NCBI RefSeq assembly: GCF_013391105.1
Contig: NZ_CP058335.1
Span: forward strand, 1,488,001 to 1,552,000
Source of the DNA: Natronomonas salina
GTDB taxonomy: Archaea; Halobacteriota; Halobacteria; Halobacteriales; Haloarculaceae
DNA: 64,000 nt
Reading direction: 5' to 3'
Below are positions 1-64,000 of this stretch, in pieces; the first letter of the stretch is position 1; each line of letters opens with the position of its first letter. Made by a program: the position numbers and the translations under genes. The notes beneath the pieces were generated by a model. It was not told the origin of the DNA. It made no database searches and worked only from the letters and a program-made list of their open reading frames with translations.

Positions 1-1114
1 TCGGCGACCGCCCGCTTGGCCTTCAGCCCCAGGCCGGGGTCGTCGGCCTCGTCGTACCGCTGGCCGACCCCGACCGCCCACTCGAAGATCCGCTCGCGGA
101 CGGGCGACTCGGCGGCCTGCTCGCGCATCTGCTTGTAGATCCGCTCGTAGACCCGCGGGACCGAGGCGGCGGCCTCCGGAGCGACCTGCTCGATGTCGTC
201 GCCGACGGTCTCGGCGCTCTCGGCGTAGGCGATGGTCACGCCGGTCGCGAACTCCAGGTAGTGGACGATGCGCTCGAAGGCGTGGGCCAGCGGCAGGAAC
301 GACAGCGACGTCATCCCGGCCTCCAGGGTCGGGACGTCCGGCCCCTTGTCGGGCCGCGGGCCGACGCGCCGGTGGACCTGGTTCAGGCACGTCCGCCAGT
401 TTTCGTGGGTCAGCTCGACGCCCTTCGGCGTCCCCGTGGTCCCCGACGTGTACACGATGGAGGACAGCGACGTCCAGTCGCGCTCACCGAGCCACGACTC
501 GAGGGTCGCGTCGTCGTAGCGCTCGGCGCCCAGCTCGTAGACCTTCGCGAGCGTGTAGACGTTCTCCCAGGCGGCGTGGTCGGCGGTCACCTCGTCGACG
601 TCCGCGGTGACGCGGTCCATGACGACGACGAACTCCAGGTCGAGGTCGTCCGAGACGTCCAGCACCGTCTCCAAGAGCGCCTCGTTCTCCACGACGCAGC
701 CCATCGCCTCGCTGTCCTCCAGCAGGTACCGGACCTGCTCCTCCGAGGACTCCCGGTAGACGGTCGCCACGACGCCGCCGGCCGTCTGGACGGCGAGGTC
801 GGTCTGGGCCCACTCGGCCCGGGTGTCCGAGTAGATGGCGACGCGGTCGTCAGGCCCGACGCCCAGCTCCCGGAAGCCGGTCGCGAGCCGGCTCACCGCC
901 TTCGCCATCTCCGAGTAGGTGATCGCCTCGTACTCCCCGGCCGCCGGCTGTGGGAGGACCCCGGGCGTCATCGACCGGTCCGAGACGGCACCCTTGTACT
1001 CCTGGGCGGGGCGGTCCCCGTATCGGCCGACCGCGTCGAAGAAGAGGCGCGGAATCGTCGTCTCCCCGATCACCTCGTCCGTGTACTCACGTTCGACCTC
1101 TCTCCAGTCGGTCA
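1..1114 (-). CDS. AMP-forming long-chain acyl-CoA synthetase (C-terminus outside window)
   Basis: Activates a fatty acid with ATP and CoA to acyl-CoA (ANL superfamily, COG1022-like). The gene starts at 1114 and runs off the left edge, so about 371 codons are visible. The AMP-binding P-loop YTSGTTGTPKG lies near residues 219-229 and is followed by ELTHEN. Further on, SFLPLAHAFER is the conserved region after it. The protein begins MTDWREVEREY. Adenylate-forming chemistry is certain from the P-loop; the preference for long-chain fatty acids is inferred from the overall pattern. A TATA-like stretch on the minus strand near 1179-1185 could serve it. MaoC, thioesterase and EMO-type genes elsewhere in the window suit a fatty-acid oxidation role. 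Confidence 0.9.
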
Positions 1115-1222
1115 TACCCGGTGATACGACAGGACGCACTTAACCATGCGTGACCGTAGCGAACTCACGCGTTGAGGGTTTATTACTAGCGAGAGTCGAA
1201 CGGCGATGGTCTACCGCGCCGC

Positions 1223-1675
1223 TCAGTACTCCAGGTCGAACTGCTCGTTCTCGGTGACGGTGTTGAGCACGACGCTGGTGTTGGACTCCTTGATGTCGGG
1301 GTCGATGAGCAGTTCCTTGATCTGGTCGTTCATGTGGTCGGTGTCGTTGAACTTCCCGATGGCGACGATGTCGTGGTCGCCGGTGACCTCGTAGACCGAC
1401 ACCATGTGCTTGTGGTCGGCGAGGCGGTCGGTGATCTCCGGCAGGGCGCTGCCCTCGACCTTCATCTGGATGATGGCGGTGACGTCGTAGCCGAGTTTGC
1501 CGTAGTTGACGCGCGGGGCGTACCCCTCGATGATGCCGTCGTCCTCGAGGTCCGAGATGTGGTTCGAGACGGTCGTCACGGAGACGTCGAGGTCCTCCCC
1601 GAGCGAGCGCAGCGAGGCCCGGCCGTCCTCCAGGAGTGCGTTCACCAATTTGCGGTCGAGATTTTCGTACGTCAT
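1223..1675 (-). CDS. lrp: Lrp/AsnC family transcriptional regulator
   Basis: Transcription factor of the feast/famine family, 150 aa, the normal family length. Residues about 5-50 form the winged helix-turn-helix ([16 protein letters not shown] is the recognition region) and residues about 62-145 form the RAM/AsnC ligand-binding and oligomerisation domain ([11 protein letters not shown]). It is transcribed divergently from glutamine synthetase with 127 bp between the start codons, an arrangement known in haloarchaea where Lrp proteins control glnA. A minus-strand TATA box at 1700-1706 lies 28 bp from the start codon, so the transcript is probably leaderless. The ligand (perhaps glutamine) is not visible from sequence. 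Confidence 0.95.
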
Positions 1676-1680
1676 TACGC

Positions 1681-1776
1681 CCTACTACTACCCCAGGGGT
1701 TTAGAACTTTACGAATATCCACTTCTTCTGTGAGAGACGGGAGATTTGCGCAGAGCAGCAAGGTTAAAGTAGTAGG
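1681..1776. promoter_or_regulatory. Divergent lrp/glnA promoter region with 9-bp inverted repeat
   Basis: The 127-bp gap between the start codons of lrp (1675) and glnA (1803) holds a TATA-like box for each gene: plus-strand TTAAAGTA at 1764-1771 for glnA and minus-strand TTCTAAA at 1700-1706 for lrp. A perfect inverted repeat, CCTACTACT at 1681-1689 and AGTAGTAGG at 1768-1776, sits at the two transcription-start sides. One arm overlaps the glnA TATA box, and the other lies where the lrp transcript should start. A regulator occupying both arms could control both genes at once; Lrp itself is the obvious candidate (inference). Confidence 0.6.
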
Positions 1777-1802
1777 CTGCTTCGAAGCGGACGACGAGAA
1801 AA

Positions 1803-3176
1803 ATGACGAACGACAACGTAGCCACCGACGGTGGCCTCTCCCCCCAAGCACAGAGCGTGCTCGACGAGATAGACGAGAAGAACGTCGACTTCCTGCGGCT
1901 GCAGTTCACCGACATCCTCGGGACGGTCAAGAACGTCTCCGTCCCCGCCGAGCAGGCCGAGAAGGCCTTCACGGAGGGTATCTACTTCGACGGGTCCTCC
2001 ATCGAGGGCTTCGTCCGCATCCAGGAGTCCGACATGCGGCTCATCCCGGACGCGAGCACCTTCTCGGTCCTGCCGTGGCGGAAGCGCGAGGAGGGCGCCT
2101 CCGCGCGGATGATCTGCGACGTCTACAACACCTCGACCGGCGAGCCGTTCAAGGGCGACCCGCGCTACGTCCTCAAGAAGGCCATCCAGCGAGCCAACGA
2201 CATGGGCTACGAGGTCAACGCCGCCCCCGAGCCGGAGTTCTTCCTCTTCGAGGAGGACGAGGACGGCCGCGCGACGACGAAGACCAACGACGCCGGCGGC
2301 TACTTCGACCTGGCACCGAAGGACCTCGCCTCCGACGTCCGCCGCGACATCATCTACGGCCTCGAGGAGATGGGCTTCGAGATCGAGGCCTCCCACCACG
2401 AGGTCGCCCGCGGCCAGCACGAGATCAACTTCGAGTACGACGACGCGCTCACCACCGCCGACAACGTGGGGACGTTCCGGACGGTCGTCCGTGCGATCGC
2501 GGCCCAGCACGACCTGCACGCGACGTTCATGCCGAAGCCGATCCCGAAGATCAACGGCTCCGGGATGCACACCCACCTGTCGCTGTTCACCGAGGACGGC
2601 GAGAACGCCTTCCACGACGAGGACGACGAGTTCAACCTCAGCGAGACGGCCAAGCAGTTCACCGCGGGCATCCTCGAGCACGCGCCGGCGATCACCGCCG
2701 TCACCGACCCGACCGTGAACAGTTACAAGCGCCTCGTCCCCGGCTACGAGGCCCCGGTCTACATCGCGTGGTCGGACCGCAACCGCTCGGCACTCATCCG
2801 GAAGCCGGCCGCGCGCGTCCCGGCCGCCAGCCGCATCGAGGCGCGCTTCCCCGATCCGTCGTGTAACCCCTACCTCGCCTTCGCGGCGCTCATCCACGCC
2901 GGCCTCGACGGCATCGAGAAGGGCCTCGACTGCCCGGACCCGGTGCGTGAGAACATCTACGAGTTCGACGAGCAGAAGCGCGAGGAGCACGGCATCGAGA
3001 CGCTCCCGCAGAACCTCGGCCAGGCCGTCGAAGCGCTCGAGGAAGACGAGGTCATCCTCGACGCCCTCGGCGAGCACGTCGGCGAGAAGTTCGTCGAGGC
3101 GAAGACCCAGGAGTTCGAGGAGTACCTGGTGGACGTCTCCGACTGGGAACTCGACCGCTACCTCGAGACCTTCTGA
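1803..3176 (+). CDS. glnA: glutamine synthetase, type I
   Basis: Condenses ammonia with glutamate using ATP; cytoplasmic dodecamer. 457 aa, a typical GSI length. Visible family motifs are DGSSIEGF (63-70), the metal/glutamate motif EPEFFLF (143-149), the ATP-binding [10 protein letters not shown] (251-260) and the [13 protein letters not shown] region. The C-terminal stretch [20 protein letters not shown] resembles GSI-alpha enzymes (Bacillus, archaea), which are not adenylylated, so control is expected at transcription and by effector binding. The start at 1803 follows a TATA-like box at 1764-1771. The divergent Lrp regulator gene points to nitrogen or amino-acid dependent control. Confidence 0.98.
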
Positions 3177-3381
3177 ACGGCCAGCGAGTCCGTCTCTCCT
3201 CCCCACATTTCTTCACGCGACGACCAGCGCGGCCGTCGCGACGACACGGCGGACGACGGTTTACGTACGAAGCCGCGACCATCGGCGCCGTGTCCTGACC
3301 CGACGCCGGCCGGCGTCTCGCGGGAGCGCGGTGCAGCGCCGGCCCGACGGACCGCACCGCCTGTTCGCCACTCCGGGGCCG

Positions 3382-3810
3382 TCACGCGTCGCCTTCGTCG
3401 GTCCACGGCGAGTCGCCCTCGCCGCCGTCCGACTTGTACGTCCCCCTGGCCATCGCGATCTCGGTCCCGTCGTCGTCGGTGACGTCGACCTCGACGGTCG
3501 CGACGTTGTCGCCGTTGTGGACCACCTGGGCCGACGCCTCCAGCGTCCCGCCGGTCGCTGGCGCGAGGTAGTCGATGCGCATGTCGATGGTCGGCGTCAC
3601 CTCGTGGTTCGCCGAGACCACGGCGGCGCCGGCGACCGAGTCGGCCAGCGAGTAGGTGACGCCGCCGTGGGCGATCAGCTTCCCCGGGTTCGAGGAGTGC
3701 TCCTCCTCGAGCTCGAGGTGCCCGACCGCGTAGCCGTCCGCCGCCTCCTGCAGCTCGATGCCCAGGTGGTCGTTGAACGGCATCTCCGCGAACATCTCAG
3801 AGAGTTCCAT
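3382..3810 (-). CDS. PaaI family hotdog-fold thioesterase
   Basis: Predicted acyl-CoA thioesterase of 142 aa, the normal size for a single hotdog domain. The family signature HGGV (residues 48-51) lies at the start of the central helix, preceded by NPGKLIA. The substrate is not deducible; PaaI-type members hydrolyse aromatic or medium-chain acyl-CoAs. The acidic tail after residue 128 (GGEGDSPWTDEGDA) is a typical haloarchaeal extension. It converges on glnA across a 205-bp gap (3177-3381) in which I see no gene. Confidence 0.88.
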   Translation of the reverse strand: MELSEMFAEMPFNDHLGIELQEAADGYAVGHLELEEEHSSNPGKLIAHGGVTYSLADSVAGAAVVSANHEVTPTIDMRIDYLAPATGGTLEASAQVVHNGDNVATVEVDVTDDDGTEIAMARGTYKSDGGEGDSPWTDEGDA

Positions 3811-3849
3811 GCCCGAACTGGACGCCGTACGCGGAAAAGCGCTGGTCTG

Positions 3850-4383
3850 CTACCGAGAATTGCCGCGGGTGATTCCGCCGGCCTCTCCGCCGTCGGCACG
3901 ACCGCCCGCCATCGCCGACGACGGGATGCGGAACCCGCCGGCGTAGATGAACTTCTTCCGGCCGGTGTCGAACCCGACGAGGTAGAGCCCGGCCTCGTCG
4001 GGGACCGGCCAGACCATCACGGCGTCGAGGGCATCGGGGGCCGGGACCGCCGGGACCGCCGACGCGACGAGGTCGACGACCTGGGCCTCGACCTGCGCGT
4101 ACTCCTCGCCGGCCTCGGCCAGCGGGACGTGCTCGGAGATGTCGACGAGGGCGCCGTTCGTGGCGTCGAAGTCGGGGGGCTCCTCCAGCGCGTTCGTCCG
4201 CGTCTGGTACTCGACGATCAGCGAGCCGCGGCGGACGTCGAAGCCGAGCTCGCCGCCGTTCGGCCCGAACTCGACGCTCCGGAACGGCGTCGGCCCGCCG
4301 GCCGTCACCGACTCGACGGCTGACTCCAGCAACTCCAGCGCGTCCCGACGCTGCGGTCCGGGAACTCCCCTGACGCCCCCCAT
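3850..4383 (-). CDS. Conserved-looking hypothetical protein
   Basis: Not recognised. A soluble acidic protein of 177 aa beginning MGGVRGVPGPQRRDALELL, with a mixed alpha/beta pattern and no signal peptide or membrane segment. The frame is open 21 bp further upstream to an ATG at 4404, but a minus-strand TATA box (TATTAGTA, plus positions 4406-4413) is centred 27 bp from 4383. That spacing fits a leaderless transcript starting at the 4383 ATG and would place 4404 outside the transcript. The C-terminal third (VGFDTGRKKFIYAGGFR) looks like a compact beta unit and is followed by a Gly-rich tail. Confidence 0.7.
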   Translation of the reverse strand: MGGVRGVPGPQRRDALELLESAVESVTAGGPTPFRSVEFGPNGGELGFDVRRGSLIVEYQTRTNALEEPPDFDATNGALVDISEHVPLAEAGEEYAQVEAQVVDLVASAVPAVPAPDALDAVMVWPVPDEAGLYLVGFDTGRKKFIYAGGFRIPSSAMAGGRADGGEAGGITRGNSR

Positions 4384-4405
4384 TGCCACCCTGTTCGACA
4401 CCATA

Positions 4406-4413
4406 TACTAATA
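4406..4413 (-). promoter_or_regulatory. TATA box deciding the start of the 3850-4383 gene
   Basis: Read on the minus strand this is TATTAGTA. Its centre is about 27 bp from the ATG at 4383, the spacing at which archaeal transcription starts, so the gene is likely leaderless from 4383 rather than starting at 4404. Confidence 0.5.
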
Positions 4414-4603
4414 CCTCTGTCGCCGGAATCGAACGCTGACCGCCTCGGATCCCACGTCGCGACCGACCCACCGGTCCGCCTCCGACCGTCGACGCCCGAT
4501 TTCGCCCGGCCGTCGGCACACCGTTTTTGTCGTCGCGGCGCGCTACGTCGAGTAGACGCTCCATGTGCGAACCAGCAGTCCATCGGCGCGAGAGGTGGTG
4601 AGC

Positions 4604-5107
4604 GTGTTCGAAGAGATCATGCTGAAGTTCGAGGACAGCCCGAGCCAGCAGGCCGTCATCCGGCTGCTGCTCGAGCGGGGGTTCTCGGTCAACGACGAGG
4701 GGCGGGTCGTCTCCGGCGGCATCGAGATCCCGAACACCGGCATCGCCCGGGAGATCGACGTCGACCGCCGCGTCGTCGACGCCACCACCGACGCCATCCT
4801 CGCCGACGAGGAGCTGCGACGCATCTTCCAGAACATCTCGGCCATCCCCTCGCTGATGGACCTCGCGCCGGTCCTCGACCTCACCGTCCTGACCGTCCGC
4901 GTCGCCGATGCCGACCAGCCCGGCATCGTCGCCGAGATCACGGGCCGCATCGCCGACGCCGGTATCTCGATCCGGCAGACCATCAGCGAGGACCCGGAGT
5001 TCACCGACGAGCCGAAGCTCTACATCATCACGGACGAACCGCTGGACGGCGAACTCATCAACGAGATCCGCTCGATGGACTTCGTCCGGAAGATCGAACT
5101 GGAGTGA
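4604..5107 (+). CDS. ACT-domain amino-acid-binding regulatory protein
   Basis: Small protein (167 aa from the GTG at 4604). Residues about 1-90 form a helical domain that looks DNA-binding-like (SQQAVIRLLLERGFSV, then GGIEIPNTGIAREI). Residues about 94-165 are an ACT domain (LTVLTVRVADADQPGIVAEITGRIADAGISI), which typically binds an amino acid at a dimer interface. It is probably a regulator of amino-acid metabolism; the ligand is unknown. The start is uncertain: in-frame GTG codons occur at 4565, 4595, 4598 and 4604. I prefer 4604 because homologues I know begin at the equivalent of FEEIM. Confidence 0.8.
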   Translation: MFEEIMLKFEDSPSQQAVIRLLLERGFSVNDEGRVVSGGIEIPNTGIAREIDVDRRVVDATTDAILADEELRRIFQNISAIPSLMDLAPVLDLTVLTVRVADADQPGIVAEITGRIADAGISIRQTISEDPEFTDEPKLYIITDEPLDGELINEIRSMDFVRKIELE

Positions 5108-5120
5108 GGGGCCGTCGCCG

Positions 5121-5819
5121 CTAGTTCTTCTTGGGGTCGGAGTCGCCGGCGGTCTCGGGCTCCTCGGGCGGGGCGTGGCCCTCGACGGCCTCGGCGACGT
5201 CGGTGTCCTTGGGGGTGTCGACGTGCCAGCGGTCGACGGAGGTCTCGTAGTCGGCCAGCTTGTTGGAGACGCGGATCTTGAGGTCGTCGTCGTTGACGTT
5301 CACCTCGAAGACGTAGTCGTCGGTGTCGGCCCGCTGGAGGTTCGCGCTGACGAGTTCGTTGTCGAAGTAGTACGGCGACACCTGCGTCATCACGTTCTTG
5401 TAGACGCTGCCCTCGACCTTCCGGAGGGCCTTGCGGGTCGCCGAGTCGGCGGCGCGGGCGACGTAGTTGATCGACTCGCGCCACTCGTTGACGGCCTCGC
5501 CGGGCTCCTCGAGGTTGTCGTAGGAGTCAGCGAGCTTCTCGCCGGCGGTCTTGAGGTCCTCGTCGGGGTCCTTGCCGGCCTTCTCGCCGGTACCCTCGCC
5601 GACGCTGGCCTGCTCTGCGGTCTTCTGGTTGACGTCCTCGCCGAGGCGCTCGTCGGCCTTGGGACGCCACTCGTCCCACGCCTCGAGGGCCTCCTCCTCG
5701 ACCGGCTGGCCCTCGTCGGCGACGTCCTTGAGCGCTCGGGTGAGCCGCTCGCCGTGCTCGACGACGTCGACCCAGCTCCCGCGCACCTTGAACCCGGAGA
5801 CGCTCTCCTGGACTTCCAT
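5121..5819 (-). CDS. Haloarchaeal conserved protein, DUF5828-like
   Basis: 232 aa starting MEVQESVSGFKVRGSW at the ATG at 5819; the longer open frame upstream has no coding character and overlaps upp. The protein is strongly acidic, mostly helical in its first two thirds (DEWRPKADERLGEDVN, EKAGKDPDEDLKTAGEKL), then has a beta-rich part around residues 150-205 (DYVFEVNVNDDDLKIRVSNK) and a low-complexity Pro/Glu tail. No catalytic motif is visible. From memory it matches the haloarchaea-specific family DUF5828, whose function is not known. It converges on the ACT gene with 13 bp between the stops. Confidence 0.75.
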   Translation of the reverse strand: MEVQESVSGFKVRGSWVDVVEHGERLTRALKDVADEGQPVEEEALEAWDEWRPKADERLGEDVNQKTAEQASVGEGTGEKAGKDPDEDLKTAGEKLADSYDNLEEPGEAVNEWRESINYVARAADSATRKALRKVEGSVYKNVMTQVSPYYFDNELVSANLQRADTDDYVFEVNVNDDDLKIRVSNKLADYETSVDRWHVDTPKDTDVAEAVEGHAPPEEPETAGDSDPKKN

Positions 5820-5921
5820 CGAATCCCCGTTGGATATGCGGGGCCTTACGTCTTGTCGCCGTGGCAGTCGCCGAGCCGGCACTTCGGTTGGCTTTAAGCC
5901 CGCGGCGCACGCGCTACCGGT

Positions 5922-6593
5922 ATGCCAATCGAGGACCGCGATGACGCCCACGTCATCACCCACGCGCTGGCGAAGCACACCCTCTCGGAGCTTCGGTCGG
6001 ACGAGACCGACCAGGTGGCGTTCCGCAACGGCCTCGTCGAACTCGGGCGACTCTGCGGCTACGAGATCATCGACGGCATGATGGACACCGAGTACGTCTC
6101 CATCACGACGCCGCTGGCCGAGACCACCGGCGAGGTGGTCAAGGGCCTCGACGACGTCGTCATCGTCAACGTCCTCCGGGCGGCGACGCCGTTCGTCGAG
6201 GGGCTCGTCGAGGCGTTCCCGCACGCCCGCCAGGGGGTCATCTCGGCTGGCCGCGACGAGGACGCCGGGATGGACGACTCCGGCGAGTTCCCGATCACCG
6301 TCGACTACGTGAAGCTCCCGGACATCGACGAGGACGACACCGTCATCGTCGCGGACCCCATGCTCGCCACCGGCAGCACGATGGTCGCCGTCCTCGAGGA
6401 GGTCCTCGCGAAGGGCGATCCGGAGCGGCTCGTCATCCTCTCGGCGGTCAGCGCCCCGCCGGGGCTCGTCCGCGTCGACGAGGCGTTCCCGCAGGCGGAC
6501 GTCCTCACGGTCAGCATCGACGAGCGCCTCGACGAGGACGGCTACATCGTCCCCGGCGTCGGCGACGCCGGCGACCGCGCGTTCGGGACCTGA
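5922..6593 (+). CDS. upp: uracil phosphoribosyltransferase
   Basis: Salvages uracil with PRPP to UMP. 223 aa, the normal length. The PRPP-binding motif [13 protein letters not shown] (about 141-153) and the C-terminal uracil-binding signature [13 protein letters not shown] are intact. The N-terminal half carries the expected [10 protein letters not shown] segment. It stands alone, divergent from the DUF5828 gene with 102 bp between starts. The 222-bp gap downstream (6594-6815) holds T-rich stretches suitable for termination (for example around 6655) but no gene. Confidence 0.97.
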
Positions 6594-6815
6594 CCCCGGC
6601 GACCCGACTCCGATTCCCGCCGGCGTAGTGCCCCTCGTTTCCGGTCCAGATTCTCGTTTTCCGTCGTCGCTTCAGGGTCACGTCCGCCCGTCGAACCCCC
6701 TACCTTCGCCTGGAAGTTACCGCCTGGTTGTGGTTTCGCTCCTGTCGAAGCGTCAGACGGCCGGCGCACGGCGCGGGATCGACCGATCGGAACGGGGCGA
6801 CGCCGCGCACTCGAA

Positions 6816-7424
6816 CTACAGCTCCACCCGGCCGCTGGTCGCGCTCCGCAGGCGGTCCCGGACCGCGTCGGCGTCGGCGACCGGGACCCGGACTTCGAAG
6901 GTCACGCGCTCGCCGTAGTCGGCGTCGAACTCGACGGCCTCGCTCTCCAGGACGCCCCGGACCGTCCCGGAGTCGTCGTAGTCGACGGTCGCGGCGAACC
7001 GCTCGTGGGGGCGCTCCTCGACGGTGCCGGCGGCGTCGACGGCGTCCTTCGTCGCCTGCGAGTACGCCCGGACCAGCCCGCCGACCCCGAGGTTCGTCCC
7101 GCCGTAGTACCGGGTGACGACGACCGCGACGTTCTCGAGGTCCCGGCCCTGCAGCACCGACAGCATCGGCTTCCCGGCGCTGCCCGACGGCTCGCCGTCG
7201 TCCGACGAGTACTCCCGGAACGGGTCTGCCCGCACCCGGTAGGCGGGGACGTTGTGGGTCGCGTCCGGGTACTCGGCCTCGACGGACTCGACGAACGCCT
7301 CGGCCGCGTCGACGCTCTCGACGGGGGCGGCGTGGCCGATGAACTCCGAGCCCTGGACGGCGAAGCGGGCACTCGCGCGGTCGGCGAGCGTCAGGTAGGC
7401 GTCGTCCGCTCCGTCGTCGGACAC
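6816..7424 (-). CDS. YigZ/IMPACT (UPF0029) family protein
   Basis: 202-aa member of the YigZ/IMPACT family. The conserved core DDGEPSGSAGKPML (75-88) and VVVTRYYGGTNLGVGGLVRAY (about 101-121, split here for length) define UPF0029. The C-terminal half is a ferredoxin-like domain resembling EF-G domain V, as in bacterial YigZ. In eukaryotes IMPACT binds GCN1; the role in archaea is unknown. It is divergent from the phosphate transporter with 93 bp between starts. Confidence 0.92.
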   Translation of the reverse strand: MSDDGADDAYLTLADRASARFAVQGSEFIGHAAPVESVDAAEAFVESVEAEYPDATHNVPAYRVRADPFREYSSDDGEPSGSAGKPMLSVLQGRDLENVAVVVTRYYGGTNLGVGGLVRAYSQATKDAVDAAGTVEERPHERFAATVDYDDSGTVRGVLESEAVEFDADYGERVTFEVRVPVADADAVRDRLRSATSGRVEL

Positions 7425-7486
7425 ACCTCCGGCTGGGCGCGCGGCCGGGAAACGGTTTTCGCGTTCGTCGCCGCGTTCGACCGGTC

Positions 7487-7492
7487 TTTATA
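7487..7492 (+). promoter_or_regulatory. TATA box of the PiT transporter gene
   Basis: TTTATA at 7487-7492 is centred about 28 bp upstream of the ATG at 7518, which supports a leaderless transcript and decides the start against the long upstream extension of the open frame. Confidence 0.55.
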
Positions 7493-7517
7493 CGGGGGGA
7501 CGGCGTACGGACTGCCA

Positions 7518-8687
7518 ATGGACGCGGGGACGGTCGCGACGTTCGTGGCTGCCGGGGGGGCGAGCCTCTTCATGGCGTGGGCCATCGGCGCCGGCTCCTC
7601 GGGATCGACGCCGTTCGCGCCCGCGGTGGGCGCCAACGCCATCTCGGTGATGCGGGCGGGGTTCCTCGTCGGCATCCTCGGGCTGCTCGGCGCCACGCTG
7701 CAGGGCGCCAACGTCACCGAGGCCGTCGGCCGCGAACTCGTCGTCGGGACGACGCTGTCGCCGGTCGCGGCCATCGTCGCGCTGTCCATCGCCGCCGGCC
7801 TCGTCGCCGTCGGCATCTTCACCGGCTACCCCATCGCGACGGCGTTCACCGTCACCGGCGCCGTCGTCGGTACCGGCCTCGCGATGGGCGGCGGCCCGGC
7901 GTGGGCGAAGTACTACGAGATCCTGGCCGTCTGGACGTTGACGCCGTTCGTCGGCGGCGGCGTCGCCTACGGGACCGCGAAGCTCCTCCGGAACGAGGCC
8001 GTCACCGAGCGGCTGGCCATCCCGGCGCTGGCCGGCGTCGTCGGTGCGATCCTCGCCAACGTCGAGTTCGTCCTGCTGGGGGCGCCCGGCGAGGCCGAGA
8101 GCGTCGCGACGTCCGTCGGCTCCGGGCTGCTCCAGCAGGCGGCCGTGACGCTGCTGGCCGCCGCGGTCGTCGCCGGCCTGCTCGCGGCCGACATGCGGAA
8201 GAGCGAGCCGGCGGGTCAGCGGCACTTCCTCTTGGCCCTCGGCGGCCTCGTCGCCTTCTCGGCGGGCGGCAGCCAGGTCGGCCTCGCGCTCGGGCCGCTG
8301 CTGCCGCTGTTCGACACCGCGAGCTTCTCGATCCCGCTCGTCGCCCTGCTGTTCGGCGGCGGCGTCGGCCTCCTGCTCGGCTCGTGGACCGCGGCCCCGC
8401 GGATGATCAAGGCCATCTCGCAGGACTACTCCTCGCTGGGACCGCGCCGCTCGATCGCGGCGCTCATCCCGTCGTTCGTCATCGCCCAGACCGCCATCTT
8501 CCTGGGCGTCCCCATCTCGTTCAACGAGATCATCGTCTCCGCGGTCGTGGGGGCCGGCGCCTCGGCGGGCTCCGGCGGCGTCAGCGGCGGCAAGATGGGT
8601 TACACGGTGCTGGCGTGGTTCGGCTCGCTGCTGGGCGCCGGCGTCCTCGGCTACGGCGGCTACCTGGGCGTGACCGCGCTGCTCTGA
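7518..8687 (+). CDS. PiT family inorganic phosphate permease
   Basis: Secondary phosphate transporter in the cytoplasmic membrane, 389 aa. The family shows two homologous halves, visible here as repeated signatures: AIGAGSSGSTPFAPAVGANAIS near the N-terminus and VVGAGASAGSGGVSGGKMGY near the C-terminus. About ten hydrophobic segments alternate with short charged loops (KLLRNEAVTERL, SWTAAPRMIKAISQDYSS). The ATG at 7518 is chosen over the longer open frame because of the TATA box at 7487-7492. The coupling ion (H+ or Na+) cannot be read from sequence. It is convergent with the CNNM-like gene, 16 bp apart. Confidence 0.93.
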   Translation: MDAGTVATFVAAGGASLFMAWAIGAGSSGSTPFAPAVGANAISVMRAGFLVGILGLLGATLQGANVTEAVGRELVVGTTLSPVAAIVALSIAAGLVAVGIFTGYPIATAFTVTGAVVGTGLAMGGGPAWAKYYEILAVWTLTPFVGGGVAYGTAKLLRNEAVTERLAIPALAGVVGAILANVEFVLLGAPGEAESVATSVGSGLLQQAAVTLLAAAVVAGLLAADMRKSEPAGQRHFLLALGGLVAFSAGGSQVGLALGPLLPLFDTASFSIPLVALLFGGGVGLLLGSWTAAPRMIKAISQDYSSLGPRRSIAALIPSFVIAQTAIFLGVPISFNEIIVSAVVGAGASAGSGGVSGGKMGYTVLAWFGSLLGAGVLGYGGYLGVTALL

Positions 8688-8703
8688 ACGGCGGCGCGAG
8701 AAT

Positions 8704-10077
8704 TCAGGACTCCTCTTCCGGCGGCTCTTCCTCCCGCTTCTCGTCGTAGTCCTCGGTCCTGACGAGTCGCGCCTTCATGATCCGGGTGTTCTCGACGCGC
8801 TCGACGTGGATCTCGATGCCGTCGTACTCGATGACCTCGCCCTCCTCGACGAGCCGGCCGGCGCGGTTGAAGATGAAGCCGGCGATGGTCTCGAACTCCT
8901 CGCCCTCCGGGATGTCGATGTCGAGTTCCTCGTTGATCTCGTCGATGTTCAGTTCGCCCTTGACGATGGCCGTCCGGTCGTCGAGGAACTCGATGGGCTC
9001 CTCCTCGCCGGCCTGCAGGATCTCGCCGACGATCTCCTCGGTGATGTCCTCCATCGTGACGAGCCCCTCGGTCGTCCCGAACTCATCGATGACGATGACC
9101 ATGTGCATCCGGGTCTCCCGCATCTCCGCCAGCAGCTCGTCGACGTTCTTCGACTCGGGGACGTGCAGCGTCTCCTCGATGAGGTCCTCCAGGTCGAGGT
9201 CCTCGCGCTCGCCGTAGGCGTTGTCGCGGATCAGATCCGAGACGTGGACGATGCCCATGACGTTGTCGAGACTGCCGTCGTAGACGGGGACGCGGGTGTG
9301 CCCCGACCGGACGCAGGCCTGGATCGCCTCGTCGACGGTGGCGTCCTTCGAGACGGCCTCCATGTCGAGCCGCGGCGTCATGATCTCCTTGGCGATGGTG
9401 TTCGTGAAGCGGAAGATGCGCTGGAGCATCTCGCGTTCGTCCTCCTCGAGGACGCCCGCGCGCTCGCCGGTCTCGATGATGTCGCGGATCTCCTCGCGGG
9501 TGACGTAGGTGGACTCGATGGAGGACTGCCCGCCGGTCAGGCGGTTGACCTGCCGGGTCAGGTAGTCGAACGTGACGATGAGCGGCAACAGCAGGTACTC
9601 GGCGAACCGCAGCGGCCGGGCGATGCGGAGCGCCCACGACTCGGTGTTCTCGACGGCGTAGGACTTCGGCGCGCTCTCGCCGAACAGGAGCACGAGCGCC
9701 GTGATGCCGAACGTCGCCAGGAAGACGGCCATTGACTGCGAGAAGTAGATCGCCAGCAGCCCCGTCGCTATCGACGACATCGCGATGTTGACGATGTTGT
9801 TGCCGACGAGGATGGTGACGAGCAGCCGGTGGGGGTCGTCCTTGAGGTGCTTCAGCGTCTCCGCGCTCGGGACGTTCTCCGACACGAGCGCGTCGACCCG
9901 GTGCGGCGGCAGCGAGAACATGGCGATCTCCGACGACGAGAAGAACGCCGACAGGACGAGCAACAGGAGGATCGCCGACCCGCCGAGGAGGCCGATCGTC
10001 GTGGTGCTGAACGGGAGGTCACCGGCGTCCGTAGCGGTCTGGAGCGCGCCGACGACGTACCACTGGAGGGATCCCAT
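8704..10077 (-). CDS. CNNM/CorC (DUF21-CBS-CorC_HlyC) membrane protein
   Basis: 457-aa membrane protein of the HlyC/CorC or CNNM type, a family linked to Mg2+ or Co2+ efflux and sometimes annotated as hemolysin. An N-terminal DUF21 domain (about 28-215) holds four hydrophobic segments and the motif FFSSSEIAMFSL. A CBS pair follows (about 225-345; IMTPRLDMEAVSKDATVDEA, GHTRVPVYDGSLDNVMGIVH), then a CorC_HlyC transporter-associated domain (about 355-440; FETIAGFIFNRAGRL). The C-terminus is highly acidic. CBS domains probably sense adenine nucleotides. The transported ion is inferred from the family. Confidence 0.93.
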   Translation of the reverse strand: MGSLQWYVVGALQTATDAGDLPFSTTTIGLLGGSAILLLLVLSAFFSSSEIAMFSLPPHRVDALVSENVPSAETLKHLKDDPHRLLVTILVGNNIVNIAMSSIATGLLAIYFSQSMAVFLATFGITALVLLFGESAPKSYAVENTESWALRIARPLRFAEYLLLPLIVTFDYLTRQVNRLTGGQSSIESTYVTREEIRDIIETGERAGVLEEDEREMLQRIFRFTNTIAKEIMTPRLDMEAVSKDATVDEAIQACVRSGHTRVPVYDGSLDNVMGIVHVSDLIRDNAYGEREDLDLEDLIEETLHVPESKNVDELLAEMRETRMHMVIVIDEFGTTEGLVTMEDITEEIVGEILQAGEEEPIEFLDDRTAIVKGELNIDEINEELDIDIPEGEEFETIAGFIFNRAGRLVEEGEVIEYDGIEIHVERVENTRIMKARLVRTEDYDEKREEEPPEEES

Positions 10078-10214
10078 CTGGACGTGCGGTTTTCTCCGCC
10101 GCCGGGATTAAGGCTTGTCATGGAAGCGAGACTCGAATCGCTCGCCATCGGGGTCGTGTGCGGCGGCTGGCCGCGGGCGACACCCTTAGGCGCCGAGCGC
10201 CACAACGGTCGTCC

Positions 10215-10520
10215 ATGACGGACCCCGACATCACGTTCTACCGGCTCCAGGCGTGCCCGTTCTGCGAGCGCGTCGCCCGCGTCCTGAACGACCTCGACCT
10301 GCCGTACCGCTCGCGGTTCGTCGAGGGCCGACACTCCCGCCGGGACGCGGTCAAGCGCCTCACCGGCGCCCGGACCGTCCCCGCCATCGTCGACGAGAAC
10401 ACCGGCGTCACGATGAGCGAGAGTGCGAACATCGTGAAATATCTGGAGACCACCTACGGCGACGGAGACGTCGACCCCGAGCACGTCACCGCCAGCGCCG
10501 CCGGAGGTGACGACGAGTGA
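10215..10520 (+). CDS. Glutaredoxin-like / GST N-terminal domain protein (CPFC)
   Basis: 101-aa thioredoxin-fold protein with the dithiol active site CPFC at residues 14-17. The cis-Pro segment TVPAIVDEN and the following MSESANIVKYL match the glutathione-transferase N-terminal / glutaredoxin fold. It starts at ATG 10215, the first residue after which the fold begins; the longer frame upstream is noise. Its TGA overlaps the GTG of the next gene (GTGA, 10517-10520), so the two are translationally coupled. Haloarchaea lack glutathione and many use gamma-glutamylcysteine, so that thiol may be the partner (inference). Confidence 0.88.
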   Translation: MTDPDITFYRLQACPFCERVARVLNDLDLPYRSRFVEGRHSRRDAVKRLTGARTVPAIVDENTGVTMSESANIVKYLETTYGDGDVDPEHVTASAAGGDDE

Positions 10521-11032
10521 ACCTCGGCTTCGACGTCGTCGAACTCGGGTCGGCCGACCACCCCGAGATCGGCGAGCAGGCGCCGGACTTCACCCGCCCG
10601 CTGGTCAACGACGAGTACTGGGAGGACGCCTCGCTGTCCGAACTCACCGACGAGGGGCCGGTCGTCCTGGTCTTCCACCCGATGGACGGCGACTTCCCGT
10701 CGACGTACATCTGGCAGGAGATCGACGACCGTGACTGGGACGAGTACGACGCCCAGGTCGTCGGGCTGTCCATCTCCTCGCCGTACGAGCACTCGCGGTT
10801 CCTCGAGGAGTGGGACGTCGAGCAGTTCCGGCTGTTCTCGGACCCCCAGAACGGCGTCGCCGAGAAGTACGGCATCGTCCACGACCTCGACGGGATGACC
10901 GGCGTCGCCGAGCCCAGGCCCGCGGTCTTCGTCATCGACGAGGACCGCACCATCACGTCCGGCTGGGTCGCCACCGAGTGGCCCGAGTTCCCGCCGTACG
11001 ACGAACTCGAGGACGCCATCGACGACCTGTGA
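10517..11032 (+). CDS. Peroxiredoxin-fold (redoxin) protein without cysteines
   Basis: 171 aa with an AhpC/TSA-type thioredoxin fold: GEQAPDFTRPLVND, the strand VVLVFHPMDGDFPSTY, VVGLSISSPYEHSRFLEEW, FSDPQNGVAEKYGI and AVFVIDEDRTI. The peroxidatic cysteine normally found after the FYP-x-D segment is absent: the site reads DFPSTY and the whole protein contains no cysteine. It therefore cannot act as a thiol peroxidase by the usual mechanism. The GTG start at 10517 overlaps the stop of the CPFC protein, which suggests the two work together, perhaps with this one as a structural or binding partner. Its stop overlaps a possible GTG start of tsaC. Confidence 0.85.
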   Translation: MNLGFDVVELGSADHPEIGEQAPDFTRPLVNDEYWEDASLSELTDEGPVVLVFHPMDGDFPSTYIWQEIDDRDWDEYDAQVVGLSISSPYEHSRFLEEWDVEQFRLFSDPQNGVAEKYGIVHDLDGMTGVAEPRPAVFVIDEDRTITSGWVATEWPEFPPYDELEDAIDDL

Positions 11033-11040
11033 GCGGGGAG

Positions 11041-11628
11041 ATGGCATCCGACGACGACCTCACCGAGGCCGTCGCGGCGATCCGCCGCGGCGACCTCGTC
11101 GTCTACCCGACCGAGACGGTGTACGGCCTGGCCGCCGACGCCCTCGACGCCGAGGCCGTCGAGCGGGTCTTCGAGGCGAAGGGGCGCTCGCGCGAGAAAC
11201 CCGTCTCGATGGCGCTGCCGGACGTCGACGTCGCCGAGGACTACACGAACCCCACCGAACGCGAGCGCGCGTTCTGCGAGGCGTTCCTCCCGGGGCCGGT
11301 GACGGTGCTGCTGGAGCGCACCGACCGCGTCCCGGACGTCCTCGTCGCCGACCGCGACCGCGTCGGGATCCGCGTCCCCGACCACGACCTTGCGCGCGAC
11401 CTCGCCCGGCGGACCGGCCCGATCACCTCGACGAGCGCGAACCGGAGCGGCAACCCCAGCGCCCGCACCGTCGACGAACTCGACGCCGGGATCCGCGAGC
11501 GCGCGGTCGTCGTCGACGGCGGCGAGACCCCCGGCACCGAGAGCACGGTCGTGAACGTCGCCGACGGCGAGATCGTCCGGCGCGGCGCCCGCGCCGACGA
11601 GATAGAGGCGTGGCTGGCCGAGCACTAA
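11041..11628 (+). CDS. tsaC: L-threonylcarbamoyladenylate synthase (TsaC/Sua5 YrdC domain)
   Basis: Makes threonylcarbamoyl-AMP from threonine, bicarbonate and ATP, the first step of tRNA t6A37 synthesis. 195 aa, the short TsaC type with a YrdC domain only and no Sua5 C-terminal domain. Motifs seen are YPTETVYGLAADA, KGRSREKPVSMAL, FLPGPVTVLL, VGIRVPDH and the STSANRSGNPSA loop. The start is either ATG 11041 or the GTG at 11029, which overlaps the redoxin stop; a purine-rich GCGGGGAG run sits between them. It is part of a tightly packed three-gene run with the two redox proteins. Confidence 0.93.
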   Translation: MASDDDLTEAVAAIRRGDLVVYPTETVYGLAADALDAEAVERVFEAKGRSREKPVSMALPDVDVAEDYTNPTERERAFCEAFLPGPVTVLLERTDRVPDVLVADRDRVGIRVPDHDLARDLARRTGPITSTSANRSGNPSARTVDELDAGIRERAVVVDGGETPGTESTVVNVADGEIVRRGARADEIEAWLAEH

Positions 11629-11657
11629 TCCGCGCGGAAAACGAGCCGTAAGCTAGC

Positions 11658-11948
11658 TCAGGCGACCTGGAAGCCCCGCTCCTCGAGCAGTTCGCTGACG
11701 CGGTCGCGGTGGTCGCCCTGGACCTCGATGGCGTCGTCCTTCACGGTCCCCCCGGCGCCGACCGCGGACTTCAACTGCGAGGCGAGGTCGTCGAGGTCGG
11801 TGCTCCCCTCGAAGCCCTCGACGACGGTCATCGGCTTGTCGTAGCGGCGTTTCTCCGTCCGGACCGTCAGCTGCTGGGTCGCCCTGTCCAGATCCGCCGT
11901 CGGGTCGTCGGGGACATCGAGCCCCTCGAACGGGTCGTCTTGTGACAC
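11658..11948 (-). CDS. SUI1/eIF1-family translation initiation factor
   Basis: 96-aa protein with the SUI1 fold in residues about 25-95: RRYDKPMTVVEGFEG, DLASQLKSAVGAGGTVKD, then AIEVQGDHRDRVSELLEERGF. The KSxVGxGGT loop is diagnostic of aIF1/SUI1. It helps start-codon selection on the small ribosomal subunit. The N-terminal 25 residues are an acidic haloarchaeal extension. It is convergent with tsaC (29 bp between stops) and divergent from the DsrE gene. Confidence 0.92.
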   Translation of the reverse strand: MSQDDPFEGLDVPDDPTADLDRATQQLTVRTEKRRYDKPMTVVEGFEGSTDLDDLASQLKSAVGAGGTVKDDAIEVQGDHRDRVSELLEERGFQVA

Positions 11949-12130
11949 TGTCCGAGTGTAGGCTGCCAGGACTGAAGAGGGTTACCCGGTCCGGCACCCT
12001 CCCGACCACAGCACGGGAGGCCCGGAACGTCGACCCCTGCAGTCCCGAGACCGGCTAAAATGACGGCTGTGGGAGGAGGCCGTGACTTGCAAGCACGCAT
12101 CGTAGCCGTCGGGAGCCGCTAGTCCGGTGT

Positions 12131-12469
12131 ATGGAGACAGTACTCCACCTCATCTCGGGGGACGGGGACGAACAGGAGACGACGCTCAACATCGCGAGGA
12201 ACCTCCTCGACGACGAGAGCGGCAGCATCGACGAGGTCGCCGTCGTCGCGCAGGCGGGCGGCATCGAGGCCGTGACGGCCGACGGGGAGTACGGAGACCG
12301 GGTGCGATCGCTGCTCGACGACGGCGTCTCGTTCAAGGGCTGTAGCAACACGCTCGAGGCGTTCGGGCTCGAGGAGGCGGACCTCGTCGACGGCGTCGAG
12401 ACGGTTCCGGAAGGGGCCGTCGAGGTGACGCGCCTGCAGGACGAGGGCTACGCGTACATGCGACCCTGA
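12131..12469 (+). CDS. DsrE family protein
   Basis: 112 aa of the DsrE/YchN-type flavodoxin-like fold: METVLHLISGDGDEQETTLN at the start, a central VAVVAQAGGIEAV, and GVSFKGCSNTLEAFGL around the single cysteine C71. In sulfur-trafficking members the cysteine at this position carries persulfide; here it lies in the equivalent Gly-Cys-Ser-Asn-Thr loop, so a sulfur-related role is possible but unproven. It is close to no other sulfur gene. No strong promoter element is visible. Confidence 0.85.
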   Translation: METVLHLISGDGDEQETTLNIARNLLDDESGSIDEVAVVAQAGGIEAVTADGEYGDRVRSLLDDGVSFKGCSNTLEAFGLEEADLVDGVETVPEGAVEVTRLQDEGYAYMRP

Positions 12470-12534
12470 CGGAGGGGTCGCGGGCCCGGGCCGGTGGCGC
12501 GTCCCCACGAGGGCGCACGCCCCTTCTCTCACGC

Positions 12535-13188
12535 TCACAGCGACAGCCGGGAGCGCAGCGACCGCGTCCGGACGCCGCACTCGTCGCGGTACTCGCAGCT
12601 CTCGCAGCGCGAGTCGTCGTGCAGCCGCGGGGGCGGCCCGTCGATGGAGCGGGCGATCCTGAGCGCCCGCCGGTAGGTCGCCTTCCGGCGCGTGGTGAGC
12701 CGGACCGGCCGGACGATTCCGTGGGCCGGGTACTCCACGACGGCGCGCTCGACGGGGCGTTCGAGCTCCCAGGCCAGCGCCTTCGCGGCCGCGGTCGCGC
12801 GCACGGAGTGGGGCTCCCAGACGCCGCGCTCCGGCGGCTCGCCGGCGGAGACGATCACGGGCAGCGGCGGGTCCTCGATGAGCTTGTGGGCGATTCCCCG
12901 GCAGTCCTTGCCCTCCAGGAGGACGTCACGCTCGGGCGGGTCGGCCAGTTCGTCCCAGCGGTCCAGCCGCGCCTTCGCGCTCCCGAGGTTCGAGCGGTAC
13001 TGCGTGGCCGTCACCGCGATGGGCTCGTCGTCGAGGCCGGCGTCCGGGTCCAGGAGGTCCTCGTAGCGGTAGGCGAGCGCCTGTATCTCCGCAACTTCGT
13101 CGGGGGGCTCGTAGTCGCCGTGCTCGCGACGGTAGTAGAGCTTCCGCGGGCAGTAGGCCGCCGTCGCCAGGTCCGTGAACGACTGCAC
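12535..13188 (-). CDS. Cas4/RecB-like Fe-S protein with degenerate nuclease site (COG4343-like)
   Basis: 217 aa. An N-terminal cysteine with CPRK (about 13-16) and a C-terminal CESCEYRDEC cluster match the four-cysteine Fe-S arrangement of Cas4 and Dna2 nucleases. The PD-(D/E)XK core between them is aberrant: where active enzymes read GxxD and a downstream ExK, this protein has GIAHKLIE and PVIVSAGEPPERG, so the acidic pair and lysine are missing. It is thus probably a non-catalytic Fe-S/DNA-binding relative. No other cas gene or repeat array is nearby. A minus-strand TATA-like TTCAAATA (plus 13211-13218) is 26 bp from the ATG, suggesting a leaderless mRNA. Confidence 0.8.
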   Translation of the reverse strand: MQSFTDLATAAYCPRKLYYRREHGDYEPPDEVAEIQALAYRYEDLLDPDAGLDDEPIAVTATQYRSNLGSAKARLDRWDELADPPERDVLLEGKDCRGIAHKLIEDPPLPVIVSAGEPPERGVWEPHSVRATAAAKALAWELERPVERAVVEYPAHGIVRPVRLTTRRKATYRRALRIARSIDGPPPRLHDDSRCESCEYRDECGVRTRSLRSRLSL

Positions 13189-13245
13189 GGGGGGTCTGAG
13201 CGCGTTCTGGTATTTGAATCCTGGTCCAAATGTGAAGTATTACCG

Positions 13246-13280
13246 TTCCAGGCCTGGGAATACGGAGGGAGGTACCTCCG
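13246..13280. repeat. Two adjacent short dyads upstream of the Cas4-like gene
   Basis: TTCCAGGCCTGGGAA at 13246-13260 and CGGAGGGAGGTACCTCCG at 13263-13280 are two back-to-back near-perfect palindromes in the 165-bp gap between the Cas4-like gene and the small membrane protein. They lie about 30-60 bp upstream of the Cas4-like TATA box, so they may be operators, or hairpins in a transcript from 13740. Function is unassigned. Confidence 0.45.
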
Positions 13281-13353
13281 AAGCCCTCGCCCTGCATTCG
13301 CCAGGGGACGATTGTCAGGGCTGCCGTCACCGTCGGGTTCCCGGCCGCTATCG

Positions 13354-13740
13354 TCACGACAGATCGCCGGGCCGCCACTCGCCGGTGGCGTAGAGCGCCA
13401 GCCTCGCGACGAGTCCGCCGACCGCGAACCCGACGCCGGTCCAGGCGACCTCGTTCGGCACGGAGGTCAGCAGGAGGTAGGTGCCCAGGACGATTGCGGC
13501 GTCGATCACCAAGTTCCAGCCACCGCGATTCGGCCACCGAGGTACGACACCGCGGGCGAGCGCAATGACGAAGACGGGAGCGACTACACAGCCACCGACC
13601 AGGAGTAGAGCTCCCAGCAGTCCCGGGGCCTCCCCCAGGAAGAGCCAGAACACGGCGCAGGCGACCACGGCGGTCAGGACGTCCCGGACCAGCCGCTGGC
13701 GGGGCGTCTTGAACACCGGTTCGACGTCGACCTCGGCCAC
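13354..13740 (-). CDS. Small four-helix membrane protein, unknown
   Basis: Not recognised. 128 aa with four hydrophobic segments at about 18-34, 37-62, 78-93 and 97-118, separated by a basic loop (RGVVPRWPNRGGWN). The N-terminus (MAEVDVEPVFKTPRQRLVRD) and the C-terminus are hydrophilic. There is no catalytic motif. It lies upstream of the Cas4-like gene on the same strand, 165 bp apart with two dyads between them, so co-transcription is possible but not close. Many haloarchaea carry small membrane proteins of this kind with no assigned role. Confidence 0.7.
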   Translation of the reverse strand: MAEVDVEPVFKTPRQRLVRDVLTAVVACAVFWLFLGEAPGLLGALLLVGGCVVAPVFVIALARGVVPRWPNRGGWNLVIDAAIVLGTYLLLTSVPNEVAWTGVGFAVGGLVARLALYATGEWRPGDLS

Positions 13741-13799
13741 GACGGCGCTACCGCCGGTCGGCTAAAATATTTTCCCGTCTATTGTGGCGGAACATACGG

Positions 13800-14195
13800 T
13801 CAAGCGTCGTCCTTCCAGATGATGCCGTCGGTCTCGCCCGACAGCACCTCCGTCCCCGACTCGTTCGTACAGGAGAGGGTCACGGACAGCTCGTAGCGGT
13901 CCTCGCGTTCGGTCACCGACTCGTTCTCCCAGACGCAGGTGATGGTCTCGCCCGTCCGGACCGGCCGGCGGAACTCGTACTCCATCCGGGTGGCCAGCAC
14001 CTCGAGGTCGCCGCCGATCTTCGTCGGCAGCGTGGCGGTGAGCAACCCCTGGACGACGAGGCGGCCCTCCTCGTCGGGTTCCGTGTGGATGGGCTGGGTG
14101 TCGCCGGAGATCTCGCAGAACCGTTCGACGTCCTCGCGGGTGAAGGTCCGCTCGTAGGTGTAGGTGTCGCCGGCCGCTGGCGGTCCGTCGGTCAT
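13800..14195 (-). CDS. MaoC-like (R)-specific enoyl-CoA hydratase domain protein
   Basis: 131-aa single hotdog protein. The MaoC/R-hydratase signature F-x-x-x-SGD-x-x-P-x-H is present as FCEISGDTQPIHTEPDE (about 26-42), with the catalytic Asp and His, followed by VVQGLL. It starts at ATG 14195 (MTDGPPAAGDTYTY); the frame upstream of it overlaps the next gene antisense and is not coding. Likely substrate is an enoyl-CoA in beta-oxidation or polyhydroxyalkanoate metabolism. It lies 50 bp downstream of the EMO-type oxidoreductase on the same strand, consistent with a shared fatty-acid function. Confidence 0.88.
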   Translation of the reverse strand: MTDGPPAAGDTYTYERTFTREDVERFCEISGDTQPIHTEPDEEGRLVVQGLLTATLPTKIGGDLEVLATRMEYEFRRPVRTGETITCVWENESVTEREDRYELSVTLSCTNESGTEVLSGETDGIIWKDDA

Positions 14196-14245
14196 GCCTG
14201 TTGGCGCGTACGATAGCGAGGAAGATAAAACGGCGAGGCGGGCGG

Positions 14246-16426
14246 TCAGTCGTCGGCGGGCGCGGCGTCGGTGCCCGTCTGGGCCGAGGCGGAGACCGTG
14301 GCGCCGTTGGCCTCCAGGGCCTCGACGATGAGCTCCGCGACGTCGACGATCTCGATGTCGTCCTCGTAGCCGCCGGTCTTCCGGCCGTCCTCGTACATCG
14401 TCATGCACATCGGGCAGGCGACGACGAACTTCTCGACCGAACTGCCGGCCTCGGTGTCGTTGAGGGCCTCGCGGAGGCGCTCCTCGCTGGGCTTGGACTC
14501 CTCGTCGAAGTCCATCCAGAGGCCGCCACCGCCGCCGCCACAGCAGAAGGAGTTCTCGCGGTTGCGCGGCATCTCGTGGAGGTCACAGCCCGTCGCGCGG
14601 ACGAGTTCGCGCGGCGCCTCGTACTCGTCGTTGTACCGGCCGAGGTGGCAGGGGTCGTGGTAGGTGACCGTGTAGTCGAGTTCGGTGCCGGAGAGCCCGA
14701 GGACGCCGCGGTCGACGAGCTCCTCGACGGCCTGCGTCCAGTGGTAGACCTCGACGTCGCCGTCGCGGTTCCAGTAGCCGTCGATGGCGAACTCCATCAT
14801 CGGGTCGTCGGCGAACTCCTCGAAGTCGACCTCCGGGTACTCGTTCTTGAACGTGTTGTAGGAGTGGGGGTCCGTACAGACGATCTTCTCGTAGTCGCAC
14901 TCCTCGAAGGTGTCGACGAGCGTGCCGGCCTGCTCGACGAAGAGGAACTCCTCGCCGATGCGGCGGACGTCGTTGCCGTCGTAGACCTCGTCGTCGTAGA
15001 GGATGCCGACGTCGACGTCGGCGTGCTCGAAGATCTTCGCCAGCGAGCGGGCGACCTCCTTGTTCCGGTCGTCGTAGCTCGGGTAGTCGCCGACGTACCA
15101 GAGGTACTCGACGGACTCCTCGCGGGCGTCGGTGACCTCGAAGTCGAGGTCCTCGGTCCAGTCGCCGCGGGCGGACGGCGAGTCGCCGAAGGTGTTGCCC
15201 TTCGACATGACGTTCTGGAAGACGTCCTGGATGGTCGGCGGGACGTCGCCCTGGTCGGCCATCTGGCGGTTGAGCCGGGTGAAGCTCTTGAGGTGCTCGA
15301 TCTCGACCGGGCAGGCGTCCATGCAGGCCATGCAGGCCATACAGGACTCCATCGTCTCGGTGTCGATGACGCTGGCGCCGCCGTCGGCGATGATGGGCTT
15401 CTCCTCGCCGCCGGCGTCGACCGACTGCCGGTAGGACTTCAGATCGAGGATGACGTCGCGGGGGTCGAGGGGGCGGCCGGAGGCCTTCGCCGGGCAGACC
15501 GACGAACACCGGCCGCACTTCGTGCAGGCGTCCTGGTCGAGGATCTCCTTCCAGGAGAAGTCGTCGATGGACTCGGCGTTCGTCGCGTCGAGGTCCGAGG
15601 GGACGCCGGGCAGGCGGGCGCCGGCCTTCTCGTCGCGCGTGACGACGTTGGCGAACGACGAGATCATGTGGAACGGCTTGGCGTACGGGATGGCGGCGAC
15701 GAAGACGAACGCGAGGATGCTGTGGGACCACCAGCCGATCGGGTAGACCGCCGCGGCAGAGGCGGCGTCGAACCCGATGCCGGTCAGCGCCAGCGCGACG
15801 GCGGTGCCGACGAAGCTCACGGACTCGGCGCCCTGGCCGATGATGCGGAGCCCCTCGAGCAGGAAGCCGCCGACGCCCAGCAGGAACAGCGACCAGACGA
15901 GGAAGGCGTCCTCCCAGTTGGTGTGCTTGCCCCAGAGGCGGTGGTTGCGCCGGACGTAGCGGCGCCACAGCGCGATGCCCAGCCCGACGACGAACAGCAG
16001 CCCCAGCGCGTCCGTCACGAGCTGGTAGGAGAGGTAGAAGTCGCCGATCCAGAAGGACTCGCCGGTGAGCGGGCGGTAGAGGTCTACGTCGACGGTGAGG
16101 ATGGCGGTCGCGATGAACAGCGTCAGGAAGCCCCACATGATGAAGGCGTGCATCAGCCCGCCGACGAAGTCGCGGTTGAACTGTTTCTCGTTCGAGGCGA
16201 CGATCTTCGTCGCCTCGACGATCCGGGTCGGCAGGTCGTCGACGCGCTCGAACCAGTCGTCGGTCCCCTCGGCGTACCGCGCGAAGCGCTGGTAGGTGCC
16301 GATGGCGAAGACGAGGATCGTGAGCGAGGCGAGGAAGTAGAAGACGACCTTCTGGACGGGCCCGATCTGCCAGTAGGTCTCGCGGGTGACTTCACTCCCC
16401 GCCTGTATCGGAAGCGCCGGTAGCAT
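14246..16426 (-). CDS. Membrane Fe-S oxidoreductase, HdrD/EMO type (probable EtfAB:quinone oxidoreductase)
   Basis: 726 aa. Residues about 25-260 hold six hydrophobic segments of a NarI-like cytochrome b domain with candidate haem histidines (LMHAFIMWG near 93, WWSHSILAF near 235). Two [4Fe-4S] motifs follow: CTKCGRCSSVCP (301-312) and CMACMACMDACP (362-373). The C-terminal CCG region includes HDPCHLGR (590-597) and CCGGGGGG (628-635), as in heterodisulfide reductase HdrD. This architecture matches EMO proteins, which pass electrons from acyl-CoA dehydrogenase via EtfAB to menaquinone. With the MaoC gene just downstream, a beta-oxidation role is likely; direct proof is absent. Confidence 0.9.
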   Translation of the reverse strand: MLPALPIQAGSEVTRETYWQIGPVQKVVFYFLASLTILVFAIGTYQRFARYAEGTDDWFERVDDLPTRIVEATKIVASNEKQFNRDFVGGLMHAFIMWGFLTLFIATAILTVDVDLYRPLTGESFWIGDFYLSYQLVTDALGLLFVVGLGIALWRRYVRRNHRLWGKHTNWEDAFLVWSLFLLGVGGFLLEGLRIIGQGAESVSFVGTAVALALTGIGFDAASAAAVYPIGWWSHSILAFVFVAAIPYAKPFHMISSFANVVTRDEKAGARLPGVPSDLDATNAESIDDFSWKEILDQDACTKCGRCSSVCPAKASGRPLDPRDVILDLKSYRQSVDAGGEEKPIIADGGASVIDTETMESCMACMACMDACPVEIEHLKSFTRLNRQMADQGDVPPTIQDVFQNVMSKGNTFGDSPSARGDWTEDLDFEVTDAREESVEYLWYVGDYPSYDDRNKEVARSLAKIFEHADVDVGILYDDEVYDGNDVRRIGEEFLFVEQAGTLVDTFEECDYEKIVCTDPHSYNTFKNEYPEVDFEEFADDPMMEFAIDGYWNRDGDVEVYHWTQAVEELVDRGVLGLSGTELDYTVTYHDPCHLGRYNDEYEAPRELVRATGCDLHEMPRNRENSFCCGGGGGGLWMDFDEESKPSEERLREALNDTEAGSSVEKFVVACPMCMTMYEDGRKTGGYEDDIEIVDVAELIVEALEANGATVSASAQTGTDAAPADD

Positions 16427-16519
16427 ACGGGGAAACGGGGGTGCGTACCTGCTTAAGTTTTGTCACACGAGGCCGCGAGACGGCCGCGCTCCGGCAAAAA
16501 TTGTCCACGAGTTGCTCGG

Positions 16520-17242
16520 TTACACGGCCGTTACTGTCGGCATCGCCGCCGCGCCCGCCAGCGCTCCGGCGACCGCCAGCGCCACCGCGTCCTGTCGCGA
16601 GAATCGTAATTCGGGGAGGGTCGGGTTCCACGAGAAGCACCGCGCCTGCAGCGCGAGCGCGAAGCGGTCGGCCCGCTCGAAGGCGCGGTTGAACCCCGCG
16701 ACCGCGAGCAGTCGCATCCGCCGAGGGACCGAGCGTTCCGTCCCCAGTCTGGCTCGATGGGCGTCGCGGATCCGTCCGAGGTCGGCCTGCAGGACGGGCA
16801 GGAACCGGAAGACGAACGCGACGCCCATCCCGAGGAACTGGCCGACCCGACCGGGGATCGCCCACTGCACCGCCGCCCGGGAGTCCCGGACCGGCGTCGT
16901 CCGGACGTACGCCGCGGCGACGAACAGCACCAACAGGACCCGGTACCCCGCCAGCGCCGACGGCACCGCGTCGCCGACGACGAACCACGGCGACCCCCAG
17001 GTCAACCCCTCCAGCAGCGGCGCCGCCAGCAGGAACGGGACGACGAACAGGTACTCCCGGAGGACGCGGCCCGGCGCCGTCTCCGCGACGGCCAGCAGGC
17101 CCGCAGTCAGCACCGTCAGGACGGCTAGGCCTCGCGGCGTGGTGTAGGCGAACGCGGCCGCGGCGAACCCGATCTGGACGGCCAGCTTCGACCGGGGGTC
17201 GAGCCGGTGGGCCGGCGATGACCCGGGCTCGTACGTCAGCAC
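16520..17242 (-). CDS. bioN: ECF transporter transmembrane protein EcfT (BioN)
   Basis: 240-aa membrane subunit of an energy-coupling-factor transporter (CbiQ/EcfT family). It opens MLTYEPGSSPAHRLDPRSKL, the typical EcfT start, and has about five hydrophobic segments. The coupling helices carry the family pattern of Ala-Arg-x motifs: RRMRLLAVAGFNRAFERADRF and then ALQARCFSWNP. It couples the ATPase BioM to the biotin-binding subunit BioY. Its start overlaps the bioM stop by 7 bp, so the three genes form one operon, bioY-bioM-bioN. Confidence 0.93.
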   Translation of the reverse strand: MLTYEPGSSPAHRLDPRSKLAVQIGFAAAAFAYTTPRGLAVLTVLTAGLLAVAETAPGRVLREYLFVVPFLLAAPLLEGLTWGSPWFVVGDAVPSALAGYRVLLVLFVAAAYVRTTPVRDSRAAVQWAIPGRVGQFLGMGVAFVFRFLPVLQADLGRIRDAHRARLGTERSVPRRMRLLAVAGFNRAFERADRFALALQARCFSWNPTLPELRFSRQDAVALAVAGALAGAAAMPTVTAV

Positions 17243-17934
17243 GGTCGCACGTCCGCGTCCGGGAGGCGCTCGCGGGCCGCCGCTGGCGGCTCGTCGAACG
17301 CTATCCGTCCCCCGGAGAGCGCGACCACCCGGTCGGCCCGCTCGAGCAGGTCGCGGAGGTCGTGGGTGACGACGACGACGCCCGTCCCGCGCGCCGAGAG
17401 GTCGTCGAGGTGCTCGAGGACGCGCCGCCGGGCCGGCCAGTCGAGTCCCGCGAACGGCTCGTCGAGCACGAGGTGGTCCGGCTCCATCGCGAGCGCGCCG
17501 GCGATTGCGACGCGGGACTGCTCGCCGCCGGAGAGCCGGTCGACGCGCGCGTCCCGTCGGTCTGCCATCCCGACCGCTTCGAGCGCCTCGTCGACCCGGC
17601 TGTCGATCTCCTCGCGGGGCAGCCCCAGGTTCTCCGGCCCGAACGCGACGTCGGCGCCGACGGTCGCCGTGACGAAGCAGTCCCGGGGGTTCTGGAAGAC
17701 CATCCCGACGGTCGTCCGTGCCGCCACGGGGTCGTCCTCGACCGGCCGGCCGTCGACGAGGACCGCACCCTCGTCGGGCGAGAGGAGGCCGTTGAAGTGC
17801 CTGACGAGCGTCGTCTTCCCGGAGCCGTTCGCGCCGGCGAGGACGACGAACTCGCCGTCGTCGATAGCGAGGGAGACGCCGTCCAGCGCGGTGGTCCCAC
17901 TGTAGCGGTGGACGACGTCCCGGACGTCGATCAT
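17236..17934 (-). CDS. bioM: ECF transporter ATP-binding protein (BioM/EcfA)
   Basis: 232-aa ABC ATPase. Walker A is GANGSGKTT (34-42), the Q-loop is FQNPRDCF, the signature LSGGEQSR, Walker B LVLDEPFAGLD and the switch histidine in VVVTHDL are all intact. It starts at ATG 17934 (MIDVRDVVHRYSG); the frame is open further upstream but that part is antisense to nothing real and overlaps bioY. Its ATG overlaps the bioY stop (ATGA). As there is a single ATPase gene, the complex likely uses an EcfA homodimer, as in the dedicated group I ECF systems. Confidence 0.95.
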   Translation of the reverse strand: MIDVRDVVHRYSGTTALDGVSLAIDDGEFVVLAGANGSGKTTLVRHFNGLLSPDEGAVLVDGRPVEDDPVAARTTVGMVFQNPRDCFVTATVGADVAFGPENLGLPREEIDSRVDEALEAVGMADRRDARVDRLSGGEQSRVAIAGALAMEPDHLVLDEPFAGLDWPARRRVLEHLDDLSARGTGVVVVTHDLRDLLERADRVVALSGGRIAFDEPPAAARERLPDADVRPC

Positions 17935-18515
17935 TCGGCGCGGATCGCGTCGCTCCGGATGATGCCGATTGCGGCCGCCATCTTCGCGGCCTCCGCGGGG
18001 ACGAAGACGACTGCGCCGGTGATGACAGCCGCCCGAACCGACATCTCGAGGGTGTACCACATGAACGGGACGCCGAGGCCGTAGATGACGAGGACGGCCG
18101 CCGCCATGGCGCCGACGAGTCGGGGCACGGACGCGGCCGCGAGCGACCGCAGTTCGAGTCCGCCGTGGGCTATCGCGCCAACTACGGCCGCCGCCAGCGG
18201 GTACGACAGCAGGTAGCCGCCCGTCGGACCGAGGAGGACCCCGAGCCCGGCAGCGCCCTGCGAGAAGACCGGCGCACCGAGCGCGCCGGCCAGCAGGTAC
18301 AGCACCATCGCCGCGCCGCCCCACAGCGGACCGAGCATCAGGCCCGCCAGGAAGACGCCCAGCACCTGGAGGGTGACCGGCGCCGGGGAAAGCGGATAGG
18401 GGAACGATACGTAGGCGAACGCCCCGACGAGTGCCGCGAACAGCGCCGTCCGGGCGACGTTCAGCGCCATCTCCTCTCCGACGAGTTCCACGTCGGCCGT
18501 TGACGTACTGCTCAT
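17931..18515 (-). CDS. bioY: Biotin transporter substrate-binding subunit BioY
   Basis: 194-aa S-component with six hydrophobic segments. Family signatures are present: SPAPVTLQVLGVFLAGLMLGP (split: the PVTLQ and LAGLMLG parts), LYLLAGALGAPVF and GPTGGYLLSYPLAA, the last being the most conserved BioY motif. It starts at ATG 18515 (MSSTSTADVE). A weak AT-rich box on the minus strand (plus 18540-18549) is about 30 bp upstream. It imports biotin together with BioM and BioN. Biotin synthesis genes are not in the window, so uptake may be the main source (inference). Confidence 0.95.
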   Translation of the reverse strand: MSSTSTADVELVGEEMALNVARTALFAALVGAFAYVSFPYPLSPAPVTLQVLGVFLAGLMLGPLWGGAAMVLYLLAGALGAPVFSQGAAGLGVLLGPTGGYLLSYPLAAAVVGAIAHGGLELRSLAAASVPRLVGAMAAAVLVIYGLGVPFMWYTLEMSVRAAVITGAVVFVPAEAAKMAAAIGIIRSDAIRAE

Positions 18516-18579
18516 GGCGGGAGACACCTCGTCAACCGACTTGATTGTACCGGTCGACGGGACCCCGAACGAACGTGGG

Positions 18580-18590
18580 TTTATATATAT
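18580..18590 (+). promoter_or_regulatory. Strong TATA box of the Cmi4 gene
   Basis: TTTATATATAT is one of the best TATA boxes in the window. Its centre is about 30 bp upstream of the ATG at 18615. It lies in the divergent 99-bp gap with bioY. Confidence 0.65.
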
Positions 18591-18614
18591 CAAGACCGTT
18601 ATCTGAGGGCCAGG

Positions 18615-19211
18615 ATGGACGAGAAGACCGAGGAGCTCCGCGACATCTTCATGGACGTCACGGACGAGGAGGCCGTGACGGAGCGCCAGGAGGAGTCGCG
18701 CGGCTCGCTGACCGACGAGCGCGACGCCGGGGAGCGAATCGGTGCGATCGTCGCCCAGATGCGCGAACGGTACGACTTCGACACCGAACTGACCGACGAC
18801 GAACTCGTCGGGGTGGTCGAGGGGTTCTACACCGGGGCGAGCGACAGCGAGATCGCCGACGACCTCGACGTCTCCCGGCGGGACGTCTTCCGGGCCCGCC
18901 TCGACCTCCACCTCGTCCGCGAGCGGGACACCGACGCCCCGTTCGAACTCGCGGAGTTCCGCGAATTGCTCTCGGAGGAGACCCCCACGAAGGAGGTCGC
19001 AGCCCACTTCGACGTCTCGCCGTCGACCGTCCGCCGCTACCGCCGCGTCGTCGCGGCCCGAAACGAGGCCCGACAGGTCAGCGACCGCTTCCGCAGCGAG
19101 TTCGAGGACGCCCTCGTCGACGCCGACCTCGCCGAGCAGTTCACCAGCGACATGAAGGACGACGGCCTCGACGAGGCCACCGACGGCATGGAGACGAACG
19201 TCTCGTTCTGA
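18615..19211 (+). CDS. Conditioned medium-induced protein 4 (Cmi4) homologue, HTH-containing
   Basis: 198-aa soluble acidic protein. The N-terminus MDEKTEELRDIFMDVTDEE matches what I know of the haloarchaeal family named conditioned medium-induced protein 4. Two helix-turn-helix-like segments are visible: GASDSEIADDLDVSRRDVFRARLDLHL (around 75-100) and TPTKEVAAHFDVSPSTVRRYRR (around 125-146). It therefore may bind DNA, perhaps in density- or medium-dependent regulation, but no target is known. A strong TATA box precedes it. It is divergent from the biotin uptake operon and not obviously linked to it. Confidence 0.8.
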   Translation: MDEKTEELRDIFMDVTDEEAVTERQEESRGSLTDERDAGERIGAIVAQMRERYDFDTELTDDELVGVVEGFYTGASDSEIADDLDVSRRDVFRARLDLHLVRERDTDAPFELAEFRELLSEETPTKEVAAHFDVSPSTVRRYRRVVAARNEARQVSDRFRSEFEDALVDADLAEQFTSDMKDDGLDEATDGMETNVSF

Positions 19212-19349
19212 GCGGCCCGCCGAGACACGACCCTCGATTTTATACGGGGGAACGCGGCCAGACGGACCGTGCGCTGAGTTATCGCCGTCAGTCCGCCGAG
19301 GCCGGAGCGCGGGACACGGGCTGACGGGGGAGACCGTTCCGCCTGCTCG

Positions 19350-19730
19350 CTACAGTTCCACGTACACGTCGTTCGTCCCGACGTACCGCTCGACGCGCGA
19401 TTCGAAGGCGCCGGCGCCGGGCCACTCGACGTCCACGCCGAGGGCGTCCGGGTCCCCGACGTAGGTCCACAGTTCATCCTCGTCGCTCGGAATCCGGACG
19501 CGGACGTAGAGACCCCGCTCGACCCCCTCGTACGCGTCGAGCGTCGAGAGATCGCCGTCACGGAGCCGCAGCGCCCGACCCGCTGTCTCGCCGCCCGGGA
19601 CGAGCGTCGGGTAGCGACCGCTCGCCCGCCCCAGCCCGACGAGTCGCGCCTCCGGCCCGTAGTCGGCGTGGCCCAGCACCTCGCGAGCGCGTCCCGGGTC
19701 GCGGAGCGTCCCGTAGACGAAGACGTCCAT
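19350..19730 (-). CDS. Gamma-glutamylcyclotransferase-like (AIG2/GGCT) protein
   Basis: 126-aa single-domain protein of the AIG2/GGCT fold. The signature VFVYGTLRDPG at the N-terminus, a central TLDAYEGVERGLYVRV carrying the catalytic-type Glu, and the final WTYVG-containing strand are present. Family members release 5-oxoproline from gamma-glutamyl amines or peptides; in haloarchaea gamma-glutamylcysteine is the major thiol, so it could act on that (inference). It starts at ATG 19730. The 208-bp gap upstream of it shows no gene. Confidence 0.85.
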   Translation of the reverse strand: MDVFVYGTLRDPGRAREVLGHADYGPEARLVGLGRASGRYPTLVPGGETAGRALRLRDGDLSTLDAYEGVERGLYVRVRIPSDEDELWTYVGDPDALGVDVEWPGAGAFESRVERYVGTNDVYVEL

Positions 19731-19950
19731 GGCACCGCTTCGCGGCGGCGGTACAAGAAGGGTCGAACCGGCGCCCCGACGCTCGCCGACCGCCTGCTCG
19801 CTTCCCCTGGGGGACCCGGGAGACAGCCGACGACGGTAGCGCGGAGGCGCGGCTCGAGGGAGTGACTGGTGAGATCAGACCGTCGTTCGGGGGGTTTCAG
19901 CCGCGACTCGGTCGAAGCGCTGATTACAGCGCGGGCGAATGTACGGACGA

Positions 19951-20592
19951 ATGCTGTCGTCCTCGTGGAAACGTGACATCGCGTCCGGGCTCATCGTTCT
20001 GGTTCCCCTGCTCGTGACGGCCTACGTCGTCGCGTTCATCTACCAGTCCATCGCGAACCTCCCCTTCCTCCGGACCGCCCTGGAGAACCAGCGGGTCGCC
20101 GTCCGGGTGCTGGTCACGCTCGTGCTGTTCGCACTCCTCGTCCTCTCGGTCGGCTACCTGATGCGGACGACGGTCGGCGACCTCCTGGAGCAGTCACTCG
20201 ACAACGTGATGAACCGCCTCCCGGGCCTCCGCATCGTCTACAACGCCTCGAAGATGGCGGTCGAGACCGCCGTCAGCGGCCCGGAGGACCTGCAGACGCC
20301 CGTGAAGCTGGAGACGTGGAACGGGATGCGGATGACCGCCTTCAAAACCGGCAAGTCGACGAAGGACGGCCGCGACATCCTCTTTCTCCCGACCGCGCCG
20401 AACATCACCACCGGGTTCGTCGTGGAGGTCGAGCCGGACCGGTACACGGAGATGGACGAGAACGTCGAGGACGCCCTGACCCGCATCCTCAGCGCCGGCT
20501 TCGGCGAGAGCCAGGAACGCGGCATCCAGATCGACGTCAGCGAGGAGTCGCCCGTCGCCCGCGCCGAGGAGCGCTCGACCGACGACGACTGA
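19951..20592 (+). CDS. DUF502 family membrane protein
   Basis: 213 aa from ATG 19951 (an alternative ATG lies at 19939). A GATTACA box at 19922-19928 is 26 bp from 19951, supporting the shorter, leaderless form. Two hydrophobic segments near residues 10-32 and 47-70 are followed by a soluble beta-rich domain. Family features are SGLIVLVPLLVTAYVV, PGLRIVYNASKMAVE and LPTAPNITTGFVVEV. DUF502 proteins have no settled function. The stop directly abuts the stop of the convergent proline dehydrogenase gene. Confidence 0.9.
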   Translation: MLSSSWKRDIASGLIVLVPLLVTAYVVAFIYQSIANLPFLRTALENQRVAVRVLVTLVLFALLVLSVGYLMRTTVGDLLEQSLDNVMNRLPGLRIVYNASKMAVETAVSGPEDLQTPVKLETWNGMRMTAFKTGKSTKDGRDILFLPTAPNITTGFVVEVEPDRYTEMDENVEDALTRILSAGFGESQERGIQIDVSEESPVARAEERSTDDD

Positions 20593-21429
20593 CTACCGGC
20601 CGAGGACCGCTCGCAGCGCGAACAGTGCGTTCTCCTTCCGCTCGGCGACCCGCCGGTAGAAGTACGATAGCCAGCGGTCGCCGTAGGGGATGTACTGGTA
20701 GACGTCGACATCGTCGGCCGCGAGGTCGCGCTGGGCGTCCTCGCGGACGCCCATCAGCATCTGGACCTCGTAGTCGGTGCCGTACTCTGCGTGGAGGTCC
20801 CGGGCCAGCGAGATCATCGCGGGGTCGTGGCTGCCGACCGCGACGCCGCCGTCGAAGGTCCGGAACGCCAGTTCGAGGTCCTCTCGGTAGGCCTCGTTCA
20901 CGTCCGCCTTGTCGGTGTAGGCCACCTCGGACGGTTCGTCGTAGGCGCCCTTGACGAGCCGGACCTTCCCCGGGAGGTCGGCTAGCCGCGCGAGGTCCTC
21001 GCGCGTGCGGCGGAGGTTCGCCTGCAGGCAGACGCCCATCCCGGGGTGCCGTCGGACCTGCGTCTCGAAGGCGTCGAGCGTCGCGTCGGTCGTCGTGTGG
21101 TCCTCCATGTCGACCCAGACGAAGCCGCCGCAGTCGGCCGCGGCGTCGACGACGCGCTCGAGGTTCTCCCGGAAGACCGACTCGCCGACGTCGAGGCCGA
21201 GCTGGGACGGTTTCACGGAGACGCAGGCGTCGAGGTCGGTCGCCGCGACGGTCTCGAGCAGCTCGCAGTAGGTCCGCGCGTCGTCGTCGGCCGGGGCCCG
21301 TTCGCCGTAGTGCTCGCCGAGCAGGTTGAGTATCGCGCCGACGCCGTCGTCATCCAGCCGGCGGGCGCGCTCCATCGCGGTCGCGGCCGACTCGCCGGCG
21401 ACGAACTGCCGGGCGATGGGCGGAATCAT
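20593..21429 (-). CDS. Proline dehydrogenase (PRODH/PutA domain)
   Basis: FAD enzyme oxidising proline to pyrroline-5-carboxylate, monofunctional (278 aa; no aldehyde dehydrogenase domain). The TIM-barrel motifs are [49 protein letters not shown] and the C-terminal [17 protein letters not shown], which contains the proline-binding Arg pair. The ATG at 21429 ([13 protein letters not shown]) is chosen; a TTG 27 bp upstream extends the frame but reads unlike family members. The electron acceptor is expected to be the membrane quinone pool. Confidence 0.92.
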
Positions 21430-21493
21430 GCCGGAGAATACCGCCGCCCGCGTCAAGAGCCTACGGGGTCTCGGGGCTCGTGGAACCCCAATC

Positions 21494-21500
21494 CATTATA
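21494..21500 (+). promoter_or_regulatory. TATA box of carS
   Basis: CATTATA at 21494-21500 is centred 27 bp upstream of the carS ATG at 21524, fixing a leaderless start inside a much longer open frame. Confidence 0.55.
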
Positions 21501-21523
21501 CGCCCGCCGGTCGCACGCCGGAT

Positions 21524-22069
21524 ATGGTAGTCGAGACGGTCGCGACGGCGGTGTGGGCGATGTTCCCCGCCTACATCCCGAACAACGTCGCCGTGCTGGC
21601 CGGCGGTGGCCGGCCGATAGACGCGGGCAAGACCTGGAACGACGGCAAGCGCGTCCTCGGCGACGGGAAGACCTGGCGCGGGACGGCCTTCGGGACCGCC
21701 GCCGGCGTCGTCGTCGCGCTGCTGCTCAACCAGCTCCACCCGGTCGTCGACGGCGTCACCGCGTTCGACCTCCCGGTCTTCCCTCTCCACGCCGCCGTCG
21801 CGCTGGCGTTCGGCGCGATGCTGGGCGACATCACCGCGTCGTTCCTCAAGCGCCGCACCGGCCGGGAGCGCGGGGCCTCCTTCCCCGGCGTCGACCAGCT
21901 GGACTTCGTGGTGATGGCGCTGCTGCTGACCGCCGTCGTCGCGACGGGCTGGTTCTTCGAGACGTTCACGCTGCCCGTCGTCGCCGCGGTGGTCGTGCTC
22001 ACGCCGCTGCTCCACGTCGGCACGAACGCCATCGCCTACGCCCTGGGACTGAAGGACGAACCCTGGTGA
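21524..22069 (+). CDS. carS: CDP-archaeol synthase
   Basis: Transfers CMP from CTP to 2,3-bis-O-geranylgeranylglycerol phosphate, the branch-point step to archaeal polar lipids. 181-aa membrane protein with about five hydrophobic segments. Conserved signatures are [48 protein letters not shown] and [11 protein letters not shown], the last resembling the Asp-containing CDP-alcohol synthase motif of CdsA. The start at 21524 is supported by the TATA box. Directly after its stop codon lies a multi-hairpin repeat element (22069-22205). Confidence 0.96.
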
Positions 22070-22205
22070 ACCCACTTTTTGCACGGGCCGGCTTCGCCGG
22101 CCCGGCAAAAACTTGGGGAAAATAGGCGCTACGGCGACTCGCTCCCTACGGTCGCTCGCCGCCGGGAACCGCGTGTTCCCTGCAGTCGCACGCGGATGCT
22201 GGCTC
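22069..22205 (+). repeat. Intergenic multi-hairpin element, copy A
   Basis: Begins at the carS stop codon. A composite hairpin has outer arms CCCACTTTTTGC (22071-22082) and GCAAAAACTTGGGG (22105-22118) around a perfect 9-bp stem CGGGCCGGC (22084-22092), loop TTC, GCCGGCCCG (22096-22104). AAAATA follows, then a module GGCGCTACGGCG...CGGTCGCTCGCC, the conserved word GGGAACCGCG, a third short stem and CGCGGATGCTGG. A second copy with the same order of words is at 33280-33474. Both sit between convergent genes. It is likely a mobile or dispersed terminator-like element. Confidence 0.75.
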
Positions 22206-22227
22206 GTTGTAACCGCCCGAAGGAGAG

Positions 22228-23019
22228 TCAGTCATCGTCGGCTGCGGACCGCGTTGAGGCAGTCAATCTGTCGACGGGGGTCGTCGGAAGCCCCTGGCCA
22301 TCACCGTCGGCGAACGCCCGGATCGCGTCGTCCGCGTGGTCGCCATGCTCGAGGTACCGGCCGTCCGCGCGGAGGTGCACCAGCGCCTCGCAGTCGACGC
22401 AGTAGCAGTAGCCGGCCGACCCGGCGGTCCCGTGGGCCGCCTGCCGGACCGACTTGCAGAGCCGGTGGCGTCCCCACCAGTCACCGCAGTTCGGACACTC
22501 GAAGACGTAGGCGTAGTCGTCCGGCGTCCGCTCGTACGGCGACCTGCACCGACCGTCGAGGTCGAGGGGGTCGACCCACGCCCGGAACGACGGGCCGTGG
22601 CCGGGCTCTATCGGAATCACCGATTCGCCGGTGGCGCCGCCGTCTCCGGTGGCGCCCCCGCCGGCGCGAACCTCGGGCGGGCCGTCGCCGACGAGCGCGA
22701 CGCCGCCCGCGTGCTGGTGCTGCCAAGCGTGGACGAGTTCGTGGCGGATCGTCTCCTCGCAGGCCGCGAACCCGGCGCGCTCGGAGACGTGCGCGGCCAC
22801 GGTGACGGTACAGCGACCGTCGTCCTCGTAGGTGCAGGACCCGTTCTTCCGCCTCGCGCGGGTGCTGGTCGCCCACTCGAGCCGCCCGAGGTCGAGGTCC
22901 GACAGGGGCCACTCGTCGCCGAGGACGACCGCCTCCCCGTACGCGCGCGCCCGTCGCGACAGGTCGTGGTCGTCGGCGAGGCGTCCCTCGAACCCGCCCG
23001 CGTCCGTCGGTGCTGTCAC
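22228..23019 (-). CDS. SprT-like zinc metalloprotein
   Basis: 263 aa from the GTG at 23019. The zinc-protease motif RHELVHAWQHQ places HELVH at 93-97. The C-terminal part has a zinc ribbon: FECPNCGDWWGRHRLC, then GYCYCVDC. This is the SprT/Spartan layout (metalloprotease core plus zinc ribbon), proteins that in eukaryotes cleave DNA-protein crosslinks; here the role is inferred. A Gly/Ala-rich insertion (GAGGGATGDGGATGE region) separates the halves. A minus-strand TATA box (plus 23045-23052) lies about 30 bp upstream of the GTG, which rules out the upstream-extended frame. Confidence 0.85.
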   Translation of the reverse strand: MTAPTDAGGFEGRLADDHDLSRRARAYGEAVVLGDEWPLSDLDLGRLEWATSTRARRKNGSCTYEDDGRCTVTVAAHVSERAGFAACEETIRHELVHAWQHQHAGGVALVGDGPPEVRAGGGATGDGGATGESVIPIEPGHGPSFRAWVDPLDLDGRCRSPYERTPDDYAYVFECPNCGDWWGRHRLCKSVRQAAHGTAGSAGYCYCVDCEALVHLRADGRYLEHGDHADDAIRAFADGDGQGLPTTPVDRLTASTRSAADDD

Positions 23020-23044
23020 TCGGTCGTAGCTATGCGCAGGCGGG

Positions 23045-23052
23045 GATATAGC
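23045..23052 (-). promoter_or_regulatory. TATA box of the SprT-like gene
   Basis: Minus-strand GCTATATC, centred about 29-30 bp from the GTG at 23019; it supports a leaderless GTG start. Confidence 0.5.
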
Positions 23053-23125
23053 TGCTGTTCTGGCATCGACCCGATAGCCGTCTGGTGGTTCGACCGCTGG
23101 TGGACCGTCGAACGTTGCACCCAAG

Positions 23126-23133
23126 TTTATATT
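23126..23133 (+). promoter_or_regulatory. TATA box of the DUF2157 gene
   Basis: TTTATATT, centred 28 bp upstream of the ATG at 23157, so the transcript is probably leaderless. Confidence 0.6.
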
Positions 23134-23156
23134 GCACACCCAATCCACTGCCGACC

Positions 23157-24254
23157 ATGGACCCCGATGCCCTCCGCGACGAGGTCGAGGAGTGGGTCCG
23201 CGACGGGATCATCACCGACGCCCAGGCCGAGGAGATCCTCTCCCGATACGAGACCGACGAGGAGCGCCGACCGCGGGCCGTCCTCGTCCTCTCCATCGTC
23301 GGGTCGGCGCTCGTTTTCTCCGGCATCCTGCTGTTCCTCGCGACGAACTGGCAGGACCTCCACCGGGCGGCGCGGACGCTCGTGCTGCTCGCCGGGCCGG
23401 GGCTCGCCTTCTACGGCGGCCTGCAGGCCTACGACCACGACGTCCCCCGCGTCGGCCACGCCCTCTGCATCCTGGGGGCGCTGCTCGTCGGCCCCTCGCT
23501 GTTCCTCTTCGACGACCTGTTCTCGATCGGGATCGCCGCGGAGTGGCTCCTGCTGGCGTGGACCGCCGTCGCCCTCCCGACCGGCCACGGCCTCAAGTCG
23601 CGGCCCGGGACCGGCCTCGGCATCGCGCTGCTGGCGGGGGTCGTGGTCGTGGTATCGGAGCCCGCCGACCCGCTGCCCGCCGTCGGACTGCTCGGCGTCG
23701 CCGTCTTCTCGCTCGGCCGGATGCGCTCGGGGCGGGTCCCCTGGGTCTACCGGATGGGCGGCGTCGTGCTGAGCCTCGGGACCCTGCTCGTGATGACGAT
23801 GCTGGAGGGGCAATTCGACTTCTACCAGGTGGGCTCGATCCCGGTGCTGGTGGCCACGAGCGCCGGCGCGGTCGCCGGCGGGTGGTGGCTCCACCAGGCC
23901 GACGAGCGGGAGGCCGTCGAGTGGTCGGTCATCGTCCTCGCGGCGCTGCTGCTCTCGACCACCGTCGCCGTCTTCGCCCCCGAGACCGTCCCGGAACTGC
24001 TCGCCTTCGGCTGCCTCCACGTCGCCGCCCTGGCGGGGCTCATCGCCACCGGCTACCTGGGCTACCGCTCGCGGTCCCGGACGCTCATCGACCTCGTCGC
24101 CCTCGGCGGCCTGGTCCAGACGCTGTCGTTCGTCGAGGCGACGGTCGTCTCGGCGCTCTCCGGGTCCATCGCGCTCGTCGTCGCCGGCCTCATCCTGCTG
24201 GCCGCCGGCGTCGCCCTCGAGCGGGGCCGACGAACGCTCCTGTCGCGGCTCTGA
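23157..24254 (+). CDS. DUF2157 family multi-pass membrane protein
   Basis: 365 aa. The N-terminal cytoplasmic helix pair (DALRDEVEEWVRDGIITDAQAEEILSRY, split by family as W-x-x-x-G-I-I-T and A-x-x-I-L) is the DUF2157 signature, followed by about eleven hydrophobic segments with short loops. The family has no established function. There are few charged residues inside membrane segments, so a transporter role is not obvious. The start at 23157 follows a TATA box. It is divergent from the SprT-like gene and lies 177 bp from the convergent thermosome gene; that gap shows no gene. Confidence 0.88.
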   Translation: MDPDALRDEVEEWVRDGIITDAQAEEILSRYETDEERRPRAVLVLSIVGSALVFSGILLFLATNWQDLHRAARTLVLLAGPGLAFYGGLQAYDHDVPRVGHALCILGALLVGPSLFLFDDLFSIGIAAEWLLLAWTAVALPTGHGLKSRPGTGLGIALLAGVVVVVSEPADPLPAVGLLGVAVFSLGRMRSGRVPWVYRMGGVVLSLGTLLVMTMLEGQFDFYQVGSIPVLVATSAGAVAGGWWLHQADEREAVEWSVIVLAALLLSTTVAVFAPETVPELLAFGCLHVAALAGLIATGYLGYRSRSRTLIDLVALGGLVQTLSFVEATVVSALSGSIALVVAGLILLAAGVALERGRRTLLSRL

Positions 24255-24431
24255 AATCGGGACCTCGCGGAGCCGCCCTGCTGTCGGGTCTGCCGCGGAC
24301 GATTACATCTGCCAGGTACACGTCGGTCGAACGCCGCAGCGGGAGCTACCCGGCGAGAAATAAGGAAGGATCGTTCGGGAGGCGGTGCAGTGCGGTGAGG
24401 GGGCGAAGGGGCGTTCGTAATTCCCGTCGAA

Positions 24432-26126
24432 TTACATCATGCCGCCCATGCCGCCGCCCATACCGCCCATGCCGCCACCCATGCCGCCGCCCATACCGCC
24501 GCCGGGGCCGCCGGGCATGTCCTCGCCGTCGTCGTCGTCGGAGCTGCCGCCCTTCAGGTCGCCGGCGGCGATGACGTCGTCGATGCGCAGGATCATGACG
24601 GCCGCCTCGGTGGCGGACTCGATGGCCTGGGTCTTCACGCGGAGCGGCTCGACGACACCCTCGTTCTCCATGTCGATGACGTCGCCGGTGTAGGCGTCGA
24701 GGCCGGCGGTGCTGTCACCGTCGGCGTGCTGGCTGCGGAGGTCGACCAGCGAGTCGATGGGGTCGAGGCCGGCGTTCTCCGCGAGCGTGCGCGGGATGAC
24801 GTCGACGGCGTCGGCGAACGCCTCGACGGCGAGCTGCTCGCGGCCGCCGACGGAGTCGGCGAAGTCGCGCAGGCCCAGCGCCAGCGCGATCTCGGGGGCA
24901 CCGCCGCCGGGGAGGACCTTGCCCTCCTCCAGGGTGGTGCGGACGACGCCGAGGGAGTCCTCGATGGCGCGCTCGACCTCGTCGACGACGTGCTCGGTGC
25001 CGCCGCGGAGGACGAGGGTGACGGCCTTGGCCTCGTCGACGTCCTCGACGAAGATCTTCTCGTCGCCCGCGATGTCCTTCTGGGCGACGGAGCCGGCGAA
25101 GCCGAGGTCCTCCTCGGTGATGTCGTCGAGGTTGGAGACGACGCGGCCGCCGGTCGCGCGGGCCAGCGCCTTCATGTCGGACTTCTTGGCGCGGCGGGCG
25201 GCGATGATGCCCTCCTGGGCCAGGTAGTGCTGGGCCATGTCGTCGATGCCCTTCTGGCAGAAGACGACGTCGGCGCCGACGTCCTTGAGCTGGTCGACCA
25301 TCTCGCGGAGCTGCTGTTCCTCCTGGTCGAGGAACTGCTGGAGCTGGTCGGGGTCGGTGACGTTGACCTCGGCGTCGATCTCGGTCTCCTTGACCTCGAT
25401 GGGCGTGTCGAGCAGCGCGATGTTGGCGTCCTCGGCGAAGTAGGGCATGTTGTCGTGGACGCGCTCCTTGCCCACGATGACGCCCTCGACGAGCTCGGAC
25501 TCGTCGACGGCGCCGCCGACGACCTTCTCGACCTTCACGTTGTCAGTGTCGATCTCGTCGCCGTCGGCGACCGCGCGGACGGCGTCGACGACGAGCTCGG
25601 CCAGCAGGTCCTTCGAGGCCTCGGCGCCCTTGCCGGTCATGGCAGTGGCGGCGATGGCCTCGAGGGTGTCGGTGTCGTCCTCGCCGACGTCGATGGCGAC
25701 GTCCTCGAGGATCTCCTTGGCCTCCTCGGCGGCCTGGCGGTACCCCTGTGCGAGGATCGTCGCGTGGATGTCCTGCTCGAGGAGGTCCTCGGCCTGCGAG
25801 AGGAGCTCGCCGGCGACGACGACGGAGGTGGTCGTACCGTCGCCGACCTCCTCCTCCTGGGTCTCGGCGACCTCGACGATCATGTTGGCCGCCGGGTGCT
25901 CGATGTCCATCTCGCCGAGGATGGTGACGCCGTCGTTCGTGACGACGACGTTGCCCGTCGAGTCGACGAGCATCTTGTCCATCCCCTTCGGGCCGAGCGT
26001 CGTGCGTACGGACTCGGCCACCGCCTTCCCGGCGGTGATGTTCATCGACTGCGCGTCGCGCCCGGAGGTACGCTGGCTCTCCTCCGAGAGGACGATCATT
26101 GGCTGATTGCCCATCTGTTGTGCCAT
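24432..26126 (-). CDS. thsA: Thermosome subunit (group II chaperonin, CCT)
   Basis: 564-aa ATP-dependent chaperonin subunit that assembles into double rings. Motifs are [20 protein letters not shown] at the N-terminus, the ATPase motif [24 protein letters not shown] and the C-terminal [14 protein letters not shown] region. The tail is Asp-rich followed by repeated Gly-Gly-Met units (about 540-564), a haloarchaeal hallmark, and the repeats are visible as near-identical 9-12 bp units in the DNA at 24436-24510. The promoter has a strong TATA box flanked by a perfect dyad (26145-26177), suggesting specific, perhaps heat-shock, control. Confidence 0.98.
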
Positions 26127-26144
26127 GGTCGTCCGGATGATTGT

Positions 26145-26177
26145 CTGTGGTTCTATATAAAGGTTGCTGAACCACAG
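26145..26177 (-). promoter_or_regulatory. thsA promoter: TATA box inside a perfect 9-bp inverted repeat
   Basis: The plus strand reads CTGTGGTTC (26145-26153), 15 bp including TATATAAA (26154-26161), then GAACCACAG (26169-26177), the exact reverse complement of the first arm. The minus-strand TATA box is about 31 bp from the thsA ATG at 26126. A dimeric regulator on both arms would straddle the TATA box and compete with or recruit TBP/TFB. A related dyad is found beside a second TATA box at 26234. Confidence 0.7.
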
Positions 26178-26233
26178 GTGGAGAAACCCCCGGACGGGTG
26201 CGGGATTCGGCTGTCAATCAGTACCACACAACA

Positions 26234-26268
26234 TTTATATACTAGTTTCTTGCGGTTCCGCCGGAACC
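26234..26268 (+). promoter_or_regulatory. Second TATA box with GGTTCC/GGAACC dyad, upstream of the glutaredoxin gene
   Basis: TTTATATA at 26234-26241 faces the glutaredoxin gene, but its ATG is 125 bp further on. Thirteen bases downstream lies GGTTCC-GCC-GGAACC (26254-26268), which would overlap the expected transcription start, and another GGTTCC occurs at 26283-26288. The leader would be about 100 nt and contains a CCCCCGC/GCGGGGG stem (about 26271-26295). This is unusual in a genome where most starts look leaderless. Confidence 0.5.
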
Positions 26269-26365
26269 CTCCCCCGCCGACGGGTTCCGCGGGGGTCGCC
26301 CGCCCGGTCGGTCGCCCCGCGTCGACGCAACCCATATGCGTGCCGGTCGATAACACGTTCCCAGC

Positions 26366-26782
26366 ATGACGTTCGATCCCAGCTCGCCGGAGCTCGACGC
26401 GGCGGAGGTACAGGAGCGCGTGGACGCAGCCATCGAGGACCACGAGGTCGTCCTCTTCATGAAGGGCGACGAGCTGATGCCGCAGTGCGGCTACTCGGAC
26501 CGCGCCCTCGGGCTGCTCAAGCGGTACCGCGACGACGTCGAGGTCGTCGACGCCCTGCAGAACCTTGAGGCCTTCCGGGAGGCCCTCGAGGCCCACAGCG
26601 GCTGGGAGACCATCCCGCAGGCGTTCGTCGACGGGGAGTTCGTCGGCGGCAGCGACATCCTCGCGGAACTCGAGGACCGCGGCGAGCTCGCCGAGACGCT
26701 GAACGTCGACCCCGAGACGGTCGACGACGCCCCGGCGGGCGGGAGTACTTCGTCGGCCGGCGACGTCGACGCGCCGTTCTGA
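26366..26782 (+). CDS. Monothiol glutaredoxin (CGYS type)
   Basis: 138-aa glutaredoxin of the Grx4/Grx5 (monothiol) class. The active site is CGYS with C41, a variant of the usual CGFS, preceded by KGDELMPQ where KGTPxxPx is usual. Later motifs are GWETIPQAFVDGEFVGGSDIL, with the cis-Pro and the GG glutathione-binding turn. Such proteins carry or transfer [2Fe-2S] clusters. The acidic Ser/Gly-rich tail after about residue 118 is haloarchaeal. Its likely promoter is far upstream (26234), giving a long structured leader. Confidence 0.92.
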   Translation: MTFDPSSPELDAAEVQERVDAAIEDHEVVLFMKGDELMPQCGYSDRALGLLKRYRDDVEVVDALQNLEAFREALEAHSGWETIPQAFVDGEFVGGSDILAELEDRGELAETLNVDPETVDDAPAGGSTSSAGDVDAPF

Positions 26783-26872
26783 GGGGTCACCCGCGCTCGT
26801 GGCGGAGAGACCGCCGTCTACGAGCGTCGAGCAGGCTTGTCGAAGGAGGCGGAAGAAGACGGAACCGCGCGG

Positions 26873-27421
26873 TCAGCCGGGGTACTGGTGGTACTCCAGT
26901 TCGTTGGCCTTCATCTCGTTGTGGCGGCGCTCGAGGAACGAGTAGACCGCGCCGTGGGGCGCGCCGTCGAGGATCATCTCCGCGGCGCTGCGGACGGCGT
27001 CGACCTGGTCGGGGCTGCCGATGATGCCGAGGGTCGTCCCGTAGATGACGACGCTGGCGCCGGAGAGCTCCTCCATCAGCTCTCTGGTGCGGCCCTGCTC
27101 GCCGATGAGCCGGCCCTTCTTGCGGCGGAGGTCCTTCTTGTTCCGGGTGGCCGACTCGATGTCGACGATGTCGAACAGCTGCATGTCGTCCTCGAGGAGC
27201 CGCATCGCCTCCTCGGGGGCGAACCCGCGGCCGATGGCCTTCACGATGTCCGGGCCCTTCAGGCCGGTCACCGGATCGCCGACGGACTCGACCTTCACCG
27301 ACCCCGTCTCGGAGTCGATGTCCAGCCGGACCTCGGCGCGGTCCTCGATCTCGCGCATCGTCTCACCTCCTTCGCCGATGAGGACGCCGATCCGGTCGTC
27401 AGGAATAGTGACGTGTTTCAT
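26873..27421 (-). CDS. KH-domain RNA-processing protein (Pno1/Dim2-like)
   Basis: 182 aa with two KH domains. The first has GVLIGEGGETMREIED (GxxG loop near 16-19) and the second KGRLIGEQGRTRELMEEL. The middle segment RGFAPEEAMRLLEDD is characteristic of the archaeal homologue of eukaryotic Pno1/Dim2, an 18S rRNA 3'-end maturation factor. In archaea it is found near RIO kinase and aIF1A; here the RIO gene lies 1.6 kb upstream on the same strand with other genes between. It probably acts in small-subunit biogenesis. Confidence 0.92.
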   Translation of the reverse strand: MKHVTIPDDRIGVLIGEGGETMREIEDRAEVRLDIDSETGSVKVESVGDPVTGLKGPDIVKAIGRGFAPEEAMRLLEDDMQLFDIVDIESATRNKKDLRRKKGRLIGEQGRTRELMEELSGASVVIYGTTLGIIGSPDQVDAVRSAAEMILDGAPHGAVYSFLERRHNEMKANELEYHQYPG

Positions 27422-27501
27422 ATCCCCGTTTCGGCACGCGGGGGTTTAAGCGTTCGGCGACGGCGGCACCGCAGGCCACGGTACCAACGGGCACGCCGCC
27501 C

Positions 27502-28002
27502 TCAGAGGTCGTACTCGTACTCGGTCTCGGGGTGGAGTTCGCCGGCGACCTCGGCCTGGGCCTCCACGCCGGCCTCGAACCCCAGCGCCTCAAAGAACCC
27601 GACGCCGACCGCGTTCTCGGTGAAGACCCCGCAGGCGACGCGGTCGACGTCCTGCTCGCGGGCCCACTCCGCGACGCGCTCGAACAGCGCCGTCCCGACG
27701 CCCTCGCCCCACCGGTCGGGGTGGACGTATATCGTGTGCAGTTCCACCTCGTCGGCCCAGGTCCGCTCGGCGCTGGCGAAGCCGACCACCTCGCCGTCGA
27801 CCTCGGCGACGAAGAACGCGACGTCGTCGTGCTCGATGCCCGCCTCGACGAGTTCGGGGTCGTAGTTCTCGCCGAGGGCCTGCTCGACCGTCGCGGGGTC
27901 GAGGAAGCCGCCGTAGGCGGCGTACCAGGAGTCCCTGGCCACGGCCGCGACGGCGTCGACGTCTTCGACCGTCGCCTCGCGGACCGCCACCGCGTCGCTC
28001 AT
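27502..28002 (-). CDS. GNAT family N-acetyltransferase
   Basis: 166 aa. The acetyl-CoA-binding motif A is visible as LHTIYVHPDRWGEGVGTALFER (Q/R-x-x-G-x-G/A equivalent RWGEGVG), with motif B GVFTENAVGVGFFEALGFE at the C-terminus. The substrate (N-terminal amine, small molecule or antibiotic) cannot be predicted. Its ATG at 28002 overlaps the stop of the upstream phosphodiesterase (ATGA), so both are translated from one mRNA. Confidence 0.9.
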   Translation of the reverse strand: MSDAVAVREATVEDVDAVAAVARDSWYAAYGGFLDPATVEQALGENYDPELVEAGIEHDDVAFFVAEVDGEVVGFASAERTWADEVELHTIYVHPDRWGEGVGTALFERVAEWAREQDVDRVACGVFTENAVGVGFFEALGFEAGVEAQAEVAGELHPETEYEYDL

Positions 28003-28520
28003 AGCGGCGACTCGACGTCGTGGAAGGCGACGGCCTCCTCCGGCGCCGCCTCGGTGTCGACGACCGCCACCGTCCGGTTGTCCTCCGGGACCGTCGGGAA
28101 GTGCGCGCCGGGATTGATCACCGTCGTCTCGCCGACGGTGCGCTCCTCGCGGACGTGCCAGTGGCCGTGGACGACGTAGTCGTATTCTCCCGCGGACGCG
28201 AGCGACTCGATGACCGGCCGCTCCTCGCCGTGGAGGACGGCGAACTTCCGGCCGCCGAACTCCAGTTCCGCGAAGCGACCGTGGAGCGTCCCGCCGGAGA
28301 GGGCGTCGAAGGCGTCGACGAGGCCCTCCCGCTCGCCGTCGTTGTTCCCGCGGACGGCGTGGACCTCGACGCCGTCGCGGTCGAGGTGGGGGATCAGCGG
28401 CGGCGCGACGAAGTCCCCGCAGTGGATCACGGCCTCGACGCCGGCGTCCTCGAAGACGTCCATCGCGGCCTGCGCGGCCGGAACGTTGTCGTGGGTGTCT
28501 GAGACGATGCCGACCTGCAT
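27999..28520 (-). CDS. YfcE/MJ0936-type metallophosphodiesterase
   Basis: 173-aa calcineurin-like phosphoesterase. The metal-binding motifs are in order: GIVSDTHDN (SDTH), VIHCGDF, GNNDGE in place of GNHD, then VVHGHWH (GHxH) and INPGAHF. The GNND variant is normal for the YfcE/MJ0936 subfamily, which hydrolyses phosphodiesters such as bis-p-nitrophenyl phosphate in vitro. It starts at ATG 28520; upstream frame extension is not coding. It is coupled to the GNAT gene by a 4-bp overlap. Confidence 0.92.
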   Translation of the reverse strand: MQVGIVSDTHDNVPAAQAAMDVFEDAGVEAVIHCGDFVAPPLIPHLDRDGVEVHAVRGNNDGEREGLVDAFDALSGGTLHGRFAELEFGGRKFAVLHGEERPVIESLASAGEYDYVVHGHWHVREERTVGETTVINPGAHFPTVPEDNRTVAVVDTEAAPEEAVAFHDVESPL

Positions 28521-28608
28521 GGCCGTGGGTTCCGTCCGCTCCGAAAAGAAGCCTCGGGGCGAGGCGGAACGTCGCCGGACTTTCGAGGCCGGCGCCCCTC
28601 CGGTCGCT

Positions 28609-28998
28609 ATGGCCCAGCAGAACGTCCTCGGCGAGGCGCTCCAGCCCTGCGGCACCGACCCGATGACCGGCTACGAGCGCGACGGGCGCTGCTCCTGCCA
28701 CGACGAGGACCTCGGTCGCCACGAGCTCTGTGCGGTGATGACCGAGGACTTCCTGTCGTTCAGCGCCGAGCGGGGCAACGACCTCTCGACGCCGCGGCCG
28801 GAACTCCAGTTTCCTGGACTCGAACCCGGCGACCGCTGGTGCGTCTGCGTCCCCCGCTGGGTCGAGACCCTCGAGGCGGTCCGGCGGCGGCACATCCCCG
28901 AGACGACCGTCCCGCCGGTGGTGCTGGAGGCGACCAACGAGTCGGTCCTGGAGACCGTCCCGATGGAGACGCTCGAAGCCCACGCCTACGACGTGTAG
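28609..28998 (+). CDS. DUF2237 family protein
   Basis: 129-aa soluble protein of DUF2237. The family signature CGTDPMTGYERDGRCSC, with several cysteines and the DPMTGYxRDG core, is intact near the N-terminus; later DRWCVCVPRW and the final LETLEAHAYDV agree with the family. The function is unknown. The conserved cysteines suggest metal binding or redox chemistry (inference). It is divergent from the phosphodiesterase gene (88 bp) and converges on RIO kinase. Confidence 0.88.
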   Translation: MAQQNVLGEALQPCGTDPMTGYERDGRCSCHDEDLGRHELCAVMTEDFLSFSAERGNDLSTPRPELQFPGLEPGDRWCVCVPRWVETLEAVRRRHIPETTVPPVVLEATNESVLETVPMETLEAHAYDV

Positions 28999-29026
28999 TG
29001 CTCCCGCGGCGAGGAAACGACGCCAG

Positions 29027-29896
29027 CTATTCGACGTCCCCGGACGGCTCCGGCTCCGGTTCCGTGACGTACTCCAGCATCTCGTCGTCGCTCACCTCGA
29101 AGCCCTGCCGCCGGAAGAACGCGGCCACGTTGTGGCAGTCCCGCTCGAGGAACTCCCGGCTGTTCGGGTGGTGGACGGTGACCGCCTGTCCCAGGTCCAG
29201 GACCGCGAGTTCGCCCTGGTGGACCACGATGTTGTACTCCGAGAGGTCGCCGTGGATGAGGCCGGCGCGGTAGAGCCGCCGGGCGTACTCCCGGACGACC
29301 TCGTAGGCCGTCTCCGGGTTCTCGACGGTGACCTCGTTGAGTCGCTTGGCGCGGTTCTCGTCGCCCCCGAGGTACTCCATCACGAGCACGTTCCGCTCGA
29401 CGGCGATGGGTTCCGGCACCCGGACGCCCGCCTTCCGCGCCCGCGAGAGGTTCGCGAACTCCTTTTTCGTCCACGCGACGACGACCTTCTTCTTGTCCGC
29501 GCCGATGCCCTCGAACCGCGGGTCGCCGTCGAGGTAGTCGCGCATCTGCTTGAAGTCCGAGGCGTTGATGCGGTAGACCTTCACGGCCACCTCGCCGTCC
29601 GGCCCCAGCGCCGTGTAGACGTTCGCCTCCTTGCCCGTCGAGATGGGGCCGCCGAAGGCGTCGATGTAGCCGTCCTGGACCAGCTTGTAGAGGGCCCCCA
29701 GCGTCGCGTCGTCGAACACCGACGCTTCCACCTTGAACTGCTCGGTGTTCTTGATCCGCTTGCGGAACTCGAGGAACTCACGGTCCTGCTTTCGGGCGAT
29801 GCGGTCGGCCTCCGTGTCGGCGACGTCGATCTCCTCCCACTCGTCGCCCACCGCCTCGTCCTCCTCGACCTCGAGCAGGCCGTACTCCTCCGTCAT
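29027..29896 (-). CDS. rio1: RIO1-type serine protein kinase
   Basis: 289-aa atypical kinase/ATPase that acts in late 40S/30S ribosomal subunit maturation. The ATP loop is STGKEANVY (86-94), which is the RIO1 form, the catalytic HGDLSEYN is at 215-222 and the metal-binding LDLGQ at 233-237. The N-terminal 50 residues are acidic and basic mixed helices typical for RIO1. It starts at ATG 29896 (MTEEYGLLEV); the 12-residue longer frame begins with a less plausible methionine. It is on the same strand as the KH protein with which it shares a pathway. Confidence 0.95.
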   Translation of the reverse strand: MTEEYGLLEVEEDEAVGDEWEEIDVADTEADRIARKQDREFLEFRKRIKNTEQFKVEASVFDDATLGALYKLVQDGYIDAFGGPISTGKEANVYTALGPDGEVAVKVYRINASDFKQMRDYLDGDPRFEGIGADKKKVVVAWTKKEFANLSRARKAGVRVPEPIAVERNVLVMEYLGGDENRAKRLNEVTVENPETAYEVVREYARRLYRAGLIHGDLSEYNIVVHQGELAVLDLGQAVTVHHPNSREFLERDCHNVAAFFRRQGFEVSDDEMLEYVTEPEPEPSGDVE

Positions 29897-30098
29897 TGGT
29901 ACGGGGTAGAGGTCCGCGCCTGAAAGCGTCACCGGTCGTTCAAGTGACTACGAGGCTGAGAGTTCAGCCAGGCGTGACCACTACCGGGCCGCGAACACCT
30001 CGAAATCCGTCGCCACGTTCACCGGAGCGTCGGACGGGGTCCTCGGAGCGTATCTGCACGGGCGAAAAAGATCGTGAAAACCGCGGGGGCTGCAGGCC

Positions 30099-31232
30099 CT
30101 ACCGCTGGTCGATGGGCGTGAAGTCCTGGTCGTCCGGGCCGACGTAGCGGCCGCGGGGGCGGATGAGGCGGTTGTCCTCGTACTGCTCGAGGACGTGGGC
30201 GACCCAGCCGCCGACGCGGCTCATCGCGAAGATGGGGGTGTAGATGTCGACGGGGATGCCCATCTGGTAGTACGTCGACGCCGAGTAGAAGTCGACGTTC
30301 GGCGCGAGGCCCTTCTCCTCGACGAGGTGGTCCTCGATGGTGGTCGAGTAATCGTACCACTTCATGTCGCCGGCCTCGCCGAGTGCCTTGGACTTCTCGC
30401 TGAGGATGCGGGCGCGGGGGTCCTTGACGTTGTAGACGCGGTGGCCGAACCCGGGGACGCGGCGGCCCTGGTCGATGGCGTCCTGGACCCACTGGAGGGG
30501 GTCCTTCCCGGAGTCGTCGACCTCCTTGAGCATCTCCATGACGTCCTGGTTGGCGCCGCCGTGGAGGCTCCCGGAGAGCGCGCCGACGGCGGAGGTGATG
30601 GCGGCGTGGAGGTCCGCCAGCGTCGAGGAGGTGACCATCGCCGAGAACGTCGAGGCGTTGAGGCCGTGGTCGGCGTGCAGGACCAGCGCCATGTCGAACG
30701 TCTCCGCGAGGACGTCGTCCGGCTCCTCGTCGTTCAGCATGTAGAGGAAGTTCGCGGCGTGGTCGAGGTCCTCGCGGGGCGAGACCGGGTCGTCGCCGTT
30801 GCGGATGCGGGCGAACGCCGCCAGCGCCGTCGGGATCTTGGCGGTGATGCGGCGACCCTTCCGGAGGTTGGCGTCCTCGTCCGTCGGGTCGGCGTCGGCG
30901 TCGGCGTCGTACGCCGAGAGATTCGAGACGACGGTCCGGAGGGCGGCCATCGGCTCCTCGTCGGCCTCCGCGAGCTCGCGGACGAGCCGGTGGACGCCGT
31001 CGTCGAGGTGGCGCTCCTCCGCCATCGATTCCTTGAACGACGACAGTTCCTCACGGTCGGGCAGTTCGCCGTGCCACAGCAGGTAGACGACCTCCTCGAA
31101 GCTCGCGTCGCGCGCGAGGTCGTCGATGGTGTAGCCACGGTAGACGAGCTTGCCCTCGTCGCCGTCGATGTAGCTCAGCGACGACTCGGCGACCAGGACA
31201 CCCTCTAGCCCTTTCTTGAGCTCCTCGGACAT
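30099..31232 (-). CDS. Citrate synthase
   Basis: 377-aa type II-like citrate synthase of the short archaeal/Gram-positive dimeric form. Catalytic segments are seen: LHADHGLNASTF (first His), SGSLHGGANQDVMEML and VPGFGHRVYNVKDPRA (second His), and the C-terminal Asp in the YSASTYYQMGIP region follows NVDFYS. It condenses acetyl-CoA with oxaloacetate at entry to the TCA cycle. 2-Methylcitrate synthase paralogues are similar, so propionyl-CoA use cannot be excluded. The 202-bp gap after it (29897-30098) shows no gene. Confidence 0.95.
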   Translation of the reverse strand: MSEELKKGLEGVLVAESSLSYIDGDEGKLVYRGYTIDDLARDASFEEVVYLLWHGELPDREELSSFKESMAEERHLDDGVHRLVRELAEADEEPMAALRTVVSNLSAYDADADADPTDEDANLRKGRRITAKIPTALAAFARIRNGDDPVSPREDLDHAANFLYMLNDEEPDDVLAETFDMALVLHADHGLNASTFSAMVTSSTLADLHAAITSAVGALSGSLHGGANQDVMEMLKEVDDSGKDPLQWVQDAIDQGRRVPGFGHRVYNVKDPRARILSEKSKALGEAGDMKWYDYSTTIEDHLVEEKGLAPNVDFYSASTYYQMGIPVDIYTPIFAMSRVGGWVAHVLEQYEDNRLIRPRGRYVGPDDQDFTPIDQR

Positions 31233-31293
31233 GTGGTATCGGTTTCGATGCCCGGGAGAAAAGGGTTACCGTTCGCGTAAGCAAGAACCGCCG

Positions 31294-32187
31294 CTATCCG
31301 TCGGTGGACGAACGTCCACTCCCGGTTCCGAGGGCGTAGACCACCCCGCCACCGAGCGCGGCGACCGTCCCGAGGACGACCGGCAGGTACAGCGCCGTCG
31401 TCCGGACGACCGCGGGGTCCCGCGTCGCCGCGGCGACGACGGGCAGCGCGGCCACGGCGGCGACGATGCCGGCGAAGAACCCGTGCGGCGGAGCGGCCCG
31501 CCGGAGCCCCAGGACGACGCCCAGCAGCAGTCCGCCGCCGAGGGCGACCGCGGCGTAGCCGACCCCGACCGCGCCGAGGTTCAGGCCGACCGTCGCGGCG
31601 ACGAGCCGGTCGGGCGTCCCCAGGCAGGGGCCGCCGGAGGGACAGCCGATCGCAGGCGCGACGACGAGCGCCGTGTACGCCACGGCGGCGACGGCACCGT
31701 CGAGCGGCCGCCACTCGTGGGACAGCGATAACGCCGTCACGAGTCGTAGGCCGAGGCCTCCCACGACGAGGACGACGAAACTGCCCGTTACCGTCGCCAC
31801 GACGAGCGCGAACCCCTCGGTCACCCGGTCGAACGCCAGCGCGACCGAGACGGGGACGAGCACCCAGCCGAGCAGCCCGAAGACGACCGCCAGCGTCGTC
31901 GGCGACCGCCGGCCCGGCTCGCCGTCGGTGACAGCCAGGGTGTGCCGGTAGGCCGCGTACGAGAGCAGGACGGTGGCGACCAGCCCCGTGACCGCGAACG
32001 CGAGGACGAACGCCAGCGCCGCCCAATACAGCAGCGACTCGTCGGTCCCCGGCGCGTAGGCGAACAGCAAGAACACCGCCAGCGCGAAGCCGGCGCCCGC
32101 GATGGCGGCCGTCCGGACGTGCCGGCGGACATCCAGTTCGGCGACCAGTGCGGCGACGCCCGGGCGGTCCGGTCTGTCGGCGGACAC
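31294..32187 (-). CDS. Multi-pass membrane protein, unknown
   Basis: Not recognised. 297 aa from the GTG at 32187 (VSADRPDRPGVAALVAEL). About eight hydrophobic segments with small polar loops; a loop with two cysteines (IGCPSGGPCLGTPD) may form a disulfide on the outer face. A minus-strand TATA-like box (CTTTTAGG, plus 32209-32216) is 26 bp from the GTG, supporting this start. It is upstream of citrate synthase on the same strand with 61 bp between, but its own stop region makes read-through uncertain. Confidence 0.75.
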   Translation of the reverse strand: MSADRPDRPGVAALVAELDVRRHVRTAAIAGAGFALAVFLLFAYAPGTDESLLYWAALAFVLAFAVTGLVATVLLSYAAYRHTLAVTDGEPGRRSPTTLAVVFGLLGWVLVPVSVALAFDRVTEGFALVVATVTGSFVVLVVGGLGLRLVTALSLSHEWRPLDGAVAAVAYTALVVAPAIGCPSGGPCLGTPDRLVAATVGLNLGAVGVGYAAVALGGGLLLGVVLGLRRAAPPHGFFAGIVAAVAALPVVAAATRDPAVVRTTALYLPVVLGTVAALGGGVVYALGTGSGRSSTDG

Positions 32188-32208
32188 GGTCGGCCTTCCC
32201 CCGCGAGA

Positions 32209-32216
32209 CCTAAAAG
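32209..32216 (-). promoter_or_regulatory. TATA box of the 31294-32187 membrane protein gene
   Basis: Minus-strand CTTTTAGG, centred about 26 bp from the GTG at 32187. It decides the start against a frame that stays open for a further 264 bp. Confidence 0.5.
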
Positions 32217-32320
32217 CCGCTCCGATTCGGACGTGGATTCGCCCGCGAGTCCGTCGCGGACTGAGGAAAAGCCGGCGGGTATCAGTAGGTCTAAGAACGC
32301 CCGGGCGACGAACTGTAACA

Positions 32321-33277
32321 ATGACAACCCTCGGGACGGCGAGTGCGGGCCCCGGCGAGATGGACACGGGGCGGCTGTCGGTCGGCGAGGCGCGTGACGG
32401 CTCCGAGGTTGGTCTCCCGGTCGCGGTCGTCAACGGCGAGCGCGACGGCAAGACGCTCTACGTCCAGGCCGTCTCCGACGGCGACGAACTCAACGGCCTC
32501 GGCGTCGTCCAGCGGCTCGTCCCCCAGCTCGACCCCGCAGAGATCGCCGGCGAGATACTCGTCGTCGGCATCGTCAACTACTACGGCTTCCAGGTCGCGG
32601 AGCACCGCAACCCCATCGACGACACGAAGCTCAACCGCGCGTACCCCGGCGACGCCGCCGGCACCGCCTCCGAGCGCATCGCGGCCGCCACCTTCGAGGC
32701 CGCCAGCCGCGCCGACCTCGTCCTCGACCTCCACCAGGGGTCGACCTCCTGTATGATCAACGAGACGCGCGTCCGCTGCGGCCCCCGCCACCGCCTCCAC
32801 CGCGACTGCCTCGAACTCGCGAAGGTGTTCGGCTGCGGCTACATCCTCGACCAGAAGGGCCCCGACGGCCAGCTGGCCCGCGCCGCCCCCGACGAGGGCA
32901 TCCCCACCATCGACCCCGAACTCGGCGGCGCCGTCGGCTGGGACGAGGAGTCGATCCAGAAGGGCCTGAAGGGCGTCTTCAACGTCCTCTACCACTACGG
33001 CTTCCTCGACGGCGACGTCGACCCCGACCCCCAGACCCGCGCCACCGGCTTCGAGCAGTACGGCGCCCCCGCCGGCGGCCTCGTCTCCTTCGTCGCCGAC
33101 CTCGGCGACGAGGTCGAGCGCGGCGACACCCTCTTCGAGGTCACCGACCCCTTCGGCACCGTCCAGGCCGAGGTCACCGCCGACTCCGAGGGCATCCTCT
33201 GGCGGCACCGCCGCCTCCCGCAGGTCGCCACCGGCGAGTACGTCTGCTCGATCGGGACCGACATCGATCAGTTCTAG
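32321..33277 (+). CDS. Succinylglutamate desuccinylase/aspartoacylase (AstE/AspA) family zinc hydrolase
   Basis: 318 aa of the M14-like AstE/AspA family. The zinc motif H-x-x-E is replaced by a DGDELNG segment (YVQAVSDGDELNGLG), as in the haloarchaeal branch, and the second metal region DLVLDLHQGSTS provides His. NPIDDTKLNRAYPG is the typical substrate-binding segment. The C-terminal 90 residues form a lipoyl/barrel-like domain (GGLVSFVADLGDEVERGDTLFEV). It deacylates an N-acyl amino acid or ectoine-like compound; the substrate is unknown. A TATA-like TCTAAGAA at 32290-32297 is 28 bp from the ATG. A hairpin element follows the stop. Confidence 0.88.
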   Translation: MTTLGTASAGPGEMDTGRLSVGEARDGSEVGLPVAVVNGERDGKTLYVQAVSDGDELNGLGVVQRLVPQLDPAEIAGEILVVGIVNYYGFQVAEHRNPIDDTKLNRAYPGDAAGTASERIAAATFEAASRADLVLDLHQGSTSCMINETRVRCGPRHRLHRDCLELAKVFGCGYILDQKGPDGQLARAAPDEGIPTIDPELGGAVGWDEESIQKGLKGVFNVLYHYGFLDGDVDPDPQTRATGFEQYGAPAGGLVSFVADLGDEVERGDTLFEVTDPFGTVQAEVTADSEGILWRHRRLPQVATGEYVCSIGTDIDQF

Positions 33278-33279
33278 AA

Positions 33280-33474
33280 CACCCACTTTTTGCACCTCCT
33301 TCGCGAGCGCCTCCGGCGCTCGCTCAGTCGGGCAAAAACTTGGGGAAAATATGCGCGCCCTCCTCCATGCCGCGGCGCTCACTACGTTCGCGCCGCGTTA
33401 GTCGTCGGGCGCTACGCTGGCTCCCTTCGGTCGCCAGCGGGAACCGCGAGCGCGGAGCGCTCGCGGATGCTGGT
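33280..33474 (+). repeat. Intergenic multi-hairpin element, copy B
   Basis: Begins two bases after the stop codon of the hydrolase gene. Outer arms CCCACTTTTTGC (33282-33293) and GCAAAAACTTGGGG (33332-33345) enclose a perfect 9-bp stem GCGAGCGCC (33303-33311), loop TCC, GGCGCTCGC (33315-33323). AAAATA follows, then an extra hairpin (CCGCGGCGC...GCGCCGCG), GGCGCTACGCTGGC...CGGTCGCCAGC, GGGAACCGCG, a third stem and CGCGGATGCTGG. Word order is the same as copy A at 22069-22205, but stem bases differ in a pair-preserving way. The next gene is convergent. Confidence 0.75.
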
Positions 33475-33477
33475 CTC

Positions 33478-34404
33478 TCAGTCGCCGGTCGACGTGCCGG
33501 CTGCCGACCTGCGGGGCAGTCGTCTCGCCGTCGCTTCGCCGAGCAGGGGCGCCGCGATGACGCCGCCGAGGACCACCGCGACGCCGAGGAAGGCGAGGTA
33601 CGGCTCGACGTGGAACTCGTAGACGACGCCGAAGAGCCCGCCGAAGACGGCGCCGACGGCGGCCGCGACCGCGCCCCCCGTCCGGGTCGTCTCGCCGTGG
33701 ACGATGGCGTCCCCGACGACGCCCCAGGCGATGCGCGCACCCAGGACGCCGCCGAGCGACGCCATCGTCTCGAAGTTGTAGGTGACGGCGGCGCCGACGA
33801 GGCCGACGAGGAGCGCGGCTGTGAACGCGCGGCCGGCGTTCGTGCCGCGGTCACAGAGCCGCCAGACCGTCACGAGGTAGGTGCCGCCGAGCGCGAGGCC
33901 GACGAGGATGTCGACCGCGTAGTGGACGCCGAGGACCACCCTGGAGAGGGCGATCAGGGGGACGACGGCGACCGCGGCGGCGTACGCCCGGCGGGTGTTC
34001 ACCGCCAGCGCGAGGCCGCCGTAGACGGCGATGGCGCCGGTGGCGTGTCCGCTCGGGAAGCCGAACCCCGTGGCGGTGGCGGCGGAGACGTATCCCTCGC
34101 GGAGCAGCGCGGGGAGGAGGTCGGTGCCGACGGCCTCCCCGGCGGCCGGCGGCCGGGGGTAGGCGAGCCACTGCTTGAGCGTCGTCGTCAGGGCCTTGGC
34201 GCCGAGGCCGAGCGCGATCAGGAACGCGGCCGTCGGCCGGTCGAACGACAGCGGGCCGGGCAGCGTCTCGCCGAACCAGTAGCACAGGCCGAGCAGCGCG
34301 AACAGGAACCAGACGTCCCCCAGCTGCGTGACCAGCGCCGCGAGGACGACCAGGACCGTCGGCGCCTCGGCGACGAGTTCCGCCTCTCCGAACCCACGAA
34401 CCAT
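33478..34404 (-). CDS. PAP2 superfamily phosphatase (membrane)
   Basis: 308-aa membrane phosphatase. The three acid phosphatase motifs are intact: KQWLAYPRP (KxxxxxxRP), FPSGHATG (PSGH) and SRVVLGVHYAVD (SRxxxxxHxxxD). About eight hydrophobic segments surround them; the last four, after the catalytic domain, are an extension of about 110 residues. Likely substrate is a polyprenyl or lipid phosphate, as in undecaprenyl/dolichyl pyrophosphate recycling (inference). It lies 36 bp downstream of the YihY gene on the same strand. Confidence 0.9.
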   Translation of the reverse strand: MVRGFGEAELVAEAPTVLVVLAALVTQLGDVWFLFALLGLCYWFGETLPGPLSFDRPTAAFLIALGLGAKALTTTLKQWLAYPRPPAAGEAVGTDLLPALLREGYVSAATATGFGFPSGHATGAIAVYGGLALAVNTRRAYAAAVAVVPLIALSRVVLGVHYAVDILVGLALGGTYLVTVWRLCDRGTNAGRAFTAALLVGLVGAAVTYNFETMASLGGVLGARIAWGVVGDAIVHGETTRTGGAVAAAVGAVFGGLFGVVYEFHVEPYLAFLGVAVVLGGVIAAPLLGEATARRLPRRSAAGTSTGD

Positions 34405-34439
34405 AGCCGGACGTCGGACCGCGAATCGTATTTACCTTC

Positions 34440-35702
34440 TCATCGATCGCTGAAGCGGTCCTTCAGCCGGCCGGGGAGCCCCGCGACGGTGACCGTCGTC
34501 CCGACCAGCACCATCAGCGCGTAGAGGCCGAGCGTCGACAGCCAGATGACGAGCATCGCGAGGACCGCCCAGCCGCTGGACAGCGAGACGAAGGCGCCGA
34601 GGGTCATCGCCGTCCCGTACAGCAGGACGAGGTACGGTCCCCAGCCGGTCGCCTTCCCGCGGCGGACCCGCCGGCGGACGTACCGCTTGAGGTCGCTCTC
34701 GATCTCCTCGCGGTGGACCGTCTGGTCGTCGATCCGCTCCTCGAAGCGGTCGAGTTCGTCGTAGAGCCGTTCCAGTTCCTCGCGGAGCTCCGCGTCCGAT
34801 GCGTCGTCGTCGAGTCTGTCTCCGTTCATGATTCCTTCGAGTACGGCGGTCGGTTCCGGGGTGGGCTGTTCGTCGGGTTCGGCGAGGCCGGTCTCCTCGT
34901 CGGCGCGACCGGCGACGACGGCGTTGAAGATGGCGCCGAGCAGCAACACCAGGGCGCCGAAGTAGAGGAACGTCACCAACAGCAGGACCGCCCCGAGGAC
35001 GCCGTAGGCCTCGTAGTTGCCGGCGTTGGCGGCGTAGACGCGGAAACCGGTCTGCAGGAGCGCCCAGCCGAGGGCGGCGAAGACGGCGCCGGGCAGCGCC
35101 TCGCGGATCGAGACGTCGGTCCCGGGGAGGAAGTAGTACAGCGGCAGGAAGGCGACCGTGAGTCCGATGACCAGCGTCGCGACCCCGGCGACGCTGACGA
35201 GGCCGGACGTCTCGAGAGCCTCCTGGAGCCCGTAGCGGTACAGCGCCGTCCCGACGGCGACGGTCGCGACGACGGCGAGGGCGACCGCGCCCAGTGCGAC
35301 GACGGCGTTGCGGAGCTGGTCGACGATCGACTCCGGCGTGGGCTCGCCGTAGACCTCCGAGAAGGCGATGTCCAGCCCGCGGAAGAGCTTCAGACCGGAC
35401 CACAGCAGCACCGCGATACCGACGACCGTCGCGCCGCCGCGGCCCTCGGCGCCGGTGAGCGCGTCGCTGACGAGCGTGCCCGCCTGGTCGCCCAGCGTCG
35501 ACGAGACCTCGTCGACGACCGTCCCCACGAACTCCGCGTCGCCGAAGACGGCGGCCCCGACGAGCGCGAGCAGCAGCAGCGGCAGCAGCGAGATGAAGCC
35601 GTAGTACGCCAGGCTCGCGGCGATGAAGGTGATCCGGTCCGACTGGGCGCCGTTGACGACGCCGCGGGTCACCGTCACCGCCCGGTCGAGGTACTGAGGC
35701 AC
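34440..35702 (-). CDS. YihY/BrkB (UPF0761) family membrane protein, first paralogue
   Basis: 420-aa protein of the YihY/virulence factor BrkB family. A GTG start at 35702 is followed by RITFIAASLAYYGFISLLPLLLL, the family opening, and six conserved membrane segments ending around residue 270 (LLLVTFLYFGALVLLLGAIFNAV). Unlike the neighbouring paralogue it carries an extra C-terminal domain of about 145 residues: acidic coiled-coil (LREELERLYDELDRFEERID) plus two more hydrophobic segments. Family function is unknown; YihY was once misnamed RNase BN. A minus-strand TATA box at 35726-35735 and a dyad at 35706-35727 precede it, so it has its own promoter within the end of the upstream gene. Confidence 0.88.
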   Translation of the reverse strand: MPQYLDRAVTVTRGVVNGAQSDRITFIAASLAYYGFISLLPLLLLALVGAAVFGDAEFVGTVVDEVSSTLGDQAGTLVSDALTGAEGRGGATVVGIAVLLWSGLKLFRGLDIAFSEVYGEPTPESIVDQLRNAVVALGAVALAVVATVAVGTALYRYGLQEALETSGLVSVAGVATLVIGLTVAFLPLYYFLPGTDVSIREALPGAVFAALGWALLQTGFRVYAANAGNYEAYGVLGAVLLLVTFLYFGALVLLLGAIFNAVVAGRADEETGLAEPDEQPTPEPTAVLEGIMNGDRLDDDASDAELREELERLYDELDRFEERIDDQTVHREEIESDLKRYVRRRVRRGKATGWGPYLVLLYGTAMTLGAFVSLSSGWAVLAMLVIWLSTLGLYALMVLVGTTVTVAGLPGRLKDRFSDR

Positions 35703-35705
35703 GCT

Positions 35706-35735
35706 GTAGGATACGCCTGTGTCCTACATATAAGC
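35706..35735 (-). promoter_or_regulatory. Promoter and dyad before the first YihY gene
   Basis: The inverted repeat GTAGGA (35706-35711) / TCCTAC (35722-35727) lies between the GTG at 35702 and a TATA-like CTTATATG (minus strand, about 35727-35734). A protein bound there would block transcription start, so it is a candidate operator. The TATA box lies inside the 3' end of the upstream YihY gene. Confidence 0.45.
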
Positions 35736-36521
35736 CGTGGGAACCCACTCCCCGTCGGGGTCGACGCGCCCGCCGAGGACGGCGTTGAGCGTCGCCCCGA
35801 GCAGGATCGCCAGCGCCCCGACGTACAGCCAGGTGAACAGCAACAGCAGGCCGCTGGCGGCGCCGAAGAGGCGACTCCCGGAGACCGCCGCGTACGCGCC
35901 GATGAGGACGCTCGCCGCGGTCCACGTCCCCGCCGCCAGTACCGCCCCCGGCAGCACCTCCCGGACGGTGACGTCCGCCCGCGGGAACACGTAGAACATC
36001 GGGACGAAGACGGCGACGAGGGTGACCAGAAGCGCCAGCGGGGCGAGCACCGACAGGAGCCCGGCCAGTTCCCCGAAGAGGAGCACGATGCCGCCGAGCA
36101 GCGCCAGCGCCACCAGGTTCGTCGCGAACACCAGCGTCGCGTTCCAGACCGTCGTCGCGAGCGAGCGGCCCGCGCGTTCCTCGTAGATGGCCGCGAACGC
36201 TCGGTCCGAGCTGACGTACATCTTGATCGCGCTCCAGCCCAGGACGACCAGCGCCACGACCGTGCTCCGGGTCCGGACCTCGCTCGAGAACACCGCGTTC
36301 GCCAGCGTCGACCCCGCCCGGTCGCCGAAGACCGAGGATGCGACATCGACGACCCGGTCGAGGAGTTCGGCGCCGCCGAACGACGCGACGACGATGGCTC
36401 CGAGCAGTACGATGGGGACGAGCGACGTGAACGCGAAGTACGCCAGCCCGGCCGCGAGCATCGAGAGCTGCGCCCGACGGGCGACCGCGACGACCTCCTT
36501 CGCCGTCTCGACAGTGAACAC
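35724..36521 (-). CDS. YihY/BrkB family membrane protein, second paralogue
   Basis: 265 aa, the usual length for this family, with six membrane segments and the same opening pattern (QLSMLAAGLAYFAFTSLVPIVLL) as its neighbour. The C-terminal half (LLLLFTWLYVGALAILLGATLNAVLG) aligns closely with the paralogue, so the two genes are a tandem duplication. It ends only 22 bp upstream of the first paralogue's start. A minus-strand TATA box (CTATAATAG, plus about 36557-36566) lies about 41 bp from the ATG, giving a short leader. Confidence 0.88.
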   Translation of the reverse strand: MFTVETAKEVVAVARRAQLSMLAAGLAYFAFTSLVPIVLLGAIVVASFGGAELLDRVVDVASSVFGDRAGSTLANAVFSSEVRTRSTVVALVVLGWSAIKMYVSSDRAFAAIYEERAGRSLATTVWNATLVFATNLVALALLGGIVLLFGELAGLLSVLAPLALLVTLVAVFVPMFYVFPRADVTVREVLPGAVLAAGTWTAASVLIGAYAAVSGSRLFGAASGLLLLFTWLYVGALAILLGATLNAVLGGRVDPDGEWVPTAYM

Positions 36522-36605
36522 CTTAGAACACCGACACCTGTGCCGTCGGCTGGCGGCTATTATAGCGTTCTTGTCGGATGGGTTCGGTTGGTTGTCCGAC
36601 CGCCA

Positions 36606-37706
36606 TCAGAGGACGGCCTCCCGGATGTCGACGACGTCCGCGTCGGTCTTGAACGTCGTCCCGCCGTAGTGGGCCCGGGAGGTCTCGAAGCCGGCCTCGC
36701 GGAGTCGCTCGAGGAACTCGTCCATCGCGATGGCCGGCTCCGTCCAGCGCTTGTAGAGCTTGTGCTGGTCGTAGTGGGTGGGCTCGTGGAGCTCGCCGGC
36801 GACCGTCGACAGCAGGTCGACGGCCTCGTCGGCGGTGCCGAACGACCCGGGGACGGACTCGGCGACCCGCTCGACGAAGTCGGCGTCGTGGTTCGGCCCG
36901 AGCCAGATCGGCCCCGCGGTCCACGTCGACTGCCCGCAGTTCGGACACTCCGGCGTCGGGTCGGCGATCAACCCGGGCTCGTGCTCGCGCCAGAGGCACT
37001 GCTGGCAGTGGTCGACGTGGCCCAGTTGTTCGATCAGCCGGTCGGCGGCCTGTGCGCCCGACTCCAGCTCCAGGTAGGTCCGCACGTAGTGGCTGGAGAC
37101 GTGGCTCAGGACGGGGCGGGCGGCGACGTCGTACCGGGCCGCGGTCCGGATCATCGCGGAGAGGAGGACCCGGAGGCCCATCTCGGCGTGGAACTCGGTG
37201 TTCCGCGGGACCGTCCCGTAGCTCCGCACGCCGCTCTCGAAGTGCGCGCCGCAGAGCGGGGCGGTGTCGGTCGCGGTCACGCAGACGTACCGGTCTGCGC
37301 TCCGGAAGGCGGCGTCCGCGAACGGGATGGGCGTCCCGAACGGGTCGAGGTCGACCACGTCGTGGTGGTGCTCGTGCATGTGGGCGTTCACGTTCCGGTG
37401 GACGACCTCGCCCGCGAGGTCGTTGGTCGCGAGGTTCTCGCGGGCCAGTTCGACGGCGTCGGGGTCGACGTCGCAGCCGGTCGCGTCGTAGCCCGCGTCG
37501 GCGGCGCGGACGGCGCGGATACCGCTGGCCGTCATCGCGTCGAGGTAGGAGTCGCAGTCGTCGGCGACCGCCCGGAGAACGCCGACGGTGACGTCGCGGT
37601 TCAGCTCCTGGACCGGGTTGTAGAACACGCCCGAGCCCGACCCCTCGCTGGCGCCGTGGCGCTCCTCTGGCACCTCGACCGTCACGCCTCCCTCACTGAC
37701 CTGCAT
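36606..37706 (-). CDS. trm1: tRNA (guanine(26)-N2)-dimethyltransferase
   Basis: 366-aa class I SAM methyltransferase making m2(2)G26 in tRNA. The SAM region reads [21 protein letters not shown] and [20 protein letters not shown]; the catalytic-type [16 protein letters not shown] is the Trm1 signature. A zinc-binding segment is HCQQCLWR ... CPNCGQ. The start is ATG 37706 ([17 protein letters not shown]); the frame is open much further but only as antisense to sufS. It heads the minus-strand run followed by the YihY pair and PAP2. Confidence 0.96.
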
Positions 37707-37862
37707 ACCACCCCGTTCGCCCACCCGGACCGAAAAGCCACCCGGTTGCCGTGGCCGAAGTCGGCCGAGGGCGGCCCAGAGATCGCCGGATAACCGTCTC
37801 CGGCTAGCAGCCGGCGTGTCGCGACCGAAGGAGTAACCAGCCTCCGACCCCTCTGCCCGACA

Positions 37863-39101
37863 ATGAGCCAGCAGACCGAGCCGCTCGACGTCGAGGGGCT
37901 CCGCGAGGACTTCCCGATCCTCCAGCGGGAGTTCGACGGGACGCAGCTCGTCTACCTCGACAACGCGGCGACGACGCAGTCGCCCAGGCAGGTGGTGGAG
38001 ACGATCACGGACTACTACTACGAGTACAACGCGAACGTCCACCGGGGGATCCACCAGCTGAGCCAGGAGGCCAGCGTCGCCTACGAGGACGCCCACGACC
38101 GCGTCGCCGAGTTCGTCGGCGCCGACGGCCGCGAGGAACTCGTCTTCACGAAGGGCACGACCGAGTCGATGAACCTGGTCGCCTACGCCTGGGGTCTCGA
38201 GGAACTCGGGCCCGGCGACGAGGTCGTCCTCACGGAGATGGAGCACCACTCCTCGCTGGTGACCTGGCAGCAGATCTGCAAGCGCACCGGCGCCGAGTGC
38301 AAGTACATCCCGATCACCGACGACGGCTACCTGGACATGGAGGCCGCCGAAGACATGATCACCGACGACACGGAGATGGTCTCGGCCGTCCACGTCTCGA
38401 ACACGCTCGGCACCGTCAACCCGGTCTCCGATCTCGCGGACCTCGCTCACGACCACGACGCCTACATGTTCGTGGATGCGGCCCAGTCGGTGCCGAACCG
38501 TCCGGTCGACGTCAAGGAGATCGACGCCGACTTCCTCGCGTTCTCCGGGCACAAGATGTGCGGTCCGACCGGCATCGGCGCCCTCTACGGGAAGGAGCAC
38601 ATCCTCGAGGAGATGGAGCCGTACCTCTACGGCGGCGAGATGATCCTCAAGGTCACCTACGAGGACGCGACGTGGAACGAGCTGCCCTGGAAGTACGAGG
38701 CCGGCACGCCGCCGATCAGCCAGGGCATCGCGTTCGCCGAGGCCTGCGACTACCTCGACGAGATCGGCCTCGAGAACATCCGGCGCCACGAGGCCGAACT
38801 CGCCGAGTACGCCTACGAGCAGCTCACCCAGTACGACGACGTCGAGGTGTACGGCCCGCCGGCCGACGACCGCGGCGGCCTCGTCGCGTTCAACCTCGAG
38901 GACGTCCACGCCCACGACCTCTCGAGCATCCTCAACGACAGCGCCGTCGCCATCCGCGCCGGCGACCACTGCACGCAGCCGCTGCACGACGTCCTCGGGG
39001 CGACCGCCTCCGCGCGCGCCTCGTTCTACCTCTACAACACGAAGGACGAGGTCGACCGGCTGGTCGAGGCCGTCGACGACGCCCGCCAGCTGTTCGCCTG
39101 A
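37863..39101 (+). CDS. sufS: Cysteine desulfurase SufS
   Basis: 412-aa PLP enzyme that removes sulfur from cysteine as a persulfide. The PLP lysine is K231 in [18 protein letters not shown] (128-132) is the His that stacks on PLP, and the persulfide cysteine C370 lies in [11 protein letters not shown], the SufS/class II position. The N-terminus [16 protein letters not shown] is typical. Its usual scaffold or acceptor partner SufU is present but 3 kb away (42053), separated by three unrelated genes. No promoter motif is strong; GAGTAACC lies about 27 bp upstream. Confidence 0.96.
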
Positions 39102-39173
39102 GCGAACGGGCGGAACTTACCCGTTACCTGCCGCCGGGGCCACCGTCAAGGCGTTCAGGTCCCTACCGCAGGT

Positions 39174-40013
39174 ATGGAGAACATCACGCTCGACGAGCGC
39201 GACCGAGCGGCGCTCGAGCGGCTCCGCGAGGGGAGTGCCGACGTCGACGCGCTGGCCGAGGGCGTCGGCGCCGACCGCGAGTACCTCGAGGACCGGCTGC
39301 CGGAACTCGCGGACAACGGGCTCGTCGAGCGTGAGGGCGACGCCTACGCGCTGACCGACGACGGCGAGCGGGTGATCGAGGCCACCGGCGAGATGGACGA
39401 CCGCGTCGACACGCCGCCCGCCGTGGAGGGTCGCATCCTCGCGTTCGACCTGCCGCCGGACCAGGAGTCGGCGCTCCGGGGGGCCTTCGCGTTCCTGCAG
39501 TACTGGGGCGAGGCGACCGCGGGCGAGATCGTCGACGGCGTCTACAGCGAGACGCCGGCCGGCTTCGACTCCCCCACTTCGTGGTGGCGCGAGTGCGTCC
39601 GCGACCGACTCGCCGAACTTCCCGAGGTCGAACCCTCGCACTCGACCGACGAGCCCTGGCGCTACGACGGCACGCCCGGCGTCGAGGCGTCCGGCGACGG
39701 CCGGGACGTCGCCGGCGAGGTCGCGGGCGAGGCCAGCGTCAGGTTCGCGCTCGCCGAACTCGGCCTCGACGACGAGGCGCGGCTGGCGGTCCGGCGGGTC
39801 TTCGACCTCCTCGTGGAACTCGGCGAGGTGTCGTCGGCCGAGGCCATAGAGCAGGTCTACCCCGACCACGACGCGGGCTACCCGTCGCCGACCGAGTGGT
39901 GGGACGACTGCGTCCAGCCCGCCCTGGAGTCGCTGCCGGGGGTCGAACGGGTGGACGGCGACCGCGAGCGCTGGCGGTACCACGCCGTCGACGCCGAACC
40001 GACGTCGGCCTGA
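39174..40013 (+). CDS. HTH protein with an internally duplicated domain
   Basis: 279 aa, not a named family. Residues about 5-75 are a winged helix (DERDRAALERLREGSADVDALAEGV..., VEREGDAYALTDDGERVIEA). Two copies of a 50-residue unit follow, at about 100-150 and 205-252: in each a helix (FLQYWGEATAGEIVDGVY / LLVELGEVSSAEAIEQVY), then SPTSWW or SPTEWW, then a helix ending in LPEVE or LPGVE. The repeated S-P-T-x-W-W motif suggests a bespoke binding or dimerisation module. It sits just after sufS on the same strand (73 bp) but no functional link is evident. Confidence 0.75.
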   Translation: MENITLDERDRAALERLREGSADVDALAEGVGADREYLEDRLPELADNGLVEREGDAYALTDDGERVIEATGEMDDRVDTPPAVEGRILAFDLPPDQESALRGAFAFLQYWGEATAGEIVDGVYSETPAGFDSPTSWWRECVRDRLAELPEVEPSHSTDEPWRYDGTPGVEASGDGRDVAGEVAGEASVRFALAELGLDDEARLAVRRVFDLLVELGEVSSAEAIEQVYPDHDAGYPSPTEWWDDCVQPALESLPGVERVDGDRERWRYHAVDAEPTSA

Positions 40014-40037
40014 ACGGCGAGGAGGCGCGGGCGGCGG

Positions 40038-41414
40038 TCAGTCCGCGCCGGCTTCCCGGCCCGCGCGTTCGGCGCCGGCGCGGCGCCGTTCGTCGGGCGC
40101 GTCGAGCAGCGACTCGACCGCGGGGTCGAGCCTGGAGACCGTTCGGCGGCCGTCCCGCTCCTGGACGACCAGTCCCTCGTCGGCGAGCCGCGAGAGGTGG
40201 TAGGAGACCGTGCTGTAGCTCTTCTCGACGCGGTCGACGACGTCGCCGACGGTGGCCCGACCCTGCTCGTGGAGCGTCTCGAGGACGGCGGCGCTGGACT
40301 CCTCCCGGAGTGCGGCCGCGAGTTGCTCGTTCTCCGCGCCGAGCGGGTAGAGCCGCCGGTTGCCCCGGAGCTTCCGGGAGACGACGACCCGCTCGCGTTC
40401 GAGTATCTTGACGTGGTGGCGGACCGTCGACAGCGGCGTATCGAGGGCCTCGGCGAGTTCGGTGAGCGTCCGCCCCGGCGACTCGCCAACCAGGTCGTGG
40501 ATGCGCTCGCGCGTCTCGTGTTCGAGCGGGTCCGAGCCGTCGCGGCTGCGGTAGCGGAACAGGACGAACGCTCGCCCGGCCCAGCCGGAGGCGGCGCTCG
40601 CCGCCCCCGAGAGGGCGCCGACCCACGGTCCCGCCGCGACGGCGAACAGCGCCGTCCCGAGCGCCGGTGCGACGTCGAGCGGTGCCGCGGGGTCGAATCC
40701 GTCCGTTCCGGTGGCAGCCTCCGGTCCCGCACCGGAGCCCTCCTCGGCCGACCCGGACCCGTCGACGTCCTGGGTGGGGGTCGGGGGCGAGGCCTCGCCG
40801 TGCGCAACTGCGGTATCGTCAGCAGCGACTACGGGTGCTATCTCGGTATCGGTGGTTTCCTCGTGAGCGATCTTGCCCCGCGACCGGGGAGCGAGCCCGT
40901 CGCCGTCGAGCGGGACCCGCAACGTCCTGTCCCCGACGGTCGAGCCAGTACGAACCTCGACCTCGACCGCCGAGCCGGAGACCGTCAGGCGGGGCACCTC
41001 GAGGGCCAGCAGCGAGCGCAAGCGCGGCTGGGGCGGGTCGGCCGCCTCGTCGCTGGGACGAGTAGCATCGCCTGAACTGGTGGCCCCCTCGTCGCCACCG
41101 AGGTCGTCCTGTCCCTCGCGTCCGGGGTCCGAACGGCCGTCCGTCTCGGTCTCGACGACCGCCAGCGAACCGTTCGTCGCGTTCTCGACCGCATCGTCCG
41201 TAGCGTCGACGGTGGCCCGGACCGTCTCGCCCGTGGCGTTCGTGACGTTCCCGATGGTGTCGGTGATCGAGAGGCCGAGTCCATCGCCCTCGTCGCCGGA
41301 CGAAGCGTCCGCACCGGTGGCCGAAATCGCGGCGCTCGCGGTGGTGGCGAACGGCGCCGCCGCCACGAGCAGGACGAGGCACGTCGCGACGACCGTCCGG
41401 CCGGTCCGTTCCAT
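40038..41414 (-). CDS. Membrane-anchored dual winged-helix transcriptional regulator (paralogue A)
   Basis: 458 aa. A Sec-type signal peptide (about 1-29; TVVATCLVLLVAAAPFATTASA) leads an exterior region with four N-glycosylation sequons (N56, N59, N78, N81), acidic Ser/Gly linkers and a beta-rich segment (LTVSGSAVEVEV, about 138-172). A hydrophobic stretch (about 247-285) is followed by RSRDGSDPLEHETRERI and two winged helices: LTELAEALDTPLSTVRHHVKIL (about 317-338) and ATVGDVVDRVEKSYSTVSYHL (about 387-408). It reads as a one-component transmembrane regulator: sensing outside, DNA binding inside. A paralogue lies at 49638-51080. TATA-like AAATAAGG is about 75 bp upstream. Confidence 0.85.
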   Translation of the reverse strand: MERTGRTVVATCLVLLVAAAPFATTASAAISATGADASSGDEGDGLGLSITDTIGNVTNATGETVRATVDATDDAVENATNGSLAVVETETDGRSDPGREGQDDLGGDEGATSSGDATRPSDEAADPPQPRLRSLLALEVPRLTVSGSAVEVEVRTGSTVGDRTLRVPLDGDGLAPRSRGKIAHEETTDTEIAPVVAADDTAVAHGEASPPTPTQDVDGSGSAEEGSGAGPEAATGTDGFDPAAPLDVAPALGTALFAVAAGPWVGALSGAASAASGWAGRAFVLFRYRSRDGSDPLEHETRERIHDLVGESPGRTLTELAEALDTPLSTVRHHVKILERERVVVSRKLRGNRRLYPLGAENEQLAAALREESSAAVLETLHEQGRATVGDVVDRVEKSYSTVSYHLSRLADEGLVVQERDGRRTVSRLDPAVESLLDAPDERRRAGAERAGREAGAD

Positions 41415-41525
41415 GTCCCTGGAGTTCCCCCTTACGGCCCGCTAGCCGATCGCCACGAAGGAGCCGTCGCCGGTGATAGCCGGCCTTATTTGAATCCGCG
41501 CTGGCTCGCGCCTGTCCCACGCCGG

Positions 41526-41945
41526 TCACCGCTCGGCGTCGCGGAACTCTACGTCGACGACCCGCCAGAGGACCAGGGCAGCGGCGACGAACAGCGTGGC
41601 GACGTTGGCGTAGTGGCGCCCGGGGACGGCGAAGCCGCCGCCGACGAGCGCCGCCCCGCCGACCAGGAGTTCGAGGCCGGTCCCGGGGACGAACTCGGAG
41701 CCGAGGTCCGCGACGAAGGCCACGAGCGCCGGGAGCCCCGCGAGGACAGCGAAGACGGTGACGGCCTGCGGCTGGCCGGTGCTGTAGGCGGTCGTCGCGG
41801 CCAGCAGCGACGCCAGCGCGGCGAAGAACAGGAGGATGCCGTCGTCGCTGAGTCCCGGGGCGAGCCTGTCGTCGTCCGCGTCCCCCGGTTCGGCGTCGGC
41901 GGGCGTCCCCGCTGTCGCCGCGTCGTCCCGGGACTCGTCGCTCAT
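41526..41945 (-). CDS. Small membrane protein, four hydrophobic segments
   Basis: Not recognised. 139 aa from ATG 41945 (MSDESRDDAATAGTP). An acidic disordered N-terminus of about 35 residues precedes four hydrophobic segments (DGILLFFAALASLLAATT, AVTVFAVLAGLPALVAFVA, TGLELLVGGAALVGGGFAV and ANVATLFVAAALVLW). Nothing resembling a catalytic motif. It lies between the membrane regulator gene and sufU, sharing the strand of the former across a 111-bp gap. Confidence 0.65.
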   Translation of the reverse strand: MSDESRDDAATAGTPADAEPGDADDDRLAPGLSDDGILLFFAALASLLAATTAYSTGQPQAVTVFAVLAGLPALVAFVADLGSEFVPGTGLELLVGGAALVGGGFAVPGRHYANVATLFVAAALVLWRVVDVEFRDAER

Positions 41946-42052
41946 GCCGCAGCCTGCACGCGGGAGGGTAATCCGCCTTGCGCTCCGCGCCGTGCGGAGC
42001 GTTCCCGCGACCGGTGGGCTTTTACTCGTCATTCACCTTGTCTCCGACAACA

Positions 42053-42469
42053 ATGGGAATGGGCTCGGACATGTACCGCCAGCAGATCCTCGATCACTAC
42101 AAGAACCCCCGCAACTACGGGGAGCTCGAGGACGCGGACATCGAGCACGTCGGCGAGAACCCGATGTGCGGCGACACCATCAAGATGTTCGTGAAGCTGG
42201 CGGACGACGACGACACGATCGAACACGTCGCCTTCATCGGCGACGGCTGCGCCATCAGCCAGGCGTCGGCGAGCATGCTCTCCGAGGAGCTGCGCGGCAC
42301 CTCGCTGGAGGCGGTCCGGGAGATGGACCGCGACGACATCATCGACATGCTGGGCGTCGAGCTCAGCCCGATGCGCATCAAGTGCGCCGTCCTCGCCGAG
42401 AAGGTCGCACAGGACGGCATCGCCATCTATCAGGGCGAGAAGGACGTCGACGAGACGACGACCGAGTGA
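42053..42469 (+). CDS. sufU: SufU-type Fe-S cluster assembly / sulfur acceptor protein
   Basis: 138 aa, U-type scaffold-like protein. The three conserved cysteines are in ENPMCGDTIK, IGDGCAISQAS and RIKCAVLAEK. The residues after the second cysteine (AISQASASML) and the spacing of about 60 between the second and third cysteines match SufU, which in Bacillus accepts sulfur from SufS through a Zn site. The opening MYRQQILDHYKNPRNYG is typical. It starts at ATG 42053 (the ATGs at 42059 and 42071 are alternatives). A TATA-like TTTTACT lies about 30 bp upstream. Confidence 0.95.
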   Translation: MGMGSDMYRQQILDHYKNPRNYGELEDADIEHVGENPMCGDTIKMFVKLADDDDTIEHVAFIGDGCAISQASASMLSEELRGTSLEAVREMDRDDIIDMLGVELSPMRIKCAVLAEKVAQDGIAIYQGEKDVDETTTE

Positions 42470-42523
42470 GCGCCGTTCGGTCCGGGCCCCAGTTTTTTGG
42501 TTCGTGACGACGTACCACACCAC

Positions 42524-42808
42524 ATGGCCACCGAACAGCGAGAGCGGCGCGTCAGCTTCGGTGAGACCGTCTACGATTCGAACGGCGAGCGGCTCGGCCG
42601 GGTCCAGGACGTCGACGAGCGCGGCTTCTACGTGACGACCGCCGAGGGCGTCTCGACGCGGTCGCAGGCGGCGAGCAAGGCCGGCGAGAAGACGCTGCTG
42701 TGGCGCTGCGGGGAGTGCGGCGAGGTCGGCGACATCGACGACGTCCCGCAGCTGTGCCCCTCCTGCGGCGCGTCCGGAGGAAGCATCTACTACTGGCAGG
42801 AAGACTGA
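42524..42808 (+). CDS. PRC-barrel-like protein with rubredoxin-like zinc ribbon (DUF7130-like)
   Basis: 94 aa. Residues about 8-45 (VSFGETVYDSNGERLGRVQDV) look like a PRC-barrel half, and the C-terminal half has CGECGEVGDIDDVPQLCPSCG, two CxxC pairs forming a rubredoxin-like metal site. From memory it corresponds to the haloarchaeal DUF7130 rubredoxin-like family. Role unknown. It follows sufU by 54 bp on the same strand, so an Fe-S or metal link is possible. Confidence 0.8.
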   Translation: MATEQRERRVSFGETVYDSNGERLGRVQDVDERGFYVTTAEGVSTRSQAASKAGEKTLLWRCGECGEVGDIDDVPQLCPSCGASGGSIYYWQED

Positions 42809-42853
42809 CCCGGAAACCGGAGTCTTTCTGTCGCGGGACCCGATAGCGCGGGC

Positions 42854-43756
42854 ATGGACGTCGTCGTCTTCGGCGCCGGGAGCCTGGGGAGCCTCGTCGG
42901 CGGCCTGCTCGCCCGCGCCCACGACGTCACCCTCGTGGGGCGGGACCCGCACGTCTCGACGGTCCGCGAGCGGGGGCTCCGCGTCGAGGGCGAAGTCGAG
43001 GCGACGGTCCACCCGGACGCCCGCCGCGAGGTCCCCGACGCCGCCGACCTCGCCGTCGTCTGCGTGAAGGCCTTCGACACCGCGGCGGCAGCCGAGGCGC
43101 TCGCGGACGTCGAACTCGACGTCTGTCTCTCGCTGCAGAACGGGATGGGCAACGAGGCGACGCTGGCTGACCGACTCGACGCGACGGTGCTGGCCGGCAC
43201 CTGCACCTACGGCGCGATGCTGACCGACCCCGGCGTCGTCCACTGTACCGGCGTCGGCGAGGTCGTCCTGGGCGCTCGCGACGGCGGGCCGTCCGACGCG
43301 GCCGACCGGGTCGGCGCGGCCTTCGATGCAGCCGATATCGTCACCACCGTCGCCGGCGACATGCCCCGCCGCCTGTGGGAGAAGCTGGCGGTCAACGCCG
43401 GCATCAACGCGACGACGGCGCTCGCGGACGTCGACAACGGCGCGCTGCTGGACGGCGACGCCAACGCGACGGCGATCGCGGCGGCCAGGGAGGTCGCCAG
43501 GGTCGCGACCGCCGAGGGCGTCGATCTCGAGACGGACGAGGCCGCGGTGGCCGTCGAGCGCGTCGCCGAGGCCACGGCCGCGAACACCTCCTCGATGCGG
43601 CAGGACGTGCTGGCCGGCCGGCGGACGGAGGTCGACGCCATCAACGGCTACGTCGCCGACCGGGGCGCCGAACTCGGCGTCGCGGTCCCCGTCAACGAGA
43701 CGATGGCCCGGCTGCTACGCGCCTGGGAGGCCGAGAACGTCGATTCGGAGCACTGA
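42854..43756 (+). CDS. panE: 2-dehydropantoate 2-reductase (ketopantoate reductase family)
   Basis: 300-aa NADPH-dependent reductase. The Rossmann motif is VVVFGAGSLGSLVGGLLA (GxGxxG), followed by VGRDPH; LQNGMGNE is the conserved substrate loop and KLAVNAGINATTAL (about 181-194) holds the catalytic lysine. It reduces ketopantoate to pantoate for coenzyme A synthesis. Paralogues acting on other 2-oxoacids exist, so the name is at family level. It starts at ATG 42854, 46 bp after the rubredoxin-like gene. Confidence 0.9.
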   Translation: MDVVVFGAGSLGSLVGGLLARAHDVTLVGRDPHVSTVRERGLRVEGEVEATVHPDARREVPDAADLAVVCVKAFDTAAAAEALADVELDVCLSLQNGMGNEATLADRLDATVLAGTCTYGAMLTDPGVVHCTGVGEVVLGARDGGPSDAADRVGAAFDAADIVTTVAGDMPRRLWEKLAVNAGINATTALADVDNGALLDGDANATAIAAAREVARVATAEGVDLETDEAAVAVERVAEATAANTSSMRQDVLAGRRTEVDAINGYVADRGAELGVAVPVNETMARLLRAWEAENVDSEH

Positions 43757-43896
43757 CCGGGCGGTCGCCGAGAAGGACCCGCTGCGAAATTAATCACGAG
43801 GCGGAGCCGGTCCGCATTCGTCGGGCCGAACCTGCATTATTCGTTCCCTACGGCCGTCAGATTATTCCTCGATAAAGCGTTACGTTAGGTGCTAGC

Positions 43897-43965
43897 ATGA
43901 GTTACTCGCCACGGGAGAGGAGGACCTCGGAACGGTACGACTACACCCGTCGACGACCGGGATGA
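43897..43965 (+). CDS. 22-residue Arg-rich leader ORF coupled to the sensor gene
   Basis: ATG 43897 to TGA 43965 encodes MSYSPRERRTSERYDYTRRRPG. Its TGA overlaps the ATG of the downstream PAS sensor (ATGA, 43962-43965). A TATA-like GATAAAG at 43871-43877 is about 23 bp upstream and another AT-rich box (GATTATT, about 43860-43866) about 34 bp, so the transcript probably begins at or just before this ATG. The peptide is very basic (seven Arg) in an otherwise acidic proteome. It may be a real small protein, a leader controlling the sensor, or chance. Confidence 0.4.
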   Translation: MSYSPRERRTSERYDYTRRRPG

Positions 43966-45566
43966 CCGCGGGCTCCGGCGGGGAGGATGGCGTCGCGGAG
44001 TCCCAGTGGTTCGACGCCATCACGCGGACGGTCGGCGACGGCATCTACCAGCTCGACGAGCGGGGTCGGTTCGTCCGGATCAACCAGGCGGTCGAGGACG
44101 TGACCGGCTACGACCGCGAGGAGCTCCTCGGCGAGAGCGCGCGGCTCGTGCTCACCGACGAGAGCTACCGGCGGACCGAACGGCGGATACGCGAACTCCT
44201 GGGATCCGAGGAGAACATCGCCAGTCAGGAGATGACCCTGGTCACCGCCGACGGCGAGGAGATACCGGTCGAGAACCGCCTGGCGGTACTGGAGTCCGAC
44301 GGGGAGTTCCTCGGGTCCGCGGGCATCGTCCGCGACATCACCGAGCGGAAGCGACGGGAACGGCAGCTCCGGAGCCAGCGCGACGAACTCGAGCGGCTCG
44401 ACCGCATCAACGGTATCATCCGCGACACCATCCGGACGCTGGTGAGCGCCTCGGACCGGGCGGAGATCGTCGAGGCGGTCTGTGAGCGGCTGGGGGACTC
44501 GGACGCGTACCTCGCCGCCTGGATCGGCGACCGCGACCCCTCGAACGACGGCATCGAGCCGGTGGCCCGCGCGGGCGTCGACGCGGCGGCCCTCGAAGGC
44601 CACATCGAAGGAACCGACGGTCTCGTCGACGGCGAGTCGCCGTTCCGGACCGGCGAGGTGGCCGTGTCGGACGTCGCCACGGACGACCCACTTCCCACTG
44701 CCCTCGGCGCGCCGGAAGCGCTGTCGGCCGCGGCCATCCCGCTGGGCTACGGCGACCCGTCTACAGCTCGCTGTACGTCTACACCGACCGTCCGGACGGC
44801 TTCGGGGACGGGGAGCTCGAGGTGCTCCGGGAGCTCGGCGAGACCATCGGGCTCGCGGTGAACGCCCTCGAGACGAAACGGCTGCTGTACGCCGACACCG
44901 TCACCGAACTCGAGTTCCGGTACGACGACTCCGAGCTACTGGGTGTCGCACTCACAGAGTGGCTGGGCGGTACCGTCGAGTTCGAGGCCATCGTCCCCGG
45001 CGACGACGGGGCGGTCCTCGCCTACGTCTCGGTGAGCGGCGCCGAACCCGAACGGGCGGCCGAGGCGGCCGCCGCGCACCCGGCAGTCGCGGACGCCGAG
45101 GTCGCCACCGCCGACGGCGATGCCGGCCTCCTGTTGCTGACCGTCACCGGGCGGACGCCGGCGACGGCGATGCGGGAGGCCGGCGGCCGGGTCGAGCGAG
45201 CCGTCGTCGAGGAGGGGAAGGGCCGCATCGTCGGCACGGTCGCCGCCGAGGCCGACACGCGACGCGCGGTCGAGCTGTTCCGGCGGTCGTTCCCCGACGC
45301 GACGCTGGTCGCCCAGCGGGATGTCGAGCGGCCGGTCCAGACCCCCCAGGAGTTCCGCCAGCAGGTCCTCGAATCGGCTCACCGAGAAGCAGCAGCGGGC
45401 CCTCGAGGCGGCGTTCTTCGGGGACTACTTCCAGCGTCCGCGATCCATCACCGGGACCGAACTGGCGGACTCCCTCGACGTCTCGTCCTCGACGTTCCAC
45501 CAGCATCTGCAGACCGGCCTCAGGAAGGTCCTCGCTGCCGTCTTCGATTCGCCTAGGCAGGACTGA
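43962..45566 (+). pseudogene. PAS/GAF sensor with HTH_10 (bacterio-opsin activator type), disrupted by two compensating frame changes
   Basis: Three reading-frame segments together form one 534-residue protein. Segment 1 (43962 to about 44759) has a PAS domain (GIYQLDERGRFVRINQAVEDVTGYD, split for length) and a GAF-type region. Segment 2 (about 44759 to 45373, one frame back) continues without a stop: YSSLYVYTDRPDGFGDGELE, then the bacterio-opsin-activator sensory domain. Segment 3 (about 45375 to 45566) returns to the first frame with RLTEKQQRALEAAFFGDYF and ADSLDVSSSTFHQHL, the HTH_10 domain. A single base seems missing at CCCGTCTAC (44756-44764) and one extra at GAATCGG (45371-45377). Either a young pseudogene or sequencing/assembly errors. 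Confidence 0.85.
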
Positions 45567-45628
45567 GTCACTGGTAACCACACCAATGAGGTAGACGGCT
45601 TTTGGCCCCGTATCGATACCATCCAGTA

Positions 45629-45985
45629 ATGTCACAGGACACGAGGCAGGGGACGGTCGTCGAACCGATTCCGAGCGTCGATCCGGAATCGATGGACGCC
45701 ATCTTCCAGGCGCTGGCCGACGTCAGTCGACGGGTCGCTATCGAGTACCTCACCGCATCGGAACGACCCGTCTCGCGGGACGAACTCGTCCAGCACGTCG
45801 CGACGATCGTGAACGACGGCACGTCCCCCGGTGGGACGCAGCACGACGAGATAGCGGTCCGGTTCCACCACCGTCACCTCCCGAAGCTGACGGAGGCGGG
45901 CCTCGTCGACTACGACCGGGAACGGGACGTCCTCTACGCGACGCGGACCGCCGACGCGGTCGCACGCTGCCTCGAACGGCGCTGA
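45629..45985 (+). CDS. DUF7344-type winged-helix protein
   Basis: 118 aa. Residues about 20-100 are a winged helix of the haloarchaeal DUF7344 type: MDAIFQALADVSRRVAIEYL, PVSRDELVQHVATIV and the final HHRHLPKLTEAGLVDYDRER. Probably a transcription factor; no ligand domain is present. It starts at ATG 45629. It follows the broken sensor gene by 62 bp and could be its partner in output (inference). Its stop is 7 bp from that of the convergent sulfatase-like gene. Confidence 0.85.
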   Translation: MSQDTRQGTVVEPIPSVDPESMDAIFQALADVSRRVAIEYLTASERPVSRDELVQHVATIVNDGTSPGGTQHDEIAVRFHHRHLPKLTEAGLVDYDRERDVLYATRTADAVARCLERR

Positions 45986-45992
45986 GTCGGCG

Positions 45993-47486
45993 TCACTCCA
46001 GGTAGCCGAGGTCCTGCAGCCGCTCCTTCGCGTCGTCGTCCATGTGGTCGAGCGCCTCGTCGGCGTCCGTCTCGGCGTCGCCCCACTCGCCGGCGTGGTC
46101 GGCCTCGAAGCGCTCCAGCGCCGCGAGTACCTCGTCGACGACCGGGTCGTCGCCCGTCGAGGGCGACGTCTCGCCCGGGTCCTCGTCCAGCCGGTAGGCC
46201 TCGTCGTCGATGCGCTCGTTGCGGATGTACTTCCCGTCGGGGCGGCGCGCCGCGCGCATCCGCGAGTAGAACCGCGAGTCCTCCTCGAGGGTGATGCCCG
46301 CGCCCTCGGCCTTCGTCTCCAGCTGCTGGAGTTCGACGACCGGCCGGTGGTAGTCGACGAAGGCGAACTCGCCGTCGTCGACGTCGCGACCCTCGGAGAG
46401 CAGCGACCGCCCCGGCTCGTAGGGTCGGGCGTCGACCCGGCCCGGCGCCTCGGTCGCGGCTGTGCTCTCGAGGACGGTGTCGTAGAGGTCCAGTAGTTCG
46501 ACCTGCTCGTCGGCCCGTTCGGGCTCGAGGTCGGGGTGTTTGACCATGAGCGGAACGTTGACCAGCGGGTCGTAGATGGCGAACTCGTGGCCGTAGAGGC
46601 CGTGCTCGCCGTGGAGTTCGCCGTGGTCGGCGCAGACCACGACGACGGTGTCGTCCCACTGGCCGGTCTCCTTCAGGTGGTCGAAGAGGCGGCCGAGTTC
46701 CGCGTCGATGTGGCGGATCTCGGCGTCGTAGAGCCCGCGGATGTCCTCGAACTCCGACTCGTCGATGTCACGCGCGCCGGAGTTGTACTCCTTGGAGTTC
46801 TGGCAGACCTCCGTGGGGTCGACACCCGGCGCGAACTCCTCGCGGTATTCCTCGGGCGGGTAGTACGGCAGGTGGGCGTCCATCAGGTTGACGAACGCGA
46901 ACCAGTCGCCGTCGGCGTTGTCGTCGGCGAAGTCGGCGACCCGGTCGATTATCTCGGGGGTCTTCGAGTCGGCGCCCTCGCCGCCCGCGAGGTGCTCGTG
47001 GACCTCGTTGCCGAGTTCGACGAGGCGGTCGGCCACCCAGCGGAACCGGCTGTCGGTGACGCGCTGCCAGAGGTCGGCGGCGACCCCCGAGAGCGCCTCG
47101 CCGGGCAGCACCTCGAAGAAGTTGTCCTGGGCCTCGAAACCGTCGGTCAGGCGGGTGTAGGGCGTGATCCAGGCGTTCGAGGAGTAGCAGGCCGTCGCGT
47201 AGCCCGCCGCCGAGACGGCCTCCGCCAGCGTCCCGACGTCGTCGGGCAGGTACGGCGCCTCCTGGGTGGCGGTGTGCTCGGCCGGGTAGAGGCCGGTGAA
47301 CATCGAGGCGTGGACGGGCAGCGTCCAGGGCGCCTGCGCGACCGCCTGTTCGTAGACGCGCGCCTCCGCGGCGAACTCCTCGAGTTCGGGCGTCGTCGGC
47401 CGGTCGTAGCCGTACGGCGTCAGGTGGTCCTTCCGCACGGTGTCCATCACGACGAACAGGACGTTCCGACCGGCATCGGCTGACAT
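45993..47486 (-). CDS. Sulfatase-superfamily hydrolase/phosphotransferase with threonine in the nucleophile position
   Basis: 497-aa member of the alkaline phosphatase/sulfatase superfamily. It opens NVLFVVMDTVRKDHL, the metal-binding start. At the site where sulfatases have C/S-x-P-x-R it reads TLPVHASMFTG (T55, P57, H59), so there is no residue for formylglycine conversion; Thr nucleophiles occur in phosphoglycerol transferases and phosphatases. The second metal segment VVVCADHGELHGEHG is intact. It is cytoplasmic (no signal peptide). True sulfatase activity is unlikely; a phosphodiester or phosphotransfer role fits better. Confidence 0.85.
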   Translation of the reverse strand: MSADAGRNVLFVVMDTVRKDHLTPYGYDRPTTPELEEFAAEARVYEQAVAQAPWTLPVHASMFTGLYPAEHTATQEAPYLPDDVGTLAEAVSAAGYATACYSSNAWITPYTRLTDGFEAQDNFFEVLPGEALSGVAADLWQRVTDSRFRWVADRLVELGNEVHEHLAGGEGADSKTPEIIDRVADFADDNADGDWFAFVNLMDAHLPYYPPEEYREEFAPGVDPTEVCQNSKEYNSGARDIDESEFEDIRGLYDAEIRHIDAELGRLFDHLKETGQWDDTVVVVCADHGELHGEHGLYGHEFAIYDPLVNVPLMVKHPDLEPERADEQVELLDLYDTVLESTAATEAPGRVDARPYEPGRSLLSEGRDVDDGEFAFVDYHRPVVELQQLETKAEGAGITLEEDSRFYSRMRAARRPDGKYIRNERIDDEAYRLDEDPGETSPSTGDDPVVDEVLAALERFEADHAGEWGDAETDADEALDHMDDDAKERLQDLGYLE

Positions 47487-47561
47487 ACCCGTCGGTCGGA
47501 GTGAAAGAACAATAAGCGCGGTGGTCTCGGGGACGCGGCGGCGAGAAGGGGTGGCCGGCTT

Positions 47562-47930
47562 TCAGAACGGGGCTTCGGGGCCCTCGTCGCTCTCGGGGTC
47601 GCTGCCGGACTCCTCGCCGGGGAACGACGGGGACATCTGGCCGCCCGCCATGCCCTCGCTGCCGCCGTCCATGCCGGTGTCGGCGTGGACGGTGTCGATC
47701 TCGGGGATCTCCTGGGTCATGCGGCTCTTGATGGCCTGGATGGTCATCGGGGAGATGCCGCACCCGGAGCAGGCGCCGCCGAGCATGATGGTGACCTCGC
47801 CCGACTCGCGGTCGAGGTTCTGGATGGCGGCGCTGCCGCCGTGCATCTGGATCTGCGGGAAGTTGCGGCGCAGGAAGTTGCTGATGCGCTCGCGGAGGTC
47901 GTCGTCGGCGTCGGCGGTCTCGGTGCTCAT
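47562..47930 (-). CDS. NifU C-terminal domain Fe-S carrier
   Basis: 122 aa. The NifU-C (Nfu) domain occupies residues about 10-85; its cluster-binding GGACSGCGISP has C54 and C57. A Gly/Met/Ser/Pro-rich acidic tail of about 35 residues follows. Nfu proteins carry [4Fe-4S] clusters to apo-enzymes as dimers. Together with SufS, SufU and the CGYS glutaredoxin in this window it belongs to the cell's Fe-S supply. Located 76 bp downstream... of the sulfatase-like gene's start on the same strand, so not in an obvious operon. Confidence 0.93.
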   Translation of the reverse strand: MSTETADADDDLRERISNFLRRNFPQIQMHGGSAAIQNLDRESGEVTIMLGGACSGCGISPMTIQAIKSRMTQEIPEIDTVHADTGMDGGSEGMAGGQMSPSFPGEESGSDPESDEGPEAPF

Positions 47931-48075
47931 GAACGCGCCTATGCGGTGCAGGCGTATGAAGATTTGGCTCCACGCCCGCGGTCGCCGCGTTCGGCCGGGC
48001 CTTTAAGTCGATGTGACGGGCGGTAGACGCTCGTCTGACGGGCGTTTATGGTTGTTGCCGTCTTGTCGTGATAGC

Positions 48076-48522
48076 ATGCCAACTAGACGTAGCTTACTTG
48101 CGGCGAGCGGGCTGGCGGTCGCCAGCGCCGGCTGTCTCGGACTGGGCGGCGACGAGGAGAACGGCAACACCGGGAAGGCCGAGGCCGCGGCGAACCCCGA
48201 GGCCGTCCGGCTCCAGGAGCTCTCGGTGCAGAACAACCACGACGAGTCCCACCGGGTCCAGCTCGCCGTCGAGGCCGACGACGACGTCATCCACCTCGGC
48301 AACTACGAGCTGGAGGCCGCGGGCGGCGCCACGACCGTCGAGGGCGACTGGAACAGCGAGGCGGGGTCGTACCGCATCTACGCTCGCCTCGACGACGGCG
48401 AGATCCGCAGCACCGACGTCACCGAGGGCGTCCCCGGGGCGGCCTCCTGCGTGAAGGTGCTCGTCCGCATCGACAGCGGCGGGAGCCTCGCCATCTGGAA
48501 CGGCGCCGACTGCGAGGCCTAG
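48076..48522 (+). CDS. Tat-exported lipoprotein, unknown
   Basis: 148 aa. MPTRRSLLAASGLAVASAGC is a twin-arginine signal with a lipobox cysteine at position 20. The mature part is a single beta-rich domain of about 110 residues (LQELSVQNNHDESHRVQLAVE, YRIYARLDD, CVKVLVRID) with two further cysteines that could pair. It resembles small haloarchaeal surface lipoproteins of immunoglobulin-like fold; no function is known. A TTTATGG box about 48045-48051 lies some 28 bp upstream. Confidence 0.82.
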   Translation: MPTRRSLLAASGLAVASAGCLGLGGDEENGNTGKAEAAANPEAVRLQELSVQNNHDESHRVQLAVEADDDVIHLGNYELEAAGGATTVEGDWNSEAGSYRIYARLDDGEIRSTDVTEGVPGAASCVKVLVRIDSGGSLAIWNGADCEA

Positions 48523-48827
48523 TCCTCGAAGGTCCGCTCCAGCTGGCGTTCGATCTCCTCGACGTAGTCCTCGAGGACGGCGTCGAACTTCTCCTCGGAG
48601 ACGACGACGCCGGTCAGCCGGTCGTAGGGGTCCTCGGGGAGCTCGACGTAGAACCCCTCCTCCTCGTCGTAGAACGGCTCGGACTCGTCGAGGACCTGCT
48701 GGTCGATGCCGTGGACGAGCGTGGAGTCGTACGTCTCGTTGATGCGGTTGAAGGCGTTCTTGTACGCCTGCTGGAGCTGCGGGAAGAGGTCGACGTACTT
48801 CTGCTCGTCGAAGGTCTCGGCGTCCAT
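48519..48827 (-). CDS. DUF5783 family haloarchaeal protein
   Basis: 102 aa beginning MDAETFDEQKYVDLFPQLQQ at ATG 48827. The remainder is acidic with helices (AYKNAFNRINETYDSTLVHG, EEKFDAVLEDYVEEIERQLE) and a short beta segment (EGFYVELPEDPYDRL). From memory this matches DUF5783, a small family restricted to haloarchaea, with no known function. Its stop overlaps the stop of the lipoprotein gene (4 bp, convergent). The frame is open far upstream but overlaps dut antisense. Confidence 0.8.
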   Translation of the reverse strand: MDAETFDEQKYVDLFPQLQQAYKNAFNRINETYDSTLVHGIDQQVLDESEPFYDEEEGFYVELPEDPYDRLTGVVVSEEKFDAVLEDYVEEIERQLERTFED

Positions 48828-48941
48828 GCCCGGTGGTTGCTCGTCGACCACTAAAAGGCGGTCGGACGCGCCGCGGAGGGGCCGCGACGCCGCGACGGCC
48901 GAACAGCAAGCCACTTGGTACCCGCCTCCCACCCGGCGTGC

Positions 48942-49433
48942 ATGTTCCGAAGCGGGGCCTTCGTCGCCGACCACATCACCCCCACGACCGCCGAGCAGGT
49001 ACAGCCTAACGGCGTCGACCTGACCCTCGACGCCGTCTTCGAACAGCGCGAGCCCGGACGCATCGGCCGCGAGGGCAAGGAGATCGGCGACCGCCAGCCG
49101 CGGCACGCCGACCCCACCGGCGACGAGGCGGAGACGGACGATGGAGACACCTACTACCTCCCGCCGGGCGGCTACGTCGTCCGCTACGCCGAGACCGTCG
49201 CCATCCCCGAGGAGCACGTCGGCTTCATCTACCCCCGGTCGTCGCTGCTCCGGAACTCCTGTATGCTGAACACGGCCGTCTGGGACGCCGGGTACGAGGG
49301 GAAGGGAGAGGGGCTCCTCCAGGTCCACCACGACATCGAGATCGAGCGCGGCGCCCGCATCGCCCAGATCGTCTTCGCCGACGCCGACCACGAGACCACC
49401 TACGACGGGAGCTACCAGAAAGAGAACCTCTGA
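48942..49433 (+). CDS. dut: Deoxyuridine triphosphatase (dCTP deaminase/dUTPase family)
   Basis: 163 aa. MFRSGAFVADHI at the start, VQPNGVDLTLD, the key motif GFIYPRSSLLRNSC (nucleotide-binding arginine and serine), NTAVWDAGYEGKGEG and the C-terminal ARIAQIVFAD are characteristic of archaeal dUTPase/Dcd trimers. It hydrolyses dUTP and so keeps uracil out of DNA, or makes dUMP from dCTP if bifunctional; the two activities cannot be separated by eye. The start at 48942 is preferred over the 9-residue longer frame. Confidence 0.92.
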   Translation: MFRSGAFVADHITPTTAEQVQPNGVDLTLDAVFEQREPGRIGREGKEIGDRQPRHADPTGDEAETDDGDTYYLPPGGYVVRYAETVAIPEEHVGFIYPRSSLLRNSCMLNTAVWDAGYEGKGEGLLQVHHDIEIERGARIAQIVFADADHETTYDGSYQKENL

Positions 49434-49637
49434 AGCGAATCGAGTCGCCTTCGCCGACCCGACGGCGCCGCTCCCGCCTGCGTCGACCCCCGCAGTTATC
49501 AGGCCGGCCGCGTCCTCGTTATCAACCTTCTCCCGCGTCCCCCGGCGACCAACTTGAAAGCCCAGATATTGCCTGCCCAACGCCTATCCAGAGCTAGTCG
49601 GATACAACGACAACTCGGAGGTCGGGGCTCCGCTCTC

Positions 49638-51080
49638 ATGTCAGGGACAATGACGCGGCAAGTACTCGCCGTCGTGGCGGCCGTCGCGGTGGTCTGTTCG
49701 ATAGCCGGCGCGCCGGTCGCGGCGGCCGCGGCGATCGATACCGACACGGACGGCGGGCTGTCGGGTCTCAGTTCCGGCGGCCAGTCGGCCGACGGGTCGG
49801 ACGAGAACAGTACTGCGGACTCCGGAAACGAAGACGAAGCGGCCGACGACAGTGGGGGAGACGGCGGGGCTGACGACACCAACGGAACGGCGAACGGGAC
49901 CGACGGGAACAATTCGACCGACGACGGCGACGAGTCGGGCGATAACTCCTCCACCAGCGACTCGACGCTCCGCAGCGGCGACGAGACCGACGCTGGGTCG
50001 GACAACGAGAGCGACGACCCGTCCACCGACGAGGTGGCCGAAAAGGTGGAAGAGACGGTTAACGAGACCGTCGCCGAGACGGCAGCGGACGTCGAGAACC
50101 GGACCGACGACGTGCAGACCCCCGACGTCGTAAATCTGGACGTCGATAACGGCACCTTAGCTAACGCGACCGACGAGCTCGTCGAAACCGTCCGGCTCGA
50201 CGACTCGCTGGGACTGGGCGTACTCGAACTCACCGAGCCCCTGTCGGCCGACGGCGGAACCGTCGACGGGTCGCACACCTACGAAGAGACGGTGACGACG
50301 AACCGCGACGCGGCGCCGACGGCCACCGAGTCGACGCCGGACGGCGACTCCGACGAGGAGACGGCCGCGACGGCGGTCGGCAGCAGCGGCGGGGAGCAGA
50401 ACCCCGCCGACCCCGCCGGCGCCGGCGCGGCGATGGGCCTGGGAGCGCTGGCGACTGCCGCCGCACTCCGGGGGTCGCCGCTCCTGGTCGGCTCGAAAGC
50501 GGCCAGTTCGAGCGGCTGGGTCTCGCGGCTCGTCGACCGGCTCCGCCCCTTCGTCTTCCCGCTGCGGTACAGCCGCTACGACGACTCCGACCCCCTCGAG
50601 CACGAGGCCCGCGAGCGCGTCTACGAGATCGTCGACGGGACGCCGGGCGCCTACCTCTCGGAGGTCTCCCAGGAGGCCGGCCTCCCGCTGTCGACCACCC
50701 GCCACCACATCAGGATCCTCGAGCGCGAGGACCTCGTGACCGGCGCGAAGCTCCACGGCAAGCGCCGGTTCTTCCCCGCCTACGCGGAGGGCAAGGAGCT
50801 CGCCGCCGCCCTCAACGACGACTCGACGGCGAGCATCATCGACGCCATCGCCCGCATCGGCGCCGCGTCGGTCAGCGACCTCGCCGACGAGCTCGGCCGC
50901 GACCCCAGCACCGTCAGCCACCACCTCCAGCGGCTCGAGGACGACGGCGTCATCACCCGCGAGCGCGACGGCCGCGCCGTGGTGAGCCGGCTCTCGGCGG
51001 AGGCCCGGACGGCGCTGGAACCCGAGTCGGCACCCGAGACCGGCGAGTCCGGCGAAGTTCTGGCCGGCAGCGCCGACTGA
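49638..51080 (+). CDS. Membrane-anchored dual winged-helix transcriptional regulator (paralogue B)
   Basis: 480 aa from ATG 49638 (an alternative at 49650). The signal peptide (QVLAVVAAVAVVCSIAGAPVAAA) leads an acidic Asp/Ser/Thr/Asn-rich exterior of about 250 residues with many Asn-X-Thr/Ser sequons. A hydrophobic segment (GAGAAMGLGALATAAALRGSP) is followed by YSRYDDSDPLEHEARERVYEI and two winged helices: LPLSTTRHHIRILEREDLV and RDPSTVSHHLQRLEDDGVI. The juxtamembrane SDPLEHE motif and both winged helices match paralogue A at 40038-41414; the exteriors differ. It is probably a surface-signal-responsive regulator. No adjacent target is certain. Confidence 0.85.
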   Translation: MSGTMTRQVLAVVAAVAVVCSIAGAPVAAAAAIDTDTDGGLSGLSSGGQSADGSDENSTADSGNEDEAADDSGGDGGADDTNGTANGTDGNNSTDDGDESGDNSSTSDSTLRSGDETDAGSDNESDDPSTDEVAEKVEETVNETVAETAADVENRTDDVQTPDVVNLDVDNGTLANATDELVETVRLDDSLGLGVLELTEPLSADGGTVDGSHTYEETVTTNRDAAPTATESTPDGDSDEETAATAVGSSGGEQNPADPAGAGAAMGLGALATAAALRGSPLLVGSKAASSSGWVSRLVDRLRPFVFPLRYSRYDDSDPLEHEARERVYEIVDGTPGAYLSEVSQEAGLPLSTTRHHIRILEREDLVTGAKLHGKRRFFPAYAEGKELAAALNDDSTASIIDAIARIGAASVSDLADELGRDPSTVSHHLQRLEDDGVITRERDGRAVVSRLSAEARTALEPESAPETGESGEVLAGSAD

Positions 51081-51384
51081 CCATCGGATCGGTGGAACCA
51101 CTTCGGCCACGACGTCCCCCGCCACCATCCGTTCTCGTTTTCCGGACTGACCACCCCCGTAGCCGTCTCGGTTCTGGACGCGAACCTGGGAAGAGAGCGG
51201 TCGCCATCCGGCTTTAGTCGGCGACGAGACACTCGCAGTCACCCGGTGGTCATTGGGCGCGACGTAGTCGGTCCGAGCGTGCTGCTACGCAGGGTAGCTC
51301 GAACGCGGAACGGGGGCGAAAAGAGGCGGTAGCGAGCCGCTGCAGCGCAGAACAAACTCGGGGGAGCCGAACCGACGGCGGGTA
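51081..51384. other. 304-bp gap without a recognisable gene
   Basis: Between the convergent regulator B and polysaccharide deacetylase genes. It holds a T-run (CTCGTTTTCC near 51130) that could end the regulator transcript. I see no ORF with coding character, RNA structure or copy of the hairpin element. Confidence 0.5.
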
Positions 51385-52674
51385 TCAGCCGGTGAGCTCC
51401 GAGAGCGTGACGACCTCGACGTCGGCCGACTCGACGTAGTCGAGGAGGTCGCGGAACCCGTCTTCGGTGATGTCGAACTCCTCGCTGTTGTCGCCGATGG
51501 TGTGCCACATCGGGGCGACGAGCTGGCCGTACTTCTCCGCGAGGTCGACGTACCCCTTGAGCGTCTCGGGGTCATACCCGTCGACGCGGCCGACGGTGTG
51601 GGGGTCGTTCACCGGGAGGCCGACGTTGCCGCCGCCGTAGCTGATCGACGCCGCGTGGTACTCCCGGAGCAGCTCCATGTTCGTCGCGTCGCGCAGTTTG
51701 CCGGGGGCGATGTAGTAGTTCGCGCCGTCCCCGAAGCCGCGGGTCTCAAGCCAGTTCTTCGAGTCCTCGATGATCTGGCGCTGCTCGCTCTCCGACCAGT
51801 TCTCCTCGGTCAGCACCGCGCTGCCGTTGCCCCGGGGGTGCGGGTGGGAGACGACGTCCCAGCCGCTGGAGTTCATCTGCCGGAGCTGGTCGGTGTCGAG
51901 CCGCGAGACCGAACCGACGGCGTGGGTGATGACGCCCTCGACGCCCGCGAAGCCGTACTCGTCCATGATCTCGAGGGCCCGGGCGTGGCTCTGGTGGCTG
52001 TCGTCCCAGGTGAGCATGACCTTGCCCGTGTCGGGGGCGTCGTGGACCCGGATCTCGTCGATCGTCATGTCGATGGGCTGGCCCTGACTGCGTTCGCGGC
52101 CGATCAGGCGGAGCTCGTAGACCTCGCCGAGGTCCGGATTATCGCGCTCACCGGTCGCCCCCATATCGAGGGTCATCCAGTAGTCGGTCGGGCCGGTGTT
52201 CGTCCGGTTGAGTTCGAGGGTGTTCCCCTGGTCGGGGGCGATCAGCTCGACCTCGACGCGGTGGATCTGGGGACTCGACGCGCGGAGGGACAGCGAGAGG
52301 GTCTTCCCGCGGAGGTCGACCGGCTCGGAGAACGCTTTGACCGCGCCCACGTAGGGCTCGTCCTCGCCGGCGGTCAGGCGGATGCCCTGCTCGCCGTTCT
52401 GGACGTCGTTCGTCGCCTCGAAGGAGCCGTAGGAGTCCAGTTCGTACCAGTCGTCGACGCCGTTGGCGAAGTCCTCGACGACCTCGCCGGACTCGCCGTC
52501 GGCCGTCTGGGTCGGCTCGTCCGTCTGCGAGGACGAGTCGTTCCCGTTCCCATCGGGGTCGGGCCCGCCGCTGCTCATGTAGCTTTCGAGTTCACCGACA
52601 CAGCCAGAGAGCCCGAGTGCGAGGCCGGTGGCACCCGCACCCTTCAGGAACCGACGGCGGTTCTGTCGCGTCAT
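51385..52674 (-). CDS. Tat lipoprotein polysaccharide deacetylase (NodB fold)
   Basis: 429 aa. MTRQNRRRFLKGAGATGLAL with lipobox LSGC (22-25) gives a Tat-exported lipoprotein. A Ser/Asp/Thr linker (30-65) and a jelly-roll carbohydrate-binding-like domain (about 66-212; DLRGKTLSLSLRASSP) precede the NodB domain: LTWDDSHQSH (D224, D225) and VVSHPHP (H277, H279) supply the metal and catalytic residues. It probably deacetylates or trims cell-surface glycans. The longer upstream frame is not coding. It is near the lipoprotein/beta-helix pair, in agreement with a surface-polysaccharide neighbourhood. Confidence 0.9.
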   Translation of the reverse strand: MTRQNRRRFLKGAGATGLALGLSGCVGELESYMSSGGPDPDGNGNDSSSQTDEPTQTADGESGEVVEDFANGVDDWYELDSYGSFEATNDVQNGEQGIRLTAGEDEPYVGAVKAFSEPVDLRGKTLSLSLRASSPQIHRVEVELIAPDQGNTLELNRTNTGPTDYWMTLDMGATGERDNPDLGEVYELRLIGRERSQGQPIDMTIDEIRVHDAPDTGKVMLTWDDSHQSHARALEIMDEYGFAGVEGVITHAVGSVSRLDTDQLRQMNSSGWDVVSHPHPRGNGSAVLTEENWSESEQRQIIEDSKNWLETRGFGDGANYYIAPGKLRDATNMELLREYHAASISYGGGNVGLPVNDPHTVGRVDGYDPETLKGYVDLAEKYGQLVAPMWHTIGDNSEEFDITEDGFRDLLDYVESADVEVVTLSELTG

Positions 52675-53025
52675 TGTGGTCGAGTGGTCGGACCGCCGGG
52701 TCTTCCTTATGAATCTGATAGGTTCGCTTACAGGAGTGCTACGCGAGGGACCCACCCTGATGGATAATATCTAATCGAGAGTTAATCCGGTGAATCCCGT
52801 GAAACAGTCGAGGCCGGTAAGCGAAGCGCGAGCGGGTCGACGACGCCCGGACTCGGCCTCGCCGGGACGACGATTCCGACCGTTCCAGCCCGAAACCGGT
52901 CGCCGATCCGAGCCCTCTCCCGTAGTTCGCCGGTCGAGGGGCCCGCCCCTCCCGACACCGGTTACTGCCGGGTCGGTAAGTGAGTTGGCTGGAAGACGTT
53001 TAGTACGGCTCACGTATCGACTCGT
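52675..53025. other. 351-bp divergent intergenic region of the surface genes
   Basis: Lies between the deacetylase (minus) and the Thr/Pro lipoprotein (plus). It contains GTTTAGTA at 52999-53006, about 24 bp before the lipoprotein ATG, and a minus-strand AT-rich CATAAGGA near 52708-52715 for the deacetylase. The AT-rich ATAATATCTAATC near 52765 stands out in a GC-rich region. I see no credible ORF. Confidence 0.5.
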
Positions 53026-53643
53026 ATGCCGAAACGGTGTCGCGTTTCGCGACGGCGACTCCTGATCGCGACAGGGAGCGCCGCTGCCCTTGCGGGCTGT
53101 ATGGACCAGCTCTCGGGCGACTCGAGCGACGTGACGGCCAGCGAGGGCGGGTACGGGTCGCCGACCGCCTCGACGTCGACCGAGACCGAATCACCGGCGG
53201 CGACGACCACGCCGCGGTCGACGTCGACGCCGGCGAACCCCACGCCGGTGACCTCGACGCCAGCGAGGACGCCGACACCGACCACAGAATCTCCGTCGAC
53301 GCCGACGCCCACTCCCGCGGGAACGGACGCCGAAGCGTCGTCGGCCTCGCTCTCCCAGACCGGCGTCGGGAGCGGCGGCGGCCGCACCGACCCGCCGGCG
53401 CACGGGCGGCGCGAGCGGACCGACGCACCGACGTCGACGCCGACCGAGACGCCCACCCAGACCGCAACGCCGACACCCACGCCGACAGCGACACCCGGGC
53501 AGACGACTACTCCTACGGAGACGGCGACGCCCCAGGAGACGGCGACGCCGACTGCCACTCCCACTCCGACCCCCGAGGAGACGACCACCGGTGGGTACCT
53601 CGAGGGCGGCTACGGCAGCGAGGCGTACGGCAACCCCACGTGA
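53026..53643 (+). CDS. Tat lipoprotein with long Thr/Pro stalk
   Basis: 205 aa. SRRRLLIATGSAAALAGC (about 8-25) is a twin-arginine signal with lipobox LAGC. Almost all of the mature chain is Thr-Pro-Ser-Glu repeats (TPTPTPAGT, TPTETPTQTATPTPT), the kind of extended, O-glycosylatable stalk seen in haloarchaeal surface proteins. The motif EGGYGS occurs twice, right after the signal (40-45) and near the C-terminus (193-198), framing the stalk. There is no catalytic domain. Its stop is 2 bp from the start of the beta-helix gene, so both are made together. Confidence 0.85.
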   Translation: MPKRCRVSRRRLLIATGSAAALAGCMDQLSGDSSDVTASEGGYGSPTASTSTETESPAATTTPRSTSTPANPTPVTSTPARTPTPTTESPSTPTPTPAGTDAEASSASLSQTGVGSGGGRTDPPAHGRRERTDAPTSTPTETPTQTATPTPTPTATPGQTTTPTETATPQETATPTATPTPTPEETTTGGYLEGGYGSEAYGNPT

Positions 53644-53645
53644 TC

Positions 53646-55382
53646 ATGGCAAACAACACCCCTAACCACGGACTGAACACCTACGAGATCGGAGATACGG
53701 ACTGGACGCACACACCAGACATGGAGGCACTAGAGCGGCGCGTCACGGTCCGGGACGTCGAGGCGAACGTGACGAACTACGTCGCCCACGAGGGCGCGAA
53801 GTTCGAGGCCACGGACACGGAGGCCGTCTTCTACGGCGACGGCGACGGCTGGGTCCGCGCCAGCACCGCCGGGCCGAACCAGCGGCTCGAGACGCTCTCG
53901 GTGAACAGCACGGCCACGACGGCGCTCTCCATCGAGGGCTGGCGCGTCGTCGACGTCTCGAACCACGGCTTCCCCGGGGACGGCTCCGGGGGCGACCTCG
54001 CGCAGTTCGTCGCGGACACCGCCGGCGACGTCGCGTTCGTCCTGCCGGCGGGCACCTACCGCTGGGAACGGCCCGTCCACTTCACCGGCGGCGACGGCGA
54101 GTTCGAGGAGCCGATCCCCGACCGGTTCGCCCTGGTCGGCAAGCCGCGGGCGACCGTCGACGTCCACATCCCCGCGTCGCTGTGCGCCTGCGACCGCCTC
54201 ATGTTCCGGTTCGGCACGCCGAACGACGGCGCGGCCCACGTCGAACTCCACGACCTCGATATCGACGTCGGCGACGCCGACCCGGACCGCGACGCCGGCA
54301 TCATGCGCGCCTACGTCGGGGGGACGATGCACAACAGCAACGTCTCGCTGACGAGGCGCCACCGGCGGAACGCCGACGACACCCCGAACGGCGACCGCCA
54401 CACGTACAAGGTCGACGTCGTCGACCCCGAGGGCGTCGCGACGCACCGCCAGATCGACCTGACGGCCGGCGACGTCCACCGCTCCGGCTCGGACTCCGTC
54501 GGCCACGCCATCCCGTTCTCGAGCGAGCCGTACCACGAGGGGACGAACCGCTGGATCGGCTGCCGGGTCGCCGGCTTCACCGACAACGGCTTCTACCTCC
54601 GGGACGGCGACGGGGCGAACATCCTCGAGGGCTGCCTGGCCCGCAACTGCGGCGGCGCTCACATCCGGCTCGGCCGCTACGACGTCGCCCGCGGCTGCAC
54701 CGTCGTCGTCGACGGCAGCGAGGGGCCGGCCGACGGGGCCGGCCTGTGGATCCAGGACGCCGAGGCGACGACCGTCGACGGCCTCCGCATCGACGCGCCG
54801 GCGATGGACAACGACGCCATCCGCGTCACCGGCGACGTCCAGAGCGGCTCCATCCGGAACGCCTACGTGAACCAGGGCGGCGCCGAGTACGGCATCAAGG
54901 CCACCGGCGACTGCGAGGGGTTCACCTTCGAGTCGATCACCATCGAGGACGCCGGCGACGGGAGCACCCGACTGGCCTGCGTCTACTGCACGATGGACGG
55001 CGCCACCTTCCGGGACGTCACCGTCCGCAACCTCGACCACGGGGCGGCGAACGGCCACGCGAACGTGATGGTCGGCGGCGAGAACGTCACCTTCGACGAC
55101 TGCCGGTTCGTCACCGACAACCCCTACGCGATCGTCTTCGGGTCGTTTAGCAGCGCGGGCGCGACCGTCGGCGCCCGCTTCGTCCGCTGTTCCTTCGAGA
55201 ACCCCGGCTCCCCGAAGGCGCTGGCCCGCTACCACGACGACCCGACCCCCCGGCAGTTCCTCCTCAAGGACGGCGACCTGCGCGACTACGACGTGCTGAT
55301 CCACCCCGACTACGGCGATCTCTCGGACTTCGAGACGGGCGCCGTCCGCGACAACCTCGGCTTACCGAACAGCGGGTCCTGA
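53646..55382 (+). CDS. Right-handed beta-helix (pectate-lyase-like) protein
   Basis: 578 aa, no signal peptide or membrane segment. After an N-terminal helix and beta cap (about 1-90), GDLAQFVADTAGDVAFVLPAGTYRWERP opens a right-handed parallel beta-helix, typical of pectate-lyase folds. Coils recur in ISL/VEL-type strands with motifs such as WIGCRVAGFTDNGFYLRDGD, CLARNCGGAHIRL and VTVRNLDHG. It has 11 cysteines, unusual for a haloarchaeal protein. The role may be glycan binding or cleavage. It follows the lipoprotein by 2 bp; how a protein without a signal reaches the surface, if it does, is unclear. Confidence 0.88.
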   Translation: MANNTPNHGLNTYEIGDTDWTHTPDMEALERRVTVRDVEANVTNYVAHEGAKFEATDTEAVFYGDGDGWVRASTAGPNQRLETLSVNSTATTALSIEGWRVVDVSNHGFPGDGSGGDLAQFVADTAGDVAFVLPAGTYRWERPVHFTGGDGEFEEPIPDRFALVGKPRATVDVHIPASLCACDRLMFRFGTPNDGAAHVELHDLDIDVGDADPDRDAGIMRAYVGGTMHNSNVSLTRRHRRNADDTPNGDRHTYKVDVVDPEGVATHRQIDLTAGDVHRSGSDSVGHAIPFSSEPYHEGTNRWIGCRVAGFTDNGFYLRDGDGANILEGCLARNCGGAHIRLGRYDVARGCTVVVDGSEGPADGAGLWIQDAEATTVDGLRIDAPAMDNDAIRVTGDVQSGSIRNAYVNQGGAEYGIKATGDCEGFTFESITIEDAGDGSTRLACVYCTMDGATFRDVTVRNLDHGAANGHANVMVGGENVTFDDCRFVTDNPYAIVFGSFSSAGATVGARFVRCSFENPGSPKALARYHDDPTPRQFLLKDGDLRDYDVLIHPDYGDLSDFETGAVRDNLGLPNSGS

Positions 55383-55686
55383 TCGCTCCCCGGGCTGTCG
55401 ACCCGGACGGCCGACCGATCCGGGCGGTCGCTTCGGCGACAGTTTTCTCGCCTGCCGCCAGCACCCGGCAGTTGTAACCAGATTCGCGATGGTCGGGCGG
55501 ATTTTCGTTGCCCTTACTGGAGACCCCGGAGCTTCGAAAAGCCGTTTAGGCGTTCGATTCGAAGTCGGCGTACGGCGAACCCCTCGCCGCCGTTGACCCA
55601 TGAGCGCGCTCTCCGCAAACTCGACATCGGTCGAAGCGAATCCCCGGAACCACCGCCGAGGACCTCCGACGGGGCGCTTCTGAAAC
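55383..55686. other. 304-bp gap between the beta-helix and antiporter genes
   Basis: Holds an inverted repeat CTTCGAA near 55532 and TTCGAAG near 55557, the AT-rich GTTTAGGCG between them and a T-rich AGTTTTCTCG near 55440 that could terminate the upstream operon. I see no gene. Confidence 0.45.
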
Positions 55687-57027
55687 GTGGTCGAAGCCTA
55701 CCCCGTCGCCCTGGTGGTCGTCGGCATCGCCATCCTCGGTGCGGTGTTCCTGCCGCGGGTCCTCTCCGACGAGCCGCTCTCGCTGCCGATCATCTACGTC
55801 ATCTCGGGGTTCCTGCTGTTCACGTTCTCTCCTGGCGTCAGCCCGCCGGACATGGTCGAGCAGTCCGTCGCCGTCGAGCACCTCACGGAGCTCGTCGTCA
55901 TCATCGCGCTGATGGGCGCCGGCCTGAAGATCGACCGCCCGTTCTCCTGGCGGGACTGGTCGTGGACCTGGCGGCTGCTCGGCATCACCATGCCGCTGAC
56001 CATCGTCGCGGCGGCGTTCCTCGGCTGGTACGTCCTGGGGCTCCACGTCGCGACGGCCGTCCTGCTCGGCGCCGTCGTCGCGCCGACCGACCCGGTGCTG
56101 GCCTCCGACGTCGACGCCGGACCGCCGCTGCTCGAGAGCGAGGAGGCCCGCGAGGAGTACGAACACGAGGAGCGCATCGTCCGGTTCACGCTGAGCTCCG
56201 AGGCGGGTCTCAACGACGGGCTCGCCTTCCCGTTCACGTACCTCGCCATCTCGCTGGCCGCCGCCGGCAGCATCGCCTCCTTCGGCTGGGCCGGCGACTG
56301 GCTGCTCGTCGACGTCGTCTACAAGATCGGCGTCGGCGTCGGGATGGGCTACGTCCTCGGGAAGCTGCTGGCCCGTATCGTCTTCCGGTTGCCCGCCGAG
56401 TCGCTGCTGGCCCAGACGATGGCCGGCGCCGAGGCGCTCGCGGGCACCCTCATCATCTACGGGCTCACCGAGGTCGTCCAGGGGTACGGCTTCATCGCGG
56501 TGTTCGTCGGCGCGCTCGTCCTCCGGCAGTTCGAGTTCGAACACGAGTACCACCAGTCGCTGTACGACTTCGCGGTGATGGTCGAGCGGCTGCTGATGGC
56601 CGCCGTCCTCGTGCTGTTCGGCGGCGCACTCGCCGGCGGGCTGCTGGCGCCGCTGCGCCCCATCGACGTCGCCGTGGCGCTCACGCTCGTCGTCGTCGTC
56701 CGGCCGCTGGCCGGCATCCTCGGGCTGCTCGGCACCGGCATCGACTGGCCGGGCCGGGCCGTCATCTCCGCCTACGGCATCCGCGGCATCGGGTCGTTCT
56801 ACTACCTCGCGTACGCGCTCAACGAGGCCACCTTCGCCGAGCTGGAGCTGCTCGTCGCCGCCGACCGGCTCTGGGCCTTCGTCGGCTTCCTCGTGCTCAC
56901 CTCCATCTTCCTGCACGGGCTCACCGCCAACCGGGTGATGACGGCCCTCGACGCCTGGCAGCAGGCCAAGCGAGAACAGCCCGACCCGTCGTTCGTCGCC
57001 ATCATCGCCAAGCAGTTGCTGCGATAG
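55687..57027 (+). CDS. Cation:proton antiporter (CPA1, NhaP-like)
   Basis: 446-aa membrane protein with about 12-13 hydrophobic segments. The family motifs are visible: the GVSPPDMVE and LMGAGLKIDRPF regions, VVAPTDPVLASDV (containing the ion-binding TD) and SSEAGLNDGLAFPFTY, the NhaP signature with the critical acidic residue. AYGIRGIGSFYYL is the conserved Arg-containing segment late in the protein. It expels Na+ in exchange for H+. The GTG at 55687 is the earliest possible start, as an in-frame TGA lies 6 bp upstream. Confidence 0.93.
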   Translation: MVEAYPVALVVVGIAILGAVFLPRVLSDEPLSLPIIYVISGFLLFTFSPGVSPPDMVEQSVAVEHLTELVVIIALMGAGLKIDRPFSWRDWSWTWRLLGITMPLTIVAAAFLGWYVLGLHVATAVLLGAVVAPTDPVLASDVDAGPPLLESEEAREEYEHEERIVRFTLSSEAGLNDGLAFPFTYLAISLAAAGSIASFGWAGDWLLVDVVYKIGVGVGMGYVLGKLLARIVFRLPAESLLAQTMAGAEALAGTLIIYGLTEVVQGYGFIAVFVGALVLRQFEFEHEYHQSLYDFAVMVERLLMAAVLVLFGGALAGGLLAPLRPIDVAVALTLVVVVRPLAGILGLLGTGIDWPGRAVISAYGIRGIGSFYYLAYALNEATFAELELLVAADRLWAFVGFLVLTSIFLHGLTANRVMTALDAWQQAKREQPDPSFVAIIAKQLLR

Positions 57028-57051
57028 GAGGGGCGCTTCGCCGCGCCGCCC

Positions 57052-59379
57052 TCAGGGCTCCAGCAGGTCGAGTTCGTGGACCGCGCAGTCGAACTCCGCG
57101 GCCATCGTCTCGTGGACCTCCGGCTTGGCCGTGAGGTAGACGATCTGCCAGCCGTCCTCGGTCAGCCCCTGCAGCGTCTCGAACCCGCTGCGGAGCCGCG
57201 TCCGGTCGGCCGCCAGGAACGGGTCGTCGAGCAGGAGGAATCCCGACTCGCCGCCGAGCAGCTGCCGGGCCAGGGAGAGCCGGGCGGCGAAGTACAGCTG
57301 GTCCCTGGTCCCGCGGCTGAGCTGCCGCGGCGCGAGCGTCGCGCCGTCGCCCGTGGTCACCGCGAGCGTCTCGGCGTCTGGGTCGTAGTCGACGGTCTCG
57401 TAGCGGCCGTCGGTGAGGTGGGCGAAGATCTCGGAGGCCGGCCCGTCGGGGTCGAACAGCGTGGCGACCTTCCGCTCCTCGTCTTCCCTGATGTCGTCGA
57501 AGATGCCGACGGCCTTCCGCGAGGCGTCGGCGTTCCACTCGACGGCCTCGACGACGGCCCGGAGGTCGGCGGCGAGGTCGCGGAGCCCCTCGTTCGTGCG
57601 CGCCTGTAACGCGGGGTCGACCTCCACGAACGGCGGCGTCGAGAGCTCGCTCGCGCGGCGCTCGAAGTCGTCGAGCCGCTCGTTGTACTCCTCCAGGTCG
57701 GCCTCGAGGGCCGCGAGCCGCTCCGCCAGGTCGGACTGCCGGGCCTCGAGTCGCTCCAGTTCGTCCTCGTCGTACCGCGCGGCGTCGACGTCGGCGTCGC
57801 CGACCTCGGCTCGCCACTCCTCGAGGGCCGACTCCCAGAACTCGATCTTCGCCTCGGGCGAGTCGGTCTCGGGATCGCCGACCTCGCGCTCGAGGACGAG
57901 TTCGGCGTCCGAGCGCTCGCGCTCGTGGTCCTCCTTCGCCTCGACTCGGTCCGCGTACTCCTCGACGGCGTCGACGTCGCGGTCGGCCAGCACCGCCTCG
58001 AGCTGACCTTCGAGGTCCGCCGCCCCGGATTCGGCCGCTTCGAGGTCGTCCCGGAGCTTCTCGACCTGCTTCTCGAGTTGCTTGTGCTCCGCCTCCAGTT
58101 CGGTGACGCGGCCCGCGGCCCGCTCCAGGTCGTCCTCGAACTCCCGGACCAGCGGCGCGACGTCCGCCGGCTCGTCGACCGCGAAGCCGGCGTCGCGGGC
58201 CTCCTCCAGGAGCTCTCGCTCCTGGGATGCCGCGTCCTCGGCCCGGTCCGCGAGCCGGCGGTGGGAGAGCCATGCGCCGACGGCGACCAGGAAGCAGACC
58301 ACCGCCACCGCGAGCGCAGCTCCGGAGCCGGCGACGGCGCCGCCGCCGGCCGCCAGCCCGCCGCCGACGACGCCGGCGGCGGTCGCGTAGCGCCGCTGGG
58401 CGAGCCGTTCCTCGACCCCCGCGCCGTCGCGGGACGCCCGGTCCCGGTAGGCCGCCAGCGCCTCGCCGACCCGCTCGACGTCGGACTCTCGCTGCCGGAG
58501 TTCGGCGTGGCAGTCGCGGGCCTCGGCGAGGCGCTCCCGGCAGCGGTCGGCCTCCGCGCGCTGCCGCTCGAGGTCCGTCTCGAGGCTCTCGATTCGCTCG
58601 CGCGCGTGGGCGAGGTCCTGCTTCCTGTCGCGCAATTGGTCGAGGGTCCCGCGGTCGAACCCCGACAGTTCCTGCACCGCCTCGGTGGCGGCGACGTACT
58701 CGTCGAACCGCTGCTGGGCGTCCTCGAGGTCCGCCACCTCGCCGGCGATCCGCTGGGTCTCCAGGTCGGACTCGACGGTCGCCAGTTCCTTCCGGAGGCG
58801 GAGACGCTCCCGGACGGCCTCGTCGACGCCCCGATCCGCGGCCGTTTCGAGATACGACTCGACGTCCGCCGCGAGCGACTCAGCCCGGTCCCGGGCGTCC
58901 TTCGTGTCGTACTCCCGGTTCGCGAGGTTGAGTCGCGTGGCCGTGAGCCGGCCCTCGTCGACCAGTTCCTCGCGGATCGCCTCGATCTCGGTGGTGTGGA
59001 TGTCGCCGAGGTGCTCGACGAGCGTGGTGTAGTAGTCGGGCCCGTCGGGGAGGACGAGGTCGCTGTCGCGGACGACGAAGAGGTTGTAGAGGTGCCGCGG
59101 CTCGATGCGGGAGACGTCGCTCAGCCCGACCCCGTCGCCGAGGGTGTGCCGCTGGCCGCCGTCGTCGAGGACGACGCGGCCGGCCGGCGCCCCGTCGACG
59201 CGCGGGCCCGGTGTCATGTGGTCGACCACGGACGGCTCGAGCAGCTGCAGGACGCCCTCGAGGTAGAGGGTCTTGCCGGACTCGTTCGGGCCGGCGACCA
59301 CGGTGATGCCGTCGTCGCACGGCGGCCGACACCCCGACAGCGGGCCGTACCGGTCGATCTCGGCGGTCTCGAAGCGCAT
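57052..59379 (-). CDS. YhaN-like SbcC/Rad50-type ATPase with central membrane hairpin
   Basis: 775 aa. Walker A GPNESGKT (30-37) and the C-terminal LSRGTRDQLYFAARLSLA signature with Walker B FLLLDDPFLAADRT make a complete SMC/Rad50-type ATPase. The middle is coiled coil (about 160-320 and 380-620), interrupted by two hydrophobic segments at about 331-351 and 353-371, so the coiled coils may hang from the membrane. This is the layout of Bacillus YhaN. It starts at ATG 59379, 2 bp after the stop of the metallophosphoesterase gene, its likely partner. No Zn-hook CxxC is present. Role: probable DNA processing or repair at the membrane (inference). Confidence 0.88.
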   Translation of the reverse strand: MRFETAEIDRYGPLSGCRPPCDDGITVVAGPNESGKTLYLEGVLQLLEPSVVDHMTPGPRVDGAPAGRVVLDDGGQRHTLGDGVGLSDVSRIEPRHLYNLFVVRDSDLVLPDGPDYYTTLVEHLGDIHTTEIEAIREELVDEGRLTATRLNLANREYDTKDARDRAESLAADVESYLETAADRGVDEAVRERLRLRKELATVESDLETQRIAGEVADLEDAQQRFDEYVAATEAVQELSGFDRGTLDQLRDRKQDLAHARERIESLETDLERQRAEADRCRERLAEARDCHAELRQRESDVERVGEALAAYRDRASRDGAGVEERLAQRRYATAAGVVGGGLAAGGGAVAGSGAALAVAVVCFLVAVGAWLSHRRLADRAEDAASQERELLEEARDAGFAVDEPADVAPLVREFEDDLERAAGRVTELEAEHKQLEKQVEKLRDDLEAAESGAADLEGQLEAVLADRDVDAVEEYADRVEAKEDHERERSDAELVLEREVGDPETDSPEAKIEFWESALEEWRAEVGDADVDAARYDEDELERLEARQSDLAERLAALEADLEEYNERLDDFERRASELSTPPFVEVDPALQARTNEGLRDLAADLRAVVEAVEWNADASRKAVGIFDDIREDEERKVATLFDPDGPASEIFAHLTDGRYETVDYDPDAETLAVTTGDGATLAPRQLSRGTRDQLYFAARLSLARQLLGGESGFLLLDDPFLAADRTRLRSGFETLQGLTEDGWQIVYLTAKPEVHETMAAEFDCAVHELDLLEP

Positions 59380-59381
59380 GG

Positions 59382-60440
59382 TCACTCCAGCCCCCGCGAG
59401 GACCCCACGCGGCCGGCGGCCCGCAGCGTCCGCGTCCACACCGCCTCCTTCGTCTCGTCGTCCCAGTCCGTCTCTCCGAGTCGCGCCTCGAACTCCTGGA
59501 TCACGGGGTGGGCGGTGACGTGCTCGACGCTCACCGTCTCGTTCGTGATCCAGTCGGGGTCGGCGATTCCGACGAGTTCCTCGGCGAACTCGGTCTCGGC
59601 GCGGTCGACGACGCCGTCGACGACGATGGACGGGTGGGCCGTCGGCGTGACCGCCGTCTCGACCCACTCGCGGAGCTCCTCGAGGACCGCGTCCTCCCGC
59701 CCCGGCGTGACGGTGACGCGCTTCTCGAGGTAGTGGAAGCTCTCCAGCGGCTCGAAGGCCAGCCCCTCGCCGGTCTCGAGCCGGACGACCCGGCGGCGGC
59801 CGGTCTCGGAGCTGCGGGTCGACGCCGGCGTCCCGGGGTAGGCGAACTCGGCGCCACCCTCGAACTGCAGGAGGTGGGGCCCGTGGTAGTGGCCGGCGAG
59901 GTAGTGGTCGAAGCCGAGTTCCACCAGCAGCGCCTCGGTCACCGGGAAGTAGCGGTAGGTGTCCTCCTCGCCCGCGTCGGCGCCGATGGGCGCGTCGAGG
60001 CTGCCGTGGAACAGGAGGACGTCGGTCCCGTCGAAGGGCTCGCGGTCCGCCAGCGCGAGGAGCAGTTCGTCGCCGGCCGTCTCGCAGTACGGGATGCAGA
60101 CGACCCGGAGGTCGCCGTCCGGGGCGACCCACGTCCCGAAGTGGTCCTCGTCGGCGACGACCGTGCAGGCGTCCCCGAAGAAGAGGTCGCCGCGGAAGGC
60201 GTCGACGTCGTGGTTCCCCGGGACGAGCACCACCTCGAACGGCAGGTCGGTGAAGCAGCGGTTCCGGAGGTCGCCGCGGAGCGTCTCGACGTCCGCCGGG
60301 CGGTCGAAGAGGTCGCCGCCGATCGTGAGGACGTCGGCCCCGAGGTCCGCCGCCGCCTCCAGGACCGCCTCGAGGGCGTCGAGCCGCTCCTGGGCGTCGG
60401 GACGGAGGTGGACGTCCGCCGTGTGGACGAGCGTCGTCAT
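59382..60440 (-). CDS. SbcD/YhaO-like metallophosphoesterase
   Basis: 352 aa with the Mre11/SbcD-type phosphoesterase motifs in order: HTADVHLRP (D9, H11), TIGGDLFD (41-46), VPGNHDV (75-78), LLFHGSLD and GHYHGPH. After about residue 260 comes a cap-like C-terminal domain ending in a basic segment. It is shorter than typical SbcD and close to YhaO. It is directly upstream of the YhaN-like ATPase with 2 bp between, so the two probably form an exonuclease complex resembling SbcCD. No clear TATA box is seen within 60 bp; an AT-rich GATATATC lies at about 60556-60563. Confidence 0.9.
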   Translation of the reverse strand: MTTLVHTADVHLRPDAQERLDALEAVLEAAADLGADVLTIGGDLFDRPADVETLRGDLRNRCFTDLPFEVVLVPGNHDVDAFRGDLFFGDACTVVADEDHFGTWVAPDGDLRVVCIPYCETAGDELLLALADREPFDGTDVLLFHGSLDAPIGADAGEEDTYRYFPVTEALLVELGFDHYLAGHYHGPHLLQFEGGAEFAYPGTPASTRSSETGRRRVVRLETGEGLAFEPLESFHYLEKRVTVTPGREDAVLEELREWVETAVTPTAHPSIVVDGVVDRAETEFAEELVGIADPDWITNETVSVEHVTAHPVIQEFEARLGETDWDDETKEAVWTRTLRAAGRVGSSRGLE

Positions 60441-60685
60441 CGGTCACCCCGGTACCGACGCAGGCGATGACGCAAGCGCCGGTCGAGGGGCCGGCCGCTC
60501 GAGCGGTCCCACCCCGGGTCGCGTCCCCCGCGCGGCCCGGCTGTGTCGTCCAGCCGATATATCATGGCTACGGGGTAGCGGGGAGACCGGATTATAGTTT
60601 GCGGCACCCTCGGGCGCGTGAACGTCTGGCGCCCGACGGGAACTCGACGGTCTTACCAGTCTCCCGGGAGTAGCGCACCTACCAG

Positions 60686-61711
60686 ATGGACCTCTCTATC
60701 GTCGACATTGCACCGGTCAGGAGCGGGGAGACGGCGACGGACGCCTACGAGGACTCCGTCGCGCTCGCCCGGGCGGCCGAACGGCTCGGCTACTCGCGGT
60801 ACTGGGTAGCAGAACACCACGGCCTCGCCGACTCGATCGCGAGCACCACCCCGGAGGTGCTGATCGCCCACCTCGCCGCGAAGACCGACGACATCCGCGT
60901 CGGTTCGGGGACGGTCCTGCTCAACCACTACAGCCCGTTCAAGGTCGCGGAGACGTTCGCCGCCCTCGACGCGCTCGCGCCGGGCCGCATCGACCTGGGC
61001 CTCGGGCGGGCGACGGGGATGCCCGCGGTCGACCGCGCGCTCGCCTCGGGCGTCCCCCACCAGCGCGGCGGCGACGACCACGCCGCGAAGATCGAGGAGA
61101 CCGCCAGACACGTCTACGGGGCGTTCCCGGACGACCACCCCTACAGCGACATCCGCATCCCGCGCTCGCCGGACGGTGTCCCGGAGGTGTGGGTGCTCGG
61201 CTCCAGCCCCTCGAGCGCCGCCATCGCCGCCGAGCTGGGGCTCCCCTACGCCTTCGCGGCGTTCATCCGGCCGACGGTGGCCCGGACGGCCCTGGAGACC
61301 TACCGGGAGGAGTTCCAGCCCTCGGAGTTCGACGAGGGGCTCGCGGAACCGCACACCATGCTCGCGGTCAACGTCGCCTGCGCCGAGACCGACCACGAGG
61401 CGGCGCGGCTCCGGGCGTCGTCGGAGGCCGCCTACCAGCGGATGGCCCGCGGCGCCTTCGGCCCGCCGCCGACCGTCGAGGAGGCCGTCGACGAACTGGG
61501 CGGCGTCCCGGAGCCGACCCCCGAGACGCTCGAGCCCGGCGAGTGGCCGCGCGCCGTCTCGGGGAGCCCCGAGACGGTCGGGACGCTGCTCGAGACCATG
61601 ACCGACGACGTCGGCGCCGACGAGGTGATCGTCCAGAACCTCATCGAGGACCCCGACGACCGGATCCGCTCGCACGAACTGATCGCCGAGGCCGTCGGCG
61701 TCGCCGACTGA
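60686..61711 (+). CDS. Luciferase-like (LLM) flavin-dependent monooxygenase
   Basis: 341-aa bacterial luciferase-like TIM barrel. The opening MDLSIVDIAPVRSGETATDA, YSRYWVAEHHGLADSIASTTPEVL (the AEHH motif binds flavin) and RIDLGLGRATGMPAVDRAL are typical of the MsnO8/YhbW group. The C-terminus ends in a helical region (TVGTLLETMTDDVGADEVIVQN). It is probably FMNH2- or F420H2-dependent; haloarchaea use F420 for many such enzymes. The substrate cannot be given. A weak CTTACC box lies about 32 bp upstream. Confidence 0.9.
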   Translation: MDLSIVDIAPVRSGETATDAYEDSVALARAAERLGYSRYWVAEHHGLADSIASTTPEVLIAHLAAKTDDIRVGSGTVLLNHYSPFKVAETFAALDALAPGRIDLGLGRATGMPAVDRALASGVPHQRGGDDHAAKIEETARHVYGAFPDDHPYSDIRIPRSPDGVPEVWVLGSSPSSAAIAAELGLPYAFAAFIRPTVARTALETYREEFQPSEFDEGLAEPHTMLAVNVACAETDHEAARLRASSEAAYQRMARGAFGPPPTVEEAVDELGGVPEPTPETLEPGEWPRAVSGSPETVGTLLETMTDDVGADEVIVQNLIEDPDDRIRSHELIAEAVGVAD

Positions 61712-61739
61712 AGAAGGAGAGGCTCGGTCTCCCGGCGAT

Positions 61740-64000
61740 CTATCGCTCGCCGTCGCGGCTCTCGCGGCCGCCGTCGCTGGCCGCCTGCGGGGCCGTTCCG
61801 GGCGTCGGCGCGTCGAAGGACGCGTCCGGCCCGAGGTACTTCGTCCACAGCACGAGCATGCTCGGGAGGACGAGCACGCTCGCGAGGAACGCGTAGATGA
61901 TCGTCATCCCGGTGATGAGGCCGAACTGCTGCAGCGGGGGCAGGATGGCGAAGACGAGCACGCCGAAGCCGCCGACGGTCGTCGCCGCGCTACCGAGCAG
62001 CGCGCCGCCCGTCCCGGTGAGCGTCCGGGACATCGCCTCCCAGACCGACCCGGTGCGCCGCAGTTCGATGTTGTACCGCTCGCTGATGTGGATGCTGTAG
62101 GCGACCCCGAGCCCGACGGTGAGGCTCGTGATCATCCCCGTCATGATGTTGAACGGGATGCCGAGCAGGTACATCGTCCCGAGGATCCACGAGACGCTGA
62201 ACACGACGGGGAGCAGCGTGACGACCCCGAGGGTCGCGCTGCCCTCCGTGATCCGGTAGGCCAGCATCAGGAACGCGAAGATGGCCACGAGCGTGATCAG
62301 CAGGCTCTCGATGACGGTGTCCAGGAGCTGCTTCTGGACGATGTCGAACAGGATGGTCTGGCCGGTCGCGGTGGCCTCGACCCCGTTGCCGTCGATCCCC
62401 GCGGCGATCGACCGCATCTCGCTGGTGACGTCGCCGGAGTCCGCGCTCCCCTTCGTCGAGACGACCATCCGGACGGCCCGGTACTCGCCGTCGTCGGTCC
62501 GGTGGACGACGTTCGCCGCCTCGTCGGGCGCGACGTCGTACAGTTCGTCGTAGACGGCCTCGACGTTCCGGTCGGGGACGCCGTCGCCGTCGGTGTCGGC
62601 CGCGGCGAGCGTCGCGTTGAACGACTCGTTGCGGTCGGCGACGTCCCGCATCGTCCGGATCGGACTCTCGACGTCGGCCTCGTCGCCCGAGATCGTGACC
62701 ACGACGTCGCTGTCGGCGGCCGCGTCCTCGGCGTCGGCGAGCCGCTGTAACGTCGCCGGATCGGTCACGTTGCCCTCCACGAGGATCTGCGCCTGCGAGT
62801 CCTCGCGGACGAAGTTCTGGTTGACGAACTCGAGGTTCTCCTTCATCGTGTAGTCGCCCGGCCGGAACGGCTCCGGGAGGTTGTCGGTCCAGCCCGGCGG
62901 ATCCTCGGCGATGAAGTCCTCCTGTTCGAAGCTGGTGTCGACCTGTGTGGCGCCGTAGGCGCCGCCGAGACTCACGAGGACGGCCAGCAGGAGGACGACG
63001 AGCGGGGCGCGTCGCGCCGCGGTGCCCCCGACGGAGATCAGCTGGCTGAACCGGCCGCCGCCGGTCCCGAAGGCCCGCTTCTTCCGGTCGAAGCCGCGGT
63101 TCTCGAAGAACTCGTCGAGTTCGATCTTCAGCGCGGGGACCAGCGTGCCGAACACGAGCAAGGCGACGAGGATCCCGACGGCGCTGACGATCCCGAAGTC
63201 CTGGATCGGCGGGACGGGACTCGTGAGGTTCGAGAGGAAGCCGATGGCCGTCGTCGCGGTCACCCACACGAGGGCGACGCCGACGCCGACCAGCGCCACC
63301 CGCATCGACCCGCGGGAGCTGTCGCCCCCGTAGGCGCCGCTCTCCTGGCGCTGCTCGCGGTGGCGCATGAAGATGTGGATGGCGTAGTCGATGGACAGCC
63401 CGATCAGCAGCACCGGCACCGCGATGAACATCTGGTTGAAGTCGATCCCGGCCCAGCCCATGAAGCCGAACGTCCAGACGAGGACGGCGGCGATGCCGAA
63501 CAGGCCGAGCAGGATGTCGAGGACGTCGCGGTAGGCGACCAGCAGCGCGACGACGACGAACAGCAGCGCGAGCGGCCCGACGATGGCGAGGCTGTCGCCC
63601 ATCGAGTTGTTGATCTCCTCGCCCATGATGCCACCGCCGAAGACGATGACGTCCGACCCGCCGGCGTCGGCCGCGTCGTTGGCGATGGACTGCATGGCCA
63701 GCTGGGCGTCGACGATCTCGTCGGAGGCCATCCCCCCCTGACCGCCGCCGCCGTCCTCCGACTGGTGGGTGACCACCAGCATGGTCGCGTTCGCGCTCGG
63801 CGACCCAGCCTCGTAGTGTGTCGGCATGAACGCCAGCCCGCTCATCTGGCCGGCGTCCTCGCTCAGGACGTCGTCGCGGGCGTCCTCGTACTCCGTGGCG
63901 TTCATCGATTCGATGGCCTCGATCTGCTCCTCGAGGGTCGGCGACGTGGCGTTCTCCATGGCCGCCTGCTGGGACTCCAGCTGGCTGCCGAGTTCCTGGA
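61740..64000 (-). CDS. RND/MMPL (HAE3-type) exporter, N-terminus outside window
   Basis: 753 residues are visible and the frame stays open through 64000 (LGSQLESQQAAMENAT reads on into the next upstream codons), so the start lies beyond the right edge. Two sets of membrane segments are seen, each with a large exterior loop. The motif SIDYAIHIFMRHR and the later VGLGVAYSIHISERY mark the proton-relay regions of the MMPL superfamily (D and the paired His). The loops carry FVNQNFVREDSQAQILVEGN-type sequences of predicted lipid exporters. In archaea such proteins are often called predicted exporters (COG1033); the substrate is unknown. It is convergent with the luciferase-like gene, 28 bp apart. 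Confidence 0.9.
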   Translation of the reverse strand, partial: QELGSQLESQQAAMENATSPTLEEQIEAIESMNATEYEDARDDVLSEDAGQMSGLAFMPTHYEAGSPSANATMLVVTHQSEDGGGGQGGMASDEIVDAQLAMQSIANDAADAGGSDVIVFGGGIMGEEINNSMGDSLAIVGPLALLFVVVALLVAYRDVLDILLGLFGIAAVLVWTFGFMGWAGIDFNQMFIAVPVLLIGLSIDYAIHIFMRHREQRQESGAYGGDSSRGSMRVALVGVGVALVWVTATTAIGFLSNLTSPVPPIQDFGIVSAVGILVALLVFGTLVPALKIELDEFFENRGFDRKKRAFGTGGGRFSQLISVGGTAARRAPLVVLLLAVLVSLGGAYGATQVDTSFEQEDFIAEDPPGWTDNLPEPFRPGDYTMKENLEFVNQNFVREDSQAQILVEGNVTDPATLQRLADAEDAAADSDVVVTISGDEADVESPIRTMRDVADRNESFNATLAAADTDGDGVPDRNVEAVYDELYDVAPDEAANVVHRTDDGEYRAVRMVVSTKGSADSGDVTSEMRSIAAGIDGNGVEATATGQTILFDIVQKQLLDTVIESLLITLVAIFAFLMLAYRITEGSATLGVVTLLPVVFSVSWILGTMYLLGIPFNIMTGMITSLTVGLGVAYSIHISERYNIELRRTGSVWEAMSRTLTGTGGALLGSAATTVGGFGVLVFAILPPLQQFGLITGMTIIYAFLASVLVLPSMLVLWTKYLGPDASFDAPTPGTAPQAASDGGRESRDGER

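Follow-up and report, generated by a model that had tools for sequence, protein, structure and literature searches.

A haloarchaeal family of putative membrane-anchored tandem winged-helix proteins and a candidate operator upstream of secreted-peptidase genes

The DNA analyzed here is a 64-kb stretch of the Natronomonas salina genome (hereafter the window), in which gene B (49638..51080, forward strand) encodes a putative membrane-anchored tandem winged-helix regulator of 480 amino acids. Its open reading frame is intact, as judged from the ORF list and the translation, and its start codon is backed by nine syntenic congeneric orthologs, which start with MSN, MSK or MSF and carry the same signal peptide. 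In these nine congeners, the genes for SufS, NifU, PanE, a sulfatase, a NifU-like protein, a lipoprotein, a DUF5783 protein and dCTP deaminase (dcd; 48915..49433, forward strand, in the window) lead up to B, a block that is complete as far as the flanking sequence was covered. The conserved neighborhood is thus the upstream one, with dcd as the ancestral neighbor; downstream, neither the deacetylase gene nor the beta-helix genes are kept beside B. A paralog with the same interior, gene A (40038..41414, reverse strand), encodes 458 amino acids, and the family has five members in the N. salina genome.

The B protein starts with a hydrophobic signal peptide kept in the orthologs (residues 1–30, MSGTMTRQVLAVVAAVAVVCSIAGAPVAAA; 49638..49727, this and all following parts of B on the forward strand; KD-19 maximum 2.54). 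The exterior (residues 31–258; 49728..50411) is of low complexity, rich in D, S, T, N and G, and predicted to be disordered, with AlphaFold pLDDT values mostly below 50; its sole predicted helix comprises residues 130–153 around VAEKVEETVNETVAETAADVEN (50025..50096; pLDDT ∼65–71). Residues 259–277 (PAGAGAAMGLGALATAAAL; 50412..50468) form the probable single transmembrane segment, which is A/G-rich and only marginally hydrophobic (KD-19 of 1.35 versus the usual threshold of 1.6) and in which AlphaFold, at low confidence, models no helix. An equivalent A/G-rich segment is found ∼41–65 residues ahead of winged helix 1 in most long family members. A juxtamembrane helix modeled by AlphaFold (residues 294–306; 50517..50555) leads to the motif LRYSRYDDSDPLEH, which is invariant among the aligned Natronomonas orthologs. 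Winged helix 1 (residues 323–383; 50604..50786) matches PF24266, HTH_HVO_0163_N, with 46.6 bits at a cut-off of 31, and winged helix 2 (residues 396–448; 50823..50981; PF12840/PF01022/PF25212) scores above the cut-offs of the HTH_20, HTH_5 and MarR families at residues 396–445. AlphaFold models both with high confidence, pLDDT values exceeding 90 between about residues 320 and 460. The protein ends in a conserved tail (...SAD-COOH; 51069..51077) that corresponds to the AD/ADD endings of most family members.

Lysine and arginine are few in the exterior and several past residues 259–277. Together with the signal peptide and the sequons, this distribution is compatible with a topology that has the exterior outside and the winged helices inside the cell, and B is most likely a single-pass transmembrane transcription regulator with an acidic C-terminal tail. 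Foldseek returned only generic winged-helix folds, such as SelB, CzrA, SmtB and AntR. Although the score of B exceeds the NF033788 cut-off, residues 31–480 hold no cysteine, which argues against a classical metal site of the ArsR/SmtB metalloregulator type.

The initial annotation had described A and B as sharing their winged helices and the SDPLEHE motif, and this was confirmed by Pfam, AlphaFold and BLASTP, the alignment being confined to the transmembrane segment and interior (44% over 202 aa, E = 3e-46). The exterior of B is also rich in Asp, Ser, Thr and Asn as stated (D/E 28%, S/T 25%). It is not, however, much longer than that of A (∼225 versus ∼215 residues). That the two exteriors share no domain is correct insofar as neither contains a Pfam domain, but each has a short helical V/T-rich stretch (residues 130–153 in B and about 50–90 in A) like those seen repeatedly in other family members. 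The notion of a receptor family whose input domains diversify while the output is kept can be retained in part: the proteins are paralogous, with a kept output and variable exteriors, but distinct diversified input domains were not observed, and the 25 Pfam families shared most widely by 59 members included no sensory domain in the exteriors.

Comparison of the exteriors across genomes bore out the expectation that they evolve fast. While the interiors of the one-to-one syntenic B orthologs are 74–87% identical, their exteriors show 31–46% identity versus 26–33% for shuffled sequence, so that most fail to align, and alignment rises above the near-shuffle level only in the closest pairs (G002/G003/G016 and G009/G012). 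In five close pairs, the dN/dS ratio according to Nei-Gojobori was 0.34–0.67 for the exterior and 0.04–0.16 for the interior, with no sign of positive selection on the exterior. By these measures, the exterior is fast-evolving and under relaxed constraint. The unalignable exteriors and the dN/dS values indicate that, inside a single group of orthologs, the exterior diversifies through relaxed drift together with indels, and not through paralogs acquiring different domains.

The exterior does not appear to be free of constraint. In B, 11 NxS/T sequons are found versus 3.6 expected (p = 0.0002), and 47 exteriors of the family together contain 257, whereas shuffling gives 94.6, with no more than 121 in any of 500 rounds, and the reversed motif occurs 87 times. 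Family-wide, the exteriors show a hendecad periodicity at lags 4, 7, 11, 15, 18 and 22; as the sequences are related and not independent, the sequon and periodicity counts are descriptive. Taken together, enrichment and periodicity point to some remaining constraint, and the sequons support an exported, N-glycosylated exterior. The heavy glycosylation proposed for B agrees with its 11 sequons but is not a constant property, since individual B orthologs have anywhere between 0 and 11 of them. The exterior would act via physical properties such as length, charge, glycans and accessibility, and not as a folded ligand-binding domain; the family would consist of receptor-like proteins whose exterior is seemingly selected for bulk properties instead of a fold. 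In Natrialbaceae, several exteriors consist of 11-residue repeats such as NETTDDTEDAV, and a surface protein of N. salina (574082) with an operator of the family type has similar TVDDTTDTVDETTS repeats.

Relatives at E = 1e-20 or better are present in 65 of the 292 genomes of a class-level sample. In a maximum-likelihood tree of 97 interiors, B groups with members from Halorarius and Haloglomus (98/91), with the member from genome G115 just outside (89/68), while A falls into a separate Natronomonas clade (100/99), the base of which is drawn open; the two genes do not form a sister pair. The genes flanking A in N. salina, SufS and a hypothetical gene, adjoin without A in other Natronomonas, indicating that A has moved and that its 9-kb proximity to B is particular to this genome. 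A local tandem duplication as the origin of A and B is ruled out by synteny and the tree. At 39174–41414, A and a two-HTH gene of the HVO_A0261_N type form a small insertion between SufS and the hypothetical gene. Also in the window, a PAS-containing bat-like regulator (43962–45566) is split over frames into the pieces 43962–44861, 44822–45556 and 45321–45566, with three stops if read as one frame, representing either a frameshifted pseudogene or sequencing errors. In Natronomonas gomsonensis, the B region occurs with equal match score on scaffolds 1_1 and 1_2, probably owing to a redundant assembly. Across the family, 69 of 98 members end in AD or ADD, compared with 8 of 490 background genes, and 87 of the 98 end in D. 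The terminal AD/ADD follows a variable linker and is possibly a C-terminal short linear motif or degron. Short members (about 216–312 aa) have a signal-peptide-like N-terminus and mostly no clear second hydrophobic segment, which is hard to square with a cytoplasmic location of their winged helices.

Family members are repeatedly linked to genes for secreted subtilases. Orthologs of A lie divergent from a ∼1060-aa TAT-secreted subtilase gene in all five other Natronomonas genomes examined. For B-like genes, the order dcd, two co-directional subtilase genes and regulator is found in Halorarius, Haloglomus halophilum and family f8, and the B-clade member is also downstream of tandem subtilase genes in two sampled further Haloglomus genomes and in G115. 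Additional paralogs in G078, G115 and G325 are divergent from subtilase genes. Two different arrangements of regulator and subtilase are found, in several clades. In Haloglomus irregulare and Halocatena, dcd is near the regulator and there is no subtilase gene; in Natronomonas, B has lost its subtilase neighbors and was left adjoining dcd. A subtilase gene lies within about 4 kb of 16 of 39 family members in 15 genomes versus 0.55 expected, a comparison whose p-value overstates the association because the sample was partly chosen for adjacency and related genomes are not independent. The Natrialbaceae members have neither subtilase neighbors nor the 23-bp motif described below within the flanking sequence covered.

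The intergenic region between A and the subtilase gene holds a block that is conserved between species despite the strongly diverged proteins. A search from this block yielded the recurrent element TTCTGACAANNCNRTCNAAACGA, which, read on the other strand, matches a conserved block upstream of B in Natronomonas and Halorarius. On the coding strand, this 23-bp element reads TCGTTTGGACGGGTTTGTCAGAA and is directly followed by a TATA-like CTTTT(A/T) stretch. Start codons are usually located 31–58 nt past the element, as in leaderless transcripts, those of S8 genes 25–40 nt downstream. A direct-repeat structure that would suit two winged helices lacked significance in the element (p = 0.15 at shift 10), and no strong dyad was apparent. 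Among Natrialbaceae members, a different block of about GGAAAANGCGTATTACGCTCGA is shared in the promoter near the start; it is perhaps a distinct operator or a core promoter.

One search for the element gave 65 matches in 18 genomes and none for a reversed-pattern control. When up to two mismatches were allowed in a set of 109 genomes from the GTDB family, 74 matches fell into the 22 genomes that have a long family member and 9 into the 87 that have none, with three for the reversed pattern in all 109. The element was present in 18 of the 22 genomes with a long member versus 8 of the 87 without (Fisher p = 5e-11). Within Natronomonas, three to seven sites were found in each of six genomes with long members, and none in the six without. 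The genes following 60 unique sites encode 19 S8 peptidases, nine HTH_10 proteins, eight M14 peptidases, six LVIVD proteins and four surface proteins, as well as three TetR and two DUF7504 proteins, the rest being other or unassigned. A weight matrix built from these 60 sites also finds sites outside its training set: upstream of family members, before the subtilase genes of f8, and at the apparent operons and the two N. salina subtilase genes described next. The element occurs upstream of the family members themselves in several genera, and in three further genera (L130, L132 and L133/L134) it heads apparent operons of a secreted protein and a family member. In the N. salina genome, it precedes the subtilase genes at 306881 and 2902043 (scores 31.4 and 33.9), an HTH_10 gene (3745656) and the surface protein gene at 574082, and a weaker copy is found 31 nt before a short paralog.

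In the window, by contrast, the weight matrix found no element at all, including near the deacetylase and beta-helix genes, the best score being −0.8, whereas the sites used scored at least 30. The promoter region between dcd and B (49434..49637, forward strand) likewise lacks, in alignment and matrix scan, the element of the other Natronomonas orthologs; its proximal core-promoter block CTTGAAAGCCCAGATATTGCCTGCCCAACGCCTATCC (49553..49589, forward strand) is, by eye, similar in Natronomonas, Halorarius and Haloglomus. These results bear on the regulatory scheme of the initial annotation, in which A and B were receptors with diversified inputs and B controlled the neighboring deacetylase, lipoprotein and beta-helix genes. 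Such surface genes do lie within 5 kb downstream of B, and the interior is kept while the exterior varies. Yet the exteriors are predicted to be disordered and cannot be aligned between most syntenic orthologs, the downstream genes are not kept beside B in congeners, and, judged by the family motif, which is absent from the window, the proposed surface-glycan targets gain no support. We therefore consider that scheme very improbable.

On balance, and with moderate confidence, we favor the view that B, A and their relatives in several haloarchaeal families are membrane-bound regulators of an extracellular-proteolysis regulon acting via the candidate 23-bp element. The regulators would bind this asymmetric element where it abuts the upstream side of the TATA-like box in their targets, namely the genes for TAT-secreted S8 subtilases, TAT-secreted M14 carboxypeptidases, LVIVD proteins, surface proteins and an HTH_10 regulator, and the regulon would include many of the family regulators themselves, A and B of the window excepted. 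Since the position of the element directly upstream of the TATA-like box suggests an activator-type site, these tethered one-component proteins would probably act as activators. As A and B lack the element in their own promoters, the part assigned to B in this species is drawn from its orthologs. Counting against this view are genome G057, which has a long member and no site, the Natrialbaceae members with neither motif nor subtilase neighbors in the flanking sequence covered, and, for a reader with tandem winged helices, the lack of a significant direct repeat or strong dyad in the element.

Activator sites of Bat-type HTH_10 regulators lie directly upstream of a TATA-like box in a fixed orientation, as the 23-bp element does. 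Another factor, most plausibly an HTH_10 protein of the HVO_0513 type, might therefore bind the element, in which case A and B would be co-regulated outputs controlling something else. The Natronomonas genomes that carry the motif are precisely those with an ortholog of this HTH_10 protein at 77% or higher identity, and the HTH_10 gene itself bears a site in Natronomonas, Halorarius, Halocatena-like and f8 genomes. However, eight genomes (G022, G030, G039, G100, G106, G113, G174 and G325) combine a long family member with the lack of any HTH_10 match at E = 1e-60, and in every one of them the family locus bears a good site; conversely, G059, G060 and G087 have an HTH_10 homolog (48–52% identity) and no convincing site. 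This pattern of co-occurrence favors the tandem winged-helix proteins as putative binders, and we regard binding by HTH_10 as unlikely, although it deserves more weight than the other alternatives considered here.

In N. salina, the promoter of B lacks the operator, and subtilase neighbors of B are absent in the genus. B might be a decaying or re-specialized paralog in this species that has drifted to other targets or retains little function. It forms the longest terminal branch among the Natronomonas B proteins (0.20), and its first wing reads KLHGKRRF instead of the KLRGKRRF of the Natronomonas orthologs shown. Decay is nonetheless difficult to reconcile with an intact interior that is 74–81% identical to those of congeners, with the low interior dN/dS of the close Natronomonas pairs and with the persistence of the regulon in the N. 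salina genome. We judge it quite improbable.

If B and its relatives regulate secreted proteases, their predicted unfolded, glycosylated exterior and weak A/G-rich segment would make trimming by proteases an attractive candidate for the signal. The secreted subtilases and carboxypeptidases might trim or shed the exterior, with intramembrane cleavage of the A/G-rich segment as a possible second step, and the cutting would set the expression of the peptidase regulon in a feedback loop that reads extracellular proteolysis through an unfolded bait. Of the properties of residues 259–277, only the weak hydrophobicity and the A/G richness fit a rhomboid or site-2 protease substrate, and a paper on a haloarchaeal rhomboid makes no mention of transcription or HTH proteins. 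This extension of the favored model is doubtful.

In the literature searched, which largely excludes subscription journals, we found no description of the function, operator or regulon of the family; HVO_0163 appears only in one acetylome paper, and COG3398 and HVO_0513 are absent. Haloarchaeal secreted subtilases, the halolysins, are induced in late growth, and their regulatory proteins were stated in 2018 to be still undetermined (PMC6085418); no later identification was found in the same literature. A membrane regulator family, a precise candidate operator and a list of targets make this question directly testable and suggest how an archaeal cell might couple events outside the S-layer to the expression of exoenzymes. 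The best comparison on the side of the targets is the halolysin SptA of Natrinema sp. J7-2, a secreted subtilase whose gene is under cis-elements near the core promoter, upstream of and overlapping BRE/TATA (PMC6085418). Those elements are the semi-palindromes GAAATN7ATTTC and TTCTTN10AAGAA (PMC6085418), whereas the 23-bp element is asymmetric and was not seen upstream of the Natrialbaceae family members.

On the side of the regulators, B resembles several known groups. With the archaeal cytoplasmic two-HTH proteins of the HVO_0163 family (PF24266), it has winged helix 1 in common; a soluble-looking two-winged-helix member of that family in the N. salina genome (L006) has neither a signal peptide nor a long exterior. 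With the ArsR/SmtB metalloregulators (NF033788; CzrA and SmtB structures) it shares the winged-helix fold, but B has two tandem winged helices on a probable membrane anchor and a cysteine-free, presumably cytoplasmic part. Closest in kind are the transmembrane transcription regulators, one-component proteins that combine a DNA-binding domain with a membrane segment, for which regulation from the membrane has been proposed and which occur in 367 of 404 archaeal species analyzed (PMC10269533). The characterized archaeal case is ArnR/ArnR1 of Sulfolobus acidocaldarius, a pair of HTH paralogs in the membrane whose DNA-binding parts are nearly identical and which control surface structures (PMC6396743). 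ArnR consists of an N-terminal HTH, a HAMP domain, a sensing domain and two C-terminal transmembrane helices, and has no signal peptide or exterior of the B type (PMC6396743). Transmembrane transcription regulators are thus a widespread and already known kind of protein, of which B and its relatives probably represent a version with the order of ArnR reversed: a signal peptide and a putatively glycosylated, disordered exterior at the N-terminus, in place of a folded sensor domain, and the winged helices at the C-terminus.
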